A stretch of DNA of 64,000 nt. Origin: Rhizobium sophorae (GTDB taxonomy: Bacteria; Pseudomonadota; Alphaproteobacteria; Rhizobiales; Rhizobiaceae). The position numbers were made by a program, and so were the translations under genes. The notes below the pieces were generated by a model, which saw only the letters and a list, made by a program, of their open reading frames with translations, was not told the origin of the DNA and made no database searches. The stretch lies in the NCBI RefSeq assembly GCF_013087515.1, contig NZ_JABFCN010000030.1, forward strand, positions 248,001 through 312,000, given 5' to 3'. This document shows, piece by piece, positions 1 to 64,000 of the stretch. Positions within the stretch are counted from its first letter, which is position 1; each line of letters starts with the position of its first letter.

Positions 1-413
1 ATGATGCGGCCGCCTTCGTTCATATGTCTTGCCGCTGCCTGGATGCCGACGAAGGCAGCGCGGACATTAATGGCAAACATCCGGTCGAAATCTTCGAGCG
101 AATAGTCATCGAGCGGGTTGAGGATGAGAATCCCGGCATTGCTGACGAGAATGTCGAGACCGCCAAAGGTTTCGGCTGTCAGCGCGACGGCATCCTGTAC
201 GGCCTTCGCATCGGCACTGTCGGCCCGGATCGACAGCGCCCTGCTGCCAGCAGCCTCCAGCTCGGCGACGATCGCCTTCGCCCTGTGCTCGGAGCTGGAA
301 TAGGTGAAGGCGACGGCGGCGCCGTCAGCGGCAAGTCTTCGGACGATGGCGGCACCGATGCCGCGCGAGCCGCCGGTAACGAGGGCGATCTTGGTCGAAA
401 GGGGTTGAGACAT
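1..413 (-). CDS. SDR family oxidoreductase, 3' end cut off by the window
   Basis: The minus strand is open from an ATG at 413 to the window edge, giving about 137 residues of a short-chain dehydrogenase. The N-terminal dinucleotide-binding glycine motif TGGSRGIG is near residue 13, and the NAG motif (read as SNAGI) comes near residue 90. The catalytic YxxxK lies outside the window. Proteins of this family reduce or oxidise carbonyl/hydroxyl substrates with NAD(P)H; the substrate cannot be told. It lies 70 bp downstream of a TetR regulator on the same strand, and a site at 430-449 resembles the one in front of that regulator, so it is probably the regulator's target. The family is sure; the specific role is unknown. 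Confidence 0.85.
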   Translation of the reverse strand, partial: MSQPLSTKIALVTGGSRGIGAAIVRRLAADGAAVAFTYSSSEHRAKAIVAELEAAGSRALSIRADSADAKAVQDAVALTAETFGGLDILVSNAGILILNPLDDYSLEDFDRMFAINVRAAFVGIQAAARHMNEGGRI

Positions 414-429
414 GCAGGTTTCCTTTGTT

Positions 430-449
430 TTGGATTGATCAGTCTAGAA
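430..449. promoter_or_regulatory. Putative TetR operator in front of the SDR gene
   Basis: This 20-bp site lies 17 bp upstream of the SDR start codon. It matches the site at 1082-1101 at 16 of 20 positions in the same orientation and keeps an imperfect dyad. The shared site suggests that one regulator, the adjacent TetR protein, controls both promoters. This is inference from sequence only. Confidence 0.5.
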
Positions 450-483
450 TTTCCCATGGAAAACCAGTTCGATGTTCCCCTTG

Positions 484-1062
484 TTAGCGGAGGCCTCTGA
501 TTGCCATGTGTGCGATACCGCGGAGCGTCTCGGGTGGGGCGCCGTTTCGGGCGCTGACTTTCATTCCGGACAGAGTAGCGCCGAGAAACGGAATGGCGTC
601 GGCGATATCGATATCTGTTGCGAGATCTCCGGTCCTGCGAGCCTCTCCGAGAAGGCTCTCGATCGCCGCGTGAAGCGCGTGGCCGGCGCTGTCGGTAAGA
701 GCTGCGACCTCGGCATCGGTGCGGCCGAACTCACAAATGGCGCTGACACCGAGGCAGCCGCGCCGCGCCTCGGCAGCGGGACGCGAGGCGAAGGCGACAA
801 GAGCGCCTTCCAGCGCCTCGATCGGCCGGCCCTCGCGGCGAAGATCGGCGATGATCTTGTCGATGCTCTCCACATTGTAGCGCTTCAGCGCTTCCAGATA
901 GAGGCCGCGCTTGTCGCCGAAGGTGTCGTACATGCTTTGCCGGCTGATCTTCATCGCCGTCAGCAATTCCTCGGTCGAGGTGCCTTCATAGCCGTGCTCG
1001 GAAAATACGCCGATGGCGGCATGAAGGGCGGTGTCGCGATCAAATTCCTTGTGTCGTGCCAT
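484..1062 (-). CDS. TetR/AcrR family transcriptional regulator
   Basis: The 192-residue protein has the usual TetR size. A helix-turn-helix covers roughly residues 8-55 (FSEHGYEGTSTEELLTAMK followed by SRQSMYDTFGDKRGLY), and the rest is a helical ligand-binding domain with a TetR_C-like pattern. TetR proteins are dimeric repressors released by small ligands. It is upstream of, and on the same strand as, the truncated SDR gene. Related operator-like sites lie in front of both genes, so autoregulation plus control of the SDR gene is likely. The ligand cannot be inferred, but pairing with an oxidoreductase suggests a response to a reactive or toxic carbonyl-type compound. Confidence 0.9.
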   Translation of the reverse strand: MARHKEFDRDTALHAAIGVFSEHGYEGTSTEELLTAMKISRQSMYDTFGDKRGLYLEALKRYNVESIDKIIADLRREGRPIEALEGALVAFASRPAAEARRGCLGVSAICEFGRTDAEVAALTDSAGHALHAAIESLLGEARRTGDLATDIDIADAIPFLGATLSGMKVSARNGAPPETLRGIAHMAIRGLR

Positions 1063-1081
1063 GACCAGCCTTCTACCCTTA

Positions 1082-1101
1082 TTGGACTAATCTGTCCAGA
1101 A
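1082..1101. promoter_or_regulatory. Putative TetR operator in front of the tetR gene
   Basis: The core is TGGAC, six bases, then GTCCA, a clean dyad 20 bp upstream of the tetR start at 1062. A diverged copy (16/20 matches) sits in front of the SDR gene at 430-449. The position fits an autoregulatory operator. Confidence 0.55.
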
Positions 1102-1279
1102 TAAAATTAATGGCTTTTGGCGCTGCAGGGCAGCCATGCGCGCCTCCCCTTGAAATTTCCCCGATTTTGTGGTCTTGAGGCCGCCAATCTTCGCAGCGCT
1201 GTCTGTCATGCATGTTCAGGGACACTTCCCGCCCCTGGCAGCGCGCGCGCCCAGTATCAGTCCCAAGGAAAATGCGCCG

Positions 1280-2080
1280 ATGGCCCGTTCAGCTCTTCTC
1301 AATGTCATGGTTCAGGCTGCCCTTAAGGCAGGAAAGTCGCTGGGACGTGATTTCGGCGAAGTGCAGAACCTGCAGGTTTCCGTCAAAGGACCGGGCGATT
1401 TCGTTTCCACTGCTGACCGCAAGGCCGAAAAGATCGTCAGGGAAGAGCTGCTCAAGGCGCGTCCGACCTATGGCTTCCTCGGCGAGGAAAGCGAGGAAAT
1501 CAGGGGCACCGACGGTGCGCATCGCTGGATCGTCGACCCGCTCGACGGTACGACGAACTTCCTGCACGGCATCCCGGCCTTCGCTGTCTCGATCGCGCTC
1601 GAACGCAACGGCGAAATCGTCGCCGCTGTGATCTTCAATCCGGCGACCGACGAGCTCTATACCGCCGAGCGCGGTGGCGGCGCCTTCCTCAACGACCGGC
1701 GCCTGCGCGTCGCCGCGCGCCGGGCGCTGTCGGATTGCGTCATCGGCTGTGGCGTGCCGGCGCTCGGCAAGCGCAATCACGGCAAGTTCCTGGTCGAGCT
1801 TCGCCACGTTATGGGCGAAGTGGCAGGCATGCGGCGCCTGGGCTCGCCAACGCTCGATCTCGCCTATGTCGCGGCCGGGCGTTTCGACGGTTTCTGGGAA
1901 GCGGAGCTTGCGCCCTGGGACATGGCGGCCGGCATCCTGCTCATCCGCGAAGCCGGCGGTTTCGCCACCGACTGGGACGGCGGCGCAACGATGCTTGAGA
2001 GCGGCACGATCGTCGCCGGCAACGAGCTCATCCACAAGGCGCTGATCGAAGTCGTCAAGCGGCCGGTTCCCGCCAAGTGA
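1280..2080 (+). CDS. suhB: Inositol monophosphatase family protein (SuhB-like)
   Basis: A 266-residue protein of the Mg2+-dependent inositol monophosphatase family. The metal-binding set is visible: GEESEE near residue 68, then IVDPLDGTTNFLHG near residue 84, and the late WDMAAG motif near residue 212. The family hydrolyses inositol-1-phosphate and related sugar phosphates; in bacteria SuhB also influences RNA metabolism. I chose the ATG at 1280 because AAGGAA precedes it by about nine bases and the residues before it (open back to 1169) do not look like the family. It is followed after 112 bp by the channel/OmpA pair, probably separately transcribed. Confidence 0.9.
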   Translation: MARSALLNVMVQAALKAGKSLGRDFGEVQNLQVSVKGPGDFVSTADRKAEKIVREELLKARPTYGFLGEESEEIRGTDGAHRWIVDPLDGTTNFLHGIPAFAVSIALERNGEIVAAVIFNPATDELYTAERGGGAFLNDRRLRVAARRALSDCVIGCGVPALGKRNHGKFLVELRHVMGEVAGMRRLGSPTLDLAYVAAGRFDGFWEAELAPWDMAAGILLIREAGGFATDWDGGATMLESGTIVAGNELIHKALIEVVKRPVPAK

Positions 2081-2192
2081 CCGAACGAAAATCTGGCTGT
2101 TGTAAAGTCACGGTTTTCTCCCCGGCATACTTCAATTCGGCACAATGTTGCTCTAGTCTCCGCCGGCAGGGAATGCGGAGGCTGCGTAACCT

Positions 2193-3296
2193 ATGGAAAA
2201 TGTGAATGTGGCGGAGATCGGCTCCACCGAAAAGACGGCAGGCGCTTATGCCCACAGGCTTTCAAGCCCCATGCCCTTCCTCTGGACGATGCTGCTTTTC
2301 CTCGTCATCGTCGGTTTTATAGCCGCCATCCTCTTCCGGCAGACGCAGACCGCCTTTATGCACAATCCGGGCCTCAATGGCCTGATCGTCGGCGTTCTCG
2401 CGGTCGGAATCATCCTTGTTTTCAACCATGTACTGGCGCTTCGCCCCGAGGTGCGCTGGTTCAATTCGTTCCGTGCCGCCGGCAGCGCCGACAAGGTCAA
2501 CCGCAATCCGCGGCTGCTTGCGCCAATGCGGGCGCTGCTCGGCAGCCGCAAGTCCTCACTGGCGCTGTCGACGACGGCGCTGCGCTCGATCCTCGATTCG
2601 ATCGCCACCCGCCTCGACGAATCGCGCGACGTTTCGCGCTACCTGATCGGCCTCCTGGTCTTCCTCGGCCTGCTCGGCACCTTCTGGGGCCTCATCGGCA
2701 CAATCGGTTCGATCAGCATCGTCATCCAGTCGCTCGATGCTGGCTCGAACGGCACCGGAGACGTGCTCTCGGCGCTGAAGGAAGGGCTTTCCACGCCGCT
2801 TTCGGGCATGGGCCAGGCCTTCTCCTCCTCGCTGCTCGGCCTTTCCGGTTCGCTCATTCTCGGCTTTCTCGACCTGCAGGCGGGCCGCGCGCAAAACCGC
2901 TTCTACATGGAGTTGGAAAACTGGCTGTCCTCGGTCACGGATGTCGGCTCCGATCTTGCCCCGGCTCTGGAGGCCGTTTCCGGCGCGTCCTCGGACGACA
3001 TGCGCGCGCTCTCCGATTATCTGCGCAAGGTCTCCGAAGAGGGCGGCGCCGGCAGCCAGCGCTCCGTCGCCGCCATGGCAAGCCTTGCCGAAGGTATTCA
3101 GGGCCTCGTCAAGAACATGCGCAACGAACAGCAGATGCTGCGCGACTGGATCGAGGCACAGCAGGACGAGGCCAAGGCGATGCGTCGCACGCTCGACCGG
3201 CTCGCCGAACGCATCGGCGTGCAGGAGCGCGCCGGCGAGAGGGGCGAGCGGTCGCGCGACCGCGCCAGCCAGGCCGAGAAGAGCGAGGGCAAGTAA
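2193..3296 (+). CDS. MotA/TolQ/ExbB-like proton channel protein
   Basis: The 367-residue membrane protein has hydrophobic segments near residues 27-50, 60-80, 145-170 and 205-225. The last two flank the glycine/serine-rich region typical of MotA/TolQ/ExbB channels (LLGTFWGLIGTIG and LSGMGQAFSSSLLGLSGSL). A charged C-terminal tail rich in Arg and Glu follows. It is encoded three bases before an OmpA-domain protein with one N-terminal membrane segment, so the two should form a stator-like complex that uses proton flow to act on the cell wall. It is not the Tol system, which is complete at 52.8-58.7 kb, and no flagellar gene is nearby. The function is not established. Confidence 0.8.
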   Translation: MENVNVAEIGSTEKTAGAYAHRLSSPMPFLWTMLLFLVIVGFIAAILFRQTQTAFMHNPGLNGLIVGVLAVGIILVFNHVLALRPEVRWFNSFRAAGSADKVNRNPRLLAPMRALLGSRKSSLALSTTALRSILDSIATRLDESRDVSRYLIGLLVFLGLLGTFWGLIGTIGSISIVIQSLDAGSNGTGDVLSALKEGLSTPLSGMGQAFSSSLLGLSGSLILGFLDLQAGRAQNRFYMELENWLSSVTDVGSDLAPALEAVSGASSDDMRALSDYLRKVSEEGGAGSQRSVAAMASLAEGIQGLVKNMRNEQQMLRDWIEAQQDEAKAMRRTLDRLAERIGVQERAGERGERSRDRASQAEKSEGK

Positions 3297-3299
3297 GCC

Positions 3300-4331
3300 A
3301 TGGCTCTTGCCCGCAACCGGCGCCGCGAACGCACGGTGGATTACTGGCCGGGCTTCGTCGACGCGCTGTCGACGCTGCTCATCTCGATCATGTTCCTGCT
3401 GACGGTCTTCGTCGTCGGGCAGTTCATCCTCAGCCGCGAGATCAGCGGACGCGATGAGGTGCTCAATCGCCTCAACAGCCAGATCAACGAGCTGACGCAG
3501 CTTCTGGCGCTCGAAAAGGGCAGCAACCAGGATCTCCAGGATTCGGTCGCCAATCTGCAGGCTTCGCTTGCCACCGCCGAAGGCGACCGTTCGCGACTGC
3601 AGGCGCTGCTGAATGCCGGTTCGGGCGGTCAGGATGCGGCGCAGAAGCGGATCGGGGCGATGACGCAGGAGCTCGACCAGCAGAAGCAGGTGAGCGAGCG
3701 GGCGCTCAGCCAGGTCGAACTGCTGAACCAGCAGATCGCAGCGCTTCGCAGCCAGATCGCCGCCGTCGAAGCAGCCCTTCAGGCGTCCGAAGAGAAAGAC
3801 CGGGTGTCGCAGACCAAGATCGCCGATCTCGGCAGCCGGCTCAACGTGGCGCTCGCCGCGCGCGTCCAGGAGCTGAACCGCTACCGCTCCGACTTCTTCG
3901 GCCGTCTGCGCGAGATCCTTTCGGACCGCGAAAATATCCGCATCGTCGGCGACCGGTTCGTCTTCCAGTCGGAAGTCCTGTTTCCCTCGGGCGGCGCCGA
4001 TCTCAACCCGGAGGGGCAGACGGAAATGGCGAAGCTTGCCGCCGCCCTTCTCGATCTTGCCAAGGAAATTCCACCGGAGATCAACTGGGTGCTGCGCGTC
4101 GACGGGCATACCGACAATGTGCCGCTTGGCGGTACGGGCCGCTATCGCGACAATTGGGAACTCTCCTCGGCGCGCGCGATTTCGGTCGTCAAGTTCCTGA
4201 TCGCACGGGGCGTGCCGGCCGACCGGCTGGTTGCCGCAGGCTTCGGCGAGTTCCAGCCAATCGCGCCGGGCGATACGCCGGATGCGCGCTCTACCAATCG
4301 CCGCATCGAGCTGAAGCTGACCGAGAAGTGA
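3300..4331 (+). CDS. OmpA-domain, MotB-like peptidoglycan-binding protein with coiled coil
   Basis: The 343-residue protein has an N-terminal membrane helix (about residues 22-46, LSTLLISIMFLLTVFVVG). A long Gln/Leu/Glu-rich coiled coil follows to about residue 190. An OmpA/MotB peptidoglycan-binding domain ends the protein (VDGHTDNVPLG near residue 265, then NWELSSARAISVVKFL and STNRRIEL). The layout matches the partner subunit of a MotAB-type stator and the gene follows the channel gene with only three bases between. Its stop codon abuts the stop of the convergent sigma-factor gene with no spacer. Many rhizobia carry this pair, but I know of no assigned function. Confidence 0.82.
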   Translation: MALARNRRRERTVDYWPGFVDALSTLLISIMFLLTVFVVGQFILSREISGRDEVLNRLNSQINELTQLLALEKGSNQDLQDSVANLQASLATAEGDRSRLQALLNAGSGGQDAAQKRIGAMTQELDQQKQVSERALSQVELLNQQIAALRSQIAAVEAALQASEEKDRVSQTKIADLGSRLNVALAARVQELNRYRSDFFGRLREILSDRENIRIVGDRFVFQSEVLFPSGGADLNPEGQTEMAKLAAALLDLAKEIPPEINWVLRVDGHTDNVPLGGTGRYRDNWELSSARAISVVKFLIARGVPADRLVAAGFGEFQPIAPGDTPDARSTNRRIELKLTEK

Positions 4332-5582
4332 TTAACCTGATATCGCTTGCCGCGCTTCCTTTAGCCGACCGGCAAGAAAATCGCGCACGGCGGGGCTGTC
4401 GCTGAGACCGATCGCTGTCATATAGGAATCGGCTGCCGCGGTATCATCGCCGGCCTGGGTTAGGAGAAAGGCACGCACGGCCCAGTAGGGCTGGTAGCTT
4501 GTAATGTCATGCGGATCGAGCTTGTCGAGCTGCTCCAGCCCGGCAACGGCGCTCGAGGCCCTGCCGATTACTGCAGCCTGGCTGACCCGTGCACCCAGCG
4601 TTGGCTTCATCATCACCAGCGCCGCGTAGAGTGTCGTCAGTGCCTGCCAGTCTGTCGCTCCTGACAGCCGGCGCGCCGCATGCACGGACTGGATCGCCGC
4701 CTGGCACTGGAAGGGGCCGAAACGGTCGAAGCCGCTGGCCTTGCGCAGCAGTGCATCCGCCTCGGCAATCATGATCGCGTTCCACGCGGCCGCGTCCTGC
4801 TCGTCCAGCGGCACATATCGGCCGCTATCGTCGCGCCGGGCGCTGCGGCGGGCTTCGCAGTGGAGCATCAGCGACAGCAGGCCGATCGCTTCCGGTTCGT
4901 CCGGCAGCACCGTCAGAAGCGCACGGCCGAGCCAGATCGCCTCGCCGGCAAGCGAAGGGTGTTCGTTCTCTCCGTCGAGACCGTCCCAGCTGAGGCCGTA
5001 GGCCGCGTAGATCGCCGAGAGCACCGCGGCAAGCCGCCCGGGCAAGGCGGGGCGAGGCGGGACGGCGAAGGGAATGCCGGCATTCCTGATCTTCACCTTG
5101 GCCCGCACCAGCCGCTGGCTCATCGCCTCCGGTGAGACGATGAACGATCGGGCGATGGTCTTTGCCTCGATGCCGAGAACGGTCTGCAGCATCAGCGCCG
5201 TATGCACGGAGCTGTCGATGGCGGGGTGGGTGCAGGCGAAGAGCAGCTTCAGCCGCTCATCGGGAAAGACGGCGTTACCGGTCTCGTTCATGCGTTCCTC
5301 GGCCTCCTCGAAGGCGACCGATATCGTCGTTTGCGCATTGGCCTCAACGGTGCGGTGGCGGGCCGCCTGCATGAGGTTGCGGCGGGCGGCCACCAGCAGC
5401 CAAGCTTCCGGATTGCCGGGAATGCCGCGCTCCGGCCAGACGCGAAGGGCCGAAGCCAGCGCTTCCGACAATGCATCTTCTGCCGCCGGCACGTCGTGCG
5501 AGCGGGCGGCGAGGAAGGCGATCAGCTTGCCGTAGGACTGACGCGCCACCTTTTCGGCGGCGCGTCCGGCATCGAGCGGCAT
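4332..5582 (-). CDS. ECF sigma factor with long C-terminal extension (ECF42 type)
   Basis: The 416-residue protein starts with a sigma-70 region 2-like domain (about residues 10-80, with AEDALSEALASAL and GNPEAWLLVAARRNLM). A sigma region 4-like helix-turn-helix follows (about 120-170, LGIEAKTIARSFIVSPEAMSQR is its core). A roughly 240-residue helical extension ends the protein (DUF6596/TPR-like), far longer than ordinary ECF factors. This layout and the YCII-domain gene seven bases upstream are the hallmarks of the ECF42 group, whose members pair with DGPF/YCII proteins instead of a membrane anti-sigma factor. The extension is thought to be needed for activity. The target genes are unknown. 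Confidence 0.85.
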   Translation of the reverse strand: MPLDAGRAAEKVARQSYGKLIAFLAARSHDVPAAEDALSEALASALRVWPERGIPGNPEAWLLVAARRNLMQAARHRTVEANAQTTISVAFEEAEERMNETGNAVFPDERLKLLFACTHPAIDSSVHTALMLQTVLGIEAKTIARSFIVSPEAMSQRLVRAKVKIRNAGIPFAVPPRPALPGRLAAVLSAIYAAYGLSWDGLDGENEHPSLAGEAIWLGRALLTVLPDEPEAIGLLSLMLHCEARRSARRDDSGRYVPLDEQDAAAWNAIMIAEADALLRKASGFDRFGPFQCQAAIQSVHAARRLSGATDWQALTTLYAALVMMKPTLGARVSQAAVIGRASSAVAGLEQLDKLDPHDITSYQPYWAVRAFLLTQAGDDTAAADSYMTAIGLSDSPAVRDFLAGRLKEARQAISG

Positions 5583-5589
5583 GACCGCC

Positions 5590-5928
5590 TCACATCTGCA
5601 GGCGCGGGCGCACCTCGACCGAACCCTTGTCGGAGATCGGAACGCGGGTTGCCCATTCGAGCGCGGTGTCGATGTCAGGGACGTCGATCAGATAGAAGCC
5701 GCCGAGCTGCTCCTTGCCGTCCGGATAGGGGCCGTCCTGGACATCGTGCTCCTCGCCTTTGCGGCGCACGATCGTGCCGGTCTCCGGGCCTGTCAGCCCC
5801 GCACCGCCGGTCATGATCCCTGCCTGGGCGAGCGCCTTGCTGTAGGCGACCCAACCGTCGCGATAGGCGGGATCGGCGCGGCGAGCGAAATCCTCGGCGG
5901 CTTCGCGAATGATGAGAGCATATTGCAT
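5590..5928 (-). CDS. YCII (DGPF) domain protein
   Basis: A 112-residue single-domain YCII-related protein containing the family DGPYPDGKEQLGGFYLIDV core (around residues 66-84). The ATG at 5928 is preceded by AGGAGT at good distance; a longer reading frame back to 6171 has no support. It begins an operon with the ECF42-type sigma factor (7 bp apart). Such DGPF proteins always accompany ECF42 sigma factors, but their biochemical role is not settled. A perfect dyad at 5972-5989 lies in the promoter region. Confidence 0.85.
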   Translation of the reverse strand: MQYALIIREAAEDFARRADPAYRDGWVAYSKALAQAGIMTGGAGLTGPETGTIVRRKGEEHDVQDGPYPDGKEQLGGFYLIDVPDIDTALEWATRVPISDKGSVEVRPRLQM

Positions 5929-5971
5929 GGAAAACTCCTGATCTCGTTGTTGGCGTTGATCCGGGCATGCC

Positions 5972-5989
5972 GATATCGGGACCGATATC
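5972..5989. promoter_or_regulatory. Perfect dyad upstream of the YCII/sigma operon
   Basis: GATATCGG, two bases, then CCGATATC: two perfect eight-base arms located 43 bp upstream of the YCII start codon. The position fits an operator or an autoregulated promoter element. Which protein would bind is unknown. Confidence 0.35.
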
Positions 5990-6194
5990 CCGAAAGCCGT
6001 GAAGCCCGGGGGAACGGGGCGGCCGTTCCGAAACAATGAGGCGCGGCCACCGGTCGTTTCGACATGGCTTTCAAAAAATATGCGAAAAAGAAAAATGGCG
6101 CCGAAAATCGCAAGCGGGCCGGGCTCAAGGGCGTCGGCGCTGCTCAAGGGCGCGAGAGGGCAGGGCGGCAATCACGCCGCCGCTGCCGGTCTGC

Positions 6195-6383
6195 TCAGGA
6201 CTCGGCCTTCGTCTGGTCGACGACCTCGGCGCTTGGCGTGTTCTTCTTGATGGATTCGATGGCACTCACGGCGGACGCCTTCGCCTTGTAGCCTTCGGAC
6301 AGGAACATGGTTTCCCCGTTCGATGCCTTGAAGCGGAAGCGGAACTCGCCGGCCTTATCCTTATAGACTTCGAATTTATACAT
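6195..6383 (-). CDS. DUF1508 (YegP-like) small protein
   Basis: A 62-residue protein starting MYKFEVYKDKAGEFRFRFKA, the standard start of the DUF1508 fold, followed by NGETMFLSEGY. It holds one copy of the motif, whereas E. coli YegP has two. The start at 6383 has GGGAGA six bases before it; the ATG 36 bases further upstream has no support. Function is unknown; family members are abundant small soluble proteins. Confidence 0.85.
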   Translation of the reverse strand: MYKFEVYKDKAGEFRFRFKASNGETMFLSEGYKAKASAVSAIESIKKNTPSAEVVDQTKAES

Positions 6384-6612
6384 AGATGTCTCCCGAAATC
6401 CCAAAACGCTGAATTGCAACCATCAGCTTAGTCGAGGCTAGATCAAAATGGCGAGCTTTTCCACTGCCTTAATCAGGAATGGGTTGCTTAGCGTCCAATT
6501 GTCACCGTTTCCATTGGGCGCAAGCGAATGAATACGCCGGCGCCTATGCCCCGGGAGCAGGATGATTTCAGGCCGGGCCAGCCTGAAATCTGATTCCGGT
6601 TCTCAATTAAAG

Positions 6613-6658
6613 AGCATGATGCCATCCGAAAACCGCTCACACTTTTCGGCATCATGCT
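6613..6658. repeat. Inverted repeat, rhizobial intergenic palindrome and possible terminator
   Basis: AGCATGATGCC at 6613-6623 pairs with GGCATCATGCT at 6648-6658, and inside it CCGAAAA pairs with TTTTCGG. The loop holds the motif AACCGCTCACACTTTT, which recurs in related form near 11316-11332. On the minus strand it lies just beyond the stop of the TctC gene and may end its transcript. The stretch 6384-6612 holds nothing else I recognise. Confidence 0.5.
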
Positions 6659-6664
6659 TTGGCA

Positions 6665-7657
6665 TCACTCCATCTGAATGTTCGCGCCCTTGACGACCGG
6701 TCCCCATTTGGCGAGCTCGGCCTTCACATGGGCGGCGAGTTCCTCCGGCGTCGAGCCGACGATGGTGGCGCTGAATTCCTTCATCCGTTCCGCGACGGCA
6801 GGGTCGGCGAGCGCTTTCTTGGCCGAGGCGTTAAGGCGGATCACGACCTCGCTCGGCGTCTTGGCCGGGGCGAAAAGCGCGTTCCAGGTGTAGGTCTCGT
6901 AACCTGGAATGCCTGACTCGGCGACGGTCGGTACGTCGGGGAAGGAGGGCGCGCGCTCAGCCGTGGTCACCGCCAGCGCCCGCAGAGTGCCGGCCTTGAT
7001 GTGGCTCGACGAGGAGGGCAGGTTGTCGAACATGATCGGCACCTGGTTGCCGATGACGTCGTTCAATGCCGGGCCGGCGCCCTTATAGGGGATGTGCTGC
7101 ATGCTGACACCCGCCATGGACTTGAAGAGTTCACCGGAAAGATGCAGCGGCGTGCCGTTGCCCGACGAGGCGTAGCTGTATTTGTCGGGCTCGGCCTTCA
7201 GCAGCGCGACCAACTCCTGCACGGTCTTTGCCGGCAGTTCCGGATTGACCACCAGCACATTCGGTACGATGACGAGCAGCGAGATCGGTGCGAAATCCTT
7301 TTCGGCGTCATATGGCGTCGATTTCAGGATCAGCGGATTGAGGGCGTGGGTCGCGACCGTGCCCATCAGGATGGTGTAGCCGTCTGGTTCGGCGCGGGCG
7401 ACGTTACCGGCGCCGAGATTGCCGCCGGCGCCGGCTACGTTCTGGACGATCACTTGCTGGCCGAGATCCTCCGACATCTTCTGCGCGACGATGCGGGCGA
7501 CGACGTCGGTCGAGCCGCCGGCCGCGAACGGCACGACCATGGTGATCGCGCGATCGGGGAAATCCGCAGCAGTGGCAGACGCGCCGACGGCAAGGGCCGC
7601 AAGCACACCGAAACCGAGCGCAAGGCCCGTACGTCGCGTTATATCGGAAAGCGCCAT
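6665..7657 (-). CDS. Bug/TctC-type periplasmic solute-binding protein
   Basis: The 330-residue protein has an N-terminal signal peptide (about residues 1-30, ending VGASATAADF). The mature part is a Bug-family receptor: PDRAITMVVPFAAGGSTDVV at the start, AGAGGNLGAGNVARAEPDGY in the middle, and PYKGAGPALNDVIGNQV later. Such proteins bind carboxylates or related small molecules for tripartite tricarboxylate transporters. No TctA or TctB membrane gene is next to it, so it is an orphan receptor. The ligand cannot be read from sequence. Confidence 0.88.
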   Translation of the reverse strand: MALSDITRRTGLALGFGVLAALAVGASATAADFPDRAITMVVPFAAGGSTDVVARIVAQKMSEDLGQQVIVQNVAGAGGNLGAGNVARAEPDGYTILMGTVATHALNPLILKSTPYDAEKDFAPISLLVIVPNVLVVNPELPAKTVQELVALLKAEPDKYSYASSGNGTPLHLSGELFKSMAGVSMQHIPYKGAGPALNDVIGNQVPIMFDNLPSSSSHIKAGTLRALAVTTAERAPSFPDVPTVAESGIPGYETYTWNALFAPAKTPSEVVIRLNASAKKALADPAVAERMKEFSATIVGSTPEELAAHVKAELAKWGPVVKGANIQME

Positions 7658-7800
7658 TCCTATCTCCTCCCAAGGATTTCAGCAGCAATATCCCCACCCC
7701 GGGGAATGAAGAGGTTAGGGCAGGAAGCGCGAAAGACAACCGCAGAGAAGCGCGGCGGGTTCAGACTTTAGTCGCTGTTGGCGGAAGAAGTGCGCGCCGG

Positions 7801-9603
7801 CTATTTCGCCGCGGCGAGCACATCCTCGTTGGCGGCGTCGAATTGCAGCCGAGCCAGCCGCGCGTAGATGCCACCGTGACGGATCAGGCTCTGATGCGTG
7901 CCCTCTTCGACGACCCGGCCCTGATCCATGACGAGAATACGGTCGGCCTTCAGCACGGTTGCCAGGCGATGCGCGATGACGAGCGTCGTGCGGCCGTCCA
8001 CCAGGCCGTCAAGCGCCTTCTGCACCAGCGTCTCGCTTTCGGCGTCAAGCGCGGAGGTCGCCTCGTCGAGCAGCAGCACGGGTGCGTTCTTCAGGATGGC
8101 GCGGGCAATGGCGATGCGCTGTCGCTGGCCGCCGGAGAGCGTGATGCCGCGTTCGCCGACCTCGGTCTCATAACCCTGGTCCAGCCGGGCGATGAATTCG
8201 TCGGCCTGTGCGGCAAGAGCTGCGGCACGGACCTCGTCACGCGAGGCGCCGGGACGGCCGAAGGCGATGTTGTCATGGATCGAGGCGGCAAAGATGGTGA
8301 CGTCCTGCGGCACGATGGCGATGCGCCGGCGCAGCTCGTCGGGCGTCGTCAGCTGCGCATCGACACCATCGACCTTCACGCTGCCCTGCTGCGGATCGTA
8401 GAAGCGTAAGAGAAGCGAAAAGACGGTGCTCTTGCCGGCACCGGAAGGGCCGACGATGGCGACGGTCTCACCTGGCGTGATCGCGAAGCTTAAGCCATGC
8501 AGCGCCGATTTGCCGGGGCGCGAGGGATAGGCAAAATGCACGCCGGAAAATTCGACGCGGCCACGGCTGGGCGAAGGAAGCGGCTCGGGGTTGGCGGGAG
8601 CGGTAATCGGCGAGACCTCGTCGAGAAGCTCGGTCAGCCGGTCTGCGGCACCGGCAGCCTGCGAGAGTTCACCCCAGACCTCCGACAGCGCGCCCAGCGA
8701 ACCGGCGGAGATGACGGCATAGAGCAGGAACTGGCCGAGCGTGCCGGCCGAAAGCGTGCCGGCAAGCACGCTGTGGGCGCCGACCCAGAGCACGGCAACG
8801 ACGCTGCCGAAGATCAGCGTGATGGCAATCCCCGTCAGCAGGGCGCGCGAGCGGATGGCGGCGCGGGCGGCCTCATAGGCAGATTCGACGGCGGTGCCGT
8901 AACGCATCGCTGCAGCATCCTCGCCGTTGAAGGCCTGGACGGTGCGGGTCGCGGCGATCGTCTCGTTGGCGAAAGCGGAGGCATCGGCGAGCGTATCCTG
9001 GGCGGCACGCGAGCGCTTGCGCACCGAGCGGCCGAAGGCGACGAGCGGGAAGACGATCAGCGGAATCGCTCCGATGACGAGGCTCGAAAGCTTCGGCGAG
9101 GTAACGATCATCATGCCCATGGCGCCGATACAGAGGATGAAGTTTCTGAGCGCCACCGAGGCCGTGGCGCCGACGGCGGACTTGATCTGCGTCGTATCGG
9201 CGGTCAGCCGCGAAACGATCTCGCCGGATTGGTTGACGTCGAAGAAGGAGGGCGACAGCCTAGTCACATGGGAAAAGACATCGCGGCGAAGATCGGCGAC
9301 GATGCGCTCGCCGATGGTGATGACGAAATAATAGCGCAGCGCGCTGGCGACCGCGAGCACGATCGCCATGACCATCAGCATGGCGAAGTAGCTGTTGATG
9401 AAGCGGCCATCGGACTGGGTGAAGCCGTGATCGATCATGCGGCGCACGGCGAGCGGCAGCGCCAGCGAGGTAATGGCGGCAAGCGCCAGCGACATCAGCG
9501 CACCGGCCACCAGGCAGCGATAACGCATGAGATAGGGCGTCAGCCTGCCGAGCGGTCGCAGCGATCGCTTCTTGTTTTCCTCAGCCCGTGCCTGCTCTGC
9601 CAA
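7801..9603 (-). CDS. ABC transporter, fused permease and ATPase (MsbA/LmrA-like half exporter)
   Basis: The 600-residue protein has a six-helix exporter domain (about residues 25-320) and an ATPase domain (from about 345). The ATPase motifs are all intact: Walker A GPSGAGKST near 385, signature LSGGQ near 487, Walker B LLLDEATSALD after it, and the H-loop in IAHRLATV. It should work as a homodimer moving a hydrophobic compound outward, lipid or drug. The charged N-terminus (AEENKKRSLRPLGRL) is cytoplasmic. It stands alone, divergent from rpmE. The substrate is not predictable. Confidence 0.9.
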   Translation of the reverse strand: MAEQARAEENKKRSLRPLGRLTPYLMRYRCLVAGALMSLALAAITSLALPLAVRRMIDHGFTQSDGRFINSYFAMLMVMAIVLAVASALRYYFVITIGERIVADLRRDVFSHVTRLSPSFFDVNQSGEIVSRLTADTTQIKSAVGATASVALRNFILCIGAMGMMIVTSPKLSSLVIGAIPLIVFPLVAFGRSVRKRSRAAQDTLADASAFANETIAATRTVQAFNGEDAAAMRYGTAVESAYEAARAAIRSRALLTGIAITLIFGSVVAVLWVGAHSVLAGTLSAGTLGQFLLYAVISAGSLGALSEVWGELSQAAGAADRLTELLDEVSPITAPANPEPLPSPSRGRVEFSGVHFAYPSRPGKSALHGLSFAITPGETVAIVGPSGAGKSTVFSLLLRFYDPQQGSVKVDGVDAQLTTPDELRRRIAIVPQDVTIFAASIHDNIAFGRPGASRDEVRAAALAAQADEFIARLDQGYETEVGERGITLSGGQRQRIAIARAILKNAPVLLLDEATSALDAESETLVQKALDGLVDGRTTLVIAHRLATVLKADRILVMDQGRVVEEGTHQSLIRHGGIYARLARLQFDAANEDVLAAAK

Positions 9604-9651
9604 ATCGTCTCCGATCGCCCGCAGGACCCGCGCAATGCGGCCTGTTGGCTC

Positions 9652-9680
9652 TTGTTATCCCGGCGTCCTTCATGTATAGG
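9652..9680 (+). promoter_or_regulatory. Likely housekeeping promoter of rpmE
   Basis: TTGTTA at 9652-9657 and TATAGG at 9675-9680 are separated by 17 bp, a good sigma-70 arrangement, about 115 bp upstream of the rpmE start. It is the best match in the divergent region between the ABC gene and rpmE. Confidence 0.4.
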
Positions 9681-9795
9681 CACCGCATCCTAATGGGAAG
9701 CCGTAGCCATCCGACTGCGGCTTCATTTATTCAATCGGTTCGTTGGCCGCAACTGCATGCGGCAAATTGAACTCCGGTATCGCAGGAAGATTGTT

Positions 9796-10017
9796 ATGAA
9801 GGCAGGCATCCATCCCGAATATCACATGATCAAGGTGGTCATGACCGATGGCACTGAGTACGAAACCCGCTCGACCTGGGGTTCGGAAGGCGCTGTCATG
9901 AACCTCGAAATCGATTCCAAGTCGCATCCGGCCTGGACTGGCGGCAACCAGCAGCTCATGGACCGCGGTGGCCGCGTTTCCAAGTTCAACAAGCGCTTCG
10001 GCGGCCTCGGCCTCTAA
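9796..10017 (+). CDS. rpmE: 50S ribosomal protein L31
   Basis: A 73-residue protein starting [20 protein letters not shown] with the closing [12 protein letters not shown]. It is a component of the large subunit that bridges to the 30S head. There is no cysteine, so this is the zinc-independent (C-minus) form. An A/G-rich stretch precedes the ATG at 9796 (AGGAAG about six bases upstream). It is a single-gene unit ended by a strong terminator. Confidence 0.97.
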
Positions 10018-10044
10018 TCGCATTTGCTCGACGGAATTCGAAAA

Positions 10045-10070
10045 GAGCCCGGTTTTGCCGGGCTTTTTTG
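10045..10070 (+). terminator. Rho-independent terminator of rpmE
   Basis: Stem AGCCCGG and CCGGGCT with a short loop, followed by a run of T residues, 28 bp after the rpmE stop codon. Confidence 0.9.
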
Positions 10071-10107
10071 CGTGCAAATGGCTCGCGAATACTGGCCTTC
10101 AGCGGCA

Positions 10108-10142
10108 AACAAAAAACCGGCCGCGTAAGACGCAGCCGGTTT
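10108..10142 (-). terminator. Rho-independent terminator of rcdA
   Basis: On the minus strand, a stem of ACCGGC-type arms around TCTTA is followed by six T residues, 25 bp after the rcdA stop codon. Confidence 0.85.
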
Positions 10143-10166
10143 GTATTCGAATTCTTGCAGATCTGG

Positions 10167-10682
10167 TCAGTTGTTGCCGAAGGCGGTCTGCAGCAGGGAA
10201 AGCTGGGCTTGGACGCTGTTCTGATTATCGTGAACGATCACGGCTTCGGACGGGCGGTAGATTTCGCGGTCGAGCAGGGCAATGCGGTTCTGCAAACGCA
10301 GCGAGCGTTCGACGAGGTCGCGGAAGGATTCCGGCAGGTCACCCCAGCCAGGCGCGGCGCGATCGACGTTGAAGCCATCGAGGCGAACCTTGTTCTTTTC
10401 GGCCAGCACCTGGTCACGGGACATTTCGCCATTGTTGACGGCGCGCTGCAACAGCAGCCAGGAGGCCATCTGCATCAGGCGGGTGGTGAGACGCATGGAT
10501 TCCGCGGCGTAGAGAACCGAGGCCATCCGCGGCAGAACCTTGGAGGCGGCGCGGCCCTGACCGTCGAGATAGGCGGCCGTCTCTTCGACCAGCGACATGC
10601 CTTCCGCATAAAGTGCCTTGAACTGCGAGGATGCAGCGGCGCGGCCTGCAAAACTAATCGTGTTCAATCCAACTTCCGACAT
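10167..10682 (-). CDS. rcdA: DUF1465 protein, RcdA homologue (regulator of CtrA degradation)
   Basis: The 171-residue, mostly helical protein belongs to the family Pfam calls DUF1465, whose studied member is Caulobacter RcdA, an adaptor that helps the ClpXP protease destroy CtrA during the cell cycle. The match is to family character (AGRAAASSQFKALYAEGMSL start, central LYAAESMRLTTRLMQMASWL, DREIYRP near the end). The ATG at 10682 has AGGGA upstream; the ATG 21 bases earlier has less support. Two TTAA-N7-TTAA boxes lie upstream at 10809 and 10985, which would place the gene under CtrA, its own target. The assignment is good, but its action here is inference. Confidence 0.8.
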   Translation of the reverse strand: MSEVGLNTISFAGRAAASSQFKALYAEGMSLVEETAAYLDGQGRAASKVLPRMASVLYAAESMRLTTRLMQMASWLLLQRAVNNGEMSRDQVLAEKNKVRLDGFNVDRAAPGWGDLPESFRDLVERSLRLQNRIALLDREIYRPSEAVIVHDNQNSVQAQLSLLQTAFGNN

Positions 10683-10808
10683 CGCAATAGTCCCTGTTCG
10701 CACGCAGCTACATATATTCAGGTAACGCCGGCACCGACGGAAAAGTTTCCAGGCCCGGTCTTTATGACTTTAAGATGGTATCATTAGCCCAAATGCGCAA
10801 GCCGTTTC

Positions 10809-10823
10809 TTAAGAAAGGGTTAA
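10809..10823. promoter_or_regulatory. CtrA box upstream of rcdA
   Basis: TTAA, seven bases, TTAA: the full CtrA consensus, about 127 bp upstream of the rcdA start codon. CtrA is the cell-cycle master regulator of alphaproteobacteria. Confidence 0.6.
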
Positions 10824-10856
10824 TCTCCACAGTTTCGTGGAAGTGCGCCGGCCACA

Positions 10857-10975
10857 GGAAAAAGAAGAGCCGCAAACGCGGCTCTCAAGGTAAAACAGGG
10901 AGAAAAATCAGACCAATTCACCGCTTGGAAAACTGTCTGAGATCCAGAGGAAATCCGGATGAATACAGTAATACC
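10857..10975 (-). ncRNA. Candidate trans-acting small RNA with three stem-loops
   Basis: Between the DUF1192 gene and rcdA the minus strand shows three stem-loops in a row. The first pairs ATCCGG with CTGGAT (10942-10960). The second pairs TCAGAC with GTCTGA, with inner CCAA/TTGG (10908-10940). The third is a strong GC-rich hairpin with an eight-base stem and loop of four (10866-10885), followed by a T-run. This is the usual shape of a rhizobial small RNA with its own terminator. A U-rich stretch with CUCCC lies between the second and third stems and could pair with ribosome-binding sites. A CtrA box at 10985-10999 lies at the probable promoter. The 5' end is estimated and no known RNA is claimed. 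Confidence 0.55.
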
Positions 10976-10984
10976 TTATAAAGC

Positions 10985-10999
10985 TTAATATTTTATTAA
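10985..10999. promoter_or_regulatory. CtrA box at the small-RNA promoter
   Basis: TTAA-N7-TTAA, a full CtrA consensus match, immediately upstream of the estimated start of the minus-strand RNA candidate. It is the second such box in 190 bp. Confidence 0.55.
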
Positions 11000-11073
11000 C
11001 ATTGTGCCGAATTAAGACTTGAGGCGGGCTATTTTAGCCGCCTATAGCCTTGTTTTTCGGGGTTTTTATCGGA

Positions 11074-11265
11074 TCACGAGCGGAAGAAGCTTTCCGCCGC
11101 CTGCCGCCCGGAGGCTTTGCGGGCGGCCTCGGCTTCGAGACGGGCGATCTCCATCTTCAGCAATTCCACCCGCGCCTTCAATTCGTCGACCGAAAGCATG
11201 GAGAGATCGGCGCCGATCTCGTGGGCGACTTTCTTCTGCGGCCGGTCATCATCGATGAAGCTCAT
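11074..11265 (-). CDS. DUF1192 small protein
   Basis: A 63-residue protein of the DUF1192 family, with LSVDELKARVELLKMEIARL as a predicted coiled coil (about residues 24-43) and a basic C-terminus. The family is short, soluble and common in alphaproteobacteria. Its place beside rcdA looks conserved in rhizobia as far as I recall. Function unknown. Confidence 0.8.
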   Translation of the reverse strand: MSFIDDDRPQKKVAHEIGADLSMLSVDELKARVELLKMEIARLEAEAARKASGRQAAESFFRS

Positions 11266-11302
11266 GGTTCGTCCTCCGTTCGCTGCCTGGCTTTTTCACG
11301 CA

Positions 11303-11350
11303 CTTCCGGAACGCAAAACCGCTTCACACTTTTTCCGGATTTTGCTCTAG
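11303..11350. repeat. Rhizobial intergenic repeat motif
   Basis: Contains AAAACCGCTTCACACTTTTT between CCGGAA-like and TTCCGG arms, the same motif as in the palindrome at 6613-6658. It overlaps the end of the MFS gene by a few bases. Confidence 0.4.
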
Positions 11351-12681
11351 CCGAACTTTACAGCAGGATCGCCGCTTTCGGGAGACTTTCCGGTTTCGGA
11401 AGGTTTGCCGGTGCCGCGATCGGCAAGCGACATGCTTTGCGGTGTCAGCATCGGCGAGGTGCCGGTCGGGATCGTTGTATAGGCGTCGCGGTCGCTGGCG
11501 GGGACCGCGGCGCGGATGCGGCTCCTGATGATGGCATAAACGGTGATCAGCACATGGGCGATGGCGGTGACGAGGAAAAGCGCATGCGGCGTGATCGCCG
11601 ACATGACGGGACCGCTGAGCGTCGGGCCGATCACCGTGCCGATGCCGTAGAGCAGCAGCAAGCCGCCCGAGACCTTGACGAAATCCTCCGACGCCGCGAA
11701 GTCGTTCGCGTGGGCGACGGCGATCGGATAGAGCGTATTCGCCACGGCGCCGTAAAGGACGACGAGCCCGATCAGCAAAGCGGGCGACGTCGGGTGGAGC
11801 AGAAAGATCAGCAGGCCGGCAAGGGCGGCGATCCCCGACATGGCGGCGAGCACGTAACGCCGGTCGATGCGATCGGAAAGCCGGCCGGCCGGCAGCTGCA
11901 TCACCGCCCCGGCGAAGATGGTGGCGCTCATCATGACGGCTATGCTGGTGTCGGAGAGGCCGGCGCCGGCGCCGAAGACGGCGCCGAGCGTGCCGTAGGC
12001 ACCGTTGGCGATGCCGACCAGCAGGATGCCGAGGCAGGAGACCGGCGAGTTGCGATAGAGCGCCGGCAGATCGAGACGCACCGCCTTCAGCGGCTGCGGC
12101 GAAGCGGCGGTCGACAGCGTCGTCGGCAGCATGGCGATGCAATAGAAGATGCCGCAAACCATGAACAGCACCGGCGTGCGCACATCCTCGAGCGGGATCA
12201 TCATCTGGCCGCCGACGACGCCGATGAGTGTGATGCCGATATAGAGCGAGAAGATCATGCCGCGGCTCTCGTTGCTGGCGCGCTCGTTCAGCCAGCTTTC
12301 GATGATCATCGACGTGCCGGCGGTGGAGAAGCCGGTGACGGCGCGCAGGACCACCCACCAGATCGGATCGATGATGATGCCGCTGACCAGCGCGATGATG
12401 GCGATGATCGAGATGAAGCCCGAAAAGGCACGCACATGACCGACGCGGCGCACGATGTTCGGCGCAATCAGGCAGCCGATGACGAAGCCCCCCGCCCACG
12501 AGGTGCCGAGCAGGCCGAGCGTCGTCGTTGCGTAGCCTTCGAGATTGCCGCGCACGGGAAGCAGGATGCCCTGCAGGCCGTTGCCCATGAAAAGGAAGAG
12601 CGTGCCAAAGAGCAGCGCGGCGACGGACAGCAGATTTCTCTTCATTTCCCCAGACTCGGTCTTAGCGATTTGCAATGACAT
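11347..12681 (-). CDS. MFS transporter
   Basis: The 444-residue protein has about twelve hydrophobic segments in two halves and the MFS-like signature between helices 2 and 3 (GRLSDRIDRRYVLA in the second half). It resembles the YcaD-type MFS subgroup. It probably exports or imports a small molecule by proton exchange. The listed start (12681) has a weak ribosome-binding site. A second ATG at 12645 (MKRNLLSVAALLFGTLFLF) gives a more typical first membrane helix but its GGGG motif is too close. The C-terminal tail of about 45 residues is polar and low in complexity. Substrate unknown. Confidence 0.85.
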   Translation of the reverse strand: MSLQIAKTESGEMKRNLLSVAALLFGTLFLFMGNGLQGILLPVRGNLEGYATTTLGLLGTSWAGGFVIGCLIAPNIVRRVGHVRAFSGFISIIAIIALVSGIIIDPIWWVVLRAVTGFSTAGTSMIIESWLNERASNESRGMIFSLYIGITLIGVVGGQMMIPLEDVRTPVLFMVCGIFYCIAMLPTTLSTAASPQPLKAVRLDLPALYRNSPVSCLGILLVGIANGAYGTLGAVFGAGAGLSDTSIAVMMSATIFAGAVMQLPAGRLSDRIDRRYVLAAMSGIAALAGLLIFLLHPTSPALLIGLVVLYGAVANTLYPIAVAHANDFAASEDFVKVSGGLLLLYGIGTVIGPTLSGPVMSAITPHALFLVTAIAHVLITVYAIIRSRIRAAVPASDRDAYTTIPTGTSPMLTPQSMSLADRGTGKPSETGKSPESGDPAVKFG

Positions 12682-12817
12682 AAGGCAGGACCTGCGTCAG
12701 CCCAGCCTCAAGATGATTGATTGTGCCCCGGAATGTCTTTACGGCGTGTCGAGATCCTCTTGTTCGCGCGGAAAAATGTCCGTCCTGTGACATTCCGAAA
12801 AACGGAAAAAATAAAGC

Positions 12818-12982
12818 ATGACAAAGCTGATAGCGTTGCTGCTCATCCTTGCCATGGCGATACAGGTGATCAAACCGCTCGGGCTTCCCGGCCTCAGGCG
12901 GCGGATGGATTTCTGGAAGCTCGCGCTGATCGCTTTCGCCGTCTGGGCAGTGGCTCTACTTTCGCGCGATTTCCTGATGTAG
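12818..12982 (+). CDS. Small two-helix membrane protein (54 aa)
   Basis: The 54-residue reading frame starts at the ATG at 12818 and ends at TAG 12980-12982. Two hydrophobic helices (LIALLLILAMAIQVI and KLALIAFAVWAVALL) are joined by a basic loop LRRRMDFW, so it is a plausible membrane hairpin. A GGAAAAA-type ribosome-binding site lies 9-15 bases upstream. It is short enough to be missed by standard gene-length cut-offs. It sits between the divergent MFS gene and the convergent PhzF gene. Function unknown. Confidence 0.6.
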   Translation: MTKLIALLLILAMAIQVIKPLGLPGLRRRMDFWKLALIAFAVWAVALLSRDFLM

Positions 12983-13027
12983 CCCCGGATTGCGTGTAAC
13001 CCAGGGGTACGGTCCGAGCTGCGACCG

Positions 13028-13951
13028 TCAGTCTTGCAAGCTAATTTCTCCGCGCATGACGGAAACGCAGCCTCCCGAGATGACGACATCAGTGACGATG
13101 CCGCCCGATTTCACGACATCAAGGGTGATGATGCTGCGGCGGCCCATTTCGACGCCCTGTTGAATGGTGATGCGGACGTTCATATCGGCCTCTGGCGCAA
13201 GCGAGACGAGATAGGCGCCGAGCGCCGCGGAAGCGCTGCCCGTTGCCGGATCTTCGGGCACGTTATCGAGGGGCGCGAACATGCGGGCGCGAATATTCCA
13301 TGGATTTTCGGCTGTCCTCACATAAAGGAAGAGCGAGAAGTCGTGGCCGCTGGTCGTCTGGCGGCCGGCAGCTGCCTGGAACCCGGCAAGGTTCGGGCGC
13401 GCGCCGGCCAGCGCTTCGAGCCCGTTCAGCTCTGCGATGGCGAAGTTCAGGCCGACCGAGGCAAAGGCCGGGGCATGTGTGGTGTTGACGATGACGCCGG
13501 GGTCGAGCGAGACGCAGCCGGCGATGGTTTGCGCGGCTATGGTGTCGCCGACCGTCAGCGGCTGCGGCGCGCGGATGGCGGCAGCAGCAACCTTTCCGCC
13601 GCTGCGTTTAAGGCTGACTTCGACGATGCCGGCCTTTTCCTCGAAACGCAGCTTATCGCCGACCGGCTTGCCGAAGATTTCCGCCTGCTGGCCGAGCACG
13701 TAAGCGGTGCCGACGTTTGGATGGCCGGCAAAGGGTATTTCCATCGTCGGGGTAAAGATGCGCACGCGGGCGGAATTTTGCGGGTCTTCCGGCGGCAGGA
13801 CGAAGGTGACCTCGGAATAATTGAACTCGGTAGCGATCTTTTGCATCGCCGCATCGCTCAGACCGCGCGCATCGGAGATCACGGCAAGCGGATTGCCCTC
13901 GAAGCGGGTGGAGGTGAAGACATCGACGGTAACGTAGGAGAGGGTGTTCAT
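13028..13951 (-). CDS. PhzF family isomerase-like protein
   Basis: The 307-residue protein belongs to the PhzF family (diaminopimelate-epimerase fold). The proposed catalytic Glu is E47 in EFNYSEVTFV, and GHPNVGTAYVL follows near residue 77; DPATGSASAALGAY is the second-half motif near residue 234. PhzF proteins isomerise small acids, most famously in phenazine synthesis, but most members, including this one, have unknown substrates and no phenazine genes nearby. The gene is 155 bp beyond the fbaB stop on the same strand. Confidence 0.9.
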   Translation of the reverse strand: MNTLSYVTVDVFTSTRFEGNPLAVISDARGLSDAAMQKIATEFNYSEVTFVLPPEDPQNSARVRIFTPTMEIPFAGHPNVGTAYVLGQQAEIFGKPVGDKLRFEEKAGIVEVSLKRSGGKVAAAAIRAPQPLTVGDTIAAQTIAGCVSLDPGVIVNTTHAPAFASVGLNFAIAELNGLEALAGARPNLAGFQAAAGRQTTSGHDFSLFLYVRTAENPWNIRARMFAPLDNVPEDPATGSASAALGAYLVSLAPEADMNVRITIQQGVEMGRRSIITLDVVKSGGIVTDVVISGGCVSVMRGEISLQD

Positions 13952-14106
13952 GGCGGCTCCTGTTGTGGCAGGGCGCTATGAGTAATCACGGTTTTCGAGG
14001 GAACGAAGTGGTTTCTTGTCGCCGTGACAATGAGAGGGAAGGAAACGCAGAGAGGGCAGGAAGCTGCGTTCGCCGCTCCCTGCTATCAGTTCAAAGCTCT
14101 AAAAAC

Positions 14107-15132
14107 TCAGGCGGCCTTTTCCAGGTCTTTCTTCCAGTTGCCCTTGGCGGCGAGGCTGTTCATCTCGGCGCGGTGGGCGAACTCGCGTTGGCCGGCAGCG
14201 ACGTTTTCCTGCTTGCCGTTCCAGGCCCTGAGCGCGCTGTCCTGCAGGGCGCGGCCATAGGAGAAGGTGACGAACCAGGGCAGGTCGCCGCTGGCATTGA
14301 TCGCCGAAAGATGGGCTGTCGCTTCTTCGGTCGTCTGACCGCCGGAGAGGAAGGCGATGCCGGGAACGGCGGGCGGGACGGTCGCCTTCAGCACCTTGAC
14401 GGTGCGCTCGGCAACTTCCGCGACCGAGGCCTTGCGCGCGTTCTTGCCGTCGATCACCATGTTCGGCTTGAGGATCATGCCTTCGAGGTTGACGCGGGCC
14501 TCGGCCAGTTCCTCGAAAACGATGCGCAGCGTGAATTCGGTCACTTCGGCGCAGCGGTCGATATTGTGGTCGCCCGGTTTGCCGTCCATCAGGCATTCCG
14601 GCTCGACGATCGGAACGATCCCGGCCTCCTGGCAAAGCGCGGCATAACGAGCAAGCGCCTGCGCGTTGGCGCGGACGGAACCGCGGGTCGGCAAGGTCGA
14701 CGAGATGGCGATGACGCCGCGCCACTTGGCGAAGCGGGCGCCGGCTTCATAATATCTGGCAAGTCGCTCGCCGAGGCCATCAAGGCCTTCGGTGATGGTT
14801 TCAGCGGGATATTTGGCCATCGGCTTGGCGCCCGTATCGACCTTGATGCCGGGGATGGCGCCGGCTGCGCGGATGATATCGACGAAGGGCGTGCCGTCCG
14901 CGGCCTTCTGGAACAGGGTCTCTTCGAAGAGGATGACGCCGGAGATATATTTCTTCATCGCCTCGTCGGAGCGGAAGAGCATCTCCCGGTAGTCCCGCCG
15001 GCTGGCTTCGGTCGATTCGAGATTGATCGCGTCGAAACGCTTCTTGATGGTGGAGGTCGATTCATCGGCGGCGAGCAGCCCCCGGCCGCCCGTAACCATC
15101 TGCAATGCAATGTCTTCCAGTCGTTCGCTCAT
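14107..15132 (-). CDS. fbaB: Class I fructose-bisphosphate aldolase
   Basis: The 341-residue protein cleaves fructose-1,6-bisphosphate to dihydroxyacetone phosphate and glyceraldehyde-3-phosphate, or runs backwards in gluconeogenesis. It is a class I (Schiff-base) enzyme: the LLAADESTSTIKKRF start (about residues 19-33), VEPECLMDG, and the lysine in MILKPNMV are present. Class I aldolase in a bacterium is typical of rhizobia. It follows pgk on the same strand, but a 325-bp spacer with palindromes intervenes, so it may have its own promoter. A 27-bp palindrome lies 97 bp upstream. Confidence 0.95.
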   Translation of the reverse strand: MSERLEDIALQMVTGGRGLLAADESTSTIKKRFDAINLESTEASRRDYREMLFRSDEAMKKYISGVILFEETLFQKAADGTPFVDIIRAAGAIPGIKVDTGAKPMAKYPAETITEGLDGLGERLARYYEAGARFAKWRGVIAISSTLPTRGSVRANAQALARYAALCQEAGIVPIVEPECLMDGKPGDHNIDRCAEVTEFTLRIVFEELAEARVNLEGMILKPNMVIDGKNARKASVAEVAERTVKVLKATVPPAVPGIAFLSGGQTTEEATAHLSAINASGDLPWFVTFSYGRALQDSALRAWNGKQENVAAGQREFAHRAEMNSLAAKGNWKKDLEKAA

Positions 15133-15228
15133 TTCGTTCTCTCCACAACAATAAACATCGGTACTTCAGGAATATAGAACGCGGATAACAGAAGTTTATA
15201 GCGAGGAAAATGGAAGGCTAAGTCATTG

Positions 15229-15255
15229 AAACGATTGAATTCAATTCAATCGTTT
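15229..15255. promoter_or_regulatory. 27-bp perfect palindrome upstream of fbaB
   Basis: AAACGATTGAATT, one base, AATTCAATCGTTT: thirteen-base arms around a central C, 97 bp before the fbaB start codon. The size and symmetry fit an operator of a LacI or GntR type regulator. I recall that Sinorhizobium PckR, a LacI-family protein, controls gluconeogenic genes including fbaB, but cannot say this is its site. Confidence 0.5.
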
Positions 15256-15361
15256 GAAAATTTGGGATTTTTTTCATCATCTGAGCAAAAGACCGCGGAA
15301 GCTGCTTTTCTTCCACGGTCTATGCACATGTAAAATCAGCGAAATCAGTCTTGGTAATTAT

Positions 15362-15411
15362 CTACAGCGCCGCGCGTCTTTCAGACACGCGAAGGACGCT
15401 GTAGCACTTTG
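15362..15411. repeat. Rhizobial palindromic repeat, copy 1
   Basis: CTACAGCGCCGCGCGTC ... GACGCTGTAGCACTTTG, a stem with a short middle. A near-identical copy in opposite orientation is at 45327-45378 and a diverged one at 35755-35800. It is beyond the pgk stop codon and may help end transcription. Confidence 0.6.
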
Positions 15412-15415
15412 AATG

Positions 15416-15465
15416 GCTGCATAATTACGTCCTTAAATCGGTACCGATTTAAGGAATTATGCAGC
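15416..15465. repeat. Large perfect inverted repeat at the 3' end of pgk
   Basis: The inner part, 15430-15455, is a 26-bp perfect palindrome with arms TCCTTAAATCGGT and ACCGATTTAAGGA. Outside it GCTGCATAATT pairs with AATTATGCAGC. It overlaps the last codons of pgk by nine bases and may act as a terminator or processing site for the minus-strand transcript. Confidence 0.6.
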
Positions 15466-16662
15466 AGCAGCGTTGAGGACGGCGACGCCGGGAAGCTCCT
15501 TGCCTTCCATCCATTCGAGGAAGGCGCCGCCAGCGGTCGAGACATAGGTGAAATCGTCGGCAACGCCGGCATGGTTGAGCGCCGAGACGGTGTCGCCGCC
15601 GCCGGCAACGGAGGTGAGCTTGCCGGCCACCGTGCGCCCAGCGGCGAATTTCGCAGCAGCGACCGTCGCGGCATCGAAGGGTGCGATCTCGAAGGCGCCG
15701 AGCGGGCCGTTCCAGACCAGGGTTGCGGCGCGCTCGATCCAGGCGTTGATGGCCTCGACGGATTTCGGGCCGACATCGAGCACCATGGCATCGGCAGGAA
15801 TGGCGTTGATATCGACCGTCTCATTGGCGGCACCCGCCTTGAACTCGCGGGCAATCACGCCATCCTCTGGCAGGATAATGGCGCAGCCGGCGGTCGCGGC
15901 CTCGATCATGATCTGCTTGGCGGTCTCGGCGAGATCATGTTCGCAGAGCGACTTGCCGACATGGGTGCCGCGGGCGGCGATGAAGGTATTGGCCATGCCG
16001 CCGCCGATGACGAGCGCATCGACCTTTTTCACGAGGTTCATCAACAGGTCGATCTTGGTGGAGACCTTGGCGCCGCCGACGATCGCGACGACAGGGCGAG
16101 CGGGATCACCGAGGCCCTTTTCCAACGCTTCCAGCTCGGCCTGCATGGTGCGGCCGGCATAGGCCGGCAGGTGGTGGGCAAGCCCCTCGGTCGAGGCATG
16201 GGCGCGGTGGGCGGCCGAAAAGGCGTCGTTGACATAGATGTCGCCGTTGGCGGCAAGCGCCTTGGTGAAGTCGGGGTCGTTGTTTTCCTCGCCCTTGTGG
16301 AAGCGGGTGTTTTCCAGAAGCAGGATATCGCCGTCATTCATCGCGGCAACGGCGGAGGCGGCGGCCTCGCCGATGCAGTCGGCGGCCGTCAGCACAGCAT
16401 GATCAAGCACTTCCTCGACGGAAGGGGCGATCAGCGACAGCGACAGCTCCGGCGAAGGGCCATCCTTCGGCCGGCCAAAATGGGCCAGCAGGATCACCTT
16501 GGCACCCTTTTCGGACAATTCGAGGATCGTCGGCGCCACACGCTCGATGCGCGTCGTATCGGTGACCTTGCCGTCTTTCACCGGGACGTTGAGGTCGACG
16601 CGGACGAGAACGCGCTTGCCGCGGATGTCGGAAAGATCGTCGAGGGTCTTGAAAGAAGGCAT
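15457..16662 (-). CDS. pgk: Phosphoglycerate kinase
   Basis: The 401-residue enzyme makes ATP from 1,3-bisphosphoglycerate in glycolysis and runs backwards in gluconeogenesis. It shows [10 protein letters not shown] near residue 19, the GGAKVSTKI motif near residue 198, and [12 protein letters not shown] near the C-terminus, so both the substrate and nucleotide sites are intact. The start [13 protein letters not shown] (16662) is the family start; the frame continues upstream without similarity. It is 70 bp downstream of the antiporter gene and 325 bp upstream of fbaB. Confidence 0.96.
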
Positions 16663-16732
16663 GGGGAGGATCCTGTCGTGGTTGGCGAAAGTTGCGCCGA
16701 ACATAGCAAGGATCATTCGAGACGCAAGGCGT

Positions 16733-18613
16733 TCAGCGGCCGTTTTCGCGTGTGCCTTCGTGGTGTCCGGCCGGCGGTTTCAGCGTGCTTTCGGAGGCTG
16801 CGGTTTCCCGGTTCCGGCGTCCGTTCAGTCGGTCGCGGATGCGCTGGATGATGTCCTTGAGATTGAGGAAGATCGGCAGCGTGATTGCCGGTTCGACCGC
16901 TTCGAGCGACATGCCCACGGAGGTGATGTGGTCGTGCTCATCGAGATCGCGGACGATGAGGATGATCGAGCCGAGGCGGACGCGGTCGGCATAATCGGCC
17001 TTGCCGCCGAGGCGCTGCCGCATCAATTCGGCGATCGTCAGGCCCTTTTCGGATTCGTTCAGCAGGCCGGGGCCATAGGCGGCGTCGAGATCGGCGGCAG
17101 GACGGGCGGGAGAGAGCGCGAAGGCCCCGAAGAATTCGGCATCGTCGTCATCGACCGGCGCACGGCTGGCGAAAAGCCGGTCGAGCAGGCGGGAATAACT
17201 CGGCACGATGAAGAGATAGACGAGATCGTGCTCGCGCAGCCGCCCGGCATATTGGTAGCGCATCGATTTGCCGTCTCGGATGACGAGCGAGGGTGTCGCC
17301 CAGCGCGGAATGCGCTCGCCGCGCAGCACCGGGCTGTCCTTGATGACGCGGTAGGAGAGCAGTTCGTGGTGGGCTGCGCCCGGCAAGTCGACTTCGACCT
17401 TGTCGACGGCGCCGATGCGCGGCGGAATGATCAGCCCGAGCTTCTTGGCGACGGGTTTGATCGTCCAGCCTTGGACGAGCAGCGAGACCAGCACGATGAT
17501 GAAAGCGGTGTTGAAATAGATCTGGCCGTTCTCAAGCCCCCCGAGGATCGGCATGATGGCAAGCAGGATGGAGACGGCGCCGCGCAGGCCGACCCAGGCA
17601 ACGAAGCCGATTTCCTGCTGCGTGTAATCGAAGGGAAGCAGCGAAAGCCAGACCGCTAAGGGTCGGGCGATGAAGATCAGGAAGAGGGCGAGCAGGATGG
17701 CCGGGACGATGATCGCAGGGAATTGCGACGGCGTGGCGAGCAGGCCGAGCACCAGGAACATGATGATCTGCGCCAGCCACGTCATGCCGTCCTGGAAACG
17801 CTTGATGGTGCCGATCGCCTGCATCTTGCGGTTTCCGGCATAGATGCCGGCGACATAGACGGCGAGGAAGCCGCTGCCGCCGACAGCGCCCGTGAAGGAG
17901 AAGACGAGAAGGGCGAGCGCCAGCACGAAGATCGGCGTCAGGCCGCGATCGGTATCAAGCTTGCTGACGATCAACACGATCATCATTCCGCCGAGCAGGC
18001 CGAGGATGACGCCGAGGCCCATCTGCTGCACGAACATGGCGAGCATGCCGATATTGATGCCCGCGTAACGCTCGCCGCTCGCCAGCACCTCGACGAGGGC
18101 GATGGTGAGGAAGATCGCCATCGGGTCGTTGGTGCCGGATTCGACTTCCAGCGTCGAGCGCACCTTGTCGCGGATGTTGATGCCGCCGATGCGCAGCAGG
18201 AAGAAGACGGCGGCGGCATCCGTCGATGCGACGATCGAGCCCAGCAGCAGGCCTTCCAGCCAGGTGAAATTCAAAAGCCACATCGCGGCGAAGGCAAAGA
18301 GCGAGGCGGTGATCAGTACGCCGACCGAGGCGAGCGCCAGAGAGGGCACGGCCGCAAGCCGAAAGGCCTGCATCGGCGTGCCGAAGCCGGAATCGAACAG
18401 GATGACGGCCAGCGCGATGGAACCGAGAATATAGGCGAGATAATTGTTGCTGAACTCGATGCCAAGGCCGTCGACACCGGCGGCAAGGCCGATCATCAGG
18501 AAGAGCAGCAGCAGGGGGGCGCCGAAGCGGAAGGCGAGCAGGCTCGAAAAAGCGGCAAGAAGCACGAGCGCCGTCGAAACCAGCACCACGATATAGAACG
18601 CTTCCATGACCAC
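16733..18613 (-). CDS. nhaP2: Potassium/proton antiporter (NhaP2/CvrA type)
   Basis: The 626-residue protein has a CPA1 antiporter domain with about thirteen hydrophobic segments (residues 1-400). It includes the aspartate pair region [18 protein letters not shown] near residue 158. A cytoplasmic C-terminal part (about 400-600) resembles TrkA-C and CorC/HlyC ligand-binding domains. It should expel K+ or Na+ in exchange for protons, as in the CvrA/NhaP2 group. It lies between gap and pgk, interrupting the usual glycolytic order. Ion specificity is inferred from family only. Confidence 0.85.
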
Positions 18614-19103
18614 CCCTTTCCATCGACTGCTTTGCGAACACAGCCGCCCCGGCCGATCCGCCTTTATTCAACCCCTCCGTCACGCGGCAATCCATCAGTA
18701 AACGGCAAAACGCCAGAGAAGGGTAGGCCTTGCGGCTTAACCTCGTCGCGATGCTGCTTCATGCTGCTGAACGGCTGCCGGACGGCCAACCGACACGGAA
18801 TGCTACGGGAGAAATTCTCTATAAAGAATGTATAGGAAAATCAGGCGAGAGCAGGGCAAAAGAGACAGGCACGGATTTTTCCTGCCAGTATCTGCGAATG
18901 GCAACAGAATAAGAGACGCTCCTCCTTCCACGCGGCCCGTTTGCCTTGTCCAATAACGGGAAGACTGGATTGGACGCGCGGATGCGGAGAGTGAGGAAAA
19001 TGAACGCTGAGATATTTCGATATAGGGTAGGAAAATGCCGGCCGCCAGCGAGAGCAGCCGGCTGTAGTCTTGTGTCCGAAGCGGCCGGCCGGCCCTTGCT
19101 CTG
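18614..19103. other. Gene-free stretch between antiporter and a small membrane-protein gene
   Basis: About 490 bp with no convincing gene. Short frames have no ribosome-binding site or family character. A GGCCGGCCGGCC stretch at about 19083-19094 may pair with GCCGGC further left, but I cannot call a terminator. The rest shows no repeat that I recognise. Confidence 0.5.
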
Positions 19104-19283
19104 CTATCCCAACACTGCCTGAAGTATGACGATGGCGAGAAACGAGAGGCCAATGAACGCGGCAACCCAGATGACCAGACGATTAGCCTTTGCCAGCACG
19201 GCCGGTCTGACGTCCCGCTTGGGGTGAAACCGTTGCCGCCGTTTGAGGGTGGTGTGGGACAAGCGTTTTTGTGCCTCTGCCAT
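19104..19283 (-). CDS. Small basic membrane protein (59 aa)
   Basis: A 59-residue protein with a basic N-terminal half (LKRRQRFHPKRDVRPAVL) and a single hydrophobic helix at the C-terminus (VIWVAAFIGLSFLAIVILQ). The ATG at 19283 has GGAGG five bases upstream, an excellent ribosome-binding site that decides the start over an ATG 30 bases earlier. Function unknown. It would sit with its basic part in the cytoplasm. Confidence 0.7.
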   Translation of the reverse strand: MAEAQKRLSHTTLKRRQRFHPKRDVRPAVLAKANRLVIWVAAFIGLSFLAIVILQAVLG

Positions 19284-19372
19284 TATCACCTCCACTTGGC
19301 TCACTTTAGCCATTGTGCAGCGCTGTGCATTTCCTCAATCTAGCACGCTTGGCCAGCCGATTGCCAACTCGC

Positions 19373-19687
19373 TCAGTCTTCCGTGTCCTCGCCCTCGTCG
19401 GTCAGATCCGCGACCGGGACCAGGAAAACGACGAACTCGTCCTCGATCGTCCGTTCGGGATCGTCGTCGAATTCATAGGCGTGCTCGACTTCGCTTGCTT
19501 CCTCGGCCGTTGCCTTGCGCAGGCTCAGGACAGCTTTGCGGTCCCAAAGAGGCTTGCCTTCGGATTCCAGGACGGTCAGATCGTCGCGAAAGTCTTCCGC
19601 CTCGAAGAAATGCGTTGCTTCCTCGTGATTTTCCGAGCGAAAACTGGCAACGGCGCGGCCGGCGATTTCAACGGTAAAATAATCCAT
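19373..19687 (-). CDS. Hypothetical acidic protein (104 aa)
   Basis: The 104-residue frame begins MDYFTVEIAGRAVASFRS at 19687, preceded by an A/G-rich region, and is rich in Glu and Asp, ending ADLTDEGEDTED. I recognise no domain. The listed upstream extension (MASSITPAAASSSGG) reads like intergenic sequence. It lies beyond the gap terminator on the same strand. Confidence 0.65.
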   Translation of the reverse strand: MDYFTVEIAGRAVASFRSENHEEATHFFEAEDFRDDLTVLESEGKPLWDRKAVLSLRKATAEEASEVEHAYEFDDDPERTIEDEFVVFLVPVADLTDEGEDTED

Positions 19688-19860
19688 CCATCTCTCTTTA
19701 TCTCCCCCAGACGACGATGCGGCTGCAGGGGTTATCGATGACGCCATAGCCGGCTTCGGAACCGAGGCGGTACTGGCGTCTGTGCATGTCGAATACCCAA
19801 GGCCGCCTATCCTACCAGATCCGGTGCTGGAAATGGGAAATGATGCGGCTCGAGCGTGTA

Positions 19861-19888
19861 TAACAAAACGGCCCGGTTTCCCGGGCCG
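19861..19888 (-). terminator. Rho-independent terminator of gap
   Basis: Arms CGGCCCGG (19869-19876) and CCGGGCCG (19881-19888) with a four-base loop, followed on the minus strand by TTTTG. It starts 26 bp after the gap stop codon. Confidence 0.85.
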
Positions 19889-19913
19889 CTTGCGATAGTC
19901 GATAATCAGGCTC

Positions 19914-20924
19914 TTAGATCAGCTTGGCAAACGCGACGGCGGTGTCGGACATGCGGCTGGAGAAGCCCCACTCGTTGTCGTACCAGGACAGGACGCGCAC
20001 GAAGTTGCCTTCCATGACTTTGGTCTGATCGGTTGCGAAGATCGAGGAGTGGCTGTCGTGGTTGAAGTCACGGGAGACGAGCGGCTCGTCGGTGTAGCCG
20101 AGGATGCCCTTCAGCTTGCCGTTGGCAGCAGCCTTGATGGCTTCGTTGATTTCGCCGACGCTGGTTGCCTTCTTGGCGACGAACTTGAAGTCGACGACGG
20201 AAACGTTTGGGGTCGGAACGCGGATCGAGGTGCCGTCGAGCTTGCCCTTGAGGTGCGGCATGACGAGGCCAACGGCCTTTGCAGCGCCCGTCGAGGTCGG
20301 GATCATCGAGAGGGCAGCAGCACGGGCGCGATACAGGTCCTTGTGCATCGTGTCGAGCGTCGGCTGGTCGCCGGTATAGGAGTGGATGGTCGTCATGAAG
20401 CCGTGGTCGATGCCGACGGCGTCGTCGAGAACCTTCACGACCGGCACCAGGCAGTTGGTGGTGCAGGATGCGTTGGAGATGACCATGTGCTCCTTGGTGA
20501 GCTGGTCATGGTTGACGCCGAAGACGACCGTCAGGTCGGCACCATCGGCAGGCGCCGAAACGATGACGCGCTTGGCGCCGGCCGTCAGGTGAGCGGCAGC
20601 CTTGTCGCGGGCGGTGAAGATGCCGGTGCATTCCATCGCGATGTCGACGCCGAGTTCGCGGTGCGGCAGCGTTGCCGGATCCTTGATCGCCGTGACCTTG
20701 ATCGGCTTGCCGTTGCCGACGATGATCGAGTCACCCTCGACCTTCACCGTTGCCGGAAAGCGGCCGTGGATCGAGTCGTAGCGCAGCAGGTGGGCGTTGG
20801 TTTCAACCGGGCCGAGATCGTTGATGGCGACGACTTCGATATCGGTGCGGCCGGATTCGACGATGGCGCGAAGGACGTTGCGGCCGATGCGGCCGAAACC
20901 GTTGATGGCAACCTTGACTGTCAT
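19914..20924 (-). CDS. gap: Glyceraldehyde-3-phosphate dehydrogenase, type I
   Basis: The 336-residue enzyme oxidises glyceraldehyde-3-phosphate with NAD and phosphate. It begins with the NAD-binding [15 protein letters not shown] motif, has the catalytic cysteine in [12 protein letters not shown] (about residue 154) and the [12 protein letters not shown] motif after it. I chose the second ATG (MTVKVAING) because GGGAG stands nine bases before it and only three bases before the first. It is 81 bp downstream of tkt on the same strand and ends in a strong terminator, so tkt-gap is probably one unit. Confidence 0.97.
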
Positions 20925-21005
20925 GTTCATTCACTCCCGATAGAGTAGGGCCCGATAGTGAGGGCCTGGAATTGAGGAGATGGAGAGCGCCTCAAGGCGC
21001 CCTCA

Positions 21006-22979
21006 TTAAAGCTTTGCTTCCGCGGCCGCAACGACGGCGTCGGCGGTGATGCCGAAATGCTTGTAGACTTCCTTGACCGGGCCGGAAGCGCCAAAGCTCT
21101 TCATGCCGATGAAGGTGCCTTCCGGTCCGATGAACGCATCCCAGCCTTCGCGAACGGCGGCTTCGACGGCGATCTTGACCGGCGAGTTGCCGAGGATTTC
21201 CCTGCGATAGGCTTCCGGCTGCTCGAAGAACAGTTCCGTGCAGGGAACCGATACGACGCGGACGGTAACGCCCTTGGCTTCGAGTGCCGTACGGGCAGCA
21301 ACGGCAATTTCGACTTCGGAGCCGGAGGCGAAGATCGTTACCTGGGCGTCGGCATTGCCGGCCAGCGTGTAAGCACCCTGTTCGCAGAGGTTCTTTTCGC
21401 TGTATTCGGTGCGGGCCGCCGTGAGGTTCTGACGCGTCAGAGCAAGGCCCGAAGGACGGTTGTGCGTCTTGATGGCGATCTGCCAGCATTCCGCCGTTTC
21501 CGTGGCGTCGGCCGGACGGAAGACCATCAGGTTCGGGATGGCTCGCAGACCGGCGAGCTGTTCGACCGGCTGGTGCGTCGGGCCGTCTTCGCCGACGCCG
21601 ATCGAGTCATGCGTCAGGACATGAATGACGCGGATGCCCATCAGCGAAGCAAGGCGGATCGGCGGGCGGCAATAATCCGAGAAGATCAGGAAGCCGCCGC
21701 TATAGGGGATGAGGCCGCCATGCAGCGCAATGCCGTTCATGGCAGACGCCATGCCATGCTCGCGGATGCCCCAATGCACGTAGCGACCGGCGAAATCCGT
21801 CGGCGTGATCGAGTGCATCTGGCTGGTCTTGGTGTTGTTCGACGGCGTCAGGTCGGCGGAGCCGCCCAGCGTTTCCGGCAGGAAGCCGTTGATGACCTCG
21901 AGCGCGTCTTCCGAAGCCTTGCGGGTCGCAACCGTCGGCTTGGTCTCGGCGAGCTTCTTCTTATATGTGCTGATCGCGGCGTCGAAGCCTTCCGGCAGCT
22001 CGCCTGCCATGCGGCGGGTGAATTCGGCCTTGGCGGCGGCTTTGGCGAGGGTTTCCTCCCATGCCTTGACGATATTGTCAGAGCGGGTGCCGGCCGCGCG
22101 CCATGCGTCCAGGACGTCGGAGGGGATGACGAAGGGCTCGTAATCCCAGTTCAGCGCCTTGCGGGTGGCGGCGATTTCCTCGGCGCCGAGCGGGTTGCCG
22201 TGGACCTTGTGGGTGCCCTGCTTGTTCGGGGCGCCGAAGCCGATGACGGTCTTGCAGGCGATGAAGGTCGGGCGGTCGGACTTATGGGCAGCTTCGATCG
22301 CGTCGGCGATAGCGGCCTGATCGTGACCGTCGATCTCGATGGTGTTCCAGTGAACGGCCTTGAATCGGGCGATCTGGTCAGTCGAGTCCGACAGCGAGAC
22401 GGCGCCGTCGATGGTGATCGAATTGTTATCCCAGAATAGGACGAGCTTGTTGAGCTTCAGGTGGCCAGCGAGCGCAATGGCTTCGTGGCTGATGCCCTCC
22501 ATCAGGCAGCCGTCGCCGCAGATCGCGTAGGTATAGTGATCCTGGAGATCGGAGCCGAACTCCTCGCGCAGCTTGCGTTCGGCAATCGCCATGCCGACGG
22601 AATTGGCGATGCCTTGGCCGAGCGGGCCGGTCGTCGTTTCGATGCCTGTGGCATGACCGTATTCCGGATGGCCGGCGGTCTTCGAGCCGACCTGACGGAA
22701 CTGCTTCAGATCCTCGACCGTCATGTCGGGGTAGCCGGTCAGATACAGCAGCGAATAGAGCAGCATCGAGCCATGGCCGGCCGACAGCACGAAGCGATCG
22801 CGGTTCGGCCAGTGCGGCTTCTTCGGATCGAAGCGCAGATATTTGGTGAACAGGACCGTTGCCACGTCGGCCATGCCCATCGGCATGCCCGGGTGGCCGG
22901 AGTTCGCCTTTTCGACGGCGTCCATGGCGAGAAAACGGATCGCATTCGCCATCCGGTCGTGTTGTTCGGGAGAGGTCAT
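21006..22979 (-). CDS. tkt: Transketolase
   Basis: The 657-residue thiamine-diphosphate enzyme transfers two-carbon units in the pentose-phosphate pathway. The motifs are complete: [20 protein letters not shown] at residues 19-38, the TPP site [13 protein letters not shown], and the C-terminal half with [20 protein letters not shown]. The start [20 protein letters not shown] (22979) fits the family; the upstream part of the open frame does not. It pairs with gap downstream. The upstream region holds a weak dyad around 23116-23155 that may be an operator. Confidence 0.96.
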
Positions 22980-23312
22980 GGCTTTTCCGCAAGTTCCGGG
23001 TGTCGGGGGATGGCCTCGAGCCTCCAAGACCATCGAGTGAAAGCGGCAGAGACATAGCAGTTGGGACGGGCAAGTCAATAAATGGCAGGCCAAATCCGGG
23101 CAAGCAGCGGCGATTTTTGACATTTGATCGCGCGATTGTACAAATGACGAATCTGATGTGACGAGCCTATGTAAAACGCTCATCCACAGGATAGGCCGGT
23201 GGGCAAGTGACAGGATTTATTGACGGGCCGTCGGCGAGCTGCATATCCTTTTGAAATCGCAAGATCGGCGTGGCGTGTCGATTCGCGGATCCTGCGCGGG
23301 AATCGGAAAGAC

Positions 23313-23588
23313 ATGATGCCCACAGGCAAAACCATGGAAGCAGCGCTCAACGAATTGAGACAGGCGATTTCGAGCCTCGAAAACGCCGTCGACATGCGTG
23401 TCGAGCGGCAGCGCGAGCAGGGCGAGATCGAGGGCGAGGTACGGCGTGTGCACGCCGACCGTTCGCGGCTGGCGCAGGAGCTCGACCAGGCCGAATTCCG
23501 CGCCAACCGGCTGGAAGAGGTCAATCGCGAGGTATCTCGGCGGCTGGTGACGGCGATGGAAACGATCCGCGCAGTTCTGGATCGCTGA
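23313..23588 (+). CDS. DUF4164 coiled-coil protein
   Basis: The 91-residue protein is almost entirely coiled coil, with a long Glu/Arg-rich helix (VERQREQGEIEGEVRRVHAD and AQELDQAEFRANRLEEVNRE). It starts MMPTGKTMEAALNELRQAIS after GGAAAG and ends 16 bp before zapA. The pairing of a short coiled-coil gene with zapA is common in rhizobia, so a role near the division site is plausible, but no function is established. Confidence 0.75.
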   Translation: MMPTGKTMEAALNELRQAISSLENAVDMRVERQREQGEIEGEVRRVHADRSRLAQELDQAEFRANRLEEVNREVSRRLVTAMETIRAVLDR

Positions 23589-23604
23589 TGAGAGAGAGTT
23601 TCGC

Positions 23605-23982
23605 ATGGCGCAGGTGACGGTAACGATCGACGGCAAGGCCTATCGCATGGCCTGCGAGGAAGGGCAGGAGGATCACCTGACCGATCTCGCCAACCGCTTC
23701 GACGGCTATGTCGGCCATCTCAAGGATCAGTTCGGCGAAATCGGCGATCTCAGGATCACTGTTATGGCCGGCATCATGGTTGTGGATGAAATTTCCGAAC
23801 TCACGCGCCGCGTCGCTGGATTGGAATCCGAACTCGAGTCGCTGCGCGGCAACCGCGATACGGTGCTTGCAGCGACCGCCCGCACCGAGGAAAATCTTGC
23901 GGCGGCGTTGAGTGAAGTATCGAGCCGCATTCGCGGCATCACCGACAAGCTGAACGGCCGGTCTGCCCCCGAACTCAATTGA
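23605..23982 (+). CDS. zapA: Cell division protein ZapA
   Basis: The 125-residue ZapA protein starts MAQVTVTIDGKAYRMACEEG, the standard beta-strand N-terminus, and has the ANRFDGYVGHLKDQFGEIGD core followed by a C-terminal coiled coil. ZapA promotes FtsZ ring bundling at the division site. The gene is in a two-gene unit with the DUF4164 gene and is followed by a 6S RNA candidate, the same order as zapA-ssrS in many bacteria. Confidence 0.93.
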   Translation: MAQVTVTIDGKAYRMACEEGQEDHLTDLANRFDGYVGHLKDQFGEIGDLRITVMAGIMVVDEISELTRRVAGLESELESLRGNRDTVLAATARTEENLAAALSEVSSRIRGITDKLNGRSAPELN

Positions 23983-24048
23983 TCTCAAATAAATAGGGGC
24001 GGCCTTTCGTCACCACTGGCGCGTCAGCGCAAACGACCTTATATATCG

Positions 24049-24205
24049 CCATGCGGTCTGCGCCTCTCGACAGGAACCACAATCCCTGGGGCCATACTCG
24101 ATCCAAAGGGAGCTGTCCCTGGCCAGGCCCGTGGGCCTGGACACACGGCGCCCACCTACGTTTGTAGGCACCCAGGATCGTAAACATCCATCGGTGGTCG
24201 TGGAT
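24049..24205 (+). ncRNA. ssrS: 6S RNA candidate
   Basis: The intergenic stretch after zapA has the expected place and look of 6S RNA. It has no coding character, is GC-rich and is packed with hairpins: CCAGGCCC/GGGCCTGG and CCTAC/GTAGG inside, plus CGATCC pairing with GGATCG near the 3' part. The 3' end runs into a T-rich region after TCGCACC. 6S RNA binds the sigma-70 RNA polymerase in stationary phase. In many bacteria it lies between zapA and fau; here fau has moved to 47 kb. A TTATAT at 24039-24044 could be its -10 box. Ends are estimates. Confidence 0.65.
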
Positions 24206-24275
24206 CGCACCTTTTCTTTTATCATCGCGATGACGACGAACGCGGCTCGCGCGTTCGTCCGTTTCAGCACGTCCG

Positions 24276-25763
24276 CTATTTCTTCAGGCCTGGAAGGGTG
24301 ACCTGGAAGACCTGTAACATGGTGTCGATGTTGGCACCGCCGTCTGCCTTGTAGGCTGCACCCACCTGGAAACCATCCTGCGTCAAGAAGTCGTTGTCAT
24401 TGACGACGAACAGGAAATAGTCGTCCGGCAGGTTCGGGTCGAGAACGCTCGCAAGAGCCATGGCCTCCCATTTTTCTGACAGATTGTTCTTGTCGTTCGG
24501 CGCACCGTTGTGCAGGCCGAAGCGGCTGAGATCGGCCTTGTCGTTGAGGTCGATGAAGGGTGTCAGCGTCGCCGGCGTCAGCGAGGGATCGACGACACCC
24601 TTCGGCGCGATCGGCTTGCCGTCATCGAATTCGCTGCCGGCGATGTCGGTCGCGGCGGAAACGTCGACGATGCCGACCTTGCGGTAGAGCGAGGTATCGC
24701 CTTTCAGGCCCTGGCCGTTGCCGCTGTCACGAGCGAGCATCAGGAAGGTCTTGTCGGAAAGAGCGACGATTTCGCTCTCAGCGGCGATCGTCGTCTTGTC
24801 CTTGGCGTCCTTGAAGACCGGCAGCGGCACGACATATTCGTGCACCAGTTTCAGGTCATCGGGATCGGCGGCGTCATAGACCATGGCGCGGGTATTTTGG
24901 CGGGTCGAGCTGGAATCGCCACCGTCCTGGCGGGCAGCCGATTGCAGCACGGCGATGATGAACTTGCCGTCCGGTGTCATCGCCATGCCTTCGAGACCCT
25001 GGTTGTTCTGGCGGCCGGTCTCCGGATCCTTCGGGTCCGGAGCGGAGGCGCCGGGGCCGGGATTGTTGGAGGCAAAGCTCAACGCGCCCTTGCGCATCGG
25101 CAAAAGCGCCTTCGGCGGCTGGGCGGCGGACAGCAGATGGCCATCGGCCGAGAAGCGGTAGATATAAGGCCCGTATTCGTCGCTGACGAACATGGTGCCG
25201 TCGGCCATGCGGATGATGGCTTCATTGTCGAGCGCGATCTTGCCGTTCGTCGCCTTCGGCAGTGGCGGAAAATCGCCGGCAGCGGGTCGGACGCCGGATT
25301 CCGGGTCGAGACCGGTCATCTCGCCGCCTTTGTCGTCGACGAAGGGCGTGGAATCGACGAGCTTTGCGTCGACGCCCGACTGTTCCTTGCCGGTCTCGGG
25401 TGCCGCACCCGGAGCGGTCGGCGTCAAACCGATCGAGATGGTGTTCAGGCGTGGCCGGTAATCAACGGTGCCGACGGCGTTATAACCGCGATCGGGCAAC
25501 AGGTAGAGTGTGCCCTTGTAGGTAGCGCCGTCGCGGCTCCAAGCGGCGGGATCGATCGCCATGCCCGAGCCGGAACCAAAGGTCTCGCCGAATTTGTCAC
25601 GCTGGTTGGCGGGGATGCGGCCGATGCCCACAAGGCCCTTGTTGACGAAGGTGAGGCCGCCGACGGTGGCGGAATTCTCGGCCATTGCGACGGCCGGAAC
25701 GGCGGCGGATGCCGCAAGAACCGCGGCGAACAGCCGCGCTGTGTAAGGTCTGACATTCTTCAT
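24276..25763 (-). CDS. Secreted esterase-like phytase-domain protein
   Basis: The 495-residue protein has a signal peptide (residues 1-28, ending AVPAVAMAEN). The mature part has the esterase-like activity of phytase family layout: LLPDRGYNAVGTVDYRPRL in the first third, NQGLEGMAMTPDGKFI centrally, and KWEAMALASVLDPNLPDDYF near the end. The family is a large beta-propeller-type periplasmic or secreted fold; phosphatase or phytase activity is predicted from the name only. It is a single gene on the minus strand. The flank 25764-26008 holds only its promoter region. Confidence 0.82.
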   Translation of the reverse strand: MKNVRPYTARLFAAVLAASAAVPAVAMAENSATVGGLTFVNKGLVGIGRIPANQRDKFGETFGSGSGMAIDPAAWSRDGATYKGTLYLLPDRGYNAVGTVDYRPRLNTISIGLTPTAPGAAPETGKEQSGVDAKLVDSTPFVDDKGGEMTGLDPESGVRPAAGDFPPLPKATNGKIALDNEAIIRMADGTMFVSDEYGPYIYRFSADGHLLSAAQPPKALLPMRKGALSFASNNPGPGASAPDPKDPETGRQNNQGLEGMAMTPDGKFIIAVLQSAARQDGGDSSSTRQNTRAMVYDAADPDDLKLVHEYVVPLPVFKDAKDKTTIAAESEIVALSDKTFLMLARDSGNGQGLKGDTSLYRKVGIVDVSAATDIAGSEFDDGKPIAPKGVVDPSLTPATLTPFIDLNDKADLSRFGLHNGAPNDKNNLSEKWEAMALASVLDPNLPDDYFLFVVNDNDFLTQDGFQVGAAYKADGGANIDTMLQVFQVTLPGLKK

Positions 25764-26008
25764 GGAAATACCCTCTCGGTCAAAAGCGCTCTCGAAACGG
25801 CTTCCGCCCGCAGGCTGGACGCCGCTTCAAATGACACCCCCGGCCTGGATTCGATTTCCGGATGGCACAACACGCCCTGGATTTCGTCGCCCCATATCCC
25901 CGGCAGACGGTCTATGACGGGATCGTGATATCTGGATGACACTTTTCAGTGACAAGGCCACGCCAACAGGTGTGAGGCTTTTGCATATCCGCATTCCAGC
26001 TCACTGCT

Positions 26009-26983
26009 CTATCCGACCGGATAAGGCCCTTCGGCGAAGTCCTCATCGTGGTAGCCCTTGGAGCCGACATCCAGCGCCAAGGGGCTTCGCCACTCCCTGT
26101 TGTCGCGCAGGCAATCGAGCACGAAACGGAAATCATATCGCGGCTGCCAGCCGAGTTCCCGTCTTGCGCGTTCGTTGACATAGACACGGTCGAGCGAAGG
26201 AAACATTTTCCAGCCCCGTGATGCGTAGAGAGAGGCTGCACCCGGGAGCAGTCGTTCGACGACGTGAGGCGCGTCGCGCCTGATCTCGGCAAGATCATTT
26301 GCCGAAAACGGCGTCGTGGCGGAGATGATGTAGCGGCCAAAGCCGATTGCCGGCGCCTTTTCGAGCGCTTGTAGATGAGCACCGACAACGTCGCTGATAT
26401 CGACGCGGCGGTGAAGAAGCTCGTTGGCCTGGGCGTTCTTTGCCGAATAGCCGTTGCGAATGTCAGGATCGTCGTCGCTTTCGGGAAAGAAACGCGACGT
26501 CCTGAGGATGACCACCGGCAGGCCGGATTTGCGGGCGAAGAGTTCGCACAGACCTTCGGCGGCGAGTTTCGTCACGCCGTAGATGTTTTTCGCAACGGGA
26601 AGCACGTCCTCGGTCACCCATGCCGCGGGTTCACCGGCAGCCGGCGTCAATGCCGCGCCGAAGGTGCTGGTGAAGACGAAGCTTGCAACGCCTGCGGCGA
26701 CCGCTTCTTCGACCAGGTTAAGGGTGCCGGCGATATTCGTGTCGAGGAAATCGTAATTGTCGTGGGTTGCCACATGCGGTTTGTGCAGCGTTGCGGCATG
26801 GATGACGTGGCTGATGCCAGACATCGCCTGCCGGACGAAGGTGCGATCATTAATCGAGCCGACCATGTCGGTATAAGCCGAGGACTTGATATCGATGCCG
26901 CGCACCCAGCGGCTTTCGGCACTTAACGTTCGCATCAACGCCTCGCCGAGATGGCCGGCACTTCCCGTTACCAATATCGTCAT
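26009..26983 (-). CDS. NAD(P)-dependent epimerase/dehydratase family protein
   Basis: The 324-residue extended-SDR protein starts MTILVTGSAGHLGEALMRTL (26983) after GGAGA. It has the dinucleotide-binding GSAGHLGEA motif and the active-site YGVTK near residue 137 (Y and K four apart). It acts on a nucleotide sugar or a similar ketose, which cannot be told. The listed longer start reads through a region with no match. It is followed by a stop TAG at 26009. Confidence 0.85.
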   Translation of the reverse strand: MTILVTGSAGHLGEALMRTLSAESRWVRGIDIKSSAYTDMVGSINDRTFVRQAMSGISHVIHAATLHKPHVATHDNYDFLDTNIAGTLNLVEEAVAAGVASFVFTSTFGAALTPAAGEPAAWVTEDVLPVAKNIYGVTKLAAEGLCELFARKSGLPVVILRTSRFFPESDDDPDIRNGYSAKNAQANELLHRRVDISDVVGAHLQALEKAPAIGFGRYIISATTPFSANDLAEIRRDAPHVVERLLPGAASLYASRGWKMFPSLDRVYVNERARRELGWQPRYDFRFVLDCLRDNREWRSPLALDVGSKGYHDEDFAEGPYPVG

Positions 26984-27080
26984 CACATCGTCTCCTGACC
27001 GTTCGGCGGGGGACGCTATAAAGACTGAGGTTACCGGACAACGCATAAATTATGCATGGGCGTGCAGGAAAGCTTGAGGC

Positions 27081-27617
27081 TCAGCCGATGGTCGTAACAA
27101 GGCGGCCGGCGCTGCCGTCGGAAAGCATGATCCGTTCCCAGGTCACACGGCCGGCGGCGATCGGCAGCAGCGCATTGCCGTTGGCGCCGGTATCGAGAGT
27201 CAGCGACGAGAGCCTGCCCTCATGCCAGCCGCGCTCCTTCAGCGACTGTTCGGCGGCGGCGATTTCGGCGGAGGCGTAGGAGAGCAGAGAACGGCCGAGA
27301 AAGGCGCCGAGCGGAGCCCGCCACTCCGCCTGCCGCGGGCGAGAGGCGGAGTGCAGCCGGTGGGTGCGGTCGCAGATCAGATGCACCGGCCGGACGGAAT
27401 CCTCGACCAGCCGCTTCAGCGCCGCATCGACTGCTGCATGTCGCGGTGAGGCGAAAATCCGTTCCAGCTTGGCGGCCTGTTCGGGCGATAGGGCGAGCTG
27501 ATCGCGCTCCCAGCGTGAGACCGTCGCCTGGTTGACGCCGAGGAGTTCGGCGAGGTGTTCCTGCTTCATGCTGCGCAGCAGCCGCATGCGGCGTATGCCG
27601 GCCCCCGATATCGTCAT
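27081..27617 (-). CDS. XRE-family regulator with C-terminal sensor-like domain
   Basis: The 178-residue protein has an N-terminal XRE helix-turn-helix (about residues 8-60, MKQEHLAELLGVNQATVSRW and RDQLALSPEQAAKLERIF). A C-terminal region of about 110 residues shows no clear family, possibly a PAS-like fold. Probably a small-molecule-responsive repressor. It is divergent from nothing closely; its target is unknown. The ArsR gene follows upstream on the same strand with a 76-bp gap. Confidence 0.8.
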   Translation of the reverse strand: MTISGAGIRRMRLLRSMKQEHLAELLGVNQATVSRWERDQLALSPEQAAKLERIFASPRHAAVDAALKRLVEDSVRPVHLICDRTHRLHSASRPRQAEWRAPLGAFLGRSLLSYASAEIAAAEQSLKERGWHEGRLSSLTLDTGANGNALLPIAAGRVTWERIMLSDGSAGRLVTTIG

Positions 27618-27693
27618 TTGCCTGATCCCGTGCCGTTTTGGCCAGCATAAGGCTTCGGGCGGCTGGCCGGCAAGCTGTTGGATTGCCGGATCA

Positions 27694-28026
27694 CTATTCG
27701 GGTTGGCCCTCGAGGTCGCCTTTCAGCCGGTCGAGAATCGACAGGGAATGGCCGGCATAGGCGCTGATCCAGCGGTCATAGATGTGCTTGATCGGCAGGC
27801 TGTTCAGGTGGTTCCAGCGCTCGCGGCCTTCCTTCCTGGCGATGACCAGGTCTGCCTCCTCCAGCACTTTCAGATGCTGCATCACCGTGCAGCGGTCCAT
27901 CTCCGGAAACATCTCGCAAAGGGTCCCTGTGGTTCGGGCGCCATCCTTGAGCAGATCGAGGATTTCGCGGCGGCGACGATGCGCCAGCGCCTTGAAAACG
28001 GGGTCGTCGGTTGATTCGCTTGACAT
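27694..28026 (-). CDS. ArsR family transcriptional regulator
   Basis: A 110-residue ArsR/SmtB winged-helix repressor: FKALAHRRRREILDLLKDGA is the N-terminal helix, then CTVMQHLKVLEEADLVIARK is the recognition helix and wing. No metal-binding cysteine pattern is evident, so it is likely the non-metal subgroup paired with SRPBCC proteins. It is divergent from an SRPBCC gene (start 28096). A dyad overlaps its start codon. Confidence 0.9.
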   Translation of the reverse strand: MSSESTDDPVFKALAHRRRREILDLLKDGARTTGTLCEMFPEMDRCTVMQHLKVLEEADLVIARKEGRERWNHLNSLPIKHIYDRWISAYAGHSLSILDRLKGDLEGQPE

Positions 28027-28044
28027 GTTATGTTTTTATAACAT
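28025..28044. promoter_or_regulatory. Operator-like dyad between arsR and the SRPBCC gene
   Basis: ATGTTAT (28025-28031), six bases, ATAACAT (28038-28044): perfect seven-base arms overlapping the arsR start codon and lying in the divergent promoter region. It fits an ArsR-family operator controlling both genes. Confidence 0.55.
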
Positions 28045-28095
28045 AATGGCGCCAAGGACAATGGAACAGACACACTGGAGAAGAGGAGAAGTGTC

Positions 28096-28578
28096 GTGTC
28101 TCTCGGAATCCGCGTTTCCGGCCGTATCGGCCGCCCCGTCGCAGAAGTGTTCGATGCCGTCGTCAACCCGAAGAAGCTCAGCAGTTATTTCACGACGATT
28201 GGCGGAGCGAGCGCACCGCTCGTGAAGGGCACGATGGTGACTTGGTGGAAGGATGCGCCGGTCGAGGTCGTCGACCTCGTGTCGGAAAGCCGCATCGTGC
28301 TGCGCTGGGATGGCGGCACCGGCGAGGACAAGGCGACCTATAAGACGATGGTGGAGATGAACTTCAAGCCGCTTGAAGACGGTGGCACGCTGGTGACCAT
28401 CGCCGAGACCGGCTGGCGCGAGGACGATGCCGGCCGGCGCGGCACCTATCTCAACTGCGAAGGCTGGACGCAGATGCTTTGCTGCATGAAGGCCTTCGTC
28501 GAATACGGCATCAATCTGCGCGAAGGCATGTTCCTCAGTGAAATGAAGGGTGAGCCGGCCAGTGCGCCGGACGTTTGA
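28096..28578 (+). CDS. SRPBCC (AHSA1-like) domain protein
   Basis: The 160-residue protein has the START/Bet v1 fold of the SRPBCC family. It begins SLGIRVSGRIGRPVAEVFDA after a GTG start at 28096 preceded by GAGGAGAAG, and carries IAETGWREDDAGRRGTYLNC and the GWTQMLCCMKAFVEYGINLR end helix. Such proteins bind hydrophobic ligands, and are often paired with ArsR regulators. The next gene is a VOC protein, so the three form a small ArsR-SRPBCC-VOC locus. Confidence 0.85.
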   Translation: MSLGIRVSGRIGRPVAEVFDAVVNPKKLSSYFTTIGGASAPLVKGTMVTWWKDAPVEVVDLVSESRIVLRWDGGTGEDKATYKTMVEMNFKPLEDGGTLVTIAETGWREDDAGRRGTYLNCEGWTQMLCCMKAFVEYGINLREGMFLSEMKGEPASAPDV

Positions 28579-28589
28579 GGAGAAAGGTC

Positions 28590-28944
28590 ATGACGGAACT
28601 TTCTTTATGGCGGCGTCGATATTGCGATGAAGGTGCCGCCGCACCAGTATCAGGCGACGGTCGCCTTCTATCGCAATGTCATCGGCCTCAACCAGATCGG
28701 CGAAGGTGATGCGGCGCTGTTCGCTCTCGGGCCGATCCGGCTCTGGATCGACGAGGTGCCGGCGATGAGCCAGGCCGAACTCTGGCTGGAGTTGATGACA
28801 CCGGATCTCGAAAGGGCTGCCGCGCATCTCGAAAGGGCCGGTGTCATTCGCTGCGATCCGATCGAGGCGTTGCCGGAGGATCTGCGCGGCGCCTGGATCG
28901 TCAATCCGGCCGGTATCGTGCATCTGGTGCGCGAGGCGCAATAG
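28590..28944 (+). pseudogene. VOC (glyoxalase-like) protein gene with a probable frameshift at the start
   Basis: An ideal ribosome-binding site (GAGGAGAAAGG) precedes the ATG at 28590, which reads MTEL then leaves the family frame. The family frame resumes as FLYGGVDIAMKVPPHQYQ. The distance from 28590 to the in-frame ATG at 28627 is 37 bases, so one extra base lies near 28600. Without it the protein would read MTEL-YGG-VDIAMKVP and so on. From 28627 the 105-residue frame is intact to 28944. The VOC family covers glyoxalases, dioxygenases and resistance proteins. Whether it is a true frameshift, a sequencing error, or just a short protein starting at 28627 is open. Confidence 0.6.
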
Positions 28945-29039
28945 TCGCATTCGTCAATATGACCGAGACTTCGCTTGCCTGTCACACCGCGGGTGCTAAT
29001 TTCCGGATTCGATACTTCATTTCGGTTTCCAGGAGATTC

Positions 29040-30074
29040 ATGATGCAGCTTGGTATGGTTGGTTTGGGCCGCATGGGTAATTATATGGTCCAGCGCTTGA
29101 TGCGGGGCGGTCACGAATGCGTTGTCTACGACGCCAGGCCGGAAAGCGTTGCCGAGCTCGCAGGCCTCGGTGCGACCGGCAGTGCCTCGCTCGAGGAGTT
29201 CGTCTCGAAGCTCGCCCATCCGCGCGCAATCTGGCTGATGCTGCCGGCGGCGATCGTCGACAAGGTGCTGGCGAGCCTGGTACCGCTGCTTGAGAACGGC
29301 GATATCGTCATCGACGGCGGAAACTCCTATTATCATGACGACATCCGCCGCGGCGCCGACCTCATCACCAAGGGCATCCACTATGTCGATGTCGGCACAA
29401 GCGGCGGCGTCTTCGGCCTCGAGCGCGGTTATTGCCTGATGATCGGCGGCGAGAAAGGCATCGTCGAACATCTTTCCCCGATCTTCGCGACGCTGGCGCC
29501 CGGCGTCGGCAAGACCGAGGCCTCGCCGAACCGGAGCGCCGAAGCGGCTGCGGTCAGCACCGCGGAGCAGGGTTACCTGCATTGCGGCCCGCATGGCGCC
29601 GGTCATTTCGTCAAGATGGTGCATAACGGCATTGAATACGGCCTGATGGCCGCCTATGCCGAAGGTATCAATATTCTGAAACACGCCAATATCGGCGCCG
29701 CCTCGCACGAGGCCGATGCGGAGACCGCGCCGCTCGCCCATCCAGAACATTTCCAGTATGATTTCAACCTGCAGGATGTCGCCGAAGTCTGGCGCCGCGG
29801 CAGCGTCATCACTTCCTGGCTGCTCGATCTCACGGCCGATGCGTTGCATGCCGATCCCGCACTTTCGAAATATGCCGGCCGCGTCTCGGACAGCGGCGAA
29901 GGCCGCTGGACGATCATGGCGGCAATCGACGAGAGCGTGCCGACGCCGGTGCTGAGTGCTGCGCTCTACGGTCGCTTCTCCTCGCGCGACAATGACGAAT
30001 TTGCCAACAAGGTGCTGTCGGCGATGCGCGCGGGCTTCGGCGGCCACGTGGAAAAGCCGGCCGCGAAATCCTGA
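29040..30074 (+). CDS. gnd: 6-phosphogluconate dehydrogenase, short NAD-type
   Basis: A 344-residue enzyme that decarboxylates 6-phosphogluconate to ribulose-5-phosphate. It starts MMQLGMVGLGRMGNYMVQRL after AGGAG at 29031. It has the VDVGTSGGVFGLERGYCLMI motif, and KMVHNGIEYG holds the catalytic Lys and Asn. The size is that of the short bacterial form, smaller than the roughly 470-residue classical enzyme. It would feed ribulose-5-phosphate to the transketolase branch (tkt is 6 kb away). It is followed directly by a channel-gene remnant. Confidence 0.92.
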   Translation: MMQLGMVGLGRMGNYMVQRLMRGGHECVVYDARPESVAELAGLGATGSASLEEFVSKLAHPRAIWLMLPAAIVDKVLASLVPLLENGDIVIDGGNSYYHDDIRRGADLITKGIHYVDVGTSGGVFGLERGYCLMIGGEKGIVEHLSPIFATLAPGVGKTEASPNRSAEAAAVSTAEQGYLHCGPHGAGHFVKMVHNGIEYGLMAAYAEGINILKHANIGAASHEADAETAPLAHPEHFQYDFNLQDVAEVWRRGSVITSWLLDLTADALHADPALSKYAGRVSDSGEGRWTIMAAIDESVPTPVLSAALYGRFSSRDNDEFANKVLSAMRAGFGGHVEKPAAKS

Positions 30075-30077
30075 AGG

Positions 30078-30470
30078 GGCCGCTGACGCGGTGCCGTTCG
30101 GCGAACACGGCGCGGTGAAGAACCTCAATCGCGACTGGACGATCGACAAGATCAGCCTCAACGTCAAATACGATACCGATCTCGTCAAGGCGAAGAAGGT
30201 GATCAAGCAAATCGGCCAGACGCTGCTCGAAAATCCGGAATTCGGCCCTCCTATCATCGAGACGCTGAAGATGGCGGGTGTCGAGCAGTTCGGCGAATTC
30301 GCCATCGAAATCCGGCTGTCGATGATGACGAAACCTGGCGAACAATTCGTCATCCGCCGCAATGCGCTGGCGATGATCCGCAATGCCTTCCAGAAAAACG
30401 GCATCGAATTTGCCGTGCCGACCGTGCAGGTGGCGGGCGATCGCGACGCGGAGTTGATGCTGCCGTGGCG
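30078..30470 (+). pseudogene. Remnant of a MscS-family mechanosensitive channel gene (C-terminal part)
   Basis: After the gnd stop the plus strand shows a frame whose middle is the cytoplasmic C-terminal domain of a MscS channel: VPFGEHGAVKNLNRDWTIDK, then KAKKVIKQIGQTLLENPEFG and RRNALAMIRNAFQKNGIEF and AVPTVQVAGDRDAEL. No transmembrane part precedes it; the frame to its left is out-of-frame gnd sequence. The right end runs into an unrelated frame that overlaps the convergent DoxX gene. A GTG at 30091 is the only start codon. I read it as a 5'-deleted channel gene, probably not functional. Confidence 0.7.
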
Positions 30471-30519
30471 CGCTATGCCGCGCATGCACGGGCGGGCAGC
30501 GAGCCGGCGGCGCAAATCC

Positions 30520-30897
30520 TCACATCGCGCCGGCGGCTGCGATCAGCAGGCCGCCAATGATCGCCATGTTGGTTTTCCAGGTATTGATTGCGCTGTCGCG
30601 CGCCGTTCCCTGCATGTCCCAGAAATTCAGCAGCATGATGGTGGCGGCAAGGGTGAAGATGACGAGACCGAATGCCGCCGCCGTGACGAAAAGTCCCAGC
30701 ATCAACAGGAGGCCGGCCGCGATCTGGAACAGGCTGCCCGAGAGCAGCACCCATTTCGCGAAAGGAATGCCGCGCGCTTCGATCGCCGCGGTCAGCGGCA
30801 CGATGACGAAAAAATGATGAATACCGCCCGCGACATAGAGGCCGCCCAGCAATAGGCGGCCGAGGACAAGCACCATGAAGGCCGGACCATCCTGCAT
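30520..30897 (-). CDS. DoxX family membrane protein
   Basis: The 125-residue protein has four hydrophobic helices, VLVLGRLLLGGLYVAGGIHH first, and the DoxX-type glycine pattern. DoxX proteins are small inner-membrane proteins linked to redox or thiosulfate metabolism in some species. It is convergent with the channel remnant. A second ATG (MVLVLGRLL) seven residues in is also possible. Confidence 0.8.
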   Translation of the reverse strand: MQDGPAFMVLVLGRLLLGGLYVAGGIHHFFVIVPLTAAIEARGIPFAKWVLLSGSLFQIAAGLLLMLGLFVTAAAFGLVIFTLAATIMLLNFWDMQGTARDSAINTWKTNMAIIGGLLIAAAGAM

Positions 30898-31131
30898 ATC
30901 GAACTGTTCTCCCGGATCTCAAATCCCATCGCATGGCCAAGTTCTTTCGAAGCTTACGAAAATGCAATGTGCCGCGACGCTTGCCTGCGCAAATTCGCCC
31001 CAATTGAGGATAATTGAGGCGCAACGGGCGGGGCGGGTAGCGGCGGCATGGCTTCATAGAGCTTCCATGCCTCCTATGTTACGTCTTTCAAAAATGATTC
31101 CCGCCACGCTAGCAGTTGCGACAGGTACGAG

Positions 31132-33735
31132 ATGTCGGGTCACGGCAATTTGGAAAATATGGAAGAATCGGGCGGGTTTTCTTTTGGCGCGCTATTCAGA
31201 CGGTACAGAACGCCGCTGCTGGCAGCCGCGTCACTGGTGGTCTTCTGCCTCGTCGGTTACGCGATCATGCAGCTCACCAACGAGGTGCGCTATGACGATG
31301 TCGTCGGTGCGCTGGCCGGGACCAGGCCGAGCGCAATCCTGCTTGCGTTGTTCTTCACGGCGCTCAGTTTCCTCGCGCTGATCTTCTACGATCTCAACGC
31401 CATCGAATATATCGGCAAGAAGCTGCCCTTTCCGCATGTGGCGCTGACGGCGTTCAGTGCCTATGCGGTCGGCAATACCGCTGGTTTTGGCGCGCTTTCG
31501 GGCGGCGCGATCCGCTACCGCACCTATACGCGCCTTGGGCTCTCGCCGGAGGATATCGGCCGCATTATCGCCTTCGTCACGCTGTCCTTCGGATTGGGGC
31601 TTGCGGGCGTGGCGGCAATCGCCCTCATCGTCATCGCCGACGAGATCGGCCCGCTCGTCGGCGTGAACCCCTTCCTTCTGCGGCTGATCGCCGGTTCGAT
31701 CGTCGCCATTCTGGGCGCGGTGATGATCATCGGCCGCGACGGGCGTGTGCTCAATCTCGGGCCTGTGGCAATCCGCCTGCCGGATTCGCGCACCTGGTCG
31801 CGCCAGTTCCTCGTTACCGCCTTCGATATCGCCGCCTCGGCGTCCGTGCTTTACGTGCTGCTGCCGCAGACGGCCATCGGCTGGCCGGTCTTCCTCGCCG
31901 TCTATGCGATCGCAGTTGGACTCGGCGTGCTCAGCCATGTTCCGGCCGGGCTCGGCGTGTTCGAAACCGTGATCATCGCCTCGCTCGGCAGCGCGGTGAA
32001 CATCGATGCCGTGCTCGGATCACTGGTACTCTACCGGCTGGTCTACCATGTGCTGCCGCTGCTGATCGCTGTGCTCGCGGTCTCGGCGGCGGAGCTGCGT
32101 CGTTTCGTCGATCATCCGGCCGCCTCCAGCATGCGGCGCATCGGCGGACGGCTGATGCCGCAGCTGCTGTCGGCTCTCGCGCTGCTGCTCGGCGTCATGC
32201 TGGTGTTTTCGAGCGTCACGCCGACACCGGACCAGAACCTCGAATTCCTCTCCAACTATCTGCCGCTGCCGATGGTCGAAGGGGCGCATTTCCTCTCCAG
32301 CCTGCTGGGACTGGCGCTCGTCGTCGCCGCCCGCGGCCTCGGCCAGCGGCTCGACGGCGCCTGGTGGGTGGCCGTGTTCTCCGCGCTTGCCGCCTTGACT
32401 TTGTCGCTGTTGAAGGCGATCGCGCTTGTCGAAGCCGCGTTTCTCGCCTTCCTCATCTTCGGGCTCTTCGTCAGCCGCCGGCTCTTTACCCGCCAGGCCT
32501 CGCTGCTCAACCAGGCGCTGACGGCGTCCTGGCTGATGGCGATCGCCGTGATCGTCGTCGGCGCCGTCGTCATCCTGCTCTTCGTCTATCGCGACGTCGA
32601 ATACAGCAACCAGCTCTGGTGGCAGTTCGAATTCACCGCCGAGGCGCCGCGGGGCTTACGCGCCGTCCTCGGCATCACCATCATCTCGTCGGCGATCGCC
32701 GTCTTCAGCCTGCTCCGTCCGGCGAGCTTCCGGCCGGAGCAGGCCACGGACGAGGCTCTGGCGCGTGCCGTCGAGATCGTCATGAAGCAGGGAAATGCTG
32801 ACGCCAATCTGGTGCGCATGGGCGACAAGAGCATTATGTTCTCGGAAAATGGCGACGCTTTCATCATGTATGGCCGGCAGGGCCGCTCCTGGATCGCGCT
32901 GTTCGATCCGGTCGGCGACCATCACGCCGTGCAGGAACTCGTCTGGCGTTTCGTCGAAGCTGCGCGCGCCGCCGGCTGCCGGGCCGTATTCTACCAGATA
33001 TCGCCGGCGCTGCTGTCGCATTGCGCCGATGCCGGCCTGCGCGCCTTCAAGCTCGGCGAACTGGCGGTGGCCGATCTCAGGACCTTCGAGATGAAGGGCG
33101 GCAAATGGGCGAACCTTCGCCAGACGGCAAGCCGCGCCCAGCGCGACGGGCTGGAATTCGCCGTCGTCGAACCTGAAGACGTGCGCTCGGTCATCGATGA
33201 CCTTTCCGCCGTTTCCACGGCCTGGCTCGAGCATCACAATGCCAAGGAAAAGGGCTTCTCGCTCGGCGCCTTCGATGCCGATTACGTCTCCTCGCAGCCG
33301 GTCGGCATCCTGAAAAAGGACGGCAGGATCGTCGCCTTCGCCAATATCCTCGTGACCGAATCCAGACAGGAGGGCACGATCGATCTCATGCGCTTCTCGC
33401 CGGATGCGCCGAAGGGCTCGATGGACTTTCTCTTCGTGCAGATCATGGAATATCTGCGCGCACAGGGTTTCACCCACTTCAATCTCGGCATGGCGCCCCT
33501 CTCCGGCATGTCGAAACGCGAGGCGGCGCCCGTCTGGGACCGCATCGGCAGCACCGTTTTCGAACACGGCGAGCGCTTCTATAACTTCAAAGGCCTTCGG
33601 GCATTCAAATCCAAGTTTCATCCGCACTGGCAACCGCGCTATCTTGCGGTCTCCGGAGGGGGCAATCCGATGATCGCGTTGATGGACGCGACATTTCTGA
33701 TCGGGGGCGGATTGAAAGGGGTAGTGAGAAAATGA
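31132..33735 (+). CDS. lpiA: Lysyl-phosphatidylglycerol synthase/flippase (LpiA, MprF type)
   Basis: The 867-residue protein has an N-terminal flippase half with many membrane helices (about residues 25-540; AVGNTAGFGALSGGAIRYRT near 110 is a typical MprF motif). A C-terminal cytoplasmic synthetase half (about 545-867) holds QLWWQFEFTAEAPRGLRA, then GDAFIMYGRQGRSWIALFDP and GFTHFNLGMAPLSGMSKREA. The enzyme transfers lysine from Lys-tRNA to phosphatidylglycerol and flips the product, raising resistance to cationic peptides and acid. It overlaps atvA by four bases, the classic lpiA-atvA operon of Rhizobium. The MEESGG ATG at 31159 is an alternative start. Confidence 0.92.
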   Translation: MSGHGNLENMEESGGFSFGALFRRYRTPLLAAASLVVFCLVGYAIMQLTNEVRYDDVVGALAGTRPSAILLALFFTALSFLALIFYDLNAIEYIGKKLPFPHVALTAFSAYAVGNTAGFGALSGGAIRYRTYTRLGLSPEDIGRIIAFVTLSFGLGLAGVAAIALIVIADEIGPLVGVNPFLLRLIAGSIVAILGAVMIIGRDGRVLNLGPVAIRLPDSRTWSRQFLVTAFDIAASASVLYVLLPQTAIGWPVFLAVYAIAVGLGVLSHVPAGLGVFETVIIASLGSAVNIDAVLGSLVLYRLVYHVLPLLIAVLAVSAAELRRFVDHPAASSMRRIGGRLMPQLLSALALLLGVMLVFSSVTPTPDQNLEFLSNYLPLPMVEGAHFLSSLLGLALVVAARGLGQRLDGAWWVAVFSALAALTLSLLKAIALVEAAFLAFLIFGLFVSRRLFTRQASLLNQALTASWLMAIAVIVVGAVVILLFVYRDVEYSNQLWWQFEFTAEAPRGLRAVLGITIISSAIAVFSLLRPASFRPEQATDEALARAVEIVMKQGNADANLVRMGDKSIMFSENGDAFIMYGRQGRSWIALFDPVGDHHAVQELVWRFVEAARAAGCRAVFYQISPALLSHCADAGLRAFKLGELAVADLRTFEMKGGKWANLRQTASRAQRDGLEFAVVEPEDVRSVIDDLSAVSTAWLEHHNAKEKGFSLGAFDADYVSSQPVGILKKDGRIVAFANILVTESRQEGTIDLMRFSPDAPKGSMDFLFVQIMEYLRAQGFTHFNLGMAPLSGMSKREAAPVWDRIGSTVFEHGERFYNFKGLRAFKSKFHPHWQPRYLAVSGGGNPMIALMDATFLIGGGLKGVVRK

Positions 33736-35114
33736 TCAGAACAATCCTTCTTGCCACGGCATGCGCCTGCATGCTCGCGGCCGCACCGGCTGATGCCGCC
33801 GAAGAGACCACACAGAGCTTCGAAGCCGGACTCATCCCGTCGCCCCACATCTTTCTACCGGAAGGGGAGGTGAAGGGCACGGTGATGCTGATCTCGGATG
33901 CCGCCGGCTGGGGCGACTATGAGAAGGCCGAAGCCGACAGGCTGGTCGCCGAAGGCGCCGTCGTCATCGGCGTCGACTTCCCCTCCTATATCCAGGCGCT
34001 CAACCGGTACGACGTCAGCCTCAATGACGGCTGCGTCTACATGGTCTCGGACATCGAATCGCTGAGCCAGCAGGTGCAGCGCGCGACCGGCAACAGTGCC
34101 TATCACCTGCCGATCGTCGCCGGCATCGGCGAGGGCGGGGCCTTAGCGCTGGCGATTGCCGCGCAGACGCCGGATGCGACGATCGGCCAGACGCTTGCTG
34201 TCGATCCGAAGGCCGGCATTCCGCTCGCCCAGGGACTTTGCACGCCGGCTTCCAAGAAGGTCGTCGGCCAACGCACCATGTATGGCCTCAGCGACGGCGC
34301 TCTGCCGGATCCGATCGTCACCGTCTTTACGCCCAATGCCGACAAGGATGGCAGGGCGCATGCCGAAGCGCTGAAGAAGATCCATGCTGCGATGGAGATC
34401 CGCGATTCCACCGACGATGCGCAGACGGTGTTTGCCGATACGCTCGACGATCTCGTCACCGCCTCCGGCGCCTTCGGCAATCCGCTCGGCCTGCCGCTGG
34501 CAATCCTTGAGGCGACTCCCGCCCTCGATACGATGGCGGTGATCTATTCCGGCGACGGCGGTTGGCGCGACATCGACAAGGAGGTCGGCGGCACGCTGCA
34601 GAAGGAAGGCATTCCCGTCGTCGGCATCGATTCGCTCCACTATTTCTGGTCGGAGCGCAAGCCGGAGGAGACAGCCGGCGATCTTTCGAAGATCATCGAC
34701 TTCTACCGCAAGCAGTGGAAGGTGAAGCATGTGCTGCTCGTCGGTTATTCCTTCGGCGCCGATGTGGTACCCGCCACTTACCAGCTCCTCAAGCCGGCTG
34801 AAAAGTCGGCAGTGGCGCAATTGTCGCTGCTGTCGCTGTCACACGAAGTCGACTATGTCATTTCCGTTCTCGGCTGGCTCGGCCAGAAAACGGATGGGGC
34901 CGGAGGCGATCCCGTCAGCGATCTGAAGAACATCGATCCGAAGCTCGTGCAATGCATCTACGGCAAGGACGACGATGACGATGTCGCCTGTCCGGCGGTG
35001 AAGGAGAGCGGCGCCGAGGTGATCGAACTGCCCGGCGACCACCATTTCGACGAGAATTACGACCTTCTTACCAAGACGATCATCGACGGACTGAAGAGGC
35101 GGCTGCTGAATTAA
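33732..35114 (+). CDS. atvA: AcvB/VirJ family protein AtvA, predicted lysyl-PG hydrolase
   Basis: A 460-residue periplasmic protein. Residues 1-22 form a signal peptide (IRTILLATACACMLAAAPADA). Two alpha/beta-hydrolase-like domains follow. The first has a degenerate nucleophile turn (AGIGEGGALAL), the second, from about residue 260, has an intact GYSFGADVVP turn near residue 337 with the final GDHHFDENYD histidine. That is the VirJ-like domain. AcvB removes lysine from lysyl-phosphatidylglycerol, opposing LpiA. The ATG overlaps the lpiA stop (ATGA), so the two are co-translated. Confidence 0.92.
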   Translation: MIRTILLATACACMLAAAPADAAEETTQSFEAGLIPSPHIFLPEGEVKGTVMLISDAAGWGDYEKAEADRLVAEGAVVIGVDFPSYIQALNRYDVSLNDGCVYMVSDIESLSQQVQRATGNSAYHLPIVAGIGEGGALALAIAAQTPDATIGQTLAVDPKAGIPLAQGLCTPASKKVVGQRTMYGLSDGALPDPIVTVFTPNADKDGRAHAEALKKIHAAMEIRDSTDDAQTVFADTLDDLVTASGAFGNPLGLPLAILEATPALDTMAVIYSGDGGWRDIDKEVGGTLQKEGIPVVGIDSLHYFWSERKPEETAGDLSKIIDFYRKQWKVKHVLLVGYSFGADVVPATYQLLKPAEKSAVAQLSLLSLSHEVDYVISVLGWLGQKTDGAGGDPVSDLKNIDPKLVQCIYGKDDDDDVACPAVKESGAEVIELPGDHHFDENYDLLTKTIIDGLKRRLLN

Positions 35115-35155
35115 AGCGTCGTGCGTCCGATAGGACGCGCTAAGCGCGCTTTACC
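35115..35155. repeat. Short inverted repeat after the atvA stop
   Basis: GCGTCC, four bases, GGACGC, followed by AAGCGCGCTTTA, a second short palindrome. It may act as the end of the lpiA-atvA transcript. Confidence 0.4.
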
Positions 35156-35161
35156 ATGAAA

Positions 35162-35725
35162 TCAGCGCATCAGCTTCTCTTCACTCCAGCCGAAGTCTGC
35201 AAGTTCGCTGCTGCGAAACCTCGCATCGTCGGCGACGATGAATTCGTCGAGCTGCGGCGGGGCGACGCTGGTGCCGGCGAGAATCGCATGCACCTGTCCG
35301 CGATGATGGGTCTGATGCTGGAAGAGGTGGCCGAGCACGTCCTCCATCCGCTCCTCTTGGATGCGGTCGCCGCGATGGAGGTTGATGGTCGAGGTGAGCC
35401 TCTCCGGCGTCAGGGCCTCGCAAAGCGCCACCAGGCGCTGATCGACCTTCGCCTGCGCTGCTGCGAGCGAGGAAATGTCATCGAACGGTTCGTCGACCTC
35501 GAAGGCCTTGAGCCCGAGCGTGCCGCCTTCCAGGCCGTCGACATAGAACCAGTCGACCGTGATGATATGGTTCAAGGTTTCCTTGATGGAGGGGAAGAAA
35601 CTCGTGCGCGGCGCTTCGAATTCGCCGGGCTTCAATGTCGCGCAGGCCTGAAGCAGCCGGCGGTTGGCAAGGGCGTTGTTATAGGCAAGTTTGCGGAATG
35701 GCCTGACAGGATCGAAGGTCGGCAA
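35162..35725 (-). CDS. DinB family protein
   Basis: The 187-residue four-helix DinB/YfiT-like protein has the histidine triad pattern: ETLNHIITVDWFYVDGL near residue 47 and HLFQHQTHHRGQVHAIL near 133. The fold usually binds a metal and a thiol cofactor such as glutathione. The start is a TTG at 35725, supported by AGAGGAGA eight bases upstream. The family role is unclear. It is the last gene of the minus-strand run that starts with ruvC. Confidence 0.88.
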   Translation of the reverse strand: MPTFDPVRPFRKLAYNNALANRRLLQACATLKPGEFEAPRTSFFPSIKETLNHIITVDWFYVDGLEGGTLGLKAFEVDEPFDDISSLAAAQAKVDQRLVALCEALTPERLTSTINLHRGDRIQEERMEDVLGHLFQHQTHHRGQVHAILAGTSVAPPQLDEFIVADDARFRSSELADFGWSEEKLMR

Positions 35726-35754
35726 CGGCGCATCTCCTCTTTAAGCGCTTTTGG

Positions 35755-35800
35755 CTACAGCACCGGGCGCCTGTGACGCGCAAGGGGCGCTGTAACACCT
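35755..35800. repeat. Rhizobial palindromic repeat, diverged copy
   Basis: CTACAGCACCGGGCGCCTG ... GGGGCGCTGTAACACCT, the same orientation as the copy at 15362-15411 but more diverged. It lies between the NUDIX and DinB genes. Confidence 0.45.
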
Positions 35801-35812
35801 CGACTGCTTGCG

Positions 35813-36325
35813 TCAGTCTTTGCCGTCGAGATCGCCGTCCCGCCAGACGAGATGACGTGGCGCAACGGGTAGGTTTTCGATCTCATCGGCGATGAAATAG
35901 GGCGGGATGTCGAGTGCGGTCAGGGCATTACGCGTTGCCGGCACCCATTTGAACTCGAGATGGTTGTCGCCGTCCTCGACCCGATGGATGATCTCGCCGG
36001 ACAAAAAGGGGAATTCCGGCGGGAGGTCCATCAGGTAATAGAGACCAAGTTCATGCCAGTCGCGCTGTTTGTAGCGGAAAAAGTTCTCGACGATCCACAG
36101 CAGCCGATGGACGGTCACCTCAACGCCCAGCTCCTCCACCATCTCCCGTTTCAGCGTTTCCTCCGACGTCTCGCCGATTTCCGCCCTGCCGCCTGGAAAG
36201 GTCCAGAAGGGCTCATGCACGGCGCGATGGACGAGCACGTGGCCATCGCGAAAGCCGAGGCCGGCGATCCGATAGTTGAAACGCTCAGCGCCCGCTTTCA
36301 GGCGGATGAGAGTGCGCTTGGCCAT
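35813..36325 (-). CDS. NUDIX hydrolase
   Basis: The 170-residue protein has the NUDIX box with its glycine at residue 46 (GGRAEIGETSEETLKREMV then EELGVE), which hydrolyses nucleoside diphosphates linked to another moiety. The AKRTLIRLKAGAERFNYR start at 36325 is chosen; a TTG 15 bases upstream would overlap the phosphoesterase stop. It is 7 bp downstream of the phosphoesterase, so the run is tightly linked. Substrate unknown. Confidence 0.88.
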   Translation of the reverse strand: MAKRTLIRLKAGAERFNYRIAGLGFRDGHVLVHRAVHEPFWTFPGGRAEIGETSEETLKREMVEELGVEVTVHRLLWIVENFFRYKQRDWHELGLYYLMDLPPEFPFLSGEIIHRVEDGDNHLEFKWVPATRNALTALDIPPYFIADEIENLPVAPRHLVWRDGDLDGKD

Positions 36326-36332
36326 GCCATTC

Positions 36333-37235
36333 TTATCCAAGATCGATCACGACAATTTCCGGCGGCACGCCGAAGCGCACCGGTGCTATGGAGCAGCCGA
36401 GGCCGCCGGAAACGATGATATTCCGCCCCTCCTCGATCATATGGCCATAGGCATAGCGGTTACCATAACGCGAGGGGACGATCGGCGAACGGCCGAGGAG
36501 GCGGATCTGTCCGCCATGCGTGTGGCCCGATAGCGTCAGCGAGACACGTTCAGGCACGCGCGGAAAGATATCGGGCTCATGGGCGAGCAGAATGACCGGC
36601 GCATCGTCCGTAACCTGAGCCATCGTTCCCTCAAGATCGTCGAGACCGAGCATATGTGTGCGGCCCCACTTCCTGCCGGGCAGCAGCGCCAGCTGATCCT
36701 CGAGGCCTGCCAGCCAGAAGCCGCGGCCATCCTTTTCGAGTCGAATGGCGCGGTTGCCATAGACCGTCACGCCGACGTCGGCGAGGGCCCGGTGTCCGAA
36801 TGTTTCCATCCCGCCGTTCTTCTGGGCGGTCCTGTCCTCCCACCAATCATGGTTGCCCATGACCGCATGGACGCCGAGAGGGGCCCGCAAGGTGGCGAGC
36901 GCCTTCGACCATTGGCTCGAATGCACGTACTGCGTCACCATGTTCATGCCGGCGGCATAATCGCCGAGCAGGACGGTGACATCGCCTTCGAGTTCATTTG
37001 CCCGGTGGCAGATCGCGGCAATGCGGCTTGTCGACATCCAGGGTTCGCAGGCATGGAGATCGGCGAGCGCAACGACGCGCAGCTTGAGCCCCGGCGTCCA
37101 TCCCGGCGGCGTCAGCTGATAGCGGGTGATGGCGAGCCGCGCGAGCGGTTCATAGGCGAAGGCGTAACCACCGAGCGACATGACGCCTGCGACACTGCCG
37201 CCCAGAACCTTGAAAAATCCACGGCGCGTGATCAC
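36333..37235 (-). CDS. Metallophosphoesterase with Tat-like N-terminus (YaeI type)
   Basis: The 300-residue protein has a twin-arginine-like leader (TRRGFFKVLGGSVAG), then a calcineurin-type phosphoesterase domain with VALADLHACEP near residue 55, LLGDYAAG near 94, MGNHDWW near 126, and SGHTHGGQIRLLG near 233. The pattern fits YaeI-type enzymes. The start is GTG at 37235, immediately after the ruvB stop with no spacer, so it is translationally coupled to ruvB. The substrate is not known. Confidence 0.88.
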   Translation of the reverse strand: MITRRGFFKVLGGSVAGVMSLGGYAFAYEPLARLAITRYQLTPPGWTPGLKLRVVALADLHACEPWMSTSRIAAICHRANELEGDVTVLLGDYAAGMNMVTQYVHSSQWSKALATLRAPLGVHAVMGNHDWWEDRTAQKNGGMETFGHRALADVGVTVYGNRAIRLEKDGRGFWLAGLEDQLALLPGRKWGRTHMLGLDDLEGTMAQVTDDAPVILLAHEPDIFPRVPERVSLTLSGHTHGGQIRLLGRSPIVPSRYGNRYAYGHMIEEGRNIIVSGGLGCSIAPVRFGVPPEIVVIDLG

Positions 37236-38276
37236 TCAGTTGTCCTCCTGGAACAGCCGGAACTGCGCAGCCTCCATATCCTTGGGCGGTTGCATTCCCA
37301 GATGTTTCCACGCGATTGCGGTCAGAACACGGCCGCGTGGCGTGCGCTGAATGAAACCCTGCTGGATCATGTAGGGTTCGATAATGTCCTCGATCGCGTC
37401 GCGCGGCTCGGAAAGGCCGGCGGCAATGGTTTCGATGCCGACCGGGCCGCCGCCGAAATTGACGGCGATCATGTTGAGGTAACGTTTGTCGAGCTGGTCG
37501 AAGCCGACATTGTCGACCAGCAGCCGGGTCAGCGCCTCGTCGGCGATCTCGCGGGTGACAGCTTCCGCCCTTGCCACCTCGGCGAAGTCGCGCACGCGCC
37601 GAAGCAGCCGGCCGGCGATCCGTGGAGTGCCACGGGCGCGTCTTGCGATCTCGCGGGCGCCCTCCTCGGTGATCGGCAGGTTCATCAGCCGCGCGCCACG
37701 ACGCACGATCAGTTCCAGCTCCTCGACGGTGTAGAAGCTCAGGCGCACAGGAATGCCAAAGCGGTCGCGCAGCGGCGTCGTCAACAGACCGAGGCGGGTG
37801 GTGGCCGCCACCAGCGTGAATTTCGACAGGTCGATCTTCACCGAGCGAGCGGCAGGGCCCTCGCCGATGATGAGGTCGAGCTGGAAATCTTCCATGGCCG
37901 GATAGAGGATTTCCTCGACGGCGGGATTGAGCCGATGGATTTCGTCGATGAAGAGCACGTCGCGCTCCTCGAGATTGGTGAGCAGAGCAGCGAGATCGCC
38001 GGCCTTGGCGATCACAGGGCCCGACGTCGAGCGAAAGTTGACGCCGAGTTCTTTGGCCATGATCTGCGCCAGCGTCGTCTTGCCGAGGCCGGGCGGCCCG
38101 ACGAAGAGCACATGGTCCAGCGCTTCGCCGCGGTTTTTCGCCGCCTCGATGAAGACCTTGAGATTGGCGCGCGCCTCCGCCTGGCCGGTGAACTCGTCCA
38201 GCGATTGCGGGCGCAGCGTGATATCAAGGTCTTCGCCCCGCTTTTCCGGCGATATCAGGCGGGCGGGTTCGCTCAT
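37236..38276 (-). CDS. ruvB: Holliday junction DNA helicase RuvB
   Basis: The 346-residue AAA+ motor of Holliday junction branch migration. It has Walker [13 protein letters not shown] near residue 60, Walker B FIDEIHRL, and the late [19 protein letters not shown]. It works with RuvA on the junction and RuvC resolves it. Its start overlaps vapC by four bases (ATGA), so translation is coupled through a toxin gene, which is unusual. Confidence 0.97.
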
Positions 38277-38671
38277 GTCAAAAGTTCCATTCCAGGTATG
38301 GTTTTTGCGGTTTGGTCATCGAATGTGCTGGTTGTCACGCAACCCGCATCACGATTACGAAGAGCGATGAAGACATCTGCAAATTCTGCATTCGTCCGCA
38401 CCATGATTGCGAGCGTCTCCTCGACTATTCTTTCATCTTCGAGGATCAGGTCGGCCGAGTCCAACAAGTCTGAAATCGCCTCCATGATCTGTTCTCTTTT
38501 CAGCTTGATCCGTTGTCTCAAGAACCACACGCATTCCATCAGCGTGATGCAATTTATATAGCCCGGTGCCGTCTCGGAAAGGCTGGCAAAAAGCGTCGTG
38601 ACCTTCTCCGTCTGGACAGCATCGTCCTTCAGAAAGAAGCGCAGTAAGATATTGGTGTCGAGACCAATCAT
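38273..38671 (-). CDS. vapC: PIN-domain toxin VapC
   Basis: The 132-residue PIN nuclease starts [17 protein letters not shown] with the catalytic Asp5. Further acidic positions are the glutamate in [10 protein letters not shown] and the aspartates in [11 protein letters not shown] and STFDDQTA. VapC toxins cut initiator tRNA or rRNA when free of the antitoxin. It overlaps vapB upstream and ruvB downstream by four bases each. Confidence 0.88.
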
Positions 38672-38928
38672 CTTGCTCTATTCACATGATCGGCGATGGC
38701 TTCGCCAATTGCCTCGTCCATTTCCCTCAAAGTGGTCGTCGGTCGATTCGGATCGTGAAACTTGCCTGCGAGGTCGATGGCGCGTTTGTTCTTGGCTTTC
38801 ATGATGATTTCGCCATCGCGGTTGATGTAGCGGATCCTGTCGCCGGACTTCAGATTCAGCAATTCACGAACTTCCGCCGGAATTGTTGTCTGGCCCTTCG
38901 ATGTCATCGTACCGTAGTAGATATTCAT
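38668..38928 (-). CDS. vapB: AbrB-type antitoxin VapB
   Basis: The 86-residue protein starts MNIYYGTMTSKGQTTIPAEV, a swapped-hairpin AbrB DNA-binding domain, then LNLKSGDRIRYINRDGEIIM and an unstructured C-terminus (KFHDPNRPTTTLREMDEAIG) that should cover VapC. GGAGA five bases before 38928 decides the start over one 21 bases upstream. The stop overlaps the vapC start. The promoter, if autoregulated, would lie in the 54 bp behind ruvA. Confidence 0.85.
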   Translation of the reverse strand: MNIYYGTMTSKGQTTIPAEVRELLNLKSGDRIRYINRDGEIIMKAKNKRAIDLAGKFHDPNRPTTTLREMDEAIGEAIADHVNRAR

Positions 38929-38982
38929 GCGGATCTCCTTACCAATCAAGTTTCGTAAGGAATTGCGATATATTCAAGGAGA

Positions 38983-39600
38983 TCACCGCGCGCCCAGTTC
39001 CTTCAATCCCAGCCTGATCAGCTTGGCGCTGTCGGCGCCATCGCCCGCCGTCTTCATTGCCGCGGCAATCGCGTTCGCCGCCTGGTCGCGGGAATAGCCG
39101 AGGTTGGTCAGCGCAGATACTGCATCGGCGACGGGTGCTGCGGCGACACCTTCGCCGAGTTCCTGCTTGAGAGCAATATTGATCGCTTCGCCGGCAAAGG
39201 CCGGCGCCCGGTTCTTGAGCTCGGTGACAAGACGCATCGCCACTTTGGGACCGACGCCCGGCGCACGCGAGACGGCGGCGCGGTCCTGCAGGGCGATCGC
39301 ATTGGCAAGTTCGCCTGGCGTCAGCGTTGAGAGCACGGCGAGCGCCACCTTGGCGCCGACGCCCTGAACGCTCTGGAGCAGGTTGAACCATTCCCGCTCC
39401 AGAGCGGTCATGAAACCGAAGAGCCTCAGCTGATCCTCGCGCACATAGGTTTCGATGAACAGCACGCAGGCCTCACCGGCCGAGCCGAGCTTTGACAGGG
39501 TGCGGGCCGAGCAATGGGCGACGTAGCAGACGCCGTGCACATCGACGAGCACATAGTCTTCGCCGATCTCGTCTATGGTGCCTTTCAGCTTGCCGATCAT
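38983..39600 (-). CDS. ruvA: Holliday junction DNA helicase RuvA
   Basis: The 205-residue RuvA begins [20 protein letters not shown], with the OB-fold first domain, two helix-hairpin-helix motifs in the middle ([16 protein letters not shown] and [16 protein letters not shown]), and a C-terminal RuvB-binding domain ([16 protein letters not shown]). It tetramerises on the junction. It is downstream of ruvC. The vapBC pair lies between it and ruvB. Confidence 0.97.
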
Positions 39601-39642
39601 GGGTCGCGGTCTCTCAGCAGATGGAAACAAGTCAGGTATAGA

Positions 39643-40152
39643 TTAACCGGCCAGCGCCTGTCGCATCCGGTTGCTGCCGCGATTATGCGCATGGCAGATG
39701 GCGATCGCCAAGGCGTCGGCGGCGTCGTTGCCCTTGAATTCGACCTTCGGCATCAGGATCTTCAACATCATGTGGATCTGCTGCTTTTCGCCGTGGCCGA
39801 CGCCGATGACGGCCTTCTTCACGGCGTTCGGGGCATATTCGGAGACCGGCAGGCCGGCGCGCGCCGGCACCAGCATGGCAATGCCGCGGGCCTGGCCAAG
39901 CTTCAGGGTCGCCACCGCATCCTTGTTGACGAAGGTCTGTTCGACGGCGGCTTCATCCGGCTTATAGCTGTGGACGATCTCCGCCAGGCCGTCGTGCAAT
40001 TGGCAAAGGCGGGAGGCAAGGTCCATGTCGCCATCGGAAGTCACGGTTCCAGACGCGACAAACCGCAGGGAATTACCCAGCGTGTCGATGATTCCCCAGC
40101 CGGTGCGGCGAAGTCCGGGATCAATACCGACGATGCGAATCGTATTTTGCAT
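39643..40152 (-). CDS. ruvC: Crossover junction endodeoxyribonuclease RuvC
   Basis: The 169-residue RuvC resolvase cuts Holliday junctions. The catalytic acids are visible: D11 in [11 protein letters not shown], the glutamate in [11 protein letters not shown], and the aspartates in [14 protein letters not shown]. It begins the minus-strand ruv operon. The promoter is in the 240 bp shared with the chemoreceptor gene. Confidence 0.97.
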
Positions 40153-40394
40153 GGTTCAACCTATAGCGATCGCGAAATAAGTGCCATCGATATGTGAACA
40201 AAACAAAAACACTCCCGGATTTAAGCCCCGCCATTTACCGCGAATTAAAACAGATGCCTGAATTCTAGTCGTCAATACGAAAGGGGCTTCTTTTCGCGAA
40301 GATTAAGCCTCCGATGTTCTGTTTACAGGGTCGGTCGATCAGGCATGCGCTGCATGCCCGGCTGGCAAGCGCGTTCAGAAGGGGTTCGTCGTAC

Positions 40395-42710
40395 ATGGCA
40401 CAGAGATTTCAATCCCTGTCCTTCAAGGTCATCGTCACATTCATTTTGCTGACCGTACTGTCGATCGCGGTCATCGACGTGCTGGCCTATTTCGCCAGCA
40501 GCCGCATCTCCGACGAGCAGGCGCTGAAGGCCAAGGAAAGCGTGTTGATCTTCCGCGGCGACATGCTGCAGGACCAGCTGGCGCAGCTTGAAAACCAGGC
40601 CAACTCGATTGCGCGCATCGAGGCGCTGCAAATGTCGATCACCAGCCTGAAGAGCGGCTGGAAGACCATCGAGAAGACCTCGGGGAATGCCCGCGCCGAG
40701 CTGAAGAAGGTGTTCATATCGGACAATCCCAATCCGGCCGACCAGCGTGAGAAGCTCATGAAGCCGGAAGGGCCGAGCGGCTTTTATTATTCGAACCATG
40801 AGAAGACGCAGGGCGAAGTCGCCCGCGACCTCGAGGATACCGCCTTCAGCGACCTGCTGATCGCCGATCTCGAGGGCACGGTCCTCTATTCCTATAAGAA
40901 GGAGGACGACTTCGCCGAGAACCTGAAGTCGGACGCCTGGAAGGCAACCGGCGCCGGCATCGCTTTCGCCAAGGCGATCGAGAATACTGCCAAGGCGACG
41001 GATGACGCCGCGCCGACGAGTTTTTCCGGCCTTCGCGTCGATGCCGGCAGCGGCAAATCGGCGATCTTCTATGCCGTGCCGATCATCAAGCTCGGAGCAG
41101 CCAAGGGCATCATTCTTTTCAAGGTGCGCGACGACATCGTCACCGGAATCCTCGCCAAGGGCATCGTCCCGGGCAGCACGGCTCGGGCGGCGATCGTCTC
41201 CGGCGATGGTTCCGCGGTCGGTCTCGACGCGAACGGCAGGCTCGCGACGCTCGATGCGACACCCTTCACCTTCATCAAGGATGCGCTTGCCAGTTCGGCG
41301 ATGACGGTTGCTGGTTTTGACCGGGCGGACGGAGCGGCTCGTGCCTATGTTCGTGGCATCGACTATCGCGGCGACCGCTTCCTGGTGGTCGAGAGTGTGC
41401 TTCTGAGCGAGCTCAATGCCGGCTCGATCGAGATCGCCACCCTGCTGACGATGATCGGCATCGGCGTGCTCGTGGTCATGGCGATCGCGACCGGGCTCGT
41501 CACCAATTTGCTGTTTTCGCCGCTTGCGCGGCTTGCCGGCGTCACCCGCGATGTCGCCGACGGCAAGCTCGACAGCGAGATCGGCAGCCTGAACCGCAAG
41601 GACGAGATCGGCACGATGGCCAACGCGCTCGACCGCTTCCGTCACTCGCTGATCGAAAGCCGCGAGCTCGAAGCCGCCAGTGAAGAGACGCGCCTACAGG
41701 CCGAGCACGACCGCCAGCAGAACCTGGCCGAGCGTGAAGCCGAGGCGAAAACGCTGCAGCAGGTGGTCGAGGCGATTGACGAGGGCCTGCATCATCTGGC
41801 GAGCGGCGATCTTGCTTATCAGATCGATACCCGTTTCCCGAACGAGCTTGAAAGCCTGCGCGTCAATTTCAACGAGGCGCTGGCGACGCTCAGCGAAACC
41901 ATGACGGCAATCGGCGGCAACTCGATGGCGGTGCGCGCCGGCTCCGAGGAGATGCGCACGGGCGCCGACGAACTTGCCGGTCGCACCGAGCGCCAGGCCG
42001 GCTCGATCACCGAGACGGCGAATGCGATCAGCGCCATCACACAGTCGGTCCGCCGGCAGATCGAGCGAGCCGAGCAGGCCGAGCGCATTGCCCGCGACGC
42101 CAAGAAGGAGACGACCGGCTCAGGCCAGATCATGCGCGAGACGATTGCGGCGATGGAGGCAATTCAGGCCTCTTCGCGCCAGATCAACACGATCATTTCA
42201 GTCATCGACGACATCGCCTTCCAAACCAACCTTCTGGCGCTCAATGCCGGCGTCGAGGCGGCGCGCGCCGGTGAATCCGGCAAGGGCTTCGCCGTCGTTG
42301 CCATGGAAGTGCGCGAGTTGGCCCAGCGTTCGTCGAGTGCGGCCAAGGAGATTTCCAGCCTGCTGCAGAAATCGACGCATGAGGTTGAAAGCGGCGTTAC
42401 GCTTGTGGAAAAAGCGGGCGTCGCCCTGACGGGCATCGGCGCCCATGTCGAGGCGATCAACGGGCAGATCAACGAGATGATGAGTGCGACCCGCGAGGAG
42501 GCCAATACGCTGCGCGAGATCAATAGCGCCGTTGCCGAACTCGACGCGATGACGCAGCAGAACGCCTCGATGGTCGAGGAGACAACGGCGGCGATCCACC
42601 GGCTGGCGACAGAAGCCTTGGAAATGGACCGCCAGCTCGGCAATTTCACGCTTCCTCACGGCCACCACCAGCCGAGCGCCGAGGTGCATGTGCTGCGCCG
42701 TCATCGGTAA
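40395..42710 (+). CDS. Methyl-accepting chemotaxis protein
   Basis: The 771-residue receptor has an N-terminal membrane helix (LSFKVIVTFILLTVLSIAV), a periplasmic sensor part of about 320 residues, a second membrane helix (IATLLTMIGIGVLVVMAIAT), HAMP (LFSPLARLAGVTRDVADGKL) and the MCP signalling domain with the conserved hairpin tip NLLALNAGVEAARAGESGKG. The last residues show no CheR-binding pentapeptide. The ligand is unknown. I chose the ATG at 40395 because the frame upstream is uncharged, non-family sequence. A strong terminator follows. Confidence 0.9.
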   Translation: MAQRFQSLSFKVIVTFILLTVLSIAVIDVLAYFASSRISDEQALKAKESVLIFRGDMLQDQLAQLENQANSIARIEALQMSITSLKSGWKTIEKTSGNARAELKKVFISDNPNPADQREKLMKPEGPSGFYYSNHEKTQGEVARDLEDTAFSDLLIADLEGTVLYSYKKEDDFAENLKSDAWKATGAGIAFAKAIENTAKATDDAAPTSFSGLRVDAGSGKSAIFYAVPIIKLGAAKGIILFKVRDDIVTGILAKGIVPGSTARAAIVSGDGSAVGLDANGRLATLDATPFTFIKDALASSAMTVAGFDRADGAARAYVRGIDYRGDRFLVVESVLLSELNAGSIEIATLLTMIGIGVLVVMAIATGLVTNLLFSPLARLAGVTRDVADGKLDSEIGSLNRKDEIGTMANALDRFRHSLIESRELEAASEETRLQAEHDRQQNLAEREAEAKTLQQVVEAIDEGLHHLASGDLAYQIDTRFPNELESLRVNFNEALATLSETMTAIGGNSMAVRAGSEEMRTGADELAGRTERQAGSITETANAISAITQSVRRQIERAEQAERIARDAKKETTGSGQIMRETIAAMEAIQASSRQINTIISVIDDIAFQTNLLALNAGVEAARAGESGKGFAVVAMEVRELAQRSSSAAKEISSLLQKSTHEVESGVTLVEKAGVALTGIGAHVEAINGQINEMMSATREEANTLREINSAVAELDAMTQQNASMVEETTAAIHRLATEALEMDRQLGNFTLPHGHHQPSAEVHVLRRHR

Positions 42711-42735
42711 ACGATCGCTTCTGACCTTGCACAAG

Positions 42736-42759
42736 GGTCGCGCTCGCGCGGCCTTTTTT
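42736..42759 (+). terminator. Rho-independent terminator of the chemoreceptor gene
   Basis: GGTCGCG and CGCGGCC arms (one G-T pair), then a run of six T residues, 26 bp after the stop. Confidence 0.85.
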
Positions 42760-42836
42760 GTTTGTGCGCATGGTTTGGAATGGTGCGGGCGCGAACCTAC
42801 ATAGACGGCATCGTTCAACTGCCCGGCAGGTTTCCC

Positions 42837-43838
<1,002 letters not shown>

Positions 43839-43871
43839 TCTAGGATTTACACAGGGATCTTCCCGGCAAGA

Positions 43872-43900
43872 AAAAACCCGGCGTTGCAGCCGGGTTTTTA
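43872..43900. terminator. Bidirectional terminator between the LLM and yebC genes
   Basis: ACCCGGC and GCCGGGT arms with a six-base loop; A-run before and T-run after, so it works on both strands for the two convergent genes. Confidence 0.9.
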
Positions 43901-43921
43901 TTTGACACCTGCCTGGGGAGA

Positions 43922-44668
43922 TCAGGCCGAGAGCTTCGCCAGGACTTCTTCCGAGACTTCGAAGTTGGAATAGACGTTCTGCACGTCGTCATCGTCTTCC
44001 AGGCTGTCGATAAGTTTCAGCAGCGACTGGGCTTTTTCCTCGTCTACCGGCACGTTGTTCTGGGCGCGCCAGACGGCCTTGACGGTTTCGGCTTCGCCGA
44101 GGCTCGATTCCAGCGCTTTTGCCACTTCGCCGAGGGCTTCGAAGGCGCAGGTGATGTAGTGGCCGTCTTCGTCGGTCTCGACGTCATCGGCGCCGGCTTC
44201 GATCGCGGCTTCCATCACCTTGTCGGCATCGCCGACGGAAAGCTTGTAGGTGATTTCGCCGACATGGTCGAAGGAGAAGGAGACGGAGCCGGTTTCGCCG
44301 AGAGCGCCGCCGGCCTTGGTGAAGCTCGAGCGGACGTTGGAGGCGGTGCGGTTGCGGTTGTCGGTCAGCGCCTCGACGATGATCGCCGTGCCGCCGGGGC
44401 CATAACCTTCATAGCGGACTTCATCATAATTTTCGCCATCGGCGCCGGCTGCCTTCTTGATGGCGCGGTCGATATTGTCCTTCGGCATAGACTGAGCCTT
44501 GGCGTTCTGGATCGCCAGGCGAAGACGGGCGTTCATCGTCGGGTCGGGCAGGCCGGCCTTGGCGGCAACGGTGATTTCGCGCGCAAGCTTGGAGAACATT
44601 TTCGACCGCACGGCATCCTGACGGCCTTTGCGGTGCATGATGTTTTTAAACTGTGAATGGCCAGCCAT
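43922..44668 (-). CDS. yebC: YebC/PmpR-type DNA-binding or translation-associated protein
   Basis: The 248-residue YebC family protein begins [20 protein letters not shown] and has [20 protein letters not shown] and [14 protein letters not shown]-like C-terminal motif ([19 protein letters not shown]). Family members act as transcription regulators or help ribosomes on proline stretches. In rhizobia yebC often lies near ruvC, as here (3.8 kb apart, same strand). Confidence 0.95.
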
Positions 44669-44809
44669 GGCACCCCTGTTCACGTCTCATTATTCGGAAT
44701 GGGCCGCCTTATAAGAGCGAAACGGCACCCGTTCAAGGAAAAAGCAGTTCGGAACAAAGGCGAGGGGATGACGTTTCAACCGAACTCCATCCAACGGAAA
44801 GGAACGGTC

Positions 44810-45313
44810 ATGGCAAGTCTCAGCGAGGCGCAGGAACATCCAGCACGTCAGCTCTGGGATCAGGTCAACGGCGTTCATGCCGGCATGCTCGGAATTTCCG
44901 GACTCGACATGCACATGCAGCCGATGGCGCCCCATGCCGATCCCACCACCAACACCATCTGGTTTTACACCAAGACCGACGCCGACATCGTGCGCGCCAT
45001 CAAGCCCGGTAGCCGCGCGCATTTCTGCGTGATCGGCAAGGATCACGACTATCACGCCTGCCTCGCCGGTGTGATCGAGGTGCATCCTGACCCCTCCAAG
45101 ATCGAGGAATATTGGAGCTCGATCGTCGCGGCCTGGTATGACGGCGGCAAGAAGGACCCCAAGCTCACCATGCTGTCCCTCCATGTCGACGATGCCGAGA
45201 TCTGGGTTTCCACAGGCAACAAGTTGAAATTCGGCTGGGAGATCGCCAAAGCCAATCTCGACGACGACAAGATGCCGGATGTCGGCATCAAGCGCCATCT
45301 TCAGTTCGCCTGA
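44810..45313 (+). CDS. Pyridoxamine 5'-phosphate oxidase-fold protein
   Basis: The 167-residue protein has the flavin-binding split-barrel fold of the PNPOx-like family (general stress protein 26 type): HADPTTNTIWFYTKTDADIV and the core ARFCVIGKDHDYHACLAGVI-like strand. It probably binds FMN or F420 and reduces a small compound. The ATG at 44810 has AAAGGAAC six bases upstream; an earlier ATG at 44768 is possible. A palindromic repeat follows its stop. Confidence 0.8.
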   Translation: MASLSEAQEHPARQLWDQVNGVHAGMLGISGLDMHMQPMAPHADPTTNTIWFYTKTDADIVRAIKPGSRAHFCVIGKDHDYHACLAGVIEVHPDPSKIEEYWSSIVAAWYDGGKKDPKLTMLSLHVDDAEIWVSTGNKLKFGWEIAKANLDDDKMPDVGIKRHLQFA

Positions 45314-45326
45314 TGCGGGAGCAATC

Positions 45327-45378
45327 CAAAGTGCTACAGCGTCCTTTACCCGTCTGAAAAGACGCGCGGCGCTGTAGA
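45327..45378. repeat. Rhizobial palindromic repeat, copy 2 (reverse orientation)
   Basis: CAAAGTGCTACAGCGTCC ... GACGCGCGGCGCTGTAG. As a reverse complement it matches the element at 15362-15411 at almost all positions. It lies between the PNPOx gene and the convergent metallo-hydrolase gene. Confidence 0.6.
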
Positions 45379-45394
45379 GGGAAAACCGCGGGCC

Positions 45395-46240
45395 TTACTG
45401 CGCACCCTTCAAGACATAGATCAGTGGCTTTTTCGGCAGCGTGCGCATCGAGACGGTGATACTGTCATCGGGCGCATTGGCGACGTCGAAATCCTTGCCG
45501 AACATCGAAACGAAGGCTTCGACCGGCGGGCCGCGCCGGTGCATCGGCAGGATCAACGACGAGCGAAGCCGCTTGATGACGCGGCTCATGCTGTCGGCGC
45601 CCATGGTCAGTCCGCCATCGACCGGGACCATGACGACGTCGAGGCGGCCGATCTCTGTATAATGGGTATCCGTCAGCTCGTAATGCAGGTGGCCGAGATG
45701 GCCGATGCAGAGGCCAGCGATCTCGAAGATGAAGATGGAATTGCCGTTTTCGTGGGAGCCGCCGAGGCCATAGCTGAAGCGGATATCCGTCGTGACGTTG
45801 CGGATATAGGCATCGCCGACGACGAGATTGACATTGGCCTTCTCGTCCGGAACATCGCTCCACCCGTGCAGTACGTGCTTGATGCCCGGATCGGGCGCCA
45901 AGGTGAAGTGGGTCGAGTGGGCCTTGTTCATGGTCACGACGTCAGGCATCGCCGCCGGCCTGTACCAGCCATTATAGTCTGTCGCGATGACGATTCCGCC
46001 CGGGGTCTCGATCGCGAAGGTGGAGTGGCCGAGGAAGGTGAGTTTCACGTCCTCGCCCTCGGAGACGGCAGGCACCAGGGGCGGAGCGCCGGAAAAGCTT
46101 GCGAAGGTCACCTTGGGCATGGTTTGCGCGATCGCCTGGCACTGGCTGACCGGTGGCCGCTGCTCTTGCGCTCCGGCAAGTTTCGGCGCGGCGAAGGCCG
46201 CAAGGCATGCGATAGCGAGAACAAGATATCGCGGCTTCAT
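45395..46240 (-). CDS. Exported metallo-beta-lactamase-fold hydrolase
   Basis: The 281-residue protein has a signal peptide (LVLAIACLAAFAAPKLAGA). The MBL fold follows: VKLTFLGHSTFAIETPGGIV, VVTMNKAHSTHFTLA (a variant of the HxHxDH motif), IGHLGHLHYELT and MVPVDGGLTMG. The first metal motif lacks the usual HxHxDH spacing, so activity may differ. The protein resembles the UlaG-like group. It acts in the periplasm. Substrate unknown. Confidence 0.82.
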   Translation of the reverse strand: MKPRYLVLAIACLAAFAAPKLAGAQEQRPPVSQCQAIAQTMPKVTFASFSGAPPLVPAVSEGEDVKLTFLGHSTFAIETPGGIVIATDYNGWYRPAAMPDVVTMNKAHSTHFTLAPDPGIKHVLHGWSDVPDEKANVNLVVGDAYIRNVTTDIRFSYGLGGSHENGNSIFIFEIAGLCIGHLGHLHYELTDTHYTEIGRLDVVMVPVDGGLTMGADSMSRVIKRLRSSLILPMHRRGPPVEAFVSMFGKDFDVANAPDDSITVSMRTLPKKPLIYVLKGAQ

Positions 46241-46360
46241 GCCACCCCTCCGGCGCTATATCACCTTCAATCCGAGTGGCGGGGAGGATGCGGCATGAGG
46301 CCGCAGGGGTCCAGACCGAGGATGCTCACAATTGCGTGTTGGACGGCCGCGCGTCGCCTG

Positions 46361-47185
46361 TTACCGCCAGAACTCCGGCACCGTTTCGGCCAGCCGCGGC
46401 CCGAGCCGGAGCGGCGCGATCTTTTCGGCAAGTCCCGTCGTATCCGAAATCTCCACGCCGACGCCGCAGATCGTCGCGGGGCCGTTCGCTGCCTCCATGC
46501 GGCCCTTCGGCATCTTGGAGATGAAGCGGTTGAGCGGCTCCTCCTTGTCCATGCCGAGGGAAGAGTCGTAGTCGCCGCACATGCCGGCATCCGACATATA
46601 GGCCGTGCCGCCGTTCAGGATCTGTGCGTCGGCCGTCGGCACATGCGTGTGCGTGCCGACGACGAAACTGGCACGGCCGTCGACGAAATGGCCGAAACAC
46701 TGCTTCTCGCTGGTCGCCTCCGCATGGAAATCGAAGATGATCGCATCGGCCTGCTCCTTCAGCGGGCAGGCGGCAAGGATGACCTCCGCCGATTTGAAGG
46801 GGTCGTCGAGTTCGGGATGCATGAAGACCCGGCCCATGACGTTGGCGACGAGCACGCGCGCACCGTTCCTGGCATAGAAAAGGCCGGAGCCGCGGCCGGG
46901 CGTGCCTTGCGGATAGTTGGCCGGCCGCAGGAATTGATCGTGCCGCCCGGCAAAGGCGACGGCTTCCTTCTGATCCCAGACGTGATTGCCCGTCGTTACC
47001 ACATCGGCGCCGGCATTGATCGTTTCCAGAAAGATGTCCTCGGTGATGCCGAAGCCGCCGGCGGCGTTCTCGCCGTTGACGATGACGAAATCGAGCTTGA
47101 GGTCGGAAACCAGGCCGGGGAGGCGGTCCCAGACCGCCGTGCGTCCCGTCTTGCCGACCATGTCACCCAGAAAAAGCAGCCGCAT
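46361..47185 (-). CDS. YmdB-like (TIGR00282) metallophosphoesterase
   Basis: The 274-residue protein begins MRLLFLGDMVGKTGRTAVWD and has DFVIVNGENAAGGFGITEDI, TGNHVWDQKEA, and TDAQILNGGTAYMSDAGMCG-like metal motifs (VVGTHTHVPTADAQILNGGT). It matches the family that includes YmdB, a cyclic-nucleotide or 2',3'-cAMP phosphodiesterase in some bacteria. It is 3 bp downstream of fau, in one operon. Confidence 0.9.
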   Translation of the reverse strand: MRLLFLGDMVGKTGRTAVWDRLPGLVSDLKLDFVIVNGENAAGGFGITEDIFLETINAGADVVTTGNHVWDQKEAVAFAGRHDQFLRPANYPQGTPGRGSGLFYARNGARVLVANVMGRVFMHPELDDPFKSAEVILAACPLKEQADAIIFDFHAEATSEKQCFGHFVDGRASFVVGTHTHVPTADAQILNGGTAYMSDAGMCGDYDSSLGMDKEEPLNRFISKMPKGRMEAANGPATICGVGVEISDTTGLAEKIAPLRLGPRLAETVPEFWR

Positions 47186-47188
47186 TCC

Positions 47189-47776
47189 CTATCCAATCCA
47201 AGAGGCAAAAAAGCGAAGGCCGCTTTCTGTCAGGATGGCATCCAGGCTTATGTCGTGCGGCTCAGCGGGCACATGTGCCACTTCCTGGCAGTCGAATGCA
47301 ATGCCGATCAGCTTCGGATGCAGGCCTTTTTGCCTTAGCCGGTTGATGGCGCGGTCGTAGTGGCCGGCGCCGTAGCCGATGCGGTGGCCGCGGGCATCGA
47401 AGGCCGAAAGCGGCACCAGCATGATCTCGGGATCAAGAACGGCGGCATCCGCGCTGGGGCCGACCGTGCCGAAACCGGTATCGACGAGGGGCGCACCCTC
47501 CGCCAGCTCGCGAAAGACGATGGTCTGCCGATCGAGGATTGCCGGCACGCAGAGCCGCGCACCGCGCACGGCAAAACGCGCCATCAGCGGTCGCAGATCG
47601 GCCTCCGAACGGATCGGCAGGAAGCCGGAGACGATCGTATCCAGCGCAAAACCGACAGCCTCGCCGGCATGGTCGGCCATTGCGAGGCTCTTGGAGGCGC
47701 GTTTCTCGGCGGGGATGGCGTCTCGCGCGGACAGCCGTTCGTTGCGCAGCTGCGCTTTCAATTCTTTCGCGGTCAT
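47189..47776 (-). CDS. fau: 5-formyltetrahydrofolate cyclo-ligase
   Basis: The 195-residue enzyme makes 5,10-methenyltetrahydrofolate from 5-formyltetrahydrofolate with ATP. Motifs: SGFLPIRSEADLRPLM, LVPLSAFDARGHRIGYGAGH (the GYGGGY-type site) and YDRAINRLR. In many bacteria fau follows the 6S RNA gene; here it is 23 kb from the 6S candidate at 24 kb, and in an operon with the YmdB-like gene. Confidence 0.95.
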   Translation of the reverse strand: MTAKELKAQLRNERLSARDAIPAEKRASKSLAMADHAGEAVGFALDTIVSGFLPIRSEADLRPLMARFAVRGARLCVPAILDRQTIVFRELAEGAPLVDTGFGTVGPSADAAVLDPEIMLVPLSAFDARGHRIGYGAGHYDRAINRLRQKGLHPKLIGIAFDCQEVAHVPAEPHDISLDAILTESGLRFFASWIG

Positions 47777-47893
47777 TCGATCTGCCGGTTCTGAGAGATT
47801 GACCCGAGCATAGACGGCTGGATGTCCGATGCAAATGCCGGATGCGACAGCATCACGCGCGTTTCACGCCTCGCCCGCCGGCAGCAGCGATCG

Positions 47894-48589
47894 TCAGACG
47901 ACGATGCTTGTCGGTATTGTCGCCGTGGCGATGGAGAAGCCTGCCATATTGGACCCGGTCTGCCGGTCCTGCTGCCGCAACTCGCGCATCGCCTTTTCGA
48001 GCACTTGCTTGAGTTCGCGCACCACCGCCTTGAACTCTTCCATCGTTTCGCGATCATCGGCTGAAATGCCTGAAAATTTCGGGGCATCCTCGGCGACGCT
48101 CGCATAGGCGTTGCGGGCGCTGGCGGCGGCGTCCGGTTCATGCGGGCCGGTCTCGCCGGCCGCAGTTTCTCCTGAAGTATCCGTCAGCGCAGCCGCGGCC
48201 TCGCTCGTTGCGACGGCCGCAGCGCCCGTGGTTGCATCCACCGGAACAGCCGTTGCCGGGCTGCCGGTCGCGACTGATGATGCGAATTCGGAGGCGGCGG
48301 TGCCGACCTTGCGCGCCAGTTCGGCGGCCAGCCGGGCGACCACCTCAGGTGCCATGTTGGAGCAGCGCAGCATCTCCAACTGCTGTTTTGCCTCTTCGAG
48401 CTTGCGATGTGCCTTGGCTTTGGCCTCGTCTCCCGAGTTCGCCAAGGTCTGGCGCATCTGCTGCAGCGCCTGGGTGGCGCGCTGCAGCTTCAGCACGCCT
48501 TGATCGGTCTCGCCTCCGGCGGCCGGCATGGCTGTCGTCGAAGACGCGCCGCGCAAGATGATGGAGGCAGACGTGGTTGAGACCTGCAT
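47894..48589 (-). CDS. Hypothetical Ala-rich coiled-coil protein
   Basis: The 231-residue protein has no domain that I recognise. Residues 30-75 (LKLQRATQALQQMRQTLAN and KAKAHRKLEEAKQQLEMLR) and 175-205 (KAVVRELKQVLEKAMREL) look coiled coil, joined by an Ala/Thr-rich linker. The C-terminal ATIPTSIVV is short and hydrophobic. It has no signal peptide. It is in front of sqdC on the same strand but 60 bp away. Confidence 0.65.
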   Translation of the reverse strand: MQVSTTSASIILRGASSTTAMPAAGGETDQGVLKLQRATQALQQMRQTLANSGDEAKAKAHRKLEEAKQQLEMLRCSNMAPEVVARLAAELARKVGTAASEFASSVATGSPATAVPVDATTGAAAVATSEAAAALTDTSGETAAGETGPHEPDAAASARNAYASVAEDAPKFSGISADDRETMEEFKAVVRELKQVLEKAMRELRQQDRQTGSNMAGFSIATATIPTSIVV

Positions 48590-48649
48590 GGACTATCCCC
48601 CGACTTTTAGTTCGGGCCTCCGATTGCAATTCGGGCGCATTCTGCAACG

Positions 48650-49567
48650 TCAGACTTGCGTGGACCTGTGTCTTTGGGATTCGGGAAGCGCAGCGGCCAG
48701 CCGCTGCATCGTCTCCTCAAACAGACGCGCTCCGCCGGGTGCCCAGCCGAGCGCGCGGATTTTCGCAATGTTCATGAGATTGAGTGCTGCGCTATCAGCA
48801 GGGGCCGGCAGCGCGTGCCGACAGCCCGTCTCGCGGCGGATGGATGAAAGGATATCGCGCGTGTCGACTGACATGTCCGAGACGTTGAAGACCTCGCCGG
48901 AGATGCGGGTGCTTTCCGTCTCCAGCATGAGCCTCACCGCCCGACCGAGGTCGCGGCCGTGAACTTCCGTTCCCAGGCGGGCAGCAACCGGCCGGCCGGC
49001 GAGGTAATCGGCGATGAGGCCGTCCCATTTGTTCGGCGACAGATCGCCATAGACGCCGGTCGCCCTCAGGCTTACGCCAGCAAAGCCCGGCGTGGAGAGG
49101 TGGGTAAGCGCGCGTTCGGCATCGAGCTTGACCTGGCCGTAGAGTGTTTCGGGCTTGGCCAGCATCGTCTCCGTCAGTTCGGTTGCCCCGGGATGTTCGC
49201 CGTAGGCGGCGCGGCTGGAGAGGAAGACGCAGCGGCGCGTACCGGCTCGTTTGGCGGCTTCGAAAAGCCGGACGGTGCCGTCGAGGTTCAACTTGTGGAA
49301 GGTCTTCGGATCATCGCCCTCGCCGCCGCGATATTTGCCCGGGACATGGCTGAAGGCGGCGTGGACGAAGAAATAGGCGTCATCGAAGACATCGATCTGA
49401 TCCTTGTCGGGATCGAGCGAAAGCGCCGCGAACTCGACCGGGCGGGAGAAGAGGCGGGGCAGCGGCGCTCGGCGCCCGCCGACGATCACCTGATATCCGG
49501 CGGCCAGCAGTTCCTCGACGACATACCGGCCGACGAGACCCGTTCCACCCGATACCAGTACCTTCAT
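48650..49567 (-). CDS. sqdC: SqdC: NAD(P)-dependent oxidoreductase of the sulfolipid operon
   Basis: The 305-residue extended SDR begins MKVLVSGGTGLVGRYVVEEL, with the glycine motif, a catalytic YGQVK-like Tyr/Lys (ETLYGQVKLDAERAL near residue 148), and SLRATGVYGDLSP. It is the last gene of a three-gene minus-strand operon after sqdB and sqdD, overlapping sqdD by four bases. SqdC is a reductase-like protein of unclear exact role, required for proper sulfolipid formation in Rhodobacter. The assignment rests on operon order. Confidence 0.85.
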   Translation of the reverse strand: MKVLVSGGTGLVGRYVVEELLAAGYQVIVGGRRAPLPRLFSRPVEFAALSLDPDKDQIDVFDDAYFFVHAAFSHVPGKYRGGEGDDPKTFHKLNLDGTVRLFEAAKRAGTRRCVFLSSRAAYGEHPGATELTETMLAKPETLYGQVKLDAERALTHLSTPGFAGVSLRATGVYGDLSPNKWDGLIADYLAGRPVAARLGTEVHGRDLGRAVRLMLETESTRISGEVFNVSDMSVDTRDILSSIRRETGCRHALPAPADSAALNLMNIAKIRALGWAPGGARLFEETMQRLAAALPESQRHRSTQV

Positions 49568-50388
49568 GCTGTCCCTTCCGGATTGTTCAGCGCCGCGATT
49601 TCAGGCACATCGCCGCCATGGTGGAAACGGTGCCATAGATCGATCAAAGGTTGTAATCGCGCTGCCTTGGGATGGTCCTTTTCCCACGGTTTTTCATACT
49701 GGTAATGCAGGATCGAAATGCTCTTCCAGTCCCAAAGGTCCGGCATGGTGAACCATACATATTGCAGCATGTTGAAATAAACCGGCAGGCCGTGCCAATC
49801 CGGGAAGAACGTCTCGAGAAAGGTCTGATCGGTGCGGCGCCAGAACGTGTCCGGCCTGTCGAGCCTTTCGAGCATGTGCCGGAACGTGTCATGCGAGGGC
49901 GTGGCGACGAAGACGCCGGAATTCATGCGCCGGAAGTCGGCGAGGCTTTCGTAGACATTCGGGGCAGCGGAAAATTCCGGATAGCGGAAGAGCCTGTCGA
50001 CGTTTTTCAACACGAGGGCGTCGGCATCGATGAAGACGCAGCGCTGGTATTCGACGAGCTGCCAGAGCTTGAGCTTACAGAAATTGTCGAGCGGCGAATG
50101 GAAATCCGGCTTGCGGCCCTTGGTGAAAGGGGCTGTCGAATGGAGCTGACCGCGGGCGTGGCGCTCGTTGAAGGCCGGAGACAGCGGCAGGTGCTCGACC
50201 TCGATCAGGCGGCAGTCGAGCGCTTCGAGTGGTGAGAGGGCGGCTTTGTCGACGCCGCCGGTGTGGAGAATGACGATGTCGGCCCGGGTGCCGGTTCGGC
50301 GTAGGGAGCGGGCAAGCGCGGTCGCGCCCATGGCGTAATCGGCATTGGTGACGAGTGTGACGTAGGCGAAGACGGACGAGCGGTTCAT
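49564..50388 (-). CDS. sqdD: SqdD: glycosyltransferase family 8 (glycogenin-like)
   Basis: The 274-residue protein has the GT8 fold: VTNADYAMGATALARSLRRT near residue 13, the metal-binding DADALVLKNVDRLF (about 122) and FFPDWHGLPVYFNMLQ near 192. In bacteria with the sqd operon this GT8 enzyme is SqdD, proposed to move sulfoquinovose onto diacylglycerol. It follows sqdB after a 201-bp gap that holds a RIME element and overlaps sqdC by four bases. Confidence 0.88.
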   Translation of the reverse strand: MNRSSVFAYVTLVTNADYAMGATALARSLRRTGTRADIVILHTGGVDKAALSPLEALDCRLIEVEHLPLSPAFNERHARGQLHSTAPFTKGRKPDFHSPLDNFCKLKLWQLVEYQRCVFIDADALVLKNVDRLFRYPEFSAAPNVYESLADFRRMNSGVFVATPSHDTFRHMLERLDRPDTFWRRTDQTFLETFFPDWHGLPVYFNMLQYVWFTMPDLWDWKSISILHYQYEKPWEKDHPKAARLQPLIDLWHRFHHGGDVPEIAALNNPEGTA

Positions 50389-50410
50389 CGGACTCCGCTG
50401 CCCCGATATG

Positions 50411-50553
50411 CTCCCTCATTCCTGTGCTTGTCACAGGAATCCAGCCAGGGCGCGTCGGCGCCGTGAATGACTCTCGTTCTCATGGGTAAGATTCTCCCGC
50501 GCCCAGGGACTTGGGCCCATTGGATTCCTGTGCCAGGCACAGGAATGAGGGAG
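50411..50553. repeat. RIME-like palindromic element between sqdB and sqdD
   Basis: A 143-bp element ended by perfect 17-bp inverted arms (CTCCCTCATTCCTGTGC at the left and its complement at the right). Each end forms a further hairpin (CCTGTG/CACAGG). It resembles, from memory, the Rhizobium intergenic mosaic element RIME. It shares both ends with the element inside tilS (59803-59956), but the middles differ. In the sqd operon it separates sqdB from sqdD by adding most of a 201-bp gap, and may alter mRNA folding or cleavage. Confidence 0.75.
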
Positions 50554-50589
50554 TTCCAGTTGTGCCTTCCAATACGAATTCACTCTTGT

Positions 50590-51810
50590 TCATGAAACCG
50601 ACTTCAGCCGCTTGCCTTCGGGATCGTGATTGATCGTCGCGGCGATGTCTTTGGTCCAGGCGGAGACGGCCGGTACGCGCGAGCGGTCGACGCGATAGGC
50701 GAATTTCTTCGCGACGTCGACGATCTCGCCGAGCAGGCCGGCTTCCAGCGTAATCGGTTCGAGGCCGAGATTGCGGAACTTTTCGTTTCGGACGATCAGA
50801 TCGTTTTCAGCGGCTTCCTTGCGCGGGTTCGGCAGCCAGGCAATCTTGGCGCCGCTCATCCTGGCGATCATCTCGGCAAGGTCGCGCACCCGGTGGGTTT
50901 CGGTCATCTGGTTGAAGATCTCGACGCGGGCGCCGCGAGCCGGCGGATTTTTCAGCGCCAGCTCGATGCAGCGGACCGAGTCCTGGATATGGATGAAGGC
51001 GCGGGTCTGGCCGCCGGTGCCGTGCACCGTCAGCGGATAGCCGATCGCCGCCTGGATGAGGAAGCGGTTCAGCACCGTGCCATAATCGCCGTCATAGTCG
51101 AAACGATTGATCAGCTGCGCGTGGCGGCGTGTCTGCTCGGTATGCGTGCCCCAGACGATGCCCTGGTGCAGATCGGTGATCCTCAGGCCGTCATTCTTCG
51201 CGTAGAACTGGAAGAGAAGCTGATCCAGGCACTTGGTCATGTGATAGATCGAGCCGGGATTGGAGGGATAGAGGATCTCCTGGCTCACTGTCTCGCCGCC
51301 TGCGGTTTCGATGCCGACCGGCAGGTAGCCTTCTGGGATCGCCGCGCCGACCGTCGAATAGCCGTAGACGCCCATGGTGCCGAGATGGATGAGATGGGCA
51401 TCGAGATTGAGTTCCGTCAGCGCGTTCAGCAGGTTGTGCGTGGCGCTGACATTGTTGTTGACGGTGTAGTTCTTGTGGCGGTCGCTCTTCATCGAATAGG
51501 GCGCGGCCCGCTGCTCGGCGAAATGGATGACGGCATCCGGGCGGTGTTCGGAAAGCCAGTTCTTCAGGAGTTCGTAATCCTTGGCGAGATCGATCAGATT
51601 GAAGTGGATGCGCCGTCCGGTTTCGGCATGCCAGATGCGGGTGCGCTCCTGGATCGAATCCATTGGGGTCAGCGACTGAACGCCAAGTTCGGTGTCGATC
51701 CACCGGCGCGAGAGATTGTCGAGGATATGGATGTCGTGCCCGGCATCGGAGAGATGCAGCGACGTTGGCCAACCAATGAAACCGTCTCCGCCCATAACCG
51801 CAATCTTCAT
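50590..51810 (-). CDS. sqdB: SqdB: UDP-sulfoquinovose synthase
   Basis: The 406-residue extended SDR makes UDP-sulfoquinovose from UDP-glucose and sulfite for sulfolipid (SQDG). The diagnostic parts are MKIAVMGGDGFIGWPTSLHL, GTMGVYGYS, the YHMTKCLDQ active-site Tyr/Lys, QGIVWGTHTEQTRRH, DYGTVLNRFLIQAAIGYP and TGGQTRAFIHIQD. GGAGA seven bases before 51810 decides the start over 51837. It leads the sqdBDC operon. The sulfolipid is important when phosphate is scarce. Confidence 0.93.
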   Translation of the reverse strand: MKIAVMGGDGFIGWPTSLHLSDAGHDIHILDNLSRRWIDTELGVQSLTPMDSIQERTRIWHAETGRRIHFNLIDLAKDYELLKNWLSEHRPDAVIHFAEQRAAPYSMKSDRHKNYTVNNNVSATHNLLNALTELNLDAHLIHLGTMGVYGYSTVGAAIPEGYLPVGIETAGGETVSQEILYPSNPGSIYHMTKCLDQLLFQFYAKNDGLRITDLHQGIVWGTHTEQTRRHAQLINRFDYDGDYGTVLNRFLIQAAIGYPLTVHGTGGQTRAFIHIQDSVRCIELALKNPPARGARVEIFNQMTETHRVRDLAEMIARMSGAKIAWLPNPRKEAAENDLIVRNEKFRNLGLEPITLEAGLLGEIVDVAKKFAYRVDRSRVPAVSAWTKDIAATINHDPEGKRLKSVS

Positions 51811-51951
51811 CGCATCGTCTCCTGATTGGTCGCTCATTATCGGGAATAGTTAGGAATTGTGACAATCATTCAATGCCTGCCGACCGGGCATTCAATGCTT
51901 GCCTGTCTGGAAGCGTTGCGCCAAACAGGGCACCTGAGTTTGGAGAAAATT

Positions 51952-52407
51952 ATGACGCAACGCCCTTTTTCCATTTCGGGAGAGCTGACGGAGGCCGGAC
52001 ACCGCCTCGTCCAGCGGGTCTATTATGAAGATACGGACTTTTCCGGCCTGGTCTATCACGCCCGCTACCTGCATTTCCTGGAGCGCGGCCGCACCGATTA
52101 TCTGCGCTGCCTCGGTGTCGAGCAGCGCGAGCTCGTCAGTGCCGACGAGGAGGGGCTGGTTTTCGTCGTCCACCGCATGGAGATCGACTTCAAGAGCCCG
52201 GCGCGCATGGACGATGTGCTGACGATCCTGACGCATACAGAAAAAGCCGGCGGTGCCAAGATGGTGCTCAATCAGCAGATTCGCTCGGGCGAGACGCTGC
52301 TGATTGCCGCCAAGGTGATTATCGCCGTCATCAACGCCCGGGGGCGGCCGAGGCGGCTGCCGGAAACGCTGGCGGCGAAATTCCTGGAAGGCAGCCAGCC
52401 ATTGTAG
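51952..52407 (+). CDS. ybgC: Tol-Pal-associated acyl-CoA thioesterase YbgC
   Basis: The 151-residue hotdog-fold thioesterase has the YYEDTDFSGLVYHARYLHFL motif near residue 22 with the catalytic aspartate, then LERGRTDYLRCLGVEQREL. GGAG eight bases before 51952 decides the start over an ATG at 51859. It is the first gene of the tol-pal cluster, as in most Gram-negatives, but here separated from tolQ by 375 bp. Confidence 0.94.
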   Translation: MTQRPFSISGELTEAGHRLVQRVYYEDTDFSGLVYHARYLHFLERGRTDYLRCLGVEQRELVSADEEGLVFVVHRMEIDFKSPARMDDVLTILTHTEKAGGAKMVLNQQIRSGETLLIAAKVIIAVINARGRPRRLPETLAAKFLEGSQPL

Positions 52408-52782
52408 TCAGAAGCGCTTGAAATTCAGCCCTTGTCATAACTTGAGTTTTATGTGAAGGAATTCCCGCGCCGCAGGATGAGCGCTCTTTCGGCAGCCGGA
52501 CCTTGCTCCGGTCAAGTAATCCATGGAACGAAATCTTCCAAACACAGGCTTACTGTCACAGTCCGGCACTAACGATCTATTAACCATAATAGTGTCTTAC
52601 TGGGAAAGTCGGAGTTTGTGCGGTGCACGCCTTCCTTTGACCAAATTTGACGGCAAGAAGGCGGAAGATGAGCTTGGAAGTTTGACCAGGGCTTTGGGCG
52701 GCGGCCGCCGGACACTTCTTGCGAGATCAGTTTGTGCCGCCCGGTCCAGCACCGGGCGTTTGGATTCGGGGATTTTGGACCA
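52408..52782. promoter_or_regulatory. Intergenic region before tolQ with a half CtrA site
   Basis: A 375-bp gene-free stretch between ybgC and tolQ. It holds TTAACCAT at 52580-52587, a form of CtrA half-site, and the same sequence occurs before pal at 56957-56964. I see no other regulatory motif or RNA. It is likely the promoter region of tolQRAB. Confidence 0.35.
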
Positions 52783-53502
52783 ATGGAACAAGTAGGATTG
52801 GCAGCAGCAACGACGGACGTCAGCCTCTGGTCGCTTTTCATGCAGGCCGGCATCGTCGTCAAGCTCGTCATGCTCGGGCTCATCGCGGCCTCGGTGTGGA
52901 CGTGGGCGATCGTCATCGACAAATACCTGGCCTATGGCCGAGCGCGGCGCCAGTTCGACAAGTTCGAACAGGTGTTCTGGTCGGGCCAGTCGCTGGAAGA
53001 ACTCTACCGCTCGCTGTCGGAGCGCAACAATACCGGGCTCGCGGCAATCTTCGTGGCCGCCATGCGCGAGTGGAAGAAATCCTTCGAACGCGGCGCCCGC
53101 TCACCGATCGGCCTGCAGATGCGTATCGACCGGGCGATGGACGTGACGCTCGCCCGTGAGACCGAATTTCTCGGCGCCCGCCTTGGATCGCTGGCGACCA
53201 TCGGCTCGGCCGGTCCGTTCATCGGTCTCTTCGGCACGGTCGTCGGCATCATGACTTCGTTCCAGGCGATCGCCGGTTCGAAGTCGACCAACCTTGCGGT
53301 CGTCGCGCCCGGTATCGCCGAAGCGCTGCTTGCCACCGCGATCGGTCTCGTCGCGGCTATCCCCGCAGTTATCGCCTACAACAAGTTCTCTGCCGATGCC
53401 GGCAAGCTCTCGGGCCGCATGGAAGGTTTCGCGGATGAATTCTCCGCCATACTTTCGCGCCAGATCGACGAGAAACTGCAGCCGCGCGCTGCCGCTCAGT
53501 AA
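52783..53502 (+). CDS. tolQ: Tol-Pal system proton channel TolQ
   Basis: The 239-residue inner-membrane protein has three membrane helices: VVKLVMLGLIAASVWTWAIV first, TIGSAGPFIGLFGTVVGIMT and ALLATAIGLVAAIPAVIAYN. With TolR it forms a proton-driven motor that energises TolA. The MEQVGLAAAT start at 52783 fits the family. It leads tolQRA(tolA2)B. Confidence 0.97.
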   Translation: MEQVGLAAATTDVSLWSLFMQAGIVVKLVMLGLIAASVWTWAIVIDKYLAYGRARRQFDKFEQVFWSGQSLEELYRSLSERNNTGLAAIFVAAMREWKKSFERGARSPIGLQMRIDRAMDVTLARETEFLGARLGSLATIGSAGPFIGLFGTVVGIMTSFQAIAGSKSTNLAVVAPGIAEALLATAIGLVAAIPAVIAYNKFSADAGKLSGRMEGFADEFSAILSRQIDEKLQPRAAAQ

Positions 53503-53520
53503 CCAACGAGGTATTCTGAC

Positions 53521-53976
53521 ATGGGTATGACTGTTGGAGGCAATGGCGGCGGGGGCGGCGGACGCCGCCGTCGCGGTGGTCGGAACAGGGCCGTGATTTC
53601 CGAAATCAACGTGACGCCGCTGGTCGACGTCATGCTGGTGCTTTTGATCATCTTTATGGTCGCGGCACCGATGATGACTGTCGGCGTGCCGATCGACCTG
53701 CCGGAAACGCAGGCCAAGGCGCTCAATTCCGAGACGCAGCCGATCACCATCTCCGTCAAGAACGACGGTGAGGTGTTCCTGCAGGAAACGCCGATCCCGG
53801 CCGCGGAGATCGCCGCCAAGCTCGAGGCGATCGCCACCACCGGCTATAACGAACGCATCTTCGTGCGCGGCGACGCGACAGCGCCCTACGGCGTCATCGC
53901 CGATGTCATGGCCCGTATTCAGGGCGCGGGCTTCAAGAATATCGGCCTCGTGACGCAGCAGAAGAAGGACCAATAG
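53521..53976 (+). CDS. tolR: Tol-Pal system protein TolR
   Basis: The 151-residue protein has a glycine/arginine-rich N-terminus (GGGGGGRRRRGGRNRAVISE), then the membrane helix with the proton-carrying aspartate (NVTPLVDVMLVLLIIFMVAA) and a periplasmic ExbD/TolR domain. TolQ and TolR form the motor. It follows tolQ by 18 bp. Confidence 0.97.
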   Translation: MGMTVGGNGGGGGGRRRRGGRNRAVISEINVTPLVDVMLVLLIIFMVAAPMMTVGVPIDLPETQAKALNSETQPITISVKNDGEVFLQETPIPAAEIAAKLEAIATTGYNERIFVRGDATAPYGVIADVMARIQGAGFKNIGLVTQQKKDQ

Positions 53977-53984
53977 CGCTCAAA

Positions 53985-55103
53985 ATGAAGGCCAGTGTCA
54001 TCACATCTGCTGTTTTGCACGGCCTGGTGCTTACCTGGGCGATGGTGTCGCTCGGCGCCCCGGAATCCTTCAAGGTGGAGGATTTCGAGGCGATGCCGGT
54101 CGATCTGGTGCCGGTGGAATCCATTACCCAGATGCAGCAAGGCGACAAGAAGGCTCCGAAGAAGGAGACTTCCGCGCCCGTGCCGACGACGCGGCCGCCG
54201 ATCGCGCAACCGGCCGAGAACGCCGGCGACAACAATGTCGACCTGAAGACGCCGCCGGTGCCGAACGCCAAGCCCAGCAATAGCGAGGCTGCCGCGGCGA
54301 ATTCGAGCGAAAAGCCGATGCCGAAGACCGATCCCGTCCCGAATGATGTCAAGGACATCGTCAAGGAGGAAACGGAAATCGAGCAGCCGAAGGAGGTCGC
54401 CTCCATTCCGCCGCCGAAGCCGGTCGAAGTGACGCCGCCGAAGCCGGAGGAAAAACCGCCGGAAGAGCAGGCCAAGCCTGAGGAACCGCCGAAGCCGGAT
54501 GCGGAAGCATTGCCGGACAATGTGCCGACGCCCGTCGCCAAGCCGCAGGTGAAGCCGCCGGAACCACAGAAGCCCGCCGAAAAGCCGCCGGAAAAGACAG
54601 CCGAGAAGCCGACCGAAAAGAAGAAGGCCGATCAGAAGCAGGAGACGGCGAAGTCTGCCTCATCGATGAAGAGCGATTTCAATGCCGATGAGGTTGCGGC
54701 GTTGCTGAACAAGACCGATCCTTCAGCAGGCGGTGCTAAGCGCTCGACGCAGGAGGCATCGCTCGGAGCGAGGAAGAGCAATGGCGGCTCCAAGCTTTCG
54801 ATGAGCGAGATGGATGCGTTGAAAAGCGCCATCGCCGGCAACTGGTCTGTTATTCCCGGCATGGAAGGCGTGAGCGATGTTCGCATCAAGGTGCATATGA
54901 ATCTCGATCAGGACGGCAATATCGTCGGCGAACCGGAAGTCGAGGCGGTTGGTGGCGATAACGAATCTACTCGTCGGGCGCTCGCCGGCGGCGCTTATCG
55001 CGCCATCATGAAATCGGCTCCTTTCTCGTCGCTTCCAAAAGACAAATACGATGCCTGGAGCGAAGTCGTCGTCAACTTCGATCCAAGCGATCTGGGAATT
55101 TAA
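53985..55103 (+). CDS. tolA: Tol-Pal system protein TolA
   Basis: The 372-residue protein has an N-terminal membrane helix (MKASVITSAVLHGLVLTWAM), a long Pro/Lys/Glu-rich periplasmic arm (about residues 60-250) and a C-terminal domain for TolB/Pal contact (SEMDALKSAIAGNWSVIPGM to YDAWSEVVVNFDPSDLGI). TolA transmits force to the outer membrane. Its C-terminal domain is duplicated in the next gene. It is followed at once by that gene (ATG right after TAA). Confidence 0.95.
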   Translation: MKASVITSAVLHGLVLTWAMVSLGAPESFKVEDFEAMPVDLVPVESITQMQQGDKKAPKKETSAPVPTTRPPIAQPAENAGDNNVDLKTPPVPNAKPSNSEAAAANSSEKPMPKTDPVPNDVKDIVKEETEIEQPKEVASIPPPKPVEVTPPKPEEKPPEEQAKPEEPPKPDAEALPDNVPTPVAKPQVKPPEPQKPAEKPPEKTAEKPTEKKKADQKQETAKSASSMKSDFNADEVAALLNKTDPSAGGAKRSTQEASLGARKSNGGSKLSMSEMDALKSAIAGNWSVIPGMEGVSDVRIKVHMNLDQDGNIVGEPEVEAVGGDNESTRRALAGGAYRAIMKSAPFSSLPKDKYDAWSEVVVNFDPSDLGI

Positions 55104-55550
55104 ATGCTGAAGAGCCTGTCTTATTTCGCGAAGTCTTTCGGGATACGCGCGGTGCTGGTGGGGATCGCGATTGGCTTGGCGTTGCCGCTCGAAGCAAATG
55201 CGGAGACGGTTGATCGGGGAAATGGCGGTAAGGAAGCATCCGCTGTCAGTTCGGCTACCGCTGTCGCGATGCGAGATGCAATCCAGAGGCAGTTCAATAT
55301 CGATACCAGTCTGAAAGACATCGGCAACGTGCGTATGACGATTCACGTAAAGCTTGATAGAGATGGCCAGATCGTAGGCGTTCCTGACGTGGAGGCCAGT
55401 GGTGGTCGTGAGAGCACGCGAAAAAGCATTACCAATGCCGGCGTTCGCGCAGTTCGTCGCGCAGCTCCTTTTACGATGCTTCCAAAAGATAAATACGATG
55501 CCTGGAAGGAAGTTATTTTGAACTTCGACACCAGCGCTCTTACGCAATAA
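55104..55550 (+). CDS. TolA C-terminal-domain paralogue with TolB-like signal peptide
   Basis: The 148-residue protein has a signal peptide ([19 protein letters not shown] then ANAE) that aligns gap-free with the first 33 residues of TolB. A C-terminal TolA-like domain follows: [16 protein letters not shown] and [20 protein letters not shown] and [19 protein letters not shown]. It lacks the TolA membrane helix and arm, so it would be a free periplasmic domain that could bind TolB, Pal or colicin-like proteins. It lies between tolA and tolB with one-base gaps, in the operon. It is real and intact by frame; function unknown. Confidence 0.85.
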
Positions 55551-55551
55551 G

Positions 55552-56883
55552 ATGCTGAAAGGCTTGTTTGATATGGTCAAGTGTTCCCTCATCCGCGCGC
55601 TCGTCGTCGCCGTCGGCATGGCTGCCGCCGCTCTTGTTGCATCGCCTGCGAACGCACTCGTGGAGATCAACATCAACAAAGGTAACGTTCAGCCACTGCC
55701 GATTGCGGTAACTGACTTCCTGCAGGGCGATATGGGCGCGCAGGTCTCGCAAGTGATTGCCGCGGACTTGCAGCGTTCCGGATTGTTTGCGCCCATTAAC
55801 AAGTCCGCTTTCATCGAGAAGATTTCCAACCCGGACGCTTCGCCGCGATTCGAGGACTGGAAGGTTATTAACGCACAGGCGTTGGTCACCGGCCGGGTTA
55901 CCAAGGAAGCGGATGGCCGCCTTCGCGCCGAATTCCGCCTATGGGATACTTTTGCCGGACAGCAGATGACCGGTCAGCAGTTCTATACGCAGCCGGAGAA
56001 CTGGCGCCGTGTGGCTCACATCATCGCCGATGCGATCTACAAGCAGATCACCGGCGAAGAAGGTTATTTCGACACCCGCGTCGTCTTCGTCTCCGAATCC
56101 GGCACCAAGCAGCAGCGCAAGCGGCAGCTTGCGATCATGGATCAGGATGGCTTCAACGTGCGGATGCTGACCGATGGCAGCGATCTCGTGCTGACGCCGC
56201 GCTTCTCGCCGAGCCGGCAGGAAGTCACTTACATGTCCTTTGCCAACCAGCAGCCGCGGGTCTATCTGCTGCAGCTCGAAACCGGGCAGCGCGAGGTCGT
56301 CGGCAACTTCCCCGGCATGACCTTCTCGCCGCGCTTTTCGCCGGACGGTCAGAAGGTGATTATGAGCTTGCAGCAGGAAGGCAATTCCAACATCTATACG
56401 ATGGACCTGCGCTCGCGCACGACGACGCGGTTGACCTCGACGGCGGCGATCGATACCTCGCCCTCCTATTCGCCTGATGGTGCGCGTGTCAGCTTCGAAA
56501 GCGACCGCGGCGGAAAGCCACAGATTTATGTGATGAATGCCGATGGCTCGGGCCAGACCCGTATTTCCTTCGGCGACGGCTCCTATTCAACGCCGGTCTG
56601 GTCGCCGCGCGGCGATCTCATCGCCTTCACCAAGCAGGCCGGCGGCAAGTTCTCGATCGGCGTGATGAAGCCAGATGGTTCCGGCGAGCGCATCCTGACG
56701 ACCGGCTTCCACAATGAAGGCCCGACCTGGGCGCCGAACGGCCGCGTCCTGATGTTCTTCCGCCAGGCGGCAGGATCGGGCGGTCCGCAGCTCTATTCGA
56801 TCGATCTGACCGGGTACAACGAGCAGCTAGTGAAGACACCGACCTACGGTTCGGACCCGGCCTGGTCGCCGCTTCTGGAGTAG
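55552..56883 (+). CDS. tolB: Tol-Pal system protein TolB
   Basis: The 443-residue periplasmic protein has a signal peptide ([19 protein letters not shown]), an N-terminal domain and a C-terminal six-bladed propeller of repeats such as [20 protein letters not shown]-like segments ([20 protein letters not shown]) and [20 protein letters not shown]. TolB interacts with Pal and TolA in keeping the outer membrane stable. An internal ATG at 55573 is an alternative start. It precedes pal by 152 bp. Confidence 0.96.
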
Positions 56884-57034
56884 CGGGTGCCACAATGCCT
56901 TCATGTCGTCCCAAAGTCATGAAAACCGGGCGACTGCGGGACAAATCAGTAAATTGTTAACCATAGTCATTGAGGGGCGGTTAACCGAGTGCGGTTACTG
57001 TCCGGAAACCCTGAAATCGCAAGGAGACCCGGCC

Positions 57035-57568
57035 ATGAGCCGAATTCACACCCCGGCAATGAGCCGCATGAAGAATTTCGCCCGCAACCCCGTCATGATC
57101 GCGCTTATCGCCGGTCTCGCCCTCGCGAGCTGCGCCAAGAAGAACGTACCGAACAGCGCCGGCGATCTCGGCCTTGGCGCCGGTGCTGGCGCGGCAACGC
57201 CGGGCTCGGCCCAGGACTTCACGGTCAATGTCGGCGATCGCATCTTCTTCGACACCGACTCCTCGTCGATCCGTGCCGATGCTTCGCAGACGCTCGACCG
57301 TCAGGCGCAGTGGCTCGCCCGTTACCCGAACTACCAGATCACCGTCGAAGGCCATGCCGACGAACGCGGCACGCGCGAATATAACCTCGCGCTCGGCGCC
57401 CGCCGTGCTGCTGCCGCCAAGGACTATCTCGCTTCGCGCGGCGTCCCGGCGCAGCGCCTGAAGACGATCTCCTACGGCAAGGAACGTCCGGTCGCCGTCT
57501 GTGACGATATTTCCTGCTGGTCGCAGAATCGTCGCGCGGTCACGGTTCTCGGCGGCGCCGGCATGTAA
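57035..57568 (+). CDS. pal: Peptidoglycan-associated lipoprotein Pal
   Basis: The 177-residue lipoprotein has the lipobox LALASC with the lipidated Cys at about residue 30, and an OmpA/Pal domain: DRIFFDTDSSSIRADASQTL, VEGHADERGTREYNLALGAR and ISYGKERPVAVCDD. Pal anchors the outer membrane to peptidoglycan. AAGGAG stands before 57035, which decides the start. It has its own promoter region, which holds TTAACCAT, and its own terminator. Confidence 0.96.
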   Translation: MSRIHTPAMSRMKNFARNPVMIALIAGLALASCAKKNVPNSAGDLGLGAGAGAATPGSAQDFTVNVGDRIFFDTDSSSIRADASQTLDRQAQWLARYPNYQITVEGHADERGTREYNLALGARRAAAAKDYLASRGVPAQRLKTISYGKERPVAVCDDISCWSQNRRAVTVLGGAGM

Positions 57569-57593
57569 TTGCCGAGCAGCAATTCGCTTTTCG

Positions 57594-57628
57594 AAAGGCG
57601 GTCCCATCAGGGGCCGCCTTTTCTTTTT
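57594..57628 (+). terminator. Rho-independent terminator of pal
   Basis: AAGGCGGTCCC with GGGGCCGCCTT arms, followed by TTCTTTTT, 26 bp after the pal stop. Confidence 0.85.
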
Positions 57629-57730
57629 GACCACACTTTGGCCAGACTCCGTTGCTTTTTGAAAGCAATTGGAAAAGTCTCCTGTTCGTGCCATCGAGGT
57701 GCGAAGAATCACTGGGACAGGACGATACAT

Positions 57731-58717
57731 ATGAAAAAACTTGTCGTGGCAGGCATGCTGTGCCTCGCGGCTGTGACTGGAAGCGAACGGGCGGCCTATT
57801 CAGCCTCGTTCTTCGGGCTACATCTCGGCGGTCGATCCGCGGAAAACCAGGCGGCTCCGCCCGTCGTCAAGGTGCAGAGCGGCGACGCGGAGGTCCGCGT
57901 GCAGCAGCTCGAAGAGCAGCTGCGGCAGTTGAACGGCCGAATCGAAGAGATGAGCTTTCAGCTTCTGCAGATGCAGGAGACGATCCGCAAGCAGCAGGAA
58001 GACAATGAATTCCGCTTCCAGCAGTTGGAAAAGACGGGTGCTGGCGGTGGCGCCAAAGCCCCTGTCAAGAAGAGCGAGACCGATGCCGCTCCGGCAGCCT
58101 CCGGCGGCGACGACATTGCCAAGGTGATCCAAGCACCGCAGGGAGCCGAAACGGCTCCCTCCACCAGCGTGCCGGAGAATAGCGGTCTCGGCCAACCACC
58201 GAAGGAACTCGGCTCGATCGATTTCGATCAGAACGGCAACCCGATCGGCGGAAGCGTCGACGAAAATGCCACCATCGGTTCCGGTCCGATTCCCGATGCC
58301 AATAGCAAAACACCGCAGCAGACCGCATCGCTCGGCAGCGAGGCAGACCAGTACAAGGCCGCGTATGGCCACGTATTGTCCGGCGACTACAGCACGGCCG
58401 AACAGGAATTCACGCAGTACATCACCCGCTACCCGAGCAGCGCGCGGGCGGCGGACGCCAATTTCTGGCTCGGCGAAGCGCTCTATTCGCAGGGCAAATA
58501 CAACGAGGCGGCCAAGACCTTCCTCAATGCGCATCAGAAATACGGCACATCGGAAAAGGCGCCGGAAATGCTGCTGAAGCTCGGCATGTCGCTTGCGGCC
58601 CTCGACAATAACGAGACCGCCTGTGCGACGCTGCGCGAAGTGTCGAAGCGTTATCCGAAGGCTTCGCGTGCCGTCATAAGCAAGGTTGCGAGCGAACAGA
58701 AGCGCCTCTCCTGCTAA
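57731..58717 (+). CDS. cpoB: Tol-Pal system protein CpoB (YbgF)
   Basis: The 328-residue protein has a signal peptide (KKLVVAGMLCLAAVTGSER). A coiled coil follows (about residues 50-105, EVRVQQLEEQLRQLNGRIEE and MQETIRKQQEDNEF). A low-complexity linker then leads to a C-terminal TPR region from about 215 (YKAAYGHVLSGDYSTAEQEF and FWLGEALYSQGKYNEAAKTF). CpoB coordinates peptidoglycan synthesis with the Tol system. The start at 57731 follows GAC-rich sequence with no strong SD; the longer frame upstream is non-family. Confidence 0.93.
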   Translation: MKKLVVAGMLCLAAVTGSERAAYSASFFGLHLGGRSAENQAAPPVVKVQSGDAEVRVQQLEEQLRQLNGRIEEMSFQLLQMQETIRKQQEDNEFRFQQLEKTGAGGGAKAPVKKSETDAAPAASGGDDIAKVIQAPQGAETAPSTSVPENSGLGQPPKELGSIDFDQNGNPIGGSVDENATIGSGPIPDANSKTPQQTASLGSEADQYKAAYGHVLSGDYSTAEQEFTQYITRYPSSARAADANFWLGEALYSQGKYNEAAKTFLNAHQKYGTSEKAPEMLLKLGMSLAALDNNETACATLREVSKRYPKASRAVISKVASEQKRLSC

Positions 58718-58728
58718 GGTCTTCCGGA

Positions 58729-60204
58729 ATGTCTCCGGAAGCCGCATCGCCTCAACTGGCGATCCTCCAGTTTCTCACGTCGCTTCAAAGCCCCGCACGC
58801 ATTCTCGTCGCGATCTCGGGTGGCAGCGATTCGACCGGCCTGCTTCTTCTCCTCGATGAAGCCGTGAAGGCCGCCCCCCATCTCAAGATTTTCCTTTGCG
58901 CTGCGACCGTCGATCATGCGTTGCGCGCGAGCTCCACAGACGAGGCGCGTGAAGTCGCAACCCTCTGTGCATCGCTTGGCATTCCCCACACCACCATGAT
59001 CTGGCAGGGTGACAAGCCGAAGACCGGAATCATGGCTGCGGCCCGAGAGGCGCGTTATGGCTTGCTTGCGACTGCCGCCAATGACTTCAAAGCCGATCTC
59101 ATCGTCACGGGGCATACGTTCGACGACCAGCGCGAAACACTGCAGATGCGTGGGATGCGAACAGAGCAGGTTTCGACCGGTATTGGAGATGCAGTGCTCT
59201 TCGACCGGCGTTTCTGGATTTTACGGCCGCTTCTTTTTTCCACCCGGGCAGATATCCGCGCGTTCCTGGAAGAGCAGGGCGTGCCGTGGATCGACGATCC
59301 CAGCAACGAGGATACCAAGTACGAGCGCGTGCGGACGCGCCGGCAGCTTTCGGCCGATGCAGGCATGGAGAAGGATATTGGCGCGGCCTGGGAGGAGCGG
59401 CTGGGCCTGTCGTCCAGAGGAGCCGAATGGTTGGATCGTCATTTCCGGCTTCACGGCGGCCTGCTCGGGCAGGTGATGCCTGACGGGTTGCGGCAGGATC
59501 GCCTCGTCCTCGATTATGTGCTCGCTCGTCTGGCAGCCGTTTTCGGTGGACAGCCGTTTGTGCCGGGCAGGGCGCGGATGGAGCGGGTTCTCACATTTGC
59601 CACCGGCAGCGGGCTTGGACGAATGACCGCCGGCAGGGTGGTGTTTGATCTCAGGCGTGACGGGCTTTATCTGGCGCGCGAGAGCCGGGGGATATTGCCC
59701 CTGGTTCTGCGGCCGGGAGAGGCTGGGGTTTGGGATGGAAGGTTTTATGCGTGCAATGGTTTGTCCACATCGATAGTGGTCGAGGCCGCCACTCTATACG
59801 CCCCCTCATTCCTGTCCTCGGACTTGATCCGAGGGATGTCACAGGAATCCAGTGCGCCCAAGTCCTTGGGCGCACAAGACACTTCGCGCCTTATTGAGTC
59901 AATCACCGCGGAGAAGCGCGATGGCTGGATTCCTGTGACGAGCACAGGAATGAGGGAGCGTATTCAGCAGCTTCCCAAGGGCGCATGGAGGCGCGCTATC
60001 GCTTCGGCGCCGGCGCTATCGGCCGAAGGGGCCTCTTTATCAGAGGAATCCGCCCGCATGGTCGAACTAACACCCTATTTCGCACCCTTCGACCGCTTTT
60101 TGACACGATTTGACGTCATCTTTGCCAATAGACTTTCGGCGGTTTTCGCGACGGCGCCCTATGCGAGGCTGCCTTTAAGAAGTATTGACGGAAAAACCAC
60201 CTGA
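58729..60204 (+). CDS. tilS: tRNA(Ile)-lysidine synthase, with a RIME-like insertion
   Basis: The 491-residue enzyme makes lysidine at position 34 of tRNA-Ile(CAU). The PP-loop SGGSDSTGLLLLLDEA starts near residue 30; GHTFDDQRETLQMRG and PSNEDTKYERVRTR follow. Between about residues 359 and 410 an extra stretch (PSFLSSDLIRGMSQESSAPK ... RLIESITAEKRDGWIPVTST) is encoded by a 154-bp palindromic element (59803-59956), after which the normal C-terminus resumes (FDRFLTRFDVIFANRLSAVF). Without it the protein would be about 440 residues, the usual size. The frame is intact, so the protein is probably made with this loop. Confidence 0.92.
   Translation: MSPEAASPQLAILQFLTSLQSPARILVAISGGSDSTGLLLLLDEAVKAAPHLKIFLCAATVDHALRASSTDEAREVATLCASLGIPHTTMIWQGDKPKTGIMAAAREARYGLLATAANDFKADLIVTGHTFDDQRETLQMRGMRTEQVSTGIGDAVLFDRRFWILRPLLFSTRADIRAFLEEQGVPWIDDPSNEDTKYERVRTRRQLSADAGMEKDIGAAWEERLGLSSRGAEWLDRHFRLHGGLLGQVMPDGLRQDRLVLDYVLARLAAVFGGQPFVPGRARMERVLTFATGSGLGRMTAGRVVFDLRRDGLYLARESRGILPLVLRPGEAGVWDGRFYACNGLSTSIVVEAATLYAPSFLSSDLIRGMSQESSAPKSLGAQDTSRLIESITAEKRDGWIPVTSTGMRERIQQLPKGAWRRAIASAPALSAEGASLSEESARMVELTPYFAPFDRFLTRFDVIFANRLSAVFATAPYARLPLRSIDGKTT
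59803..59956. repeat. RIME-like palindromic element inside tilS
   Basis: CCCTCATTCCTGT at the left and ACAGGAATGAGGG at the right end a 154-bp element. Its left end forms a hairpin and its centre holds GCGCCCAAG/CTTGGGCGC. It shares both ends with the element at 50411-50553 but not the middle. It is read through in frame and adds about 50 residues to TilS. Edges are estimated from the arms. Confidence 0.75.
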
Positions 60205-60300
60205 CTTAGGGGATCGCCTTGGCAATCGCACGGCGCAACCCTATGTTAGAAACGAATAAGGCGGTCGCCATGAGGCGGCTGTTCCATGCTGGGGAGTTCA

Positions 60301-62232
60301 ATGAACCCTAACTTACGTAATTTCGCCTTGTGGGCGATCATAGCGCTTCTGCTGATCGCCCTTTTCAGTATGTTTCAGACGGCGCCGGCACAGACGGGCT
60401 CCCGCGAAATCCCTTATTCGCAGTTTCTGCGTGAGGTCGATGCGGGCCGTGTGAAGGACGTCGTGGTCACGGGCAACCGTCTCTCCGGAAGCTATGTTGA
60501 AAATGGCACCACCTTCCAGACCTATTCACCGGTGATCGACGACAGTCTGCTCGATCGCCTGCAGTCGAAGAATGTCCTGGTTTCCGCCCGTCCTGAAACG
60601 GACGGCTCTTCGGGTTTCCTCAGCTATCTCGGCACGCTTTTGCCGATGCTTCTGATTCTCGGCGTTTGGCTGTTCTTCATGCGGCAGATGCAGGGCGGTT
60701 CGCGCGGGGCCATGGGCTTCGGCAAGTCCAAGGCCAAGCTGCTCACCGAAGCGCATGGCCGCGTGACCTTTGAAGACGTCGCCGGTGTCGACGAGGCCAA
60801 GCAGGATCTCGAGGAAATCGTCGAATTCCTGCGTGATCCGCAGAAGTTCCAGCGCCTCGGCGGCAAGATCCCGCGCGGCGTGCTGCTCGTCGGTCCTCCA
60901 GGCACCGGCAAGACGCTGCTCGCCCGCTCGGTTGCCGGCGAAGCCAATGTGCCCTTCTTCACCATTTCAGGTTCCGACTTCGTCGAAATGTTCGTCGGCG
61001 TCGGTGCAAGCCGTGTGCGCGATATGTTCGAGCAGGCGAAGAAGAATGCGCCCTGCATCATCTTCATCGACGAAATCGATGCCGTCGGCCGCCATCGCGG
61101 CGCCGGTCTCGGCGGCGGTAATGACGAACGCGAGCAGACGCTGAACCAGCTGCTGGTCGAAATGGACGGCTTCGAGGCGAATGAAGGCGTGATCCTGATT
61201 GCCGCTACCAACCGTCCCGACGTTCTTGACCCGGCGCTGCTGCGTCCCGGCCGTTTCGACCGTCAGGTCGTGGTGCCGAACCCCGACATCGTCGGCCGCG
61301 AGCGTATCCTCAAGGTGCATGCGCGCAACGTTCCGCTGGCGCCGAATGTCGATCTCAAGATCCTCGCCCGCGGTACGCCCGGTTTCTCCGGCGCCGACCT
61401 GATGAACCTCGTCAACGAAGCCGCCCTCATGGCCGCCCGCCGCAACAAGCGCGTCGTCACCATGCAGGAATTCGAGGACGCCAAGGATAAGATCATGATG
61501 GGCGCCGAGCGCCGTTCCTCGGCGATGACCGAGGCGGAAAAGAAGCTCACCGCTTACCATGAGGCCGGACACGCCATCACCGCGCTCAATGTCGCCGTCG
61601 CTGATCCGCTGCACAAGGCGACGATCATTCCGCGCGGCCGTGCGCTCGGCATGGTCATGCAGCTTCCCGAGGGCGACCGCTACTCGATGAGCTACAAGTG
61701 GATGGTTTCGCGCCTCTGCATCATGATGGGCGGCCGTGTTGCCGAAGAGCTCACCTTCGGCAAGGAGAACATCACTTCGGGTGCTTCCTCCGACATCGAG
61801 CAGGCGACCAAGCTTGCCCGCGCCATGGTCACGCAGTGGGGCTTCTCCGATCAGCTCGGTCAGGTCGCCTATGGCGAGAACCAGCAGGAAGTCTTCCTCG
61901 GCCACTCGGTTTCGCAGTCGAAGAATGTTTCGGAAGCAACCGCGCAGAAGATCGACAATGAAGTGCGCCGCCTGATCGACGAAGCCTATACCCAGGCCCG
62001 CACGATCCTGACGGAAAAGCACGACGAATTCGTCGCCCTTGCCGAAGGTCTGCTCGAATACGAGACGCTGACCGGCGAAGAGATCAAGGCGCTGATCCGC
62101 GGCGAAAAGCCTTCCCGCGATCTCGGCGATGATTCGCCGCCGAGCCGCGGCTCGGCTGTACCGAAGGCCGGCGCACGGCCTGCCACCAAGGGCGACGAGC
62201 CCGAAGGCGGCCTCGAACCGCAGCCGCATTGA
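60301..62232 (+). CDS. ftsH: ATP-dependent zinc metalloprotease FtsH
   Basis: The 643-residue membrane protease has two N-terminal membrane helices (about residues 6-24 and 107-127) around a periplasmic part. The AAA+ domain has Walker A GPPGTGKT at residue 198, Walker [23 protein letters not shown] near 315. The protease part holds HEAGH at 420. It removes misfolded membrane proteins and regulators. The start at 60301 follows GGGGAG. The C-terminal tail is Pro/Gly-rich. It stands between tilS and glmM, the usual rhizobial order. Confidence 0.97.
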
Positions 62233-62252
62233 ACAACGGCACTTCCTTGACC

Positions 62253-62290
62253 AAGGCCGGATTTCCGAAGTGGGAGATCCGGCCTTTTCT
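62253..62290 (+). terminator. Rho-independent terminator of ftsH
   Basis: AAGGCCGGAT and ATCCGGCCTT arms around a loop of about 13 bases, followed by TTTTC, 20 bp after the ftsH stop. Confidence 0.85.
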
Positions 62291-62473
62291 ATTGGTAACG
62301 GGATATAATCATTTTTCTTGCTAATTTACGTGCCGTTCGCCGCATTTTGTGGCATTCCGCTGAATTGAGGCAAGCATGAATCACGCTGTTGGATTGACGA
62401 CAATCCACCGAAGCCGGATTCGCTTGGAACGGTGCGCTGCCTTGAATGGCGCGCGGAAAGCGCAGGAGTGCAG

Positions 62474-63826
62474 ATGAAAAGACGCTATTTCGGTACCGAC
62501 GGCATTCGCGGCCAATCCAACGTCTTCCCGATGACGCCGGATCTCGCCATGCGGGTCGGCATTGCCGCCGGTACGATCTTCCGCCGCGGCAATCACCGCC
62601 ACCGCGTCGTCATCGGCAAGGATACGCGCCTTTCCGGCTATATGCTGGAGAACGCCATGGTCGCGGGCTTCACGGCCGCGGGCCTCGACGCCTTTATTCT
62701 CGGCCCGATCCCGACACCTGCTGTCGCCATGCTGACGCGCTCGCTGCGCGCCGATATTGGCGTGATGATCTCTGCGTCGCACAATCCTTACGAGGATAAC
62801 GGCATCAAGCTTTTCGGCCCCGACGGTTACAAGCTTTCAGACGACATTGAGGCCGAGATCGAGGATCTGCTCGAAAAGGACCTGAATGCGCAGCTCGCCA
62901 AATCCGACGATATCGGCCGCGCCAAGCGCGTCGACGGCGTGCATGACCGTTATATCGAACATGCCAAGCGCACCCTGCCGCGCGATGTGACGCTGCAGGG
63001 TCTTAGGATCGCGATCGACTGCGCCAATGGAGCCGCCTACAAGGTGGCACCCGCCGTGCTCTGGGAGCTCGGCGCCGATGTCGTCACCATCGGCAATGAG
63101 CCGAACGGCACCAACATCAATCTCAATTGCGGCTCCACCAGTCCCGTCGCACTGCAGAAGAAGGTCGACGAGGTGCGCGCCGATATCGGCATCGCGCTCG
63201 ACGGCGATGCGGACCGCGTCATCATCGTCGACGAGAACGGCTCGATCGTCGATGGCGACCAGCTGATGGCCGTCATTGCCGAGAGCTGGGCCGAGAGCCA
63301 GCAGCTGCGCGGCAATGGTATCGTTGCGACCGTCATGTCCAATCTCGGCCTCGAGCGGTTCCTCGAGGACAAGGGCCTCGGCCTTGCCCGGACGAAGGTC
63401 GGTGACCGTTATGTCGTCGAGCATATGCGCCAGCACAATTACAATGTCGGCGGCGAGCAGTCCGGCCACATCGTGCTTTCGGATTACGGCACGACCGGCG
63501 ACGGTCTCGTCGCGGCGCTGCAGATCCTGGCCGCGGTCAAGCGTACCGGAAGGACTGTCAGCGAGGTCTGCCGCCGCTTCGAGCCGGTGCCGCAGCTCCT
63601 GCGCAATGTCCGCATCAGCGGCGGCAAGCCGCTCGAGGATATGCAGGTACAGAAGGCGATCGCCGACGCCGAAGCCGAGCTTGCCAGGAACGGCCGCCTC
63701 GTCATCCGCCCCTCAGGCACCGAGCCGCTGATCCGCGTTATGGCCGAGGGTGACGACCGCGCCCAGATCGAACGCATCGTCAACGAGCTGATCGGCACGA
63801 TCTCGAACGTCCGGACCGCCGCCTGA
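62474..63826 (+). CDS. glmM: Phosphoglucosamine mutase
   Basis: The 450-residue enzyme converts glucosamine-6-phosphate to glucosamine-1-phosphate for peptidoglycan and lipopolysaccharide. The active-site phosphoserine is S102 in [12 protein letters not shown]; the metal loop DGDADR is at residue 243; GEQSGH comes near 329; and [12 protein letters not shown] near 413. The start at 62474 has AGGAG at good distance, and the family start is [13 protein letters not shown]. Confidence 0.97.
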
Positions 63827-63845
63827 TTTTTTCGGGACGAAATGT

Positions 63846-63877
63846 CAAAAGCCGGTACGCAAGTGCCGGCTTTTTCG
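63846..63877 (+). terminator. Rho-independent terminator of glmM
   Basis: AAAGCCGGTAC and AGTGCCGGCTTT arms with a run of T residues, about 20 bp after the glmM stop codon. Confidence 0.85.
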
Positions 63878-64000
63878 TCATTGGCGCCTTCGGTTCGAAG
63901 ATCCACGCCGGATGGACGACCACATATCAGTGACTTGCCAGCTTGGCTTCCGGTAGGGCGTCGCCAGCCGCACCATGTCGGGCGCGGTGAGCACCGACAC
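63878..64000 (-). CDS. Possible 3' end of a minus-strand gene cut by the window
   Basis: The minus strand is open from the window edge to a TGA at 63878-63880, giving about 40 residues (VSVLTAPDMVRLATPYRKPS, WQVTDMWSSI, then a basic end). The basic tail RRGSSNRRRQ and lack of a known motif make it uncertain. I do not recognise the family. Confidence 0.3.
   Translation of the reverse strand: MSVLTAPDMVRLATPYRKPSWQVTDMWSSIRRGSSNRRRQ

Follow-up and report, generated by a model that had tools for sequence, protein, structure and literature searches.

The tilS gene in the window, i.e. the 64,000 nt stretch of Rhizobium sophorae DNA that was analyzed, contains a palindromic element of the RIME type which is predicted to be read in frame. 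The element is found in the same linker of TilS in many Rhizobium species and lies there in both directions with the frame open. Its two forms are scattered over the tilS tree as if at random, are linked to the nt sequence that adjoins the linker, and do not occur in TilS of the other genera examined. The element is probably selfish DNA that is tolerated in a free linker of TilS and has spread between species as a cassette of ~240 bp by short-tract recombination.

tilS encodes a predicted tRNA-Ile lysidine synthase, and the abstract of PMC10128029 describes the gene as essential in Burkholderia. In the window it is one uninterrupted open frame of 491 aa. The PP-loop domain PF01171 is at residues 25–205, and the TIGR02432 (TilS_N) model gives 146.3 bits against a cut-off of 93.6. 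A profile made from 29 TilS sequences aligns to the solved TilS structure 3a2k as far as profile position 300, thus the insert follows the catalytic and middle part and precedes the conserved C-terminal stretch. This agrees with the location given in the original prediction, which was made from the sequence of the window and described a palindrome read in frame inside tilS; the 491 aa frame is intact and the element corresponds to about residues 357–412 (~50 additional aa). The increase in length that had been proposed, from about 440 to 491 residues, is also correct, as tilS genes that lack the element are mostly 429–444 aa long, counted from the aligned start to the stop (the longer ones are G030, 458 aa, and G079, 455 aa). 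AlphaFold with 13 sequences of close relatives gives a mean pLDDT of 32.5. The open frame that ends upstream of tilS at position 58717 is presumably a YbgF-like gene, and the downstream open frame from position 60286, ~80 bp past the tilS stop codon, is taken to be ftsH.

Table 1. Positions, in the window, of the tilS gene, the palindromic element and its parts
Feature	Position	Strand	Basis
tilS (predicted tRNA-Ile lysidine synthase), 491 aa, with insert	58729–60204	+	open frame; PF01171; TIGR02432; profile against 3a2k
RIME-like palindromic element with terminal arms	59796–59963	+	inverted repeats; fold z −10.1; copies in own genome and genus
Left terminal arm, 25 nt	59796–59820	+	92% complementary to 59939–59963
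Right terminal arm, 25 nt	59939–59963	+	pairs with 59796–59820
Optional hairpin module of left arm	59816–59835	+	fold; presence/absence in alignments; missing from many other copies
Inner left arm, 15 nt	59838–59852	+	100% complementary to 59925–59939
Core hairpin TGCGCCCAAGTCCTTGGGCGCA	59853–59874	+	fold; recurs in intergenic copies
Inner right arm, 15 nt	59925–59939	+	pairs with 59838–59852
Putative exchangeable linker cassette (approximate limits)	59745–59982	+	direction-linked columns; edges between G000 and G111

A palindrome had been placed at 59803–59956, a stretch that runs from CCCTCATTCC to GGAATGAGGG, with arms of 13 bp. The palindrome is present there but its true arms are longer, an outer pair of 25 nt and a nested pair of 15 nt (Table 1). 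The predicted RNA fold of the element has an energy of −99.9 kcal/mol (z = −10.1) and none of 200 dinucleotide shuffles is as good; folded as DNA the element has a z of −11.7. Thus the palindrome is not due to chance. Covariation in the reverse forms (described below) is weak, with 2 of 48 pairs and a covariation term of +0.85. An Rfam search of positions 58500–60500 gave no match.

The element is a member of a large repeat family. The window's own genome has 15 pieces that match it, with the tilS copy counted in, two richer genomes have 73 and 77, and matches are present in 70 of 100 genomes drawn from the genus. Plasmid sequences show matches at 559 places in 176 records, 110 of them from Rhizobium and 62 from Sinorhizobium. 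Among the matches listed, 2 of 60 plasmid rows name a hypothetical protein under the match and the others show no feature or no annotation; the same absence of a feature or of annotation is seen under the match in a further 60 overlapping plasmid rows among those listed. A second copy in the window (positions 50406–50535, minus strand) is situated between the open frames 49564–50388 and 50590–51837 (locus L005). The window also has a direct repeat of 77 nt, 79% identical, at positions 55017–55093 and 55464–55540.

TilS was located in all of 148 Rhizobium genomes and is encoded by an intact single frame in 147. In the remaining genome (G007, locus L048) the gene is split near residue 180, at a distance from the insert, into two frames that overlap, and the frameshift is either a sequencing error or real; this genome was left out of the alignment, the tree and the linker scores. 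Each linker was scored against both strands of the element and compared with 100 shuffles, and a score of 38 was set as the threshold for carriers. Scores are at or above 38 in 65 of the 147 linkers, 26–34 in seven and 23 or lower in 75. The 65 carriers have the whole element or a recognizable part of it, some of them short remnants, and always in one and the same linker. In the 82 tilS genes below 38 the element is absent or eroded past the threshold, and the seven linkers of intermediate score (G033, G099, G104, G115, G130, G014, G058) may be old remnants. By reading of the alignment, the full forward form is present in five of 12 named relatives (R. johnstonii 3841, R. laguerreae FB206 and R. 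ecuadorense are examples) and the full reverse form in three (e.g. R. chutanense C5 and Rhizobium sp. CCGE 510). The forward form is shortened in R. leguminosarum USDA 2370 and Norway, and the last two relatives, R. vallis and R. hidalgonense, have remnants. A distant clade (L038, L045, L120) displays extra linker residues on both sides of the element, with a compared region of 100–118 aa; these extra residues are missing in sister species, e.g. G022, G015 and G032.

The forward and reverse forms differ in two respects, the reading phase is off by one base and the core is in the opposite direction. A plain flip in place thus cannot convert one form to the other. Translation of the left arm gives SFLC-LSQES in the forward form, where the end of the insert is GGWIPVTSTGMRE, and SLIPVLVTGIQ in the reverse form, where the end is LDSCDEHRNEGG. 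The peptides encoded are unrelated, and it is by the two phases and both core directions that one element gives unrelated peptides. Two genomes, G034 (L022) and G043 (L045), have the reverse phase with a core that scores forward, as if the core alone had been inverted between the arms.

Both ends of the insert are recognized in 47 tilS genes, and the insert length is divisible by three in 44 of these (24 have one starting phase and 20 have the other); in the three exceptions the start was set wrongly during trimming. Copies outside of tilS were trimmed for comparison. Trimming failed for six of the 44 copies located, each of which belongs to the window's own genome, and two others were removed as duplicates; the 36 intergenic copies that remained are mostly from G056 and G047. 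The trimmed length is a multiple of three in 25 of the 36, thus the usual sizes of the family favor survival inside a gene. Frame B− is open in 24 of these copies, A+ in 18, B+ in 14, C+ in 8, A− in one and C− in none. By scores and by reading, the inserts in tilS use A+, B− and (in G034 and G043) B+ only, i.e. the three frames most often open in intergenic copies.

The form of the insert is independent of the ancestry of the gene. A tilS tree was made without the linker (147 rows, 1251 columns); counts of forward and reverse forms on it exclude the remnant forms, and G034 and G062 were entered as reverse although the core of G034 scores forward. In the main clade, where 22 forward and 22 reverse rows represent 44 species, at least 16 changes of form are needed, and 17 when eight rows of distant clades are added. 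Shuffling of the labels 200 times gives a mean of 15.1 changes (range 10–19), with 154 of the 200 needing 16 or fewer, and it is this closeness of observed to shuffled values that indicates independence. On a more carefully built tree of 63 rows the number of changes is still 13, and a single clade of reverse forms is rejected (p-AU 1e-41).

Sequence next to the insert behaves differently. Between forms and within forms the divergence of the N-terminal part is 0.173 and 0.173 (difference 0.000), and that of the C-terminal part 0.147 and 0.144 (difference 0.003, with 137 of 2000 permutations as large). For the 43 bp upstream flank the values are 0.535 and 0.352, a difference of 0.183 that is reached by none of 2000 permutations, and for the 18 bp downstream the difference is 0.071, again with 0 of 2000. 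A clear association with form is seen in the alignment segment adjoining the linker (R2 0.17); the next segment downstream has 0.04 (p 0.06). The single columns that exceed the permutation limit begin 16 bp ahead of codon 345 and continue until the linker ends, and thus take in ~50–60 bp upstream and ~19 bp downstream of the insert.

The same is seen in single pairs of genes. The 12 closest pairs of opposite form differ by 4–8% in the N-terminal part and by 3–10% in the C-terminal part, and the 43 bp upstream flank is 47–63% different. The window's gene (G000) and that of G111 have 0 of 30 differences at positions −60 to −31 relative to the linker, 10 of 30 at −30 to −1 and 11 of 27 at the linker start; at the downstream edge the end of the linker has 6 of 18 differences and the sequence directly after it 0 of 30. 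Sharp edges of this type are found in nine pairs of opposite form, the window's gene included. In six control pairs of the same form the linker start shows 0 of 27 differences in four, and 14 of 27 and 5 of 27 in the other two, thus one form is not one haplotype.

One intergenic copy was compared with its relatives. The flanks differ too much, with whole spacers replaced between the conserved genes, and for this reason no empty site can be read for a target-site repeat. The replacement parallels that proposed for tilS, and the linker thus behaves like a spacer. At L255–L284 a spacer between two conserved frames has, in several relatives, a different repeat of the CTTCTCCCC...GGGGAGAAG type, and here too whole spacers seem to be exchanged between species.

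Replacement of the cassette by recombination in the conserved flanks is the simplest account of the pattern of divergence. In the proposed process, a non-autonomous palindrome of the RIME type would have entered the linker of Rhizobium TilS that joins the N-terminal and middle part to the C-terminal part. It probably persisted there for three reasons: the linker appears to be free in both length and sequence, a large share of copies have three of the six frames open and tilS shows no frames but these three, and the sizes common in the family are divisible by three. Together with its insert the linker would then act like an intergenic spacer, and the ~240 bp cassette would be replaced between species via homologous recombination in the conserved parts of the gene that border it. 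With species replacing the cassette, forward and reverse forms would become shuffled over the genus, and deletions would erode the element with the frame kept. We consider it rather doubtful, though conceivable, that one mobile palindrome has supplied TilS with two unrelated linker peptides of ~45 residues by strand and phase, that these were traded across Rhizobium species until ancestry fails to predict the form, and that the alternation is perhaps kept by selection on TilS.

Many independent insertions at one preferred site in tilS, with no exchange of linkers, would be a different explanation and an unlikely one. Divergence among inserts is 0.103 (forward–forward), 0.090 (reverse–reverse) and 0.110 (forward–reverse), and the values with intergenic copies are 0.107 (intergenic–forward), 0.094 (intergenic–reverse) and 0.092 (intergenic–intergenic). 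On average, sharing a form thus brings inserts no nearer to each other than they are to intergenic copies, as would also be expected from separate entries, and the two phases together with the inverted core in G034 and G043 require at least two entries or a later rearrangement. Because the inserts do not group by form, repeated insertion stays a rival for part of the history. However the direction of the insert is tied to unique upstream sequence, and a fresh insertion would spare the flank that is so different in the closest pairs of opposite form. Within each form the divergence of the insert also tracks that of the gene (Spearman 0.51 and 0.54).

Constraint on the insert was assessed in pairs with equal insert length and not more than 35% difference (29 of 190 forward pairs and 52 of 190 reverse pairs). 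The dN/dS of the insert is 0.86 in the forward and 0.71 in the reverse form, intergenic copies read in the same frames have 0.86 and 0.91, and the N-terminal part of the same pairs has 0.26 and 0.19. Constraint at the protein level is weak, and the insert peptide looks nearly unconstrained apart from staying open. The dS of the insert is 0.13–0.15, compared with 0.50–0.59 for the N-terminal part. This low dS may be the result of a young cassette, of conversion from other copies, or of constraint at the DNA or RNA level.

The last of these touches on an RNA role, in which the hairpin would be kept for stability or expression of a tilS-ftsH transcript and not just tolerated. The very stable fold, the low dS and the start of the presumed ftsH frame so close behind tilS are in keeping with such a role, which is nevertheless improbable, as the element is absent or eroded in more than half of the tilS genes (82 of 147) and reduced to short remnants in some carriers, compensatory changes are few, and the inserts have diverged as much as the intergenic copies.

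Sequences from outside of Rhizobium concern the origin of the segment. A sample of 121 genomes gave 54 with matches, 30 loci were taken and 28 of these belonged to other genera (28 genomes, 26 genera). All 28 TilS linkers are short, lack the element and score 24 or lower. The original prediction would have been refuted by a segment shared by every rhizobial TilS in the absence of the palindrome, and comparison of relatives with and without the element, in Rhizobium (65 against 82 of 147) and in these genera, gives no such picture. The short linkers argue for insertion, and on these alignments the element in tilS is judged to be an insertion. An old rhizobial protein loop that resembles a palindrome by accident would fit with the constant site in one linker, but it is rejected as hardly credible since none of the 28 has the element, forward and reverse peptides are unrelated and the DNA family is found at many other places. 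Equally remote is the suggestion that tilS is a pseudogene or an assembly artefact in carrier strains, for which the split gene of G007 might be cited, and it is rejected because 147 of 148 tilS genes are single open frames, the window's genome has a single match to the TilS N-terminal part, dN/dS of that part is 0.19–0.26, and the complete record of R. johnstonii 3841 has the insert.

Other copies of the element were surveyed at 44 loci (two places are in twice) and at 12 loci chosen for long frames, which is a part of the family. A frame that spans the element is present at 42 of the 44 loci. Pfam analysis of ten spanning frames shows CcmH in one, di-haem oxidoreductase in two and no match in seven, and both types of domain start after the element and not across it. 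The 14 longest spanning frames, from nine of the 12 long-frame loci, are taken to be oxidoreductase, PabB or IspH genes that start after the element, or to be antisense. By open frames, Pfam (ten frames) and reading, no in-frame copy inside another recognizable gene was found at the 44 and 12 loci, a survey that could miss small or unfamiliar proteins. In seven genomes (L188, L192, L194, L290, L292, L293, L294) the element is upstream of a di-haem oxidoreductase gene and open in frame with it (assigned by Pfam for L192 and L194, by reading for the other five). Here the element may lengthen the annotated N-termini.

The RIME sequences are described, in passages of later papers, as Rhizobium-specific intergenic mosaic elements (Osteras, Stanley and Finan 1995; via PMC2573895, PMC2245857, PMC3687685). 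The element in the window resembles them as a repeated palindrome of Rhizobium and Sinorhizobium that is mostly between genes, an assignment that is by description (repetition, hosts and location) and not by comparison with the published RIME1 and RIME2 sequences. It differs in that one copy is inside a protein gene and in frame. A piece of the element of ~60 bp is ~285 bp before the match to PEPCK (pckA) in one of 14 genomes tested, which is no more than suggestive. The pckA-chvI region is the original place of RIME.

Rickettsia palindromic elements (RPE; Ogata and others 2000, 2002) are given in passages of PMC2229807 and PMC10969869 as repeats of 105–146 bp with terminal inverted repeats, fused in frame within many Rickettsia genes, conserved protein genes included. 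The comparison with RPE made in the original prediction is apt in the sense that the tilS element works like them, as in both cases a conserved protein gene has a palindromic repeat within its open frame. Membership in that family is not borne out, as RPE are in many unrelated genes and here one gene was found in the loci checked. Further differences are that at the one tilS site the element occurs in either direction and in two phases, and that the host genus is free-living, has large genomes and seemingly exchanges the insert between its species. ERIC and Correia elements are MITEs, which the same two papers (PMC2229807, PMC10969869) characterize as non-autonomous repeats with frames able to fuse with host genes. 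The tilS element likewise has terminal inverted repeats; unlike the ERIC and Correia cases, it resides in the gene for a conserved enzyme of tRNA modification, and dozens of species have it at the same site. By analogy it may be filed as RIME-like with an RPE-like effect. No report of an insert in TilS or of an in-frame RIME was found among the titles and abstract openings listed by searches of open-licence literature.

Palindromes read in frame are already known from Rickettsia, and what is new here is that one site in a conserved enzyme has the element in both directions and that species probably swap it there. Protein-coding palindromes, which are best described in Rickettsia, are thereby extended to a genus of free-living symbionts. 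Peptides of the element also occur in open frames beside other genes, where annotation could be misled. The tilS linker amounts to a natural experiment, with one enzyme, one site and dozens of species in which the same DNA is read both ways, is eroded or is absent. This makes testable how selfish DNA becomes protein, how much a linker tolerates, and what the minimum piece is that is exchanged between bacterial species.
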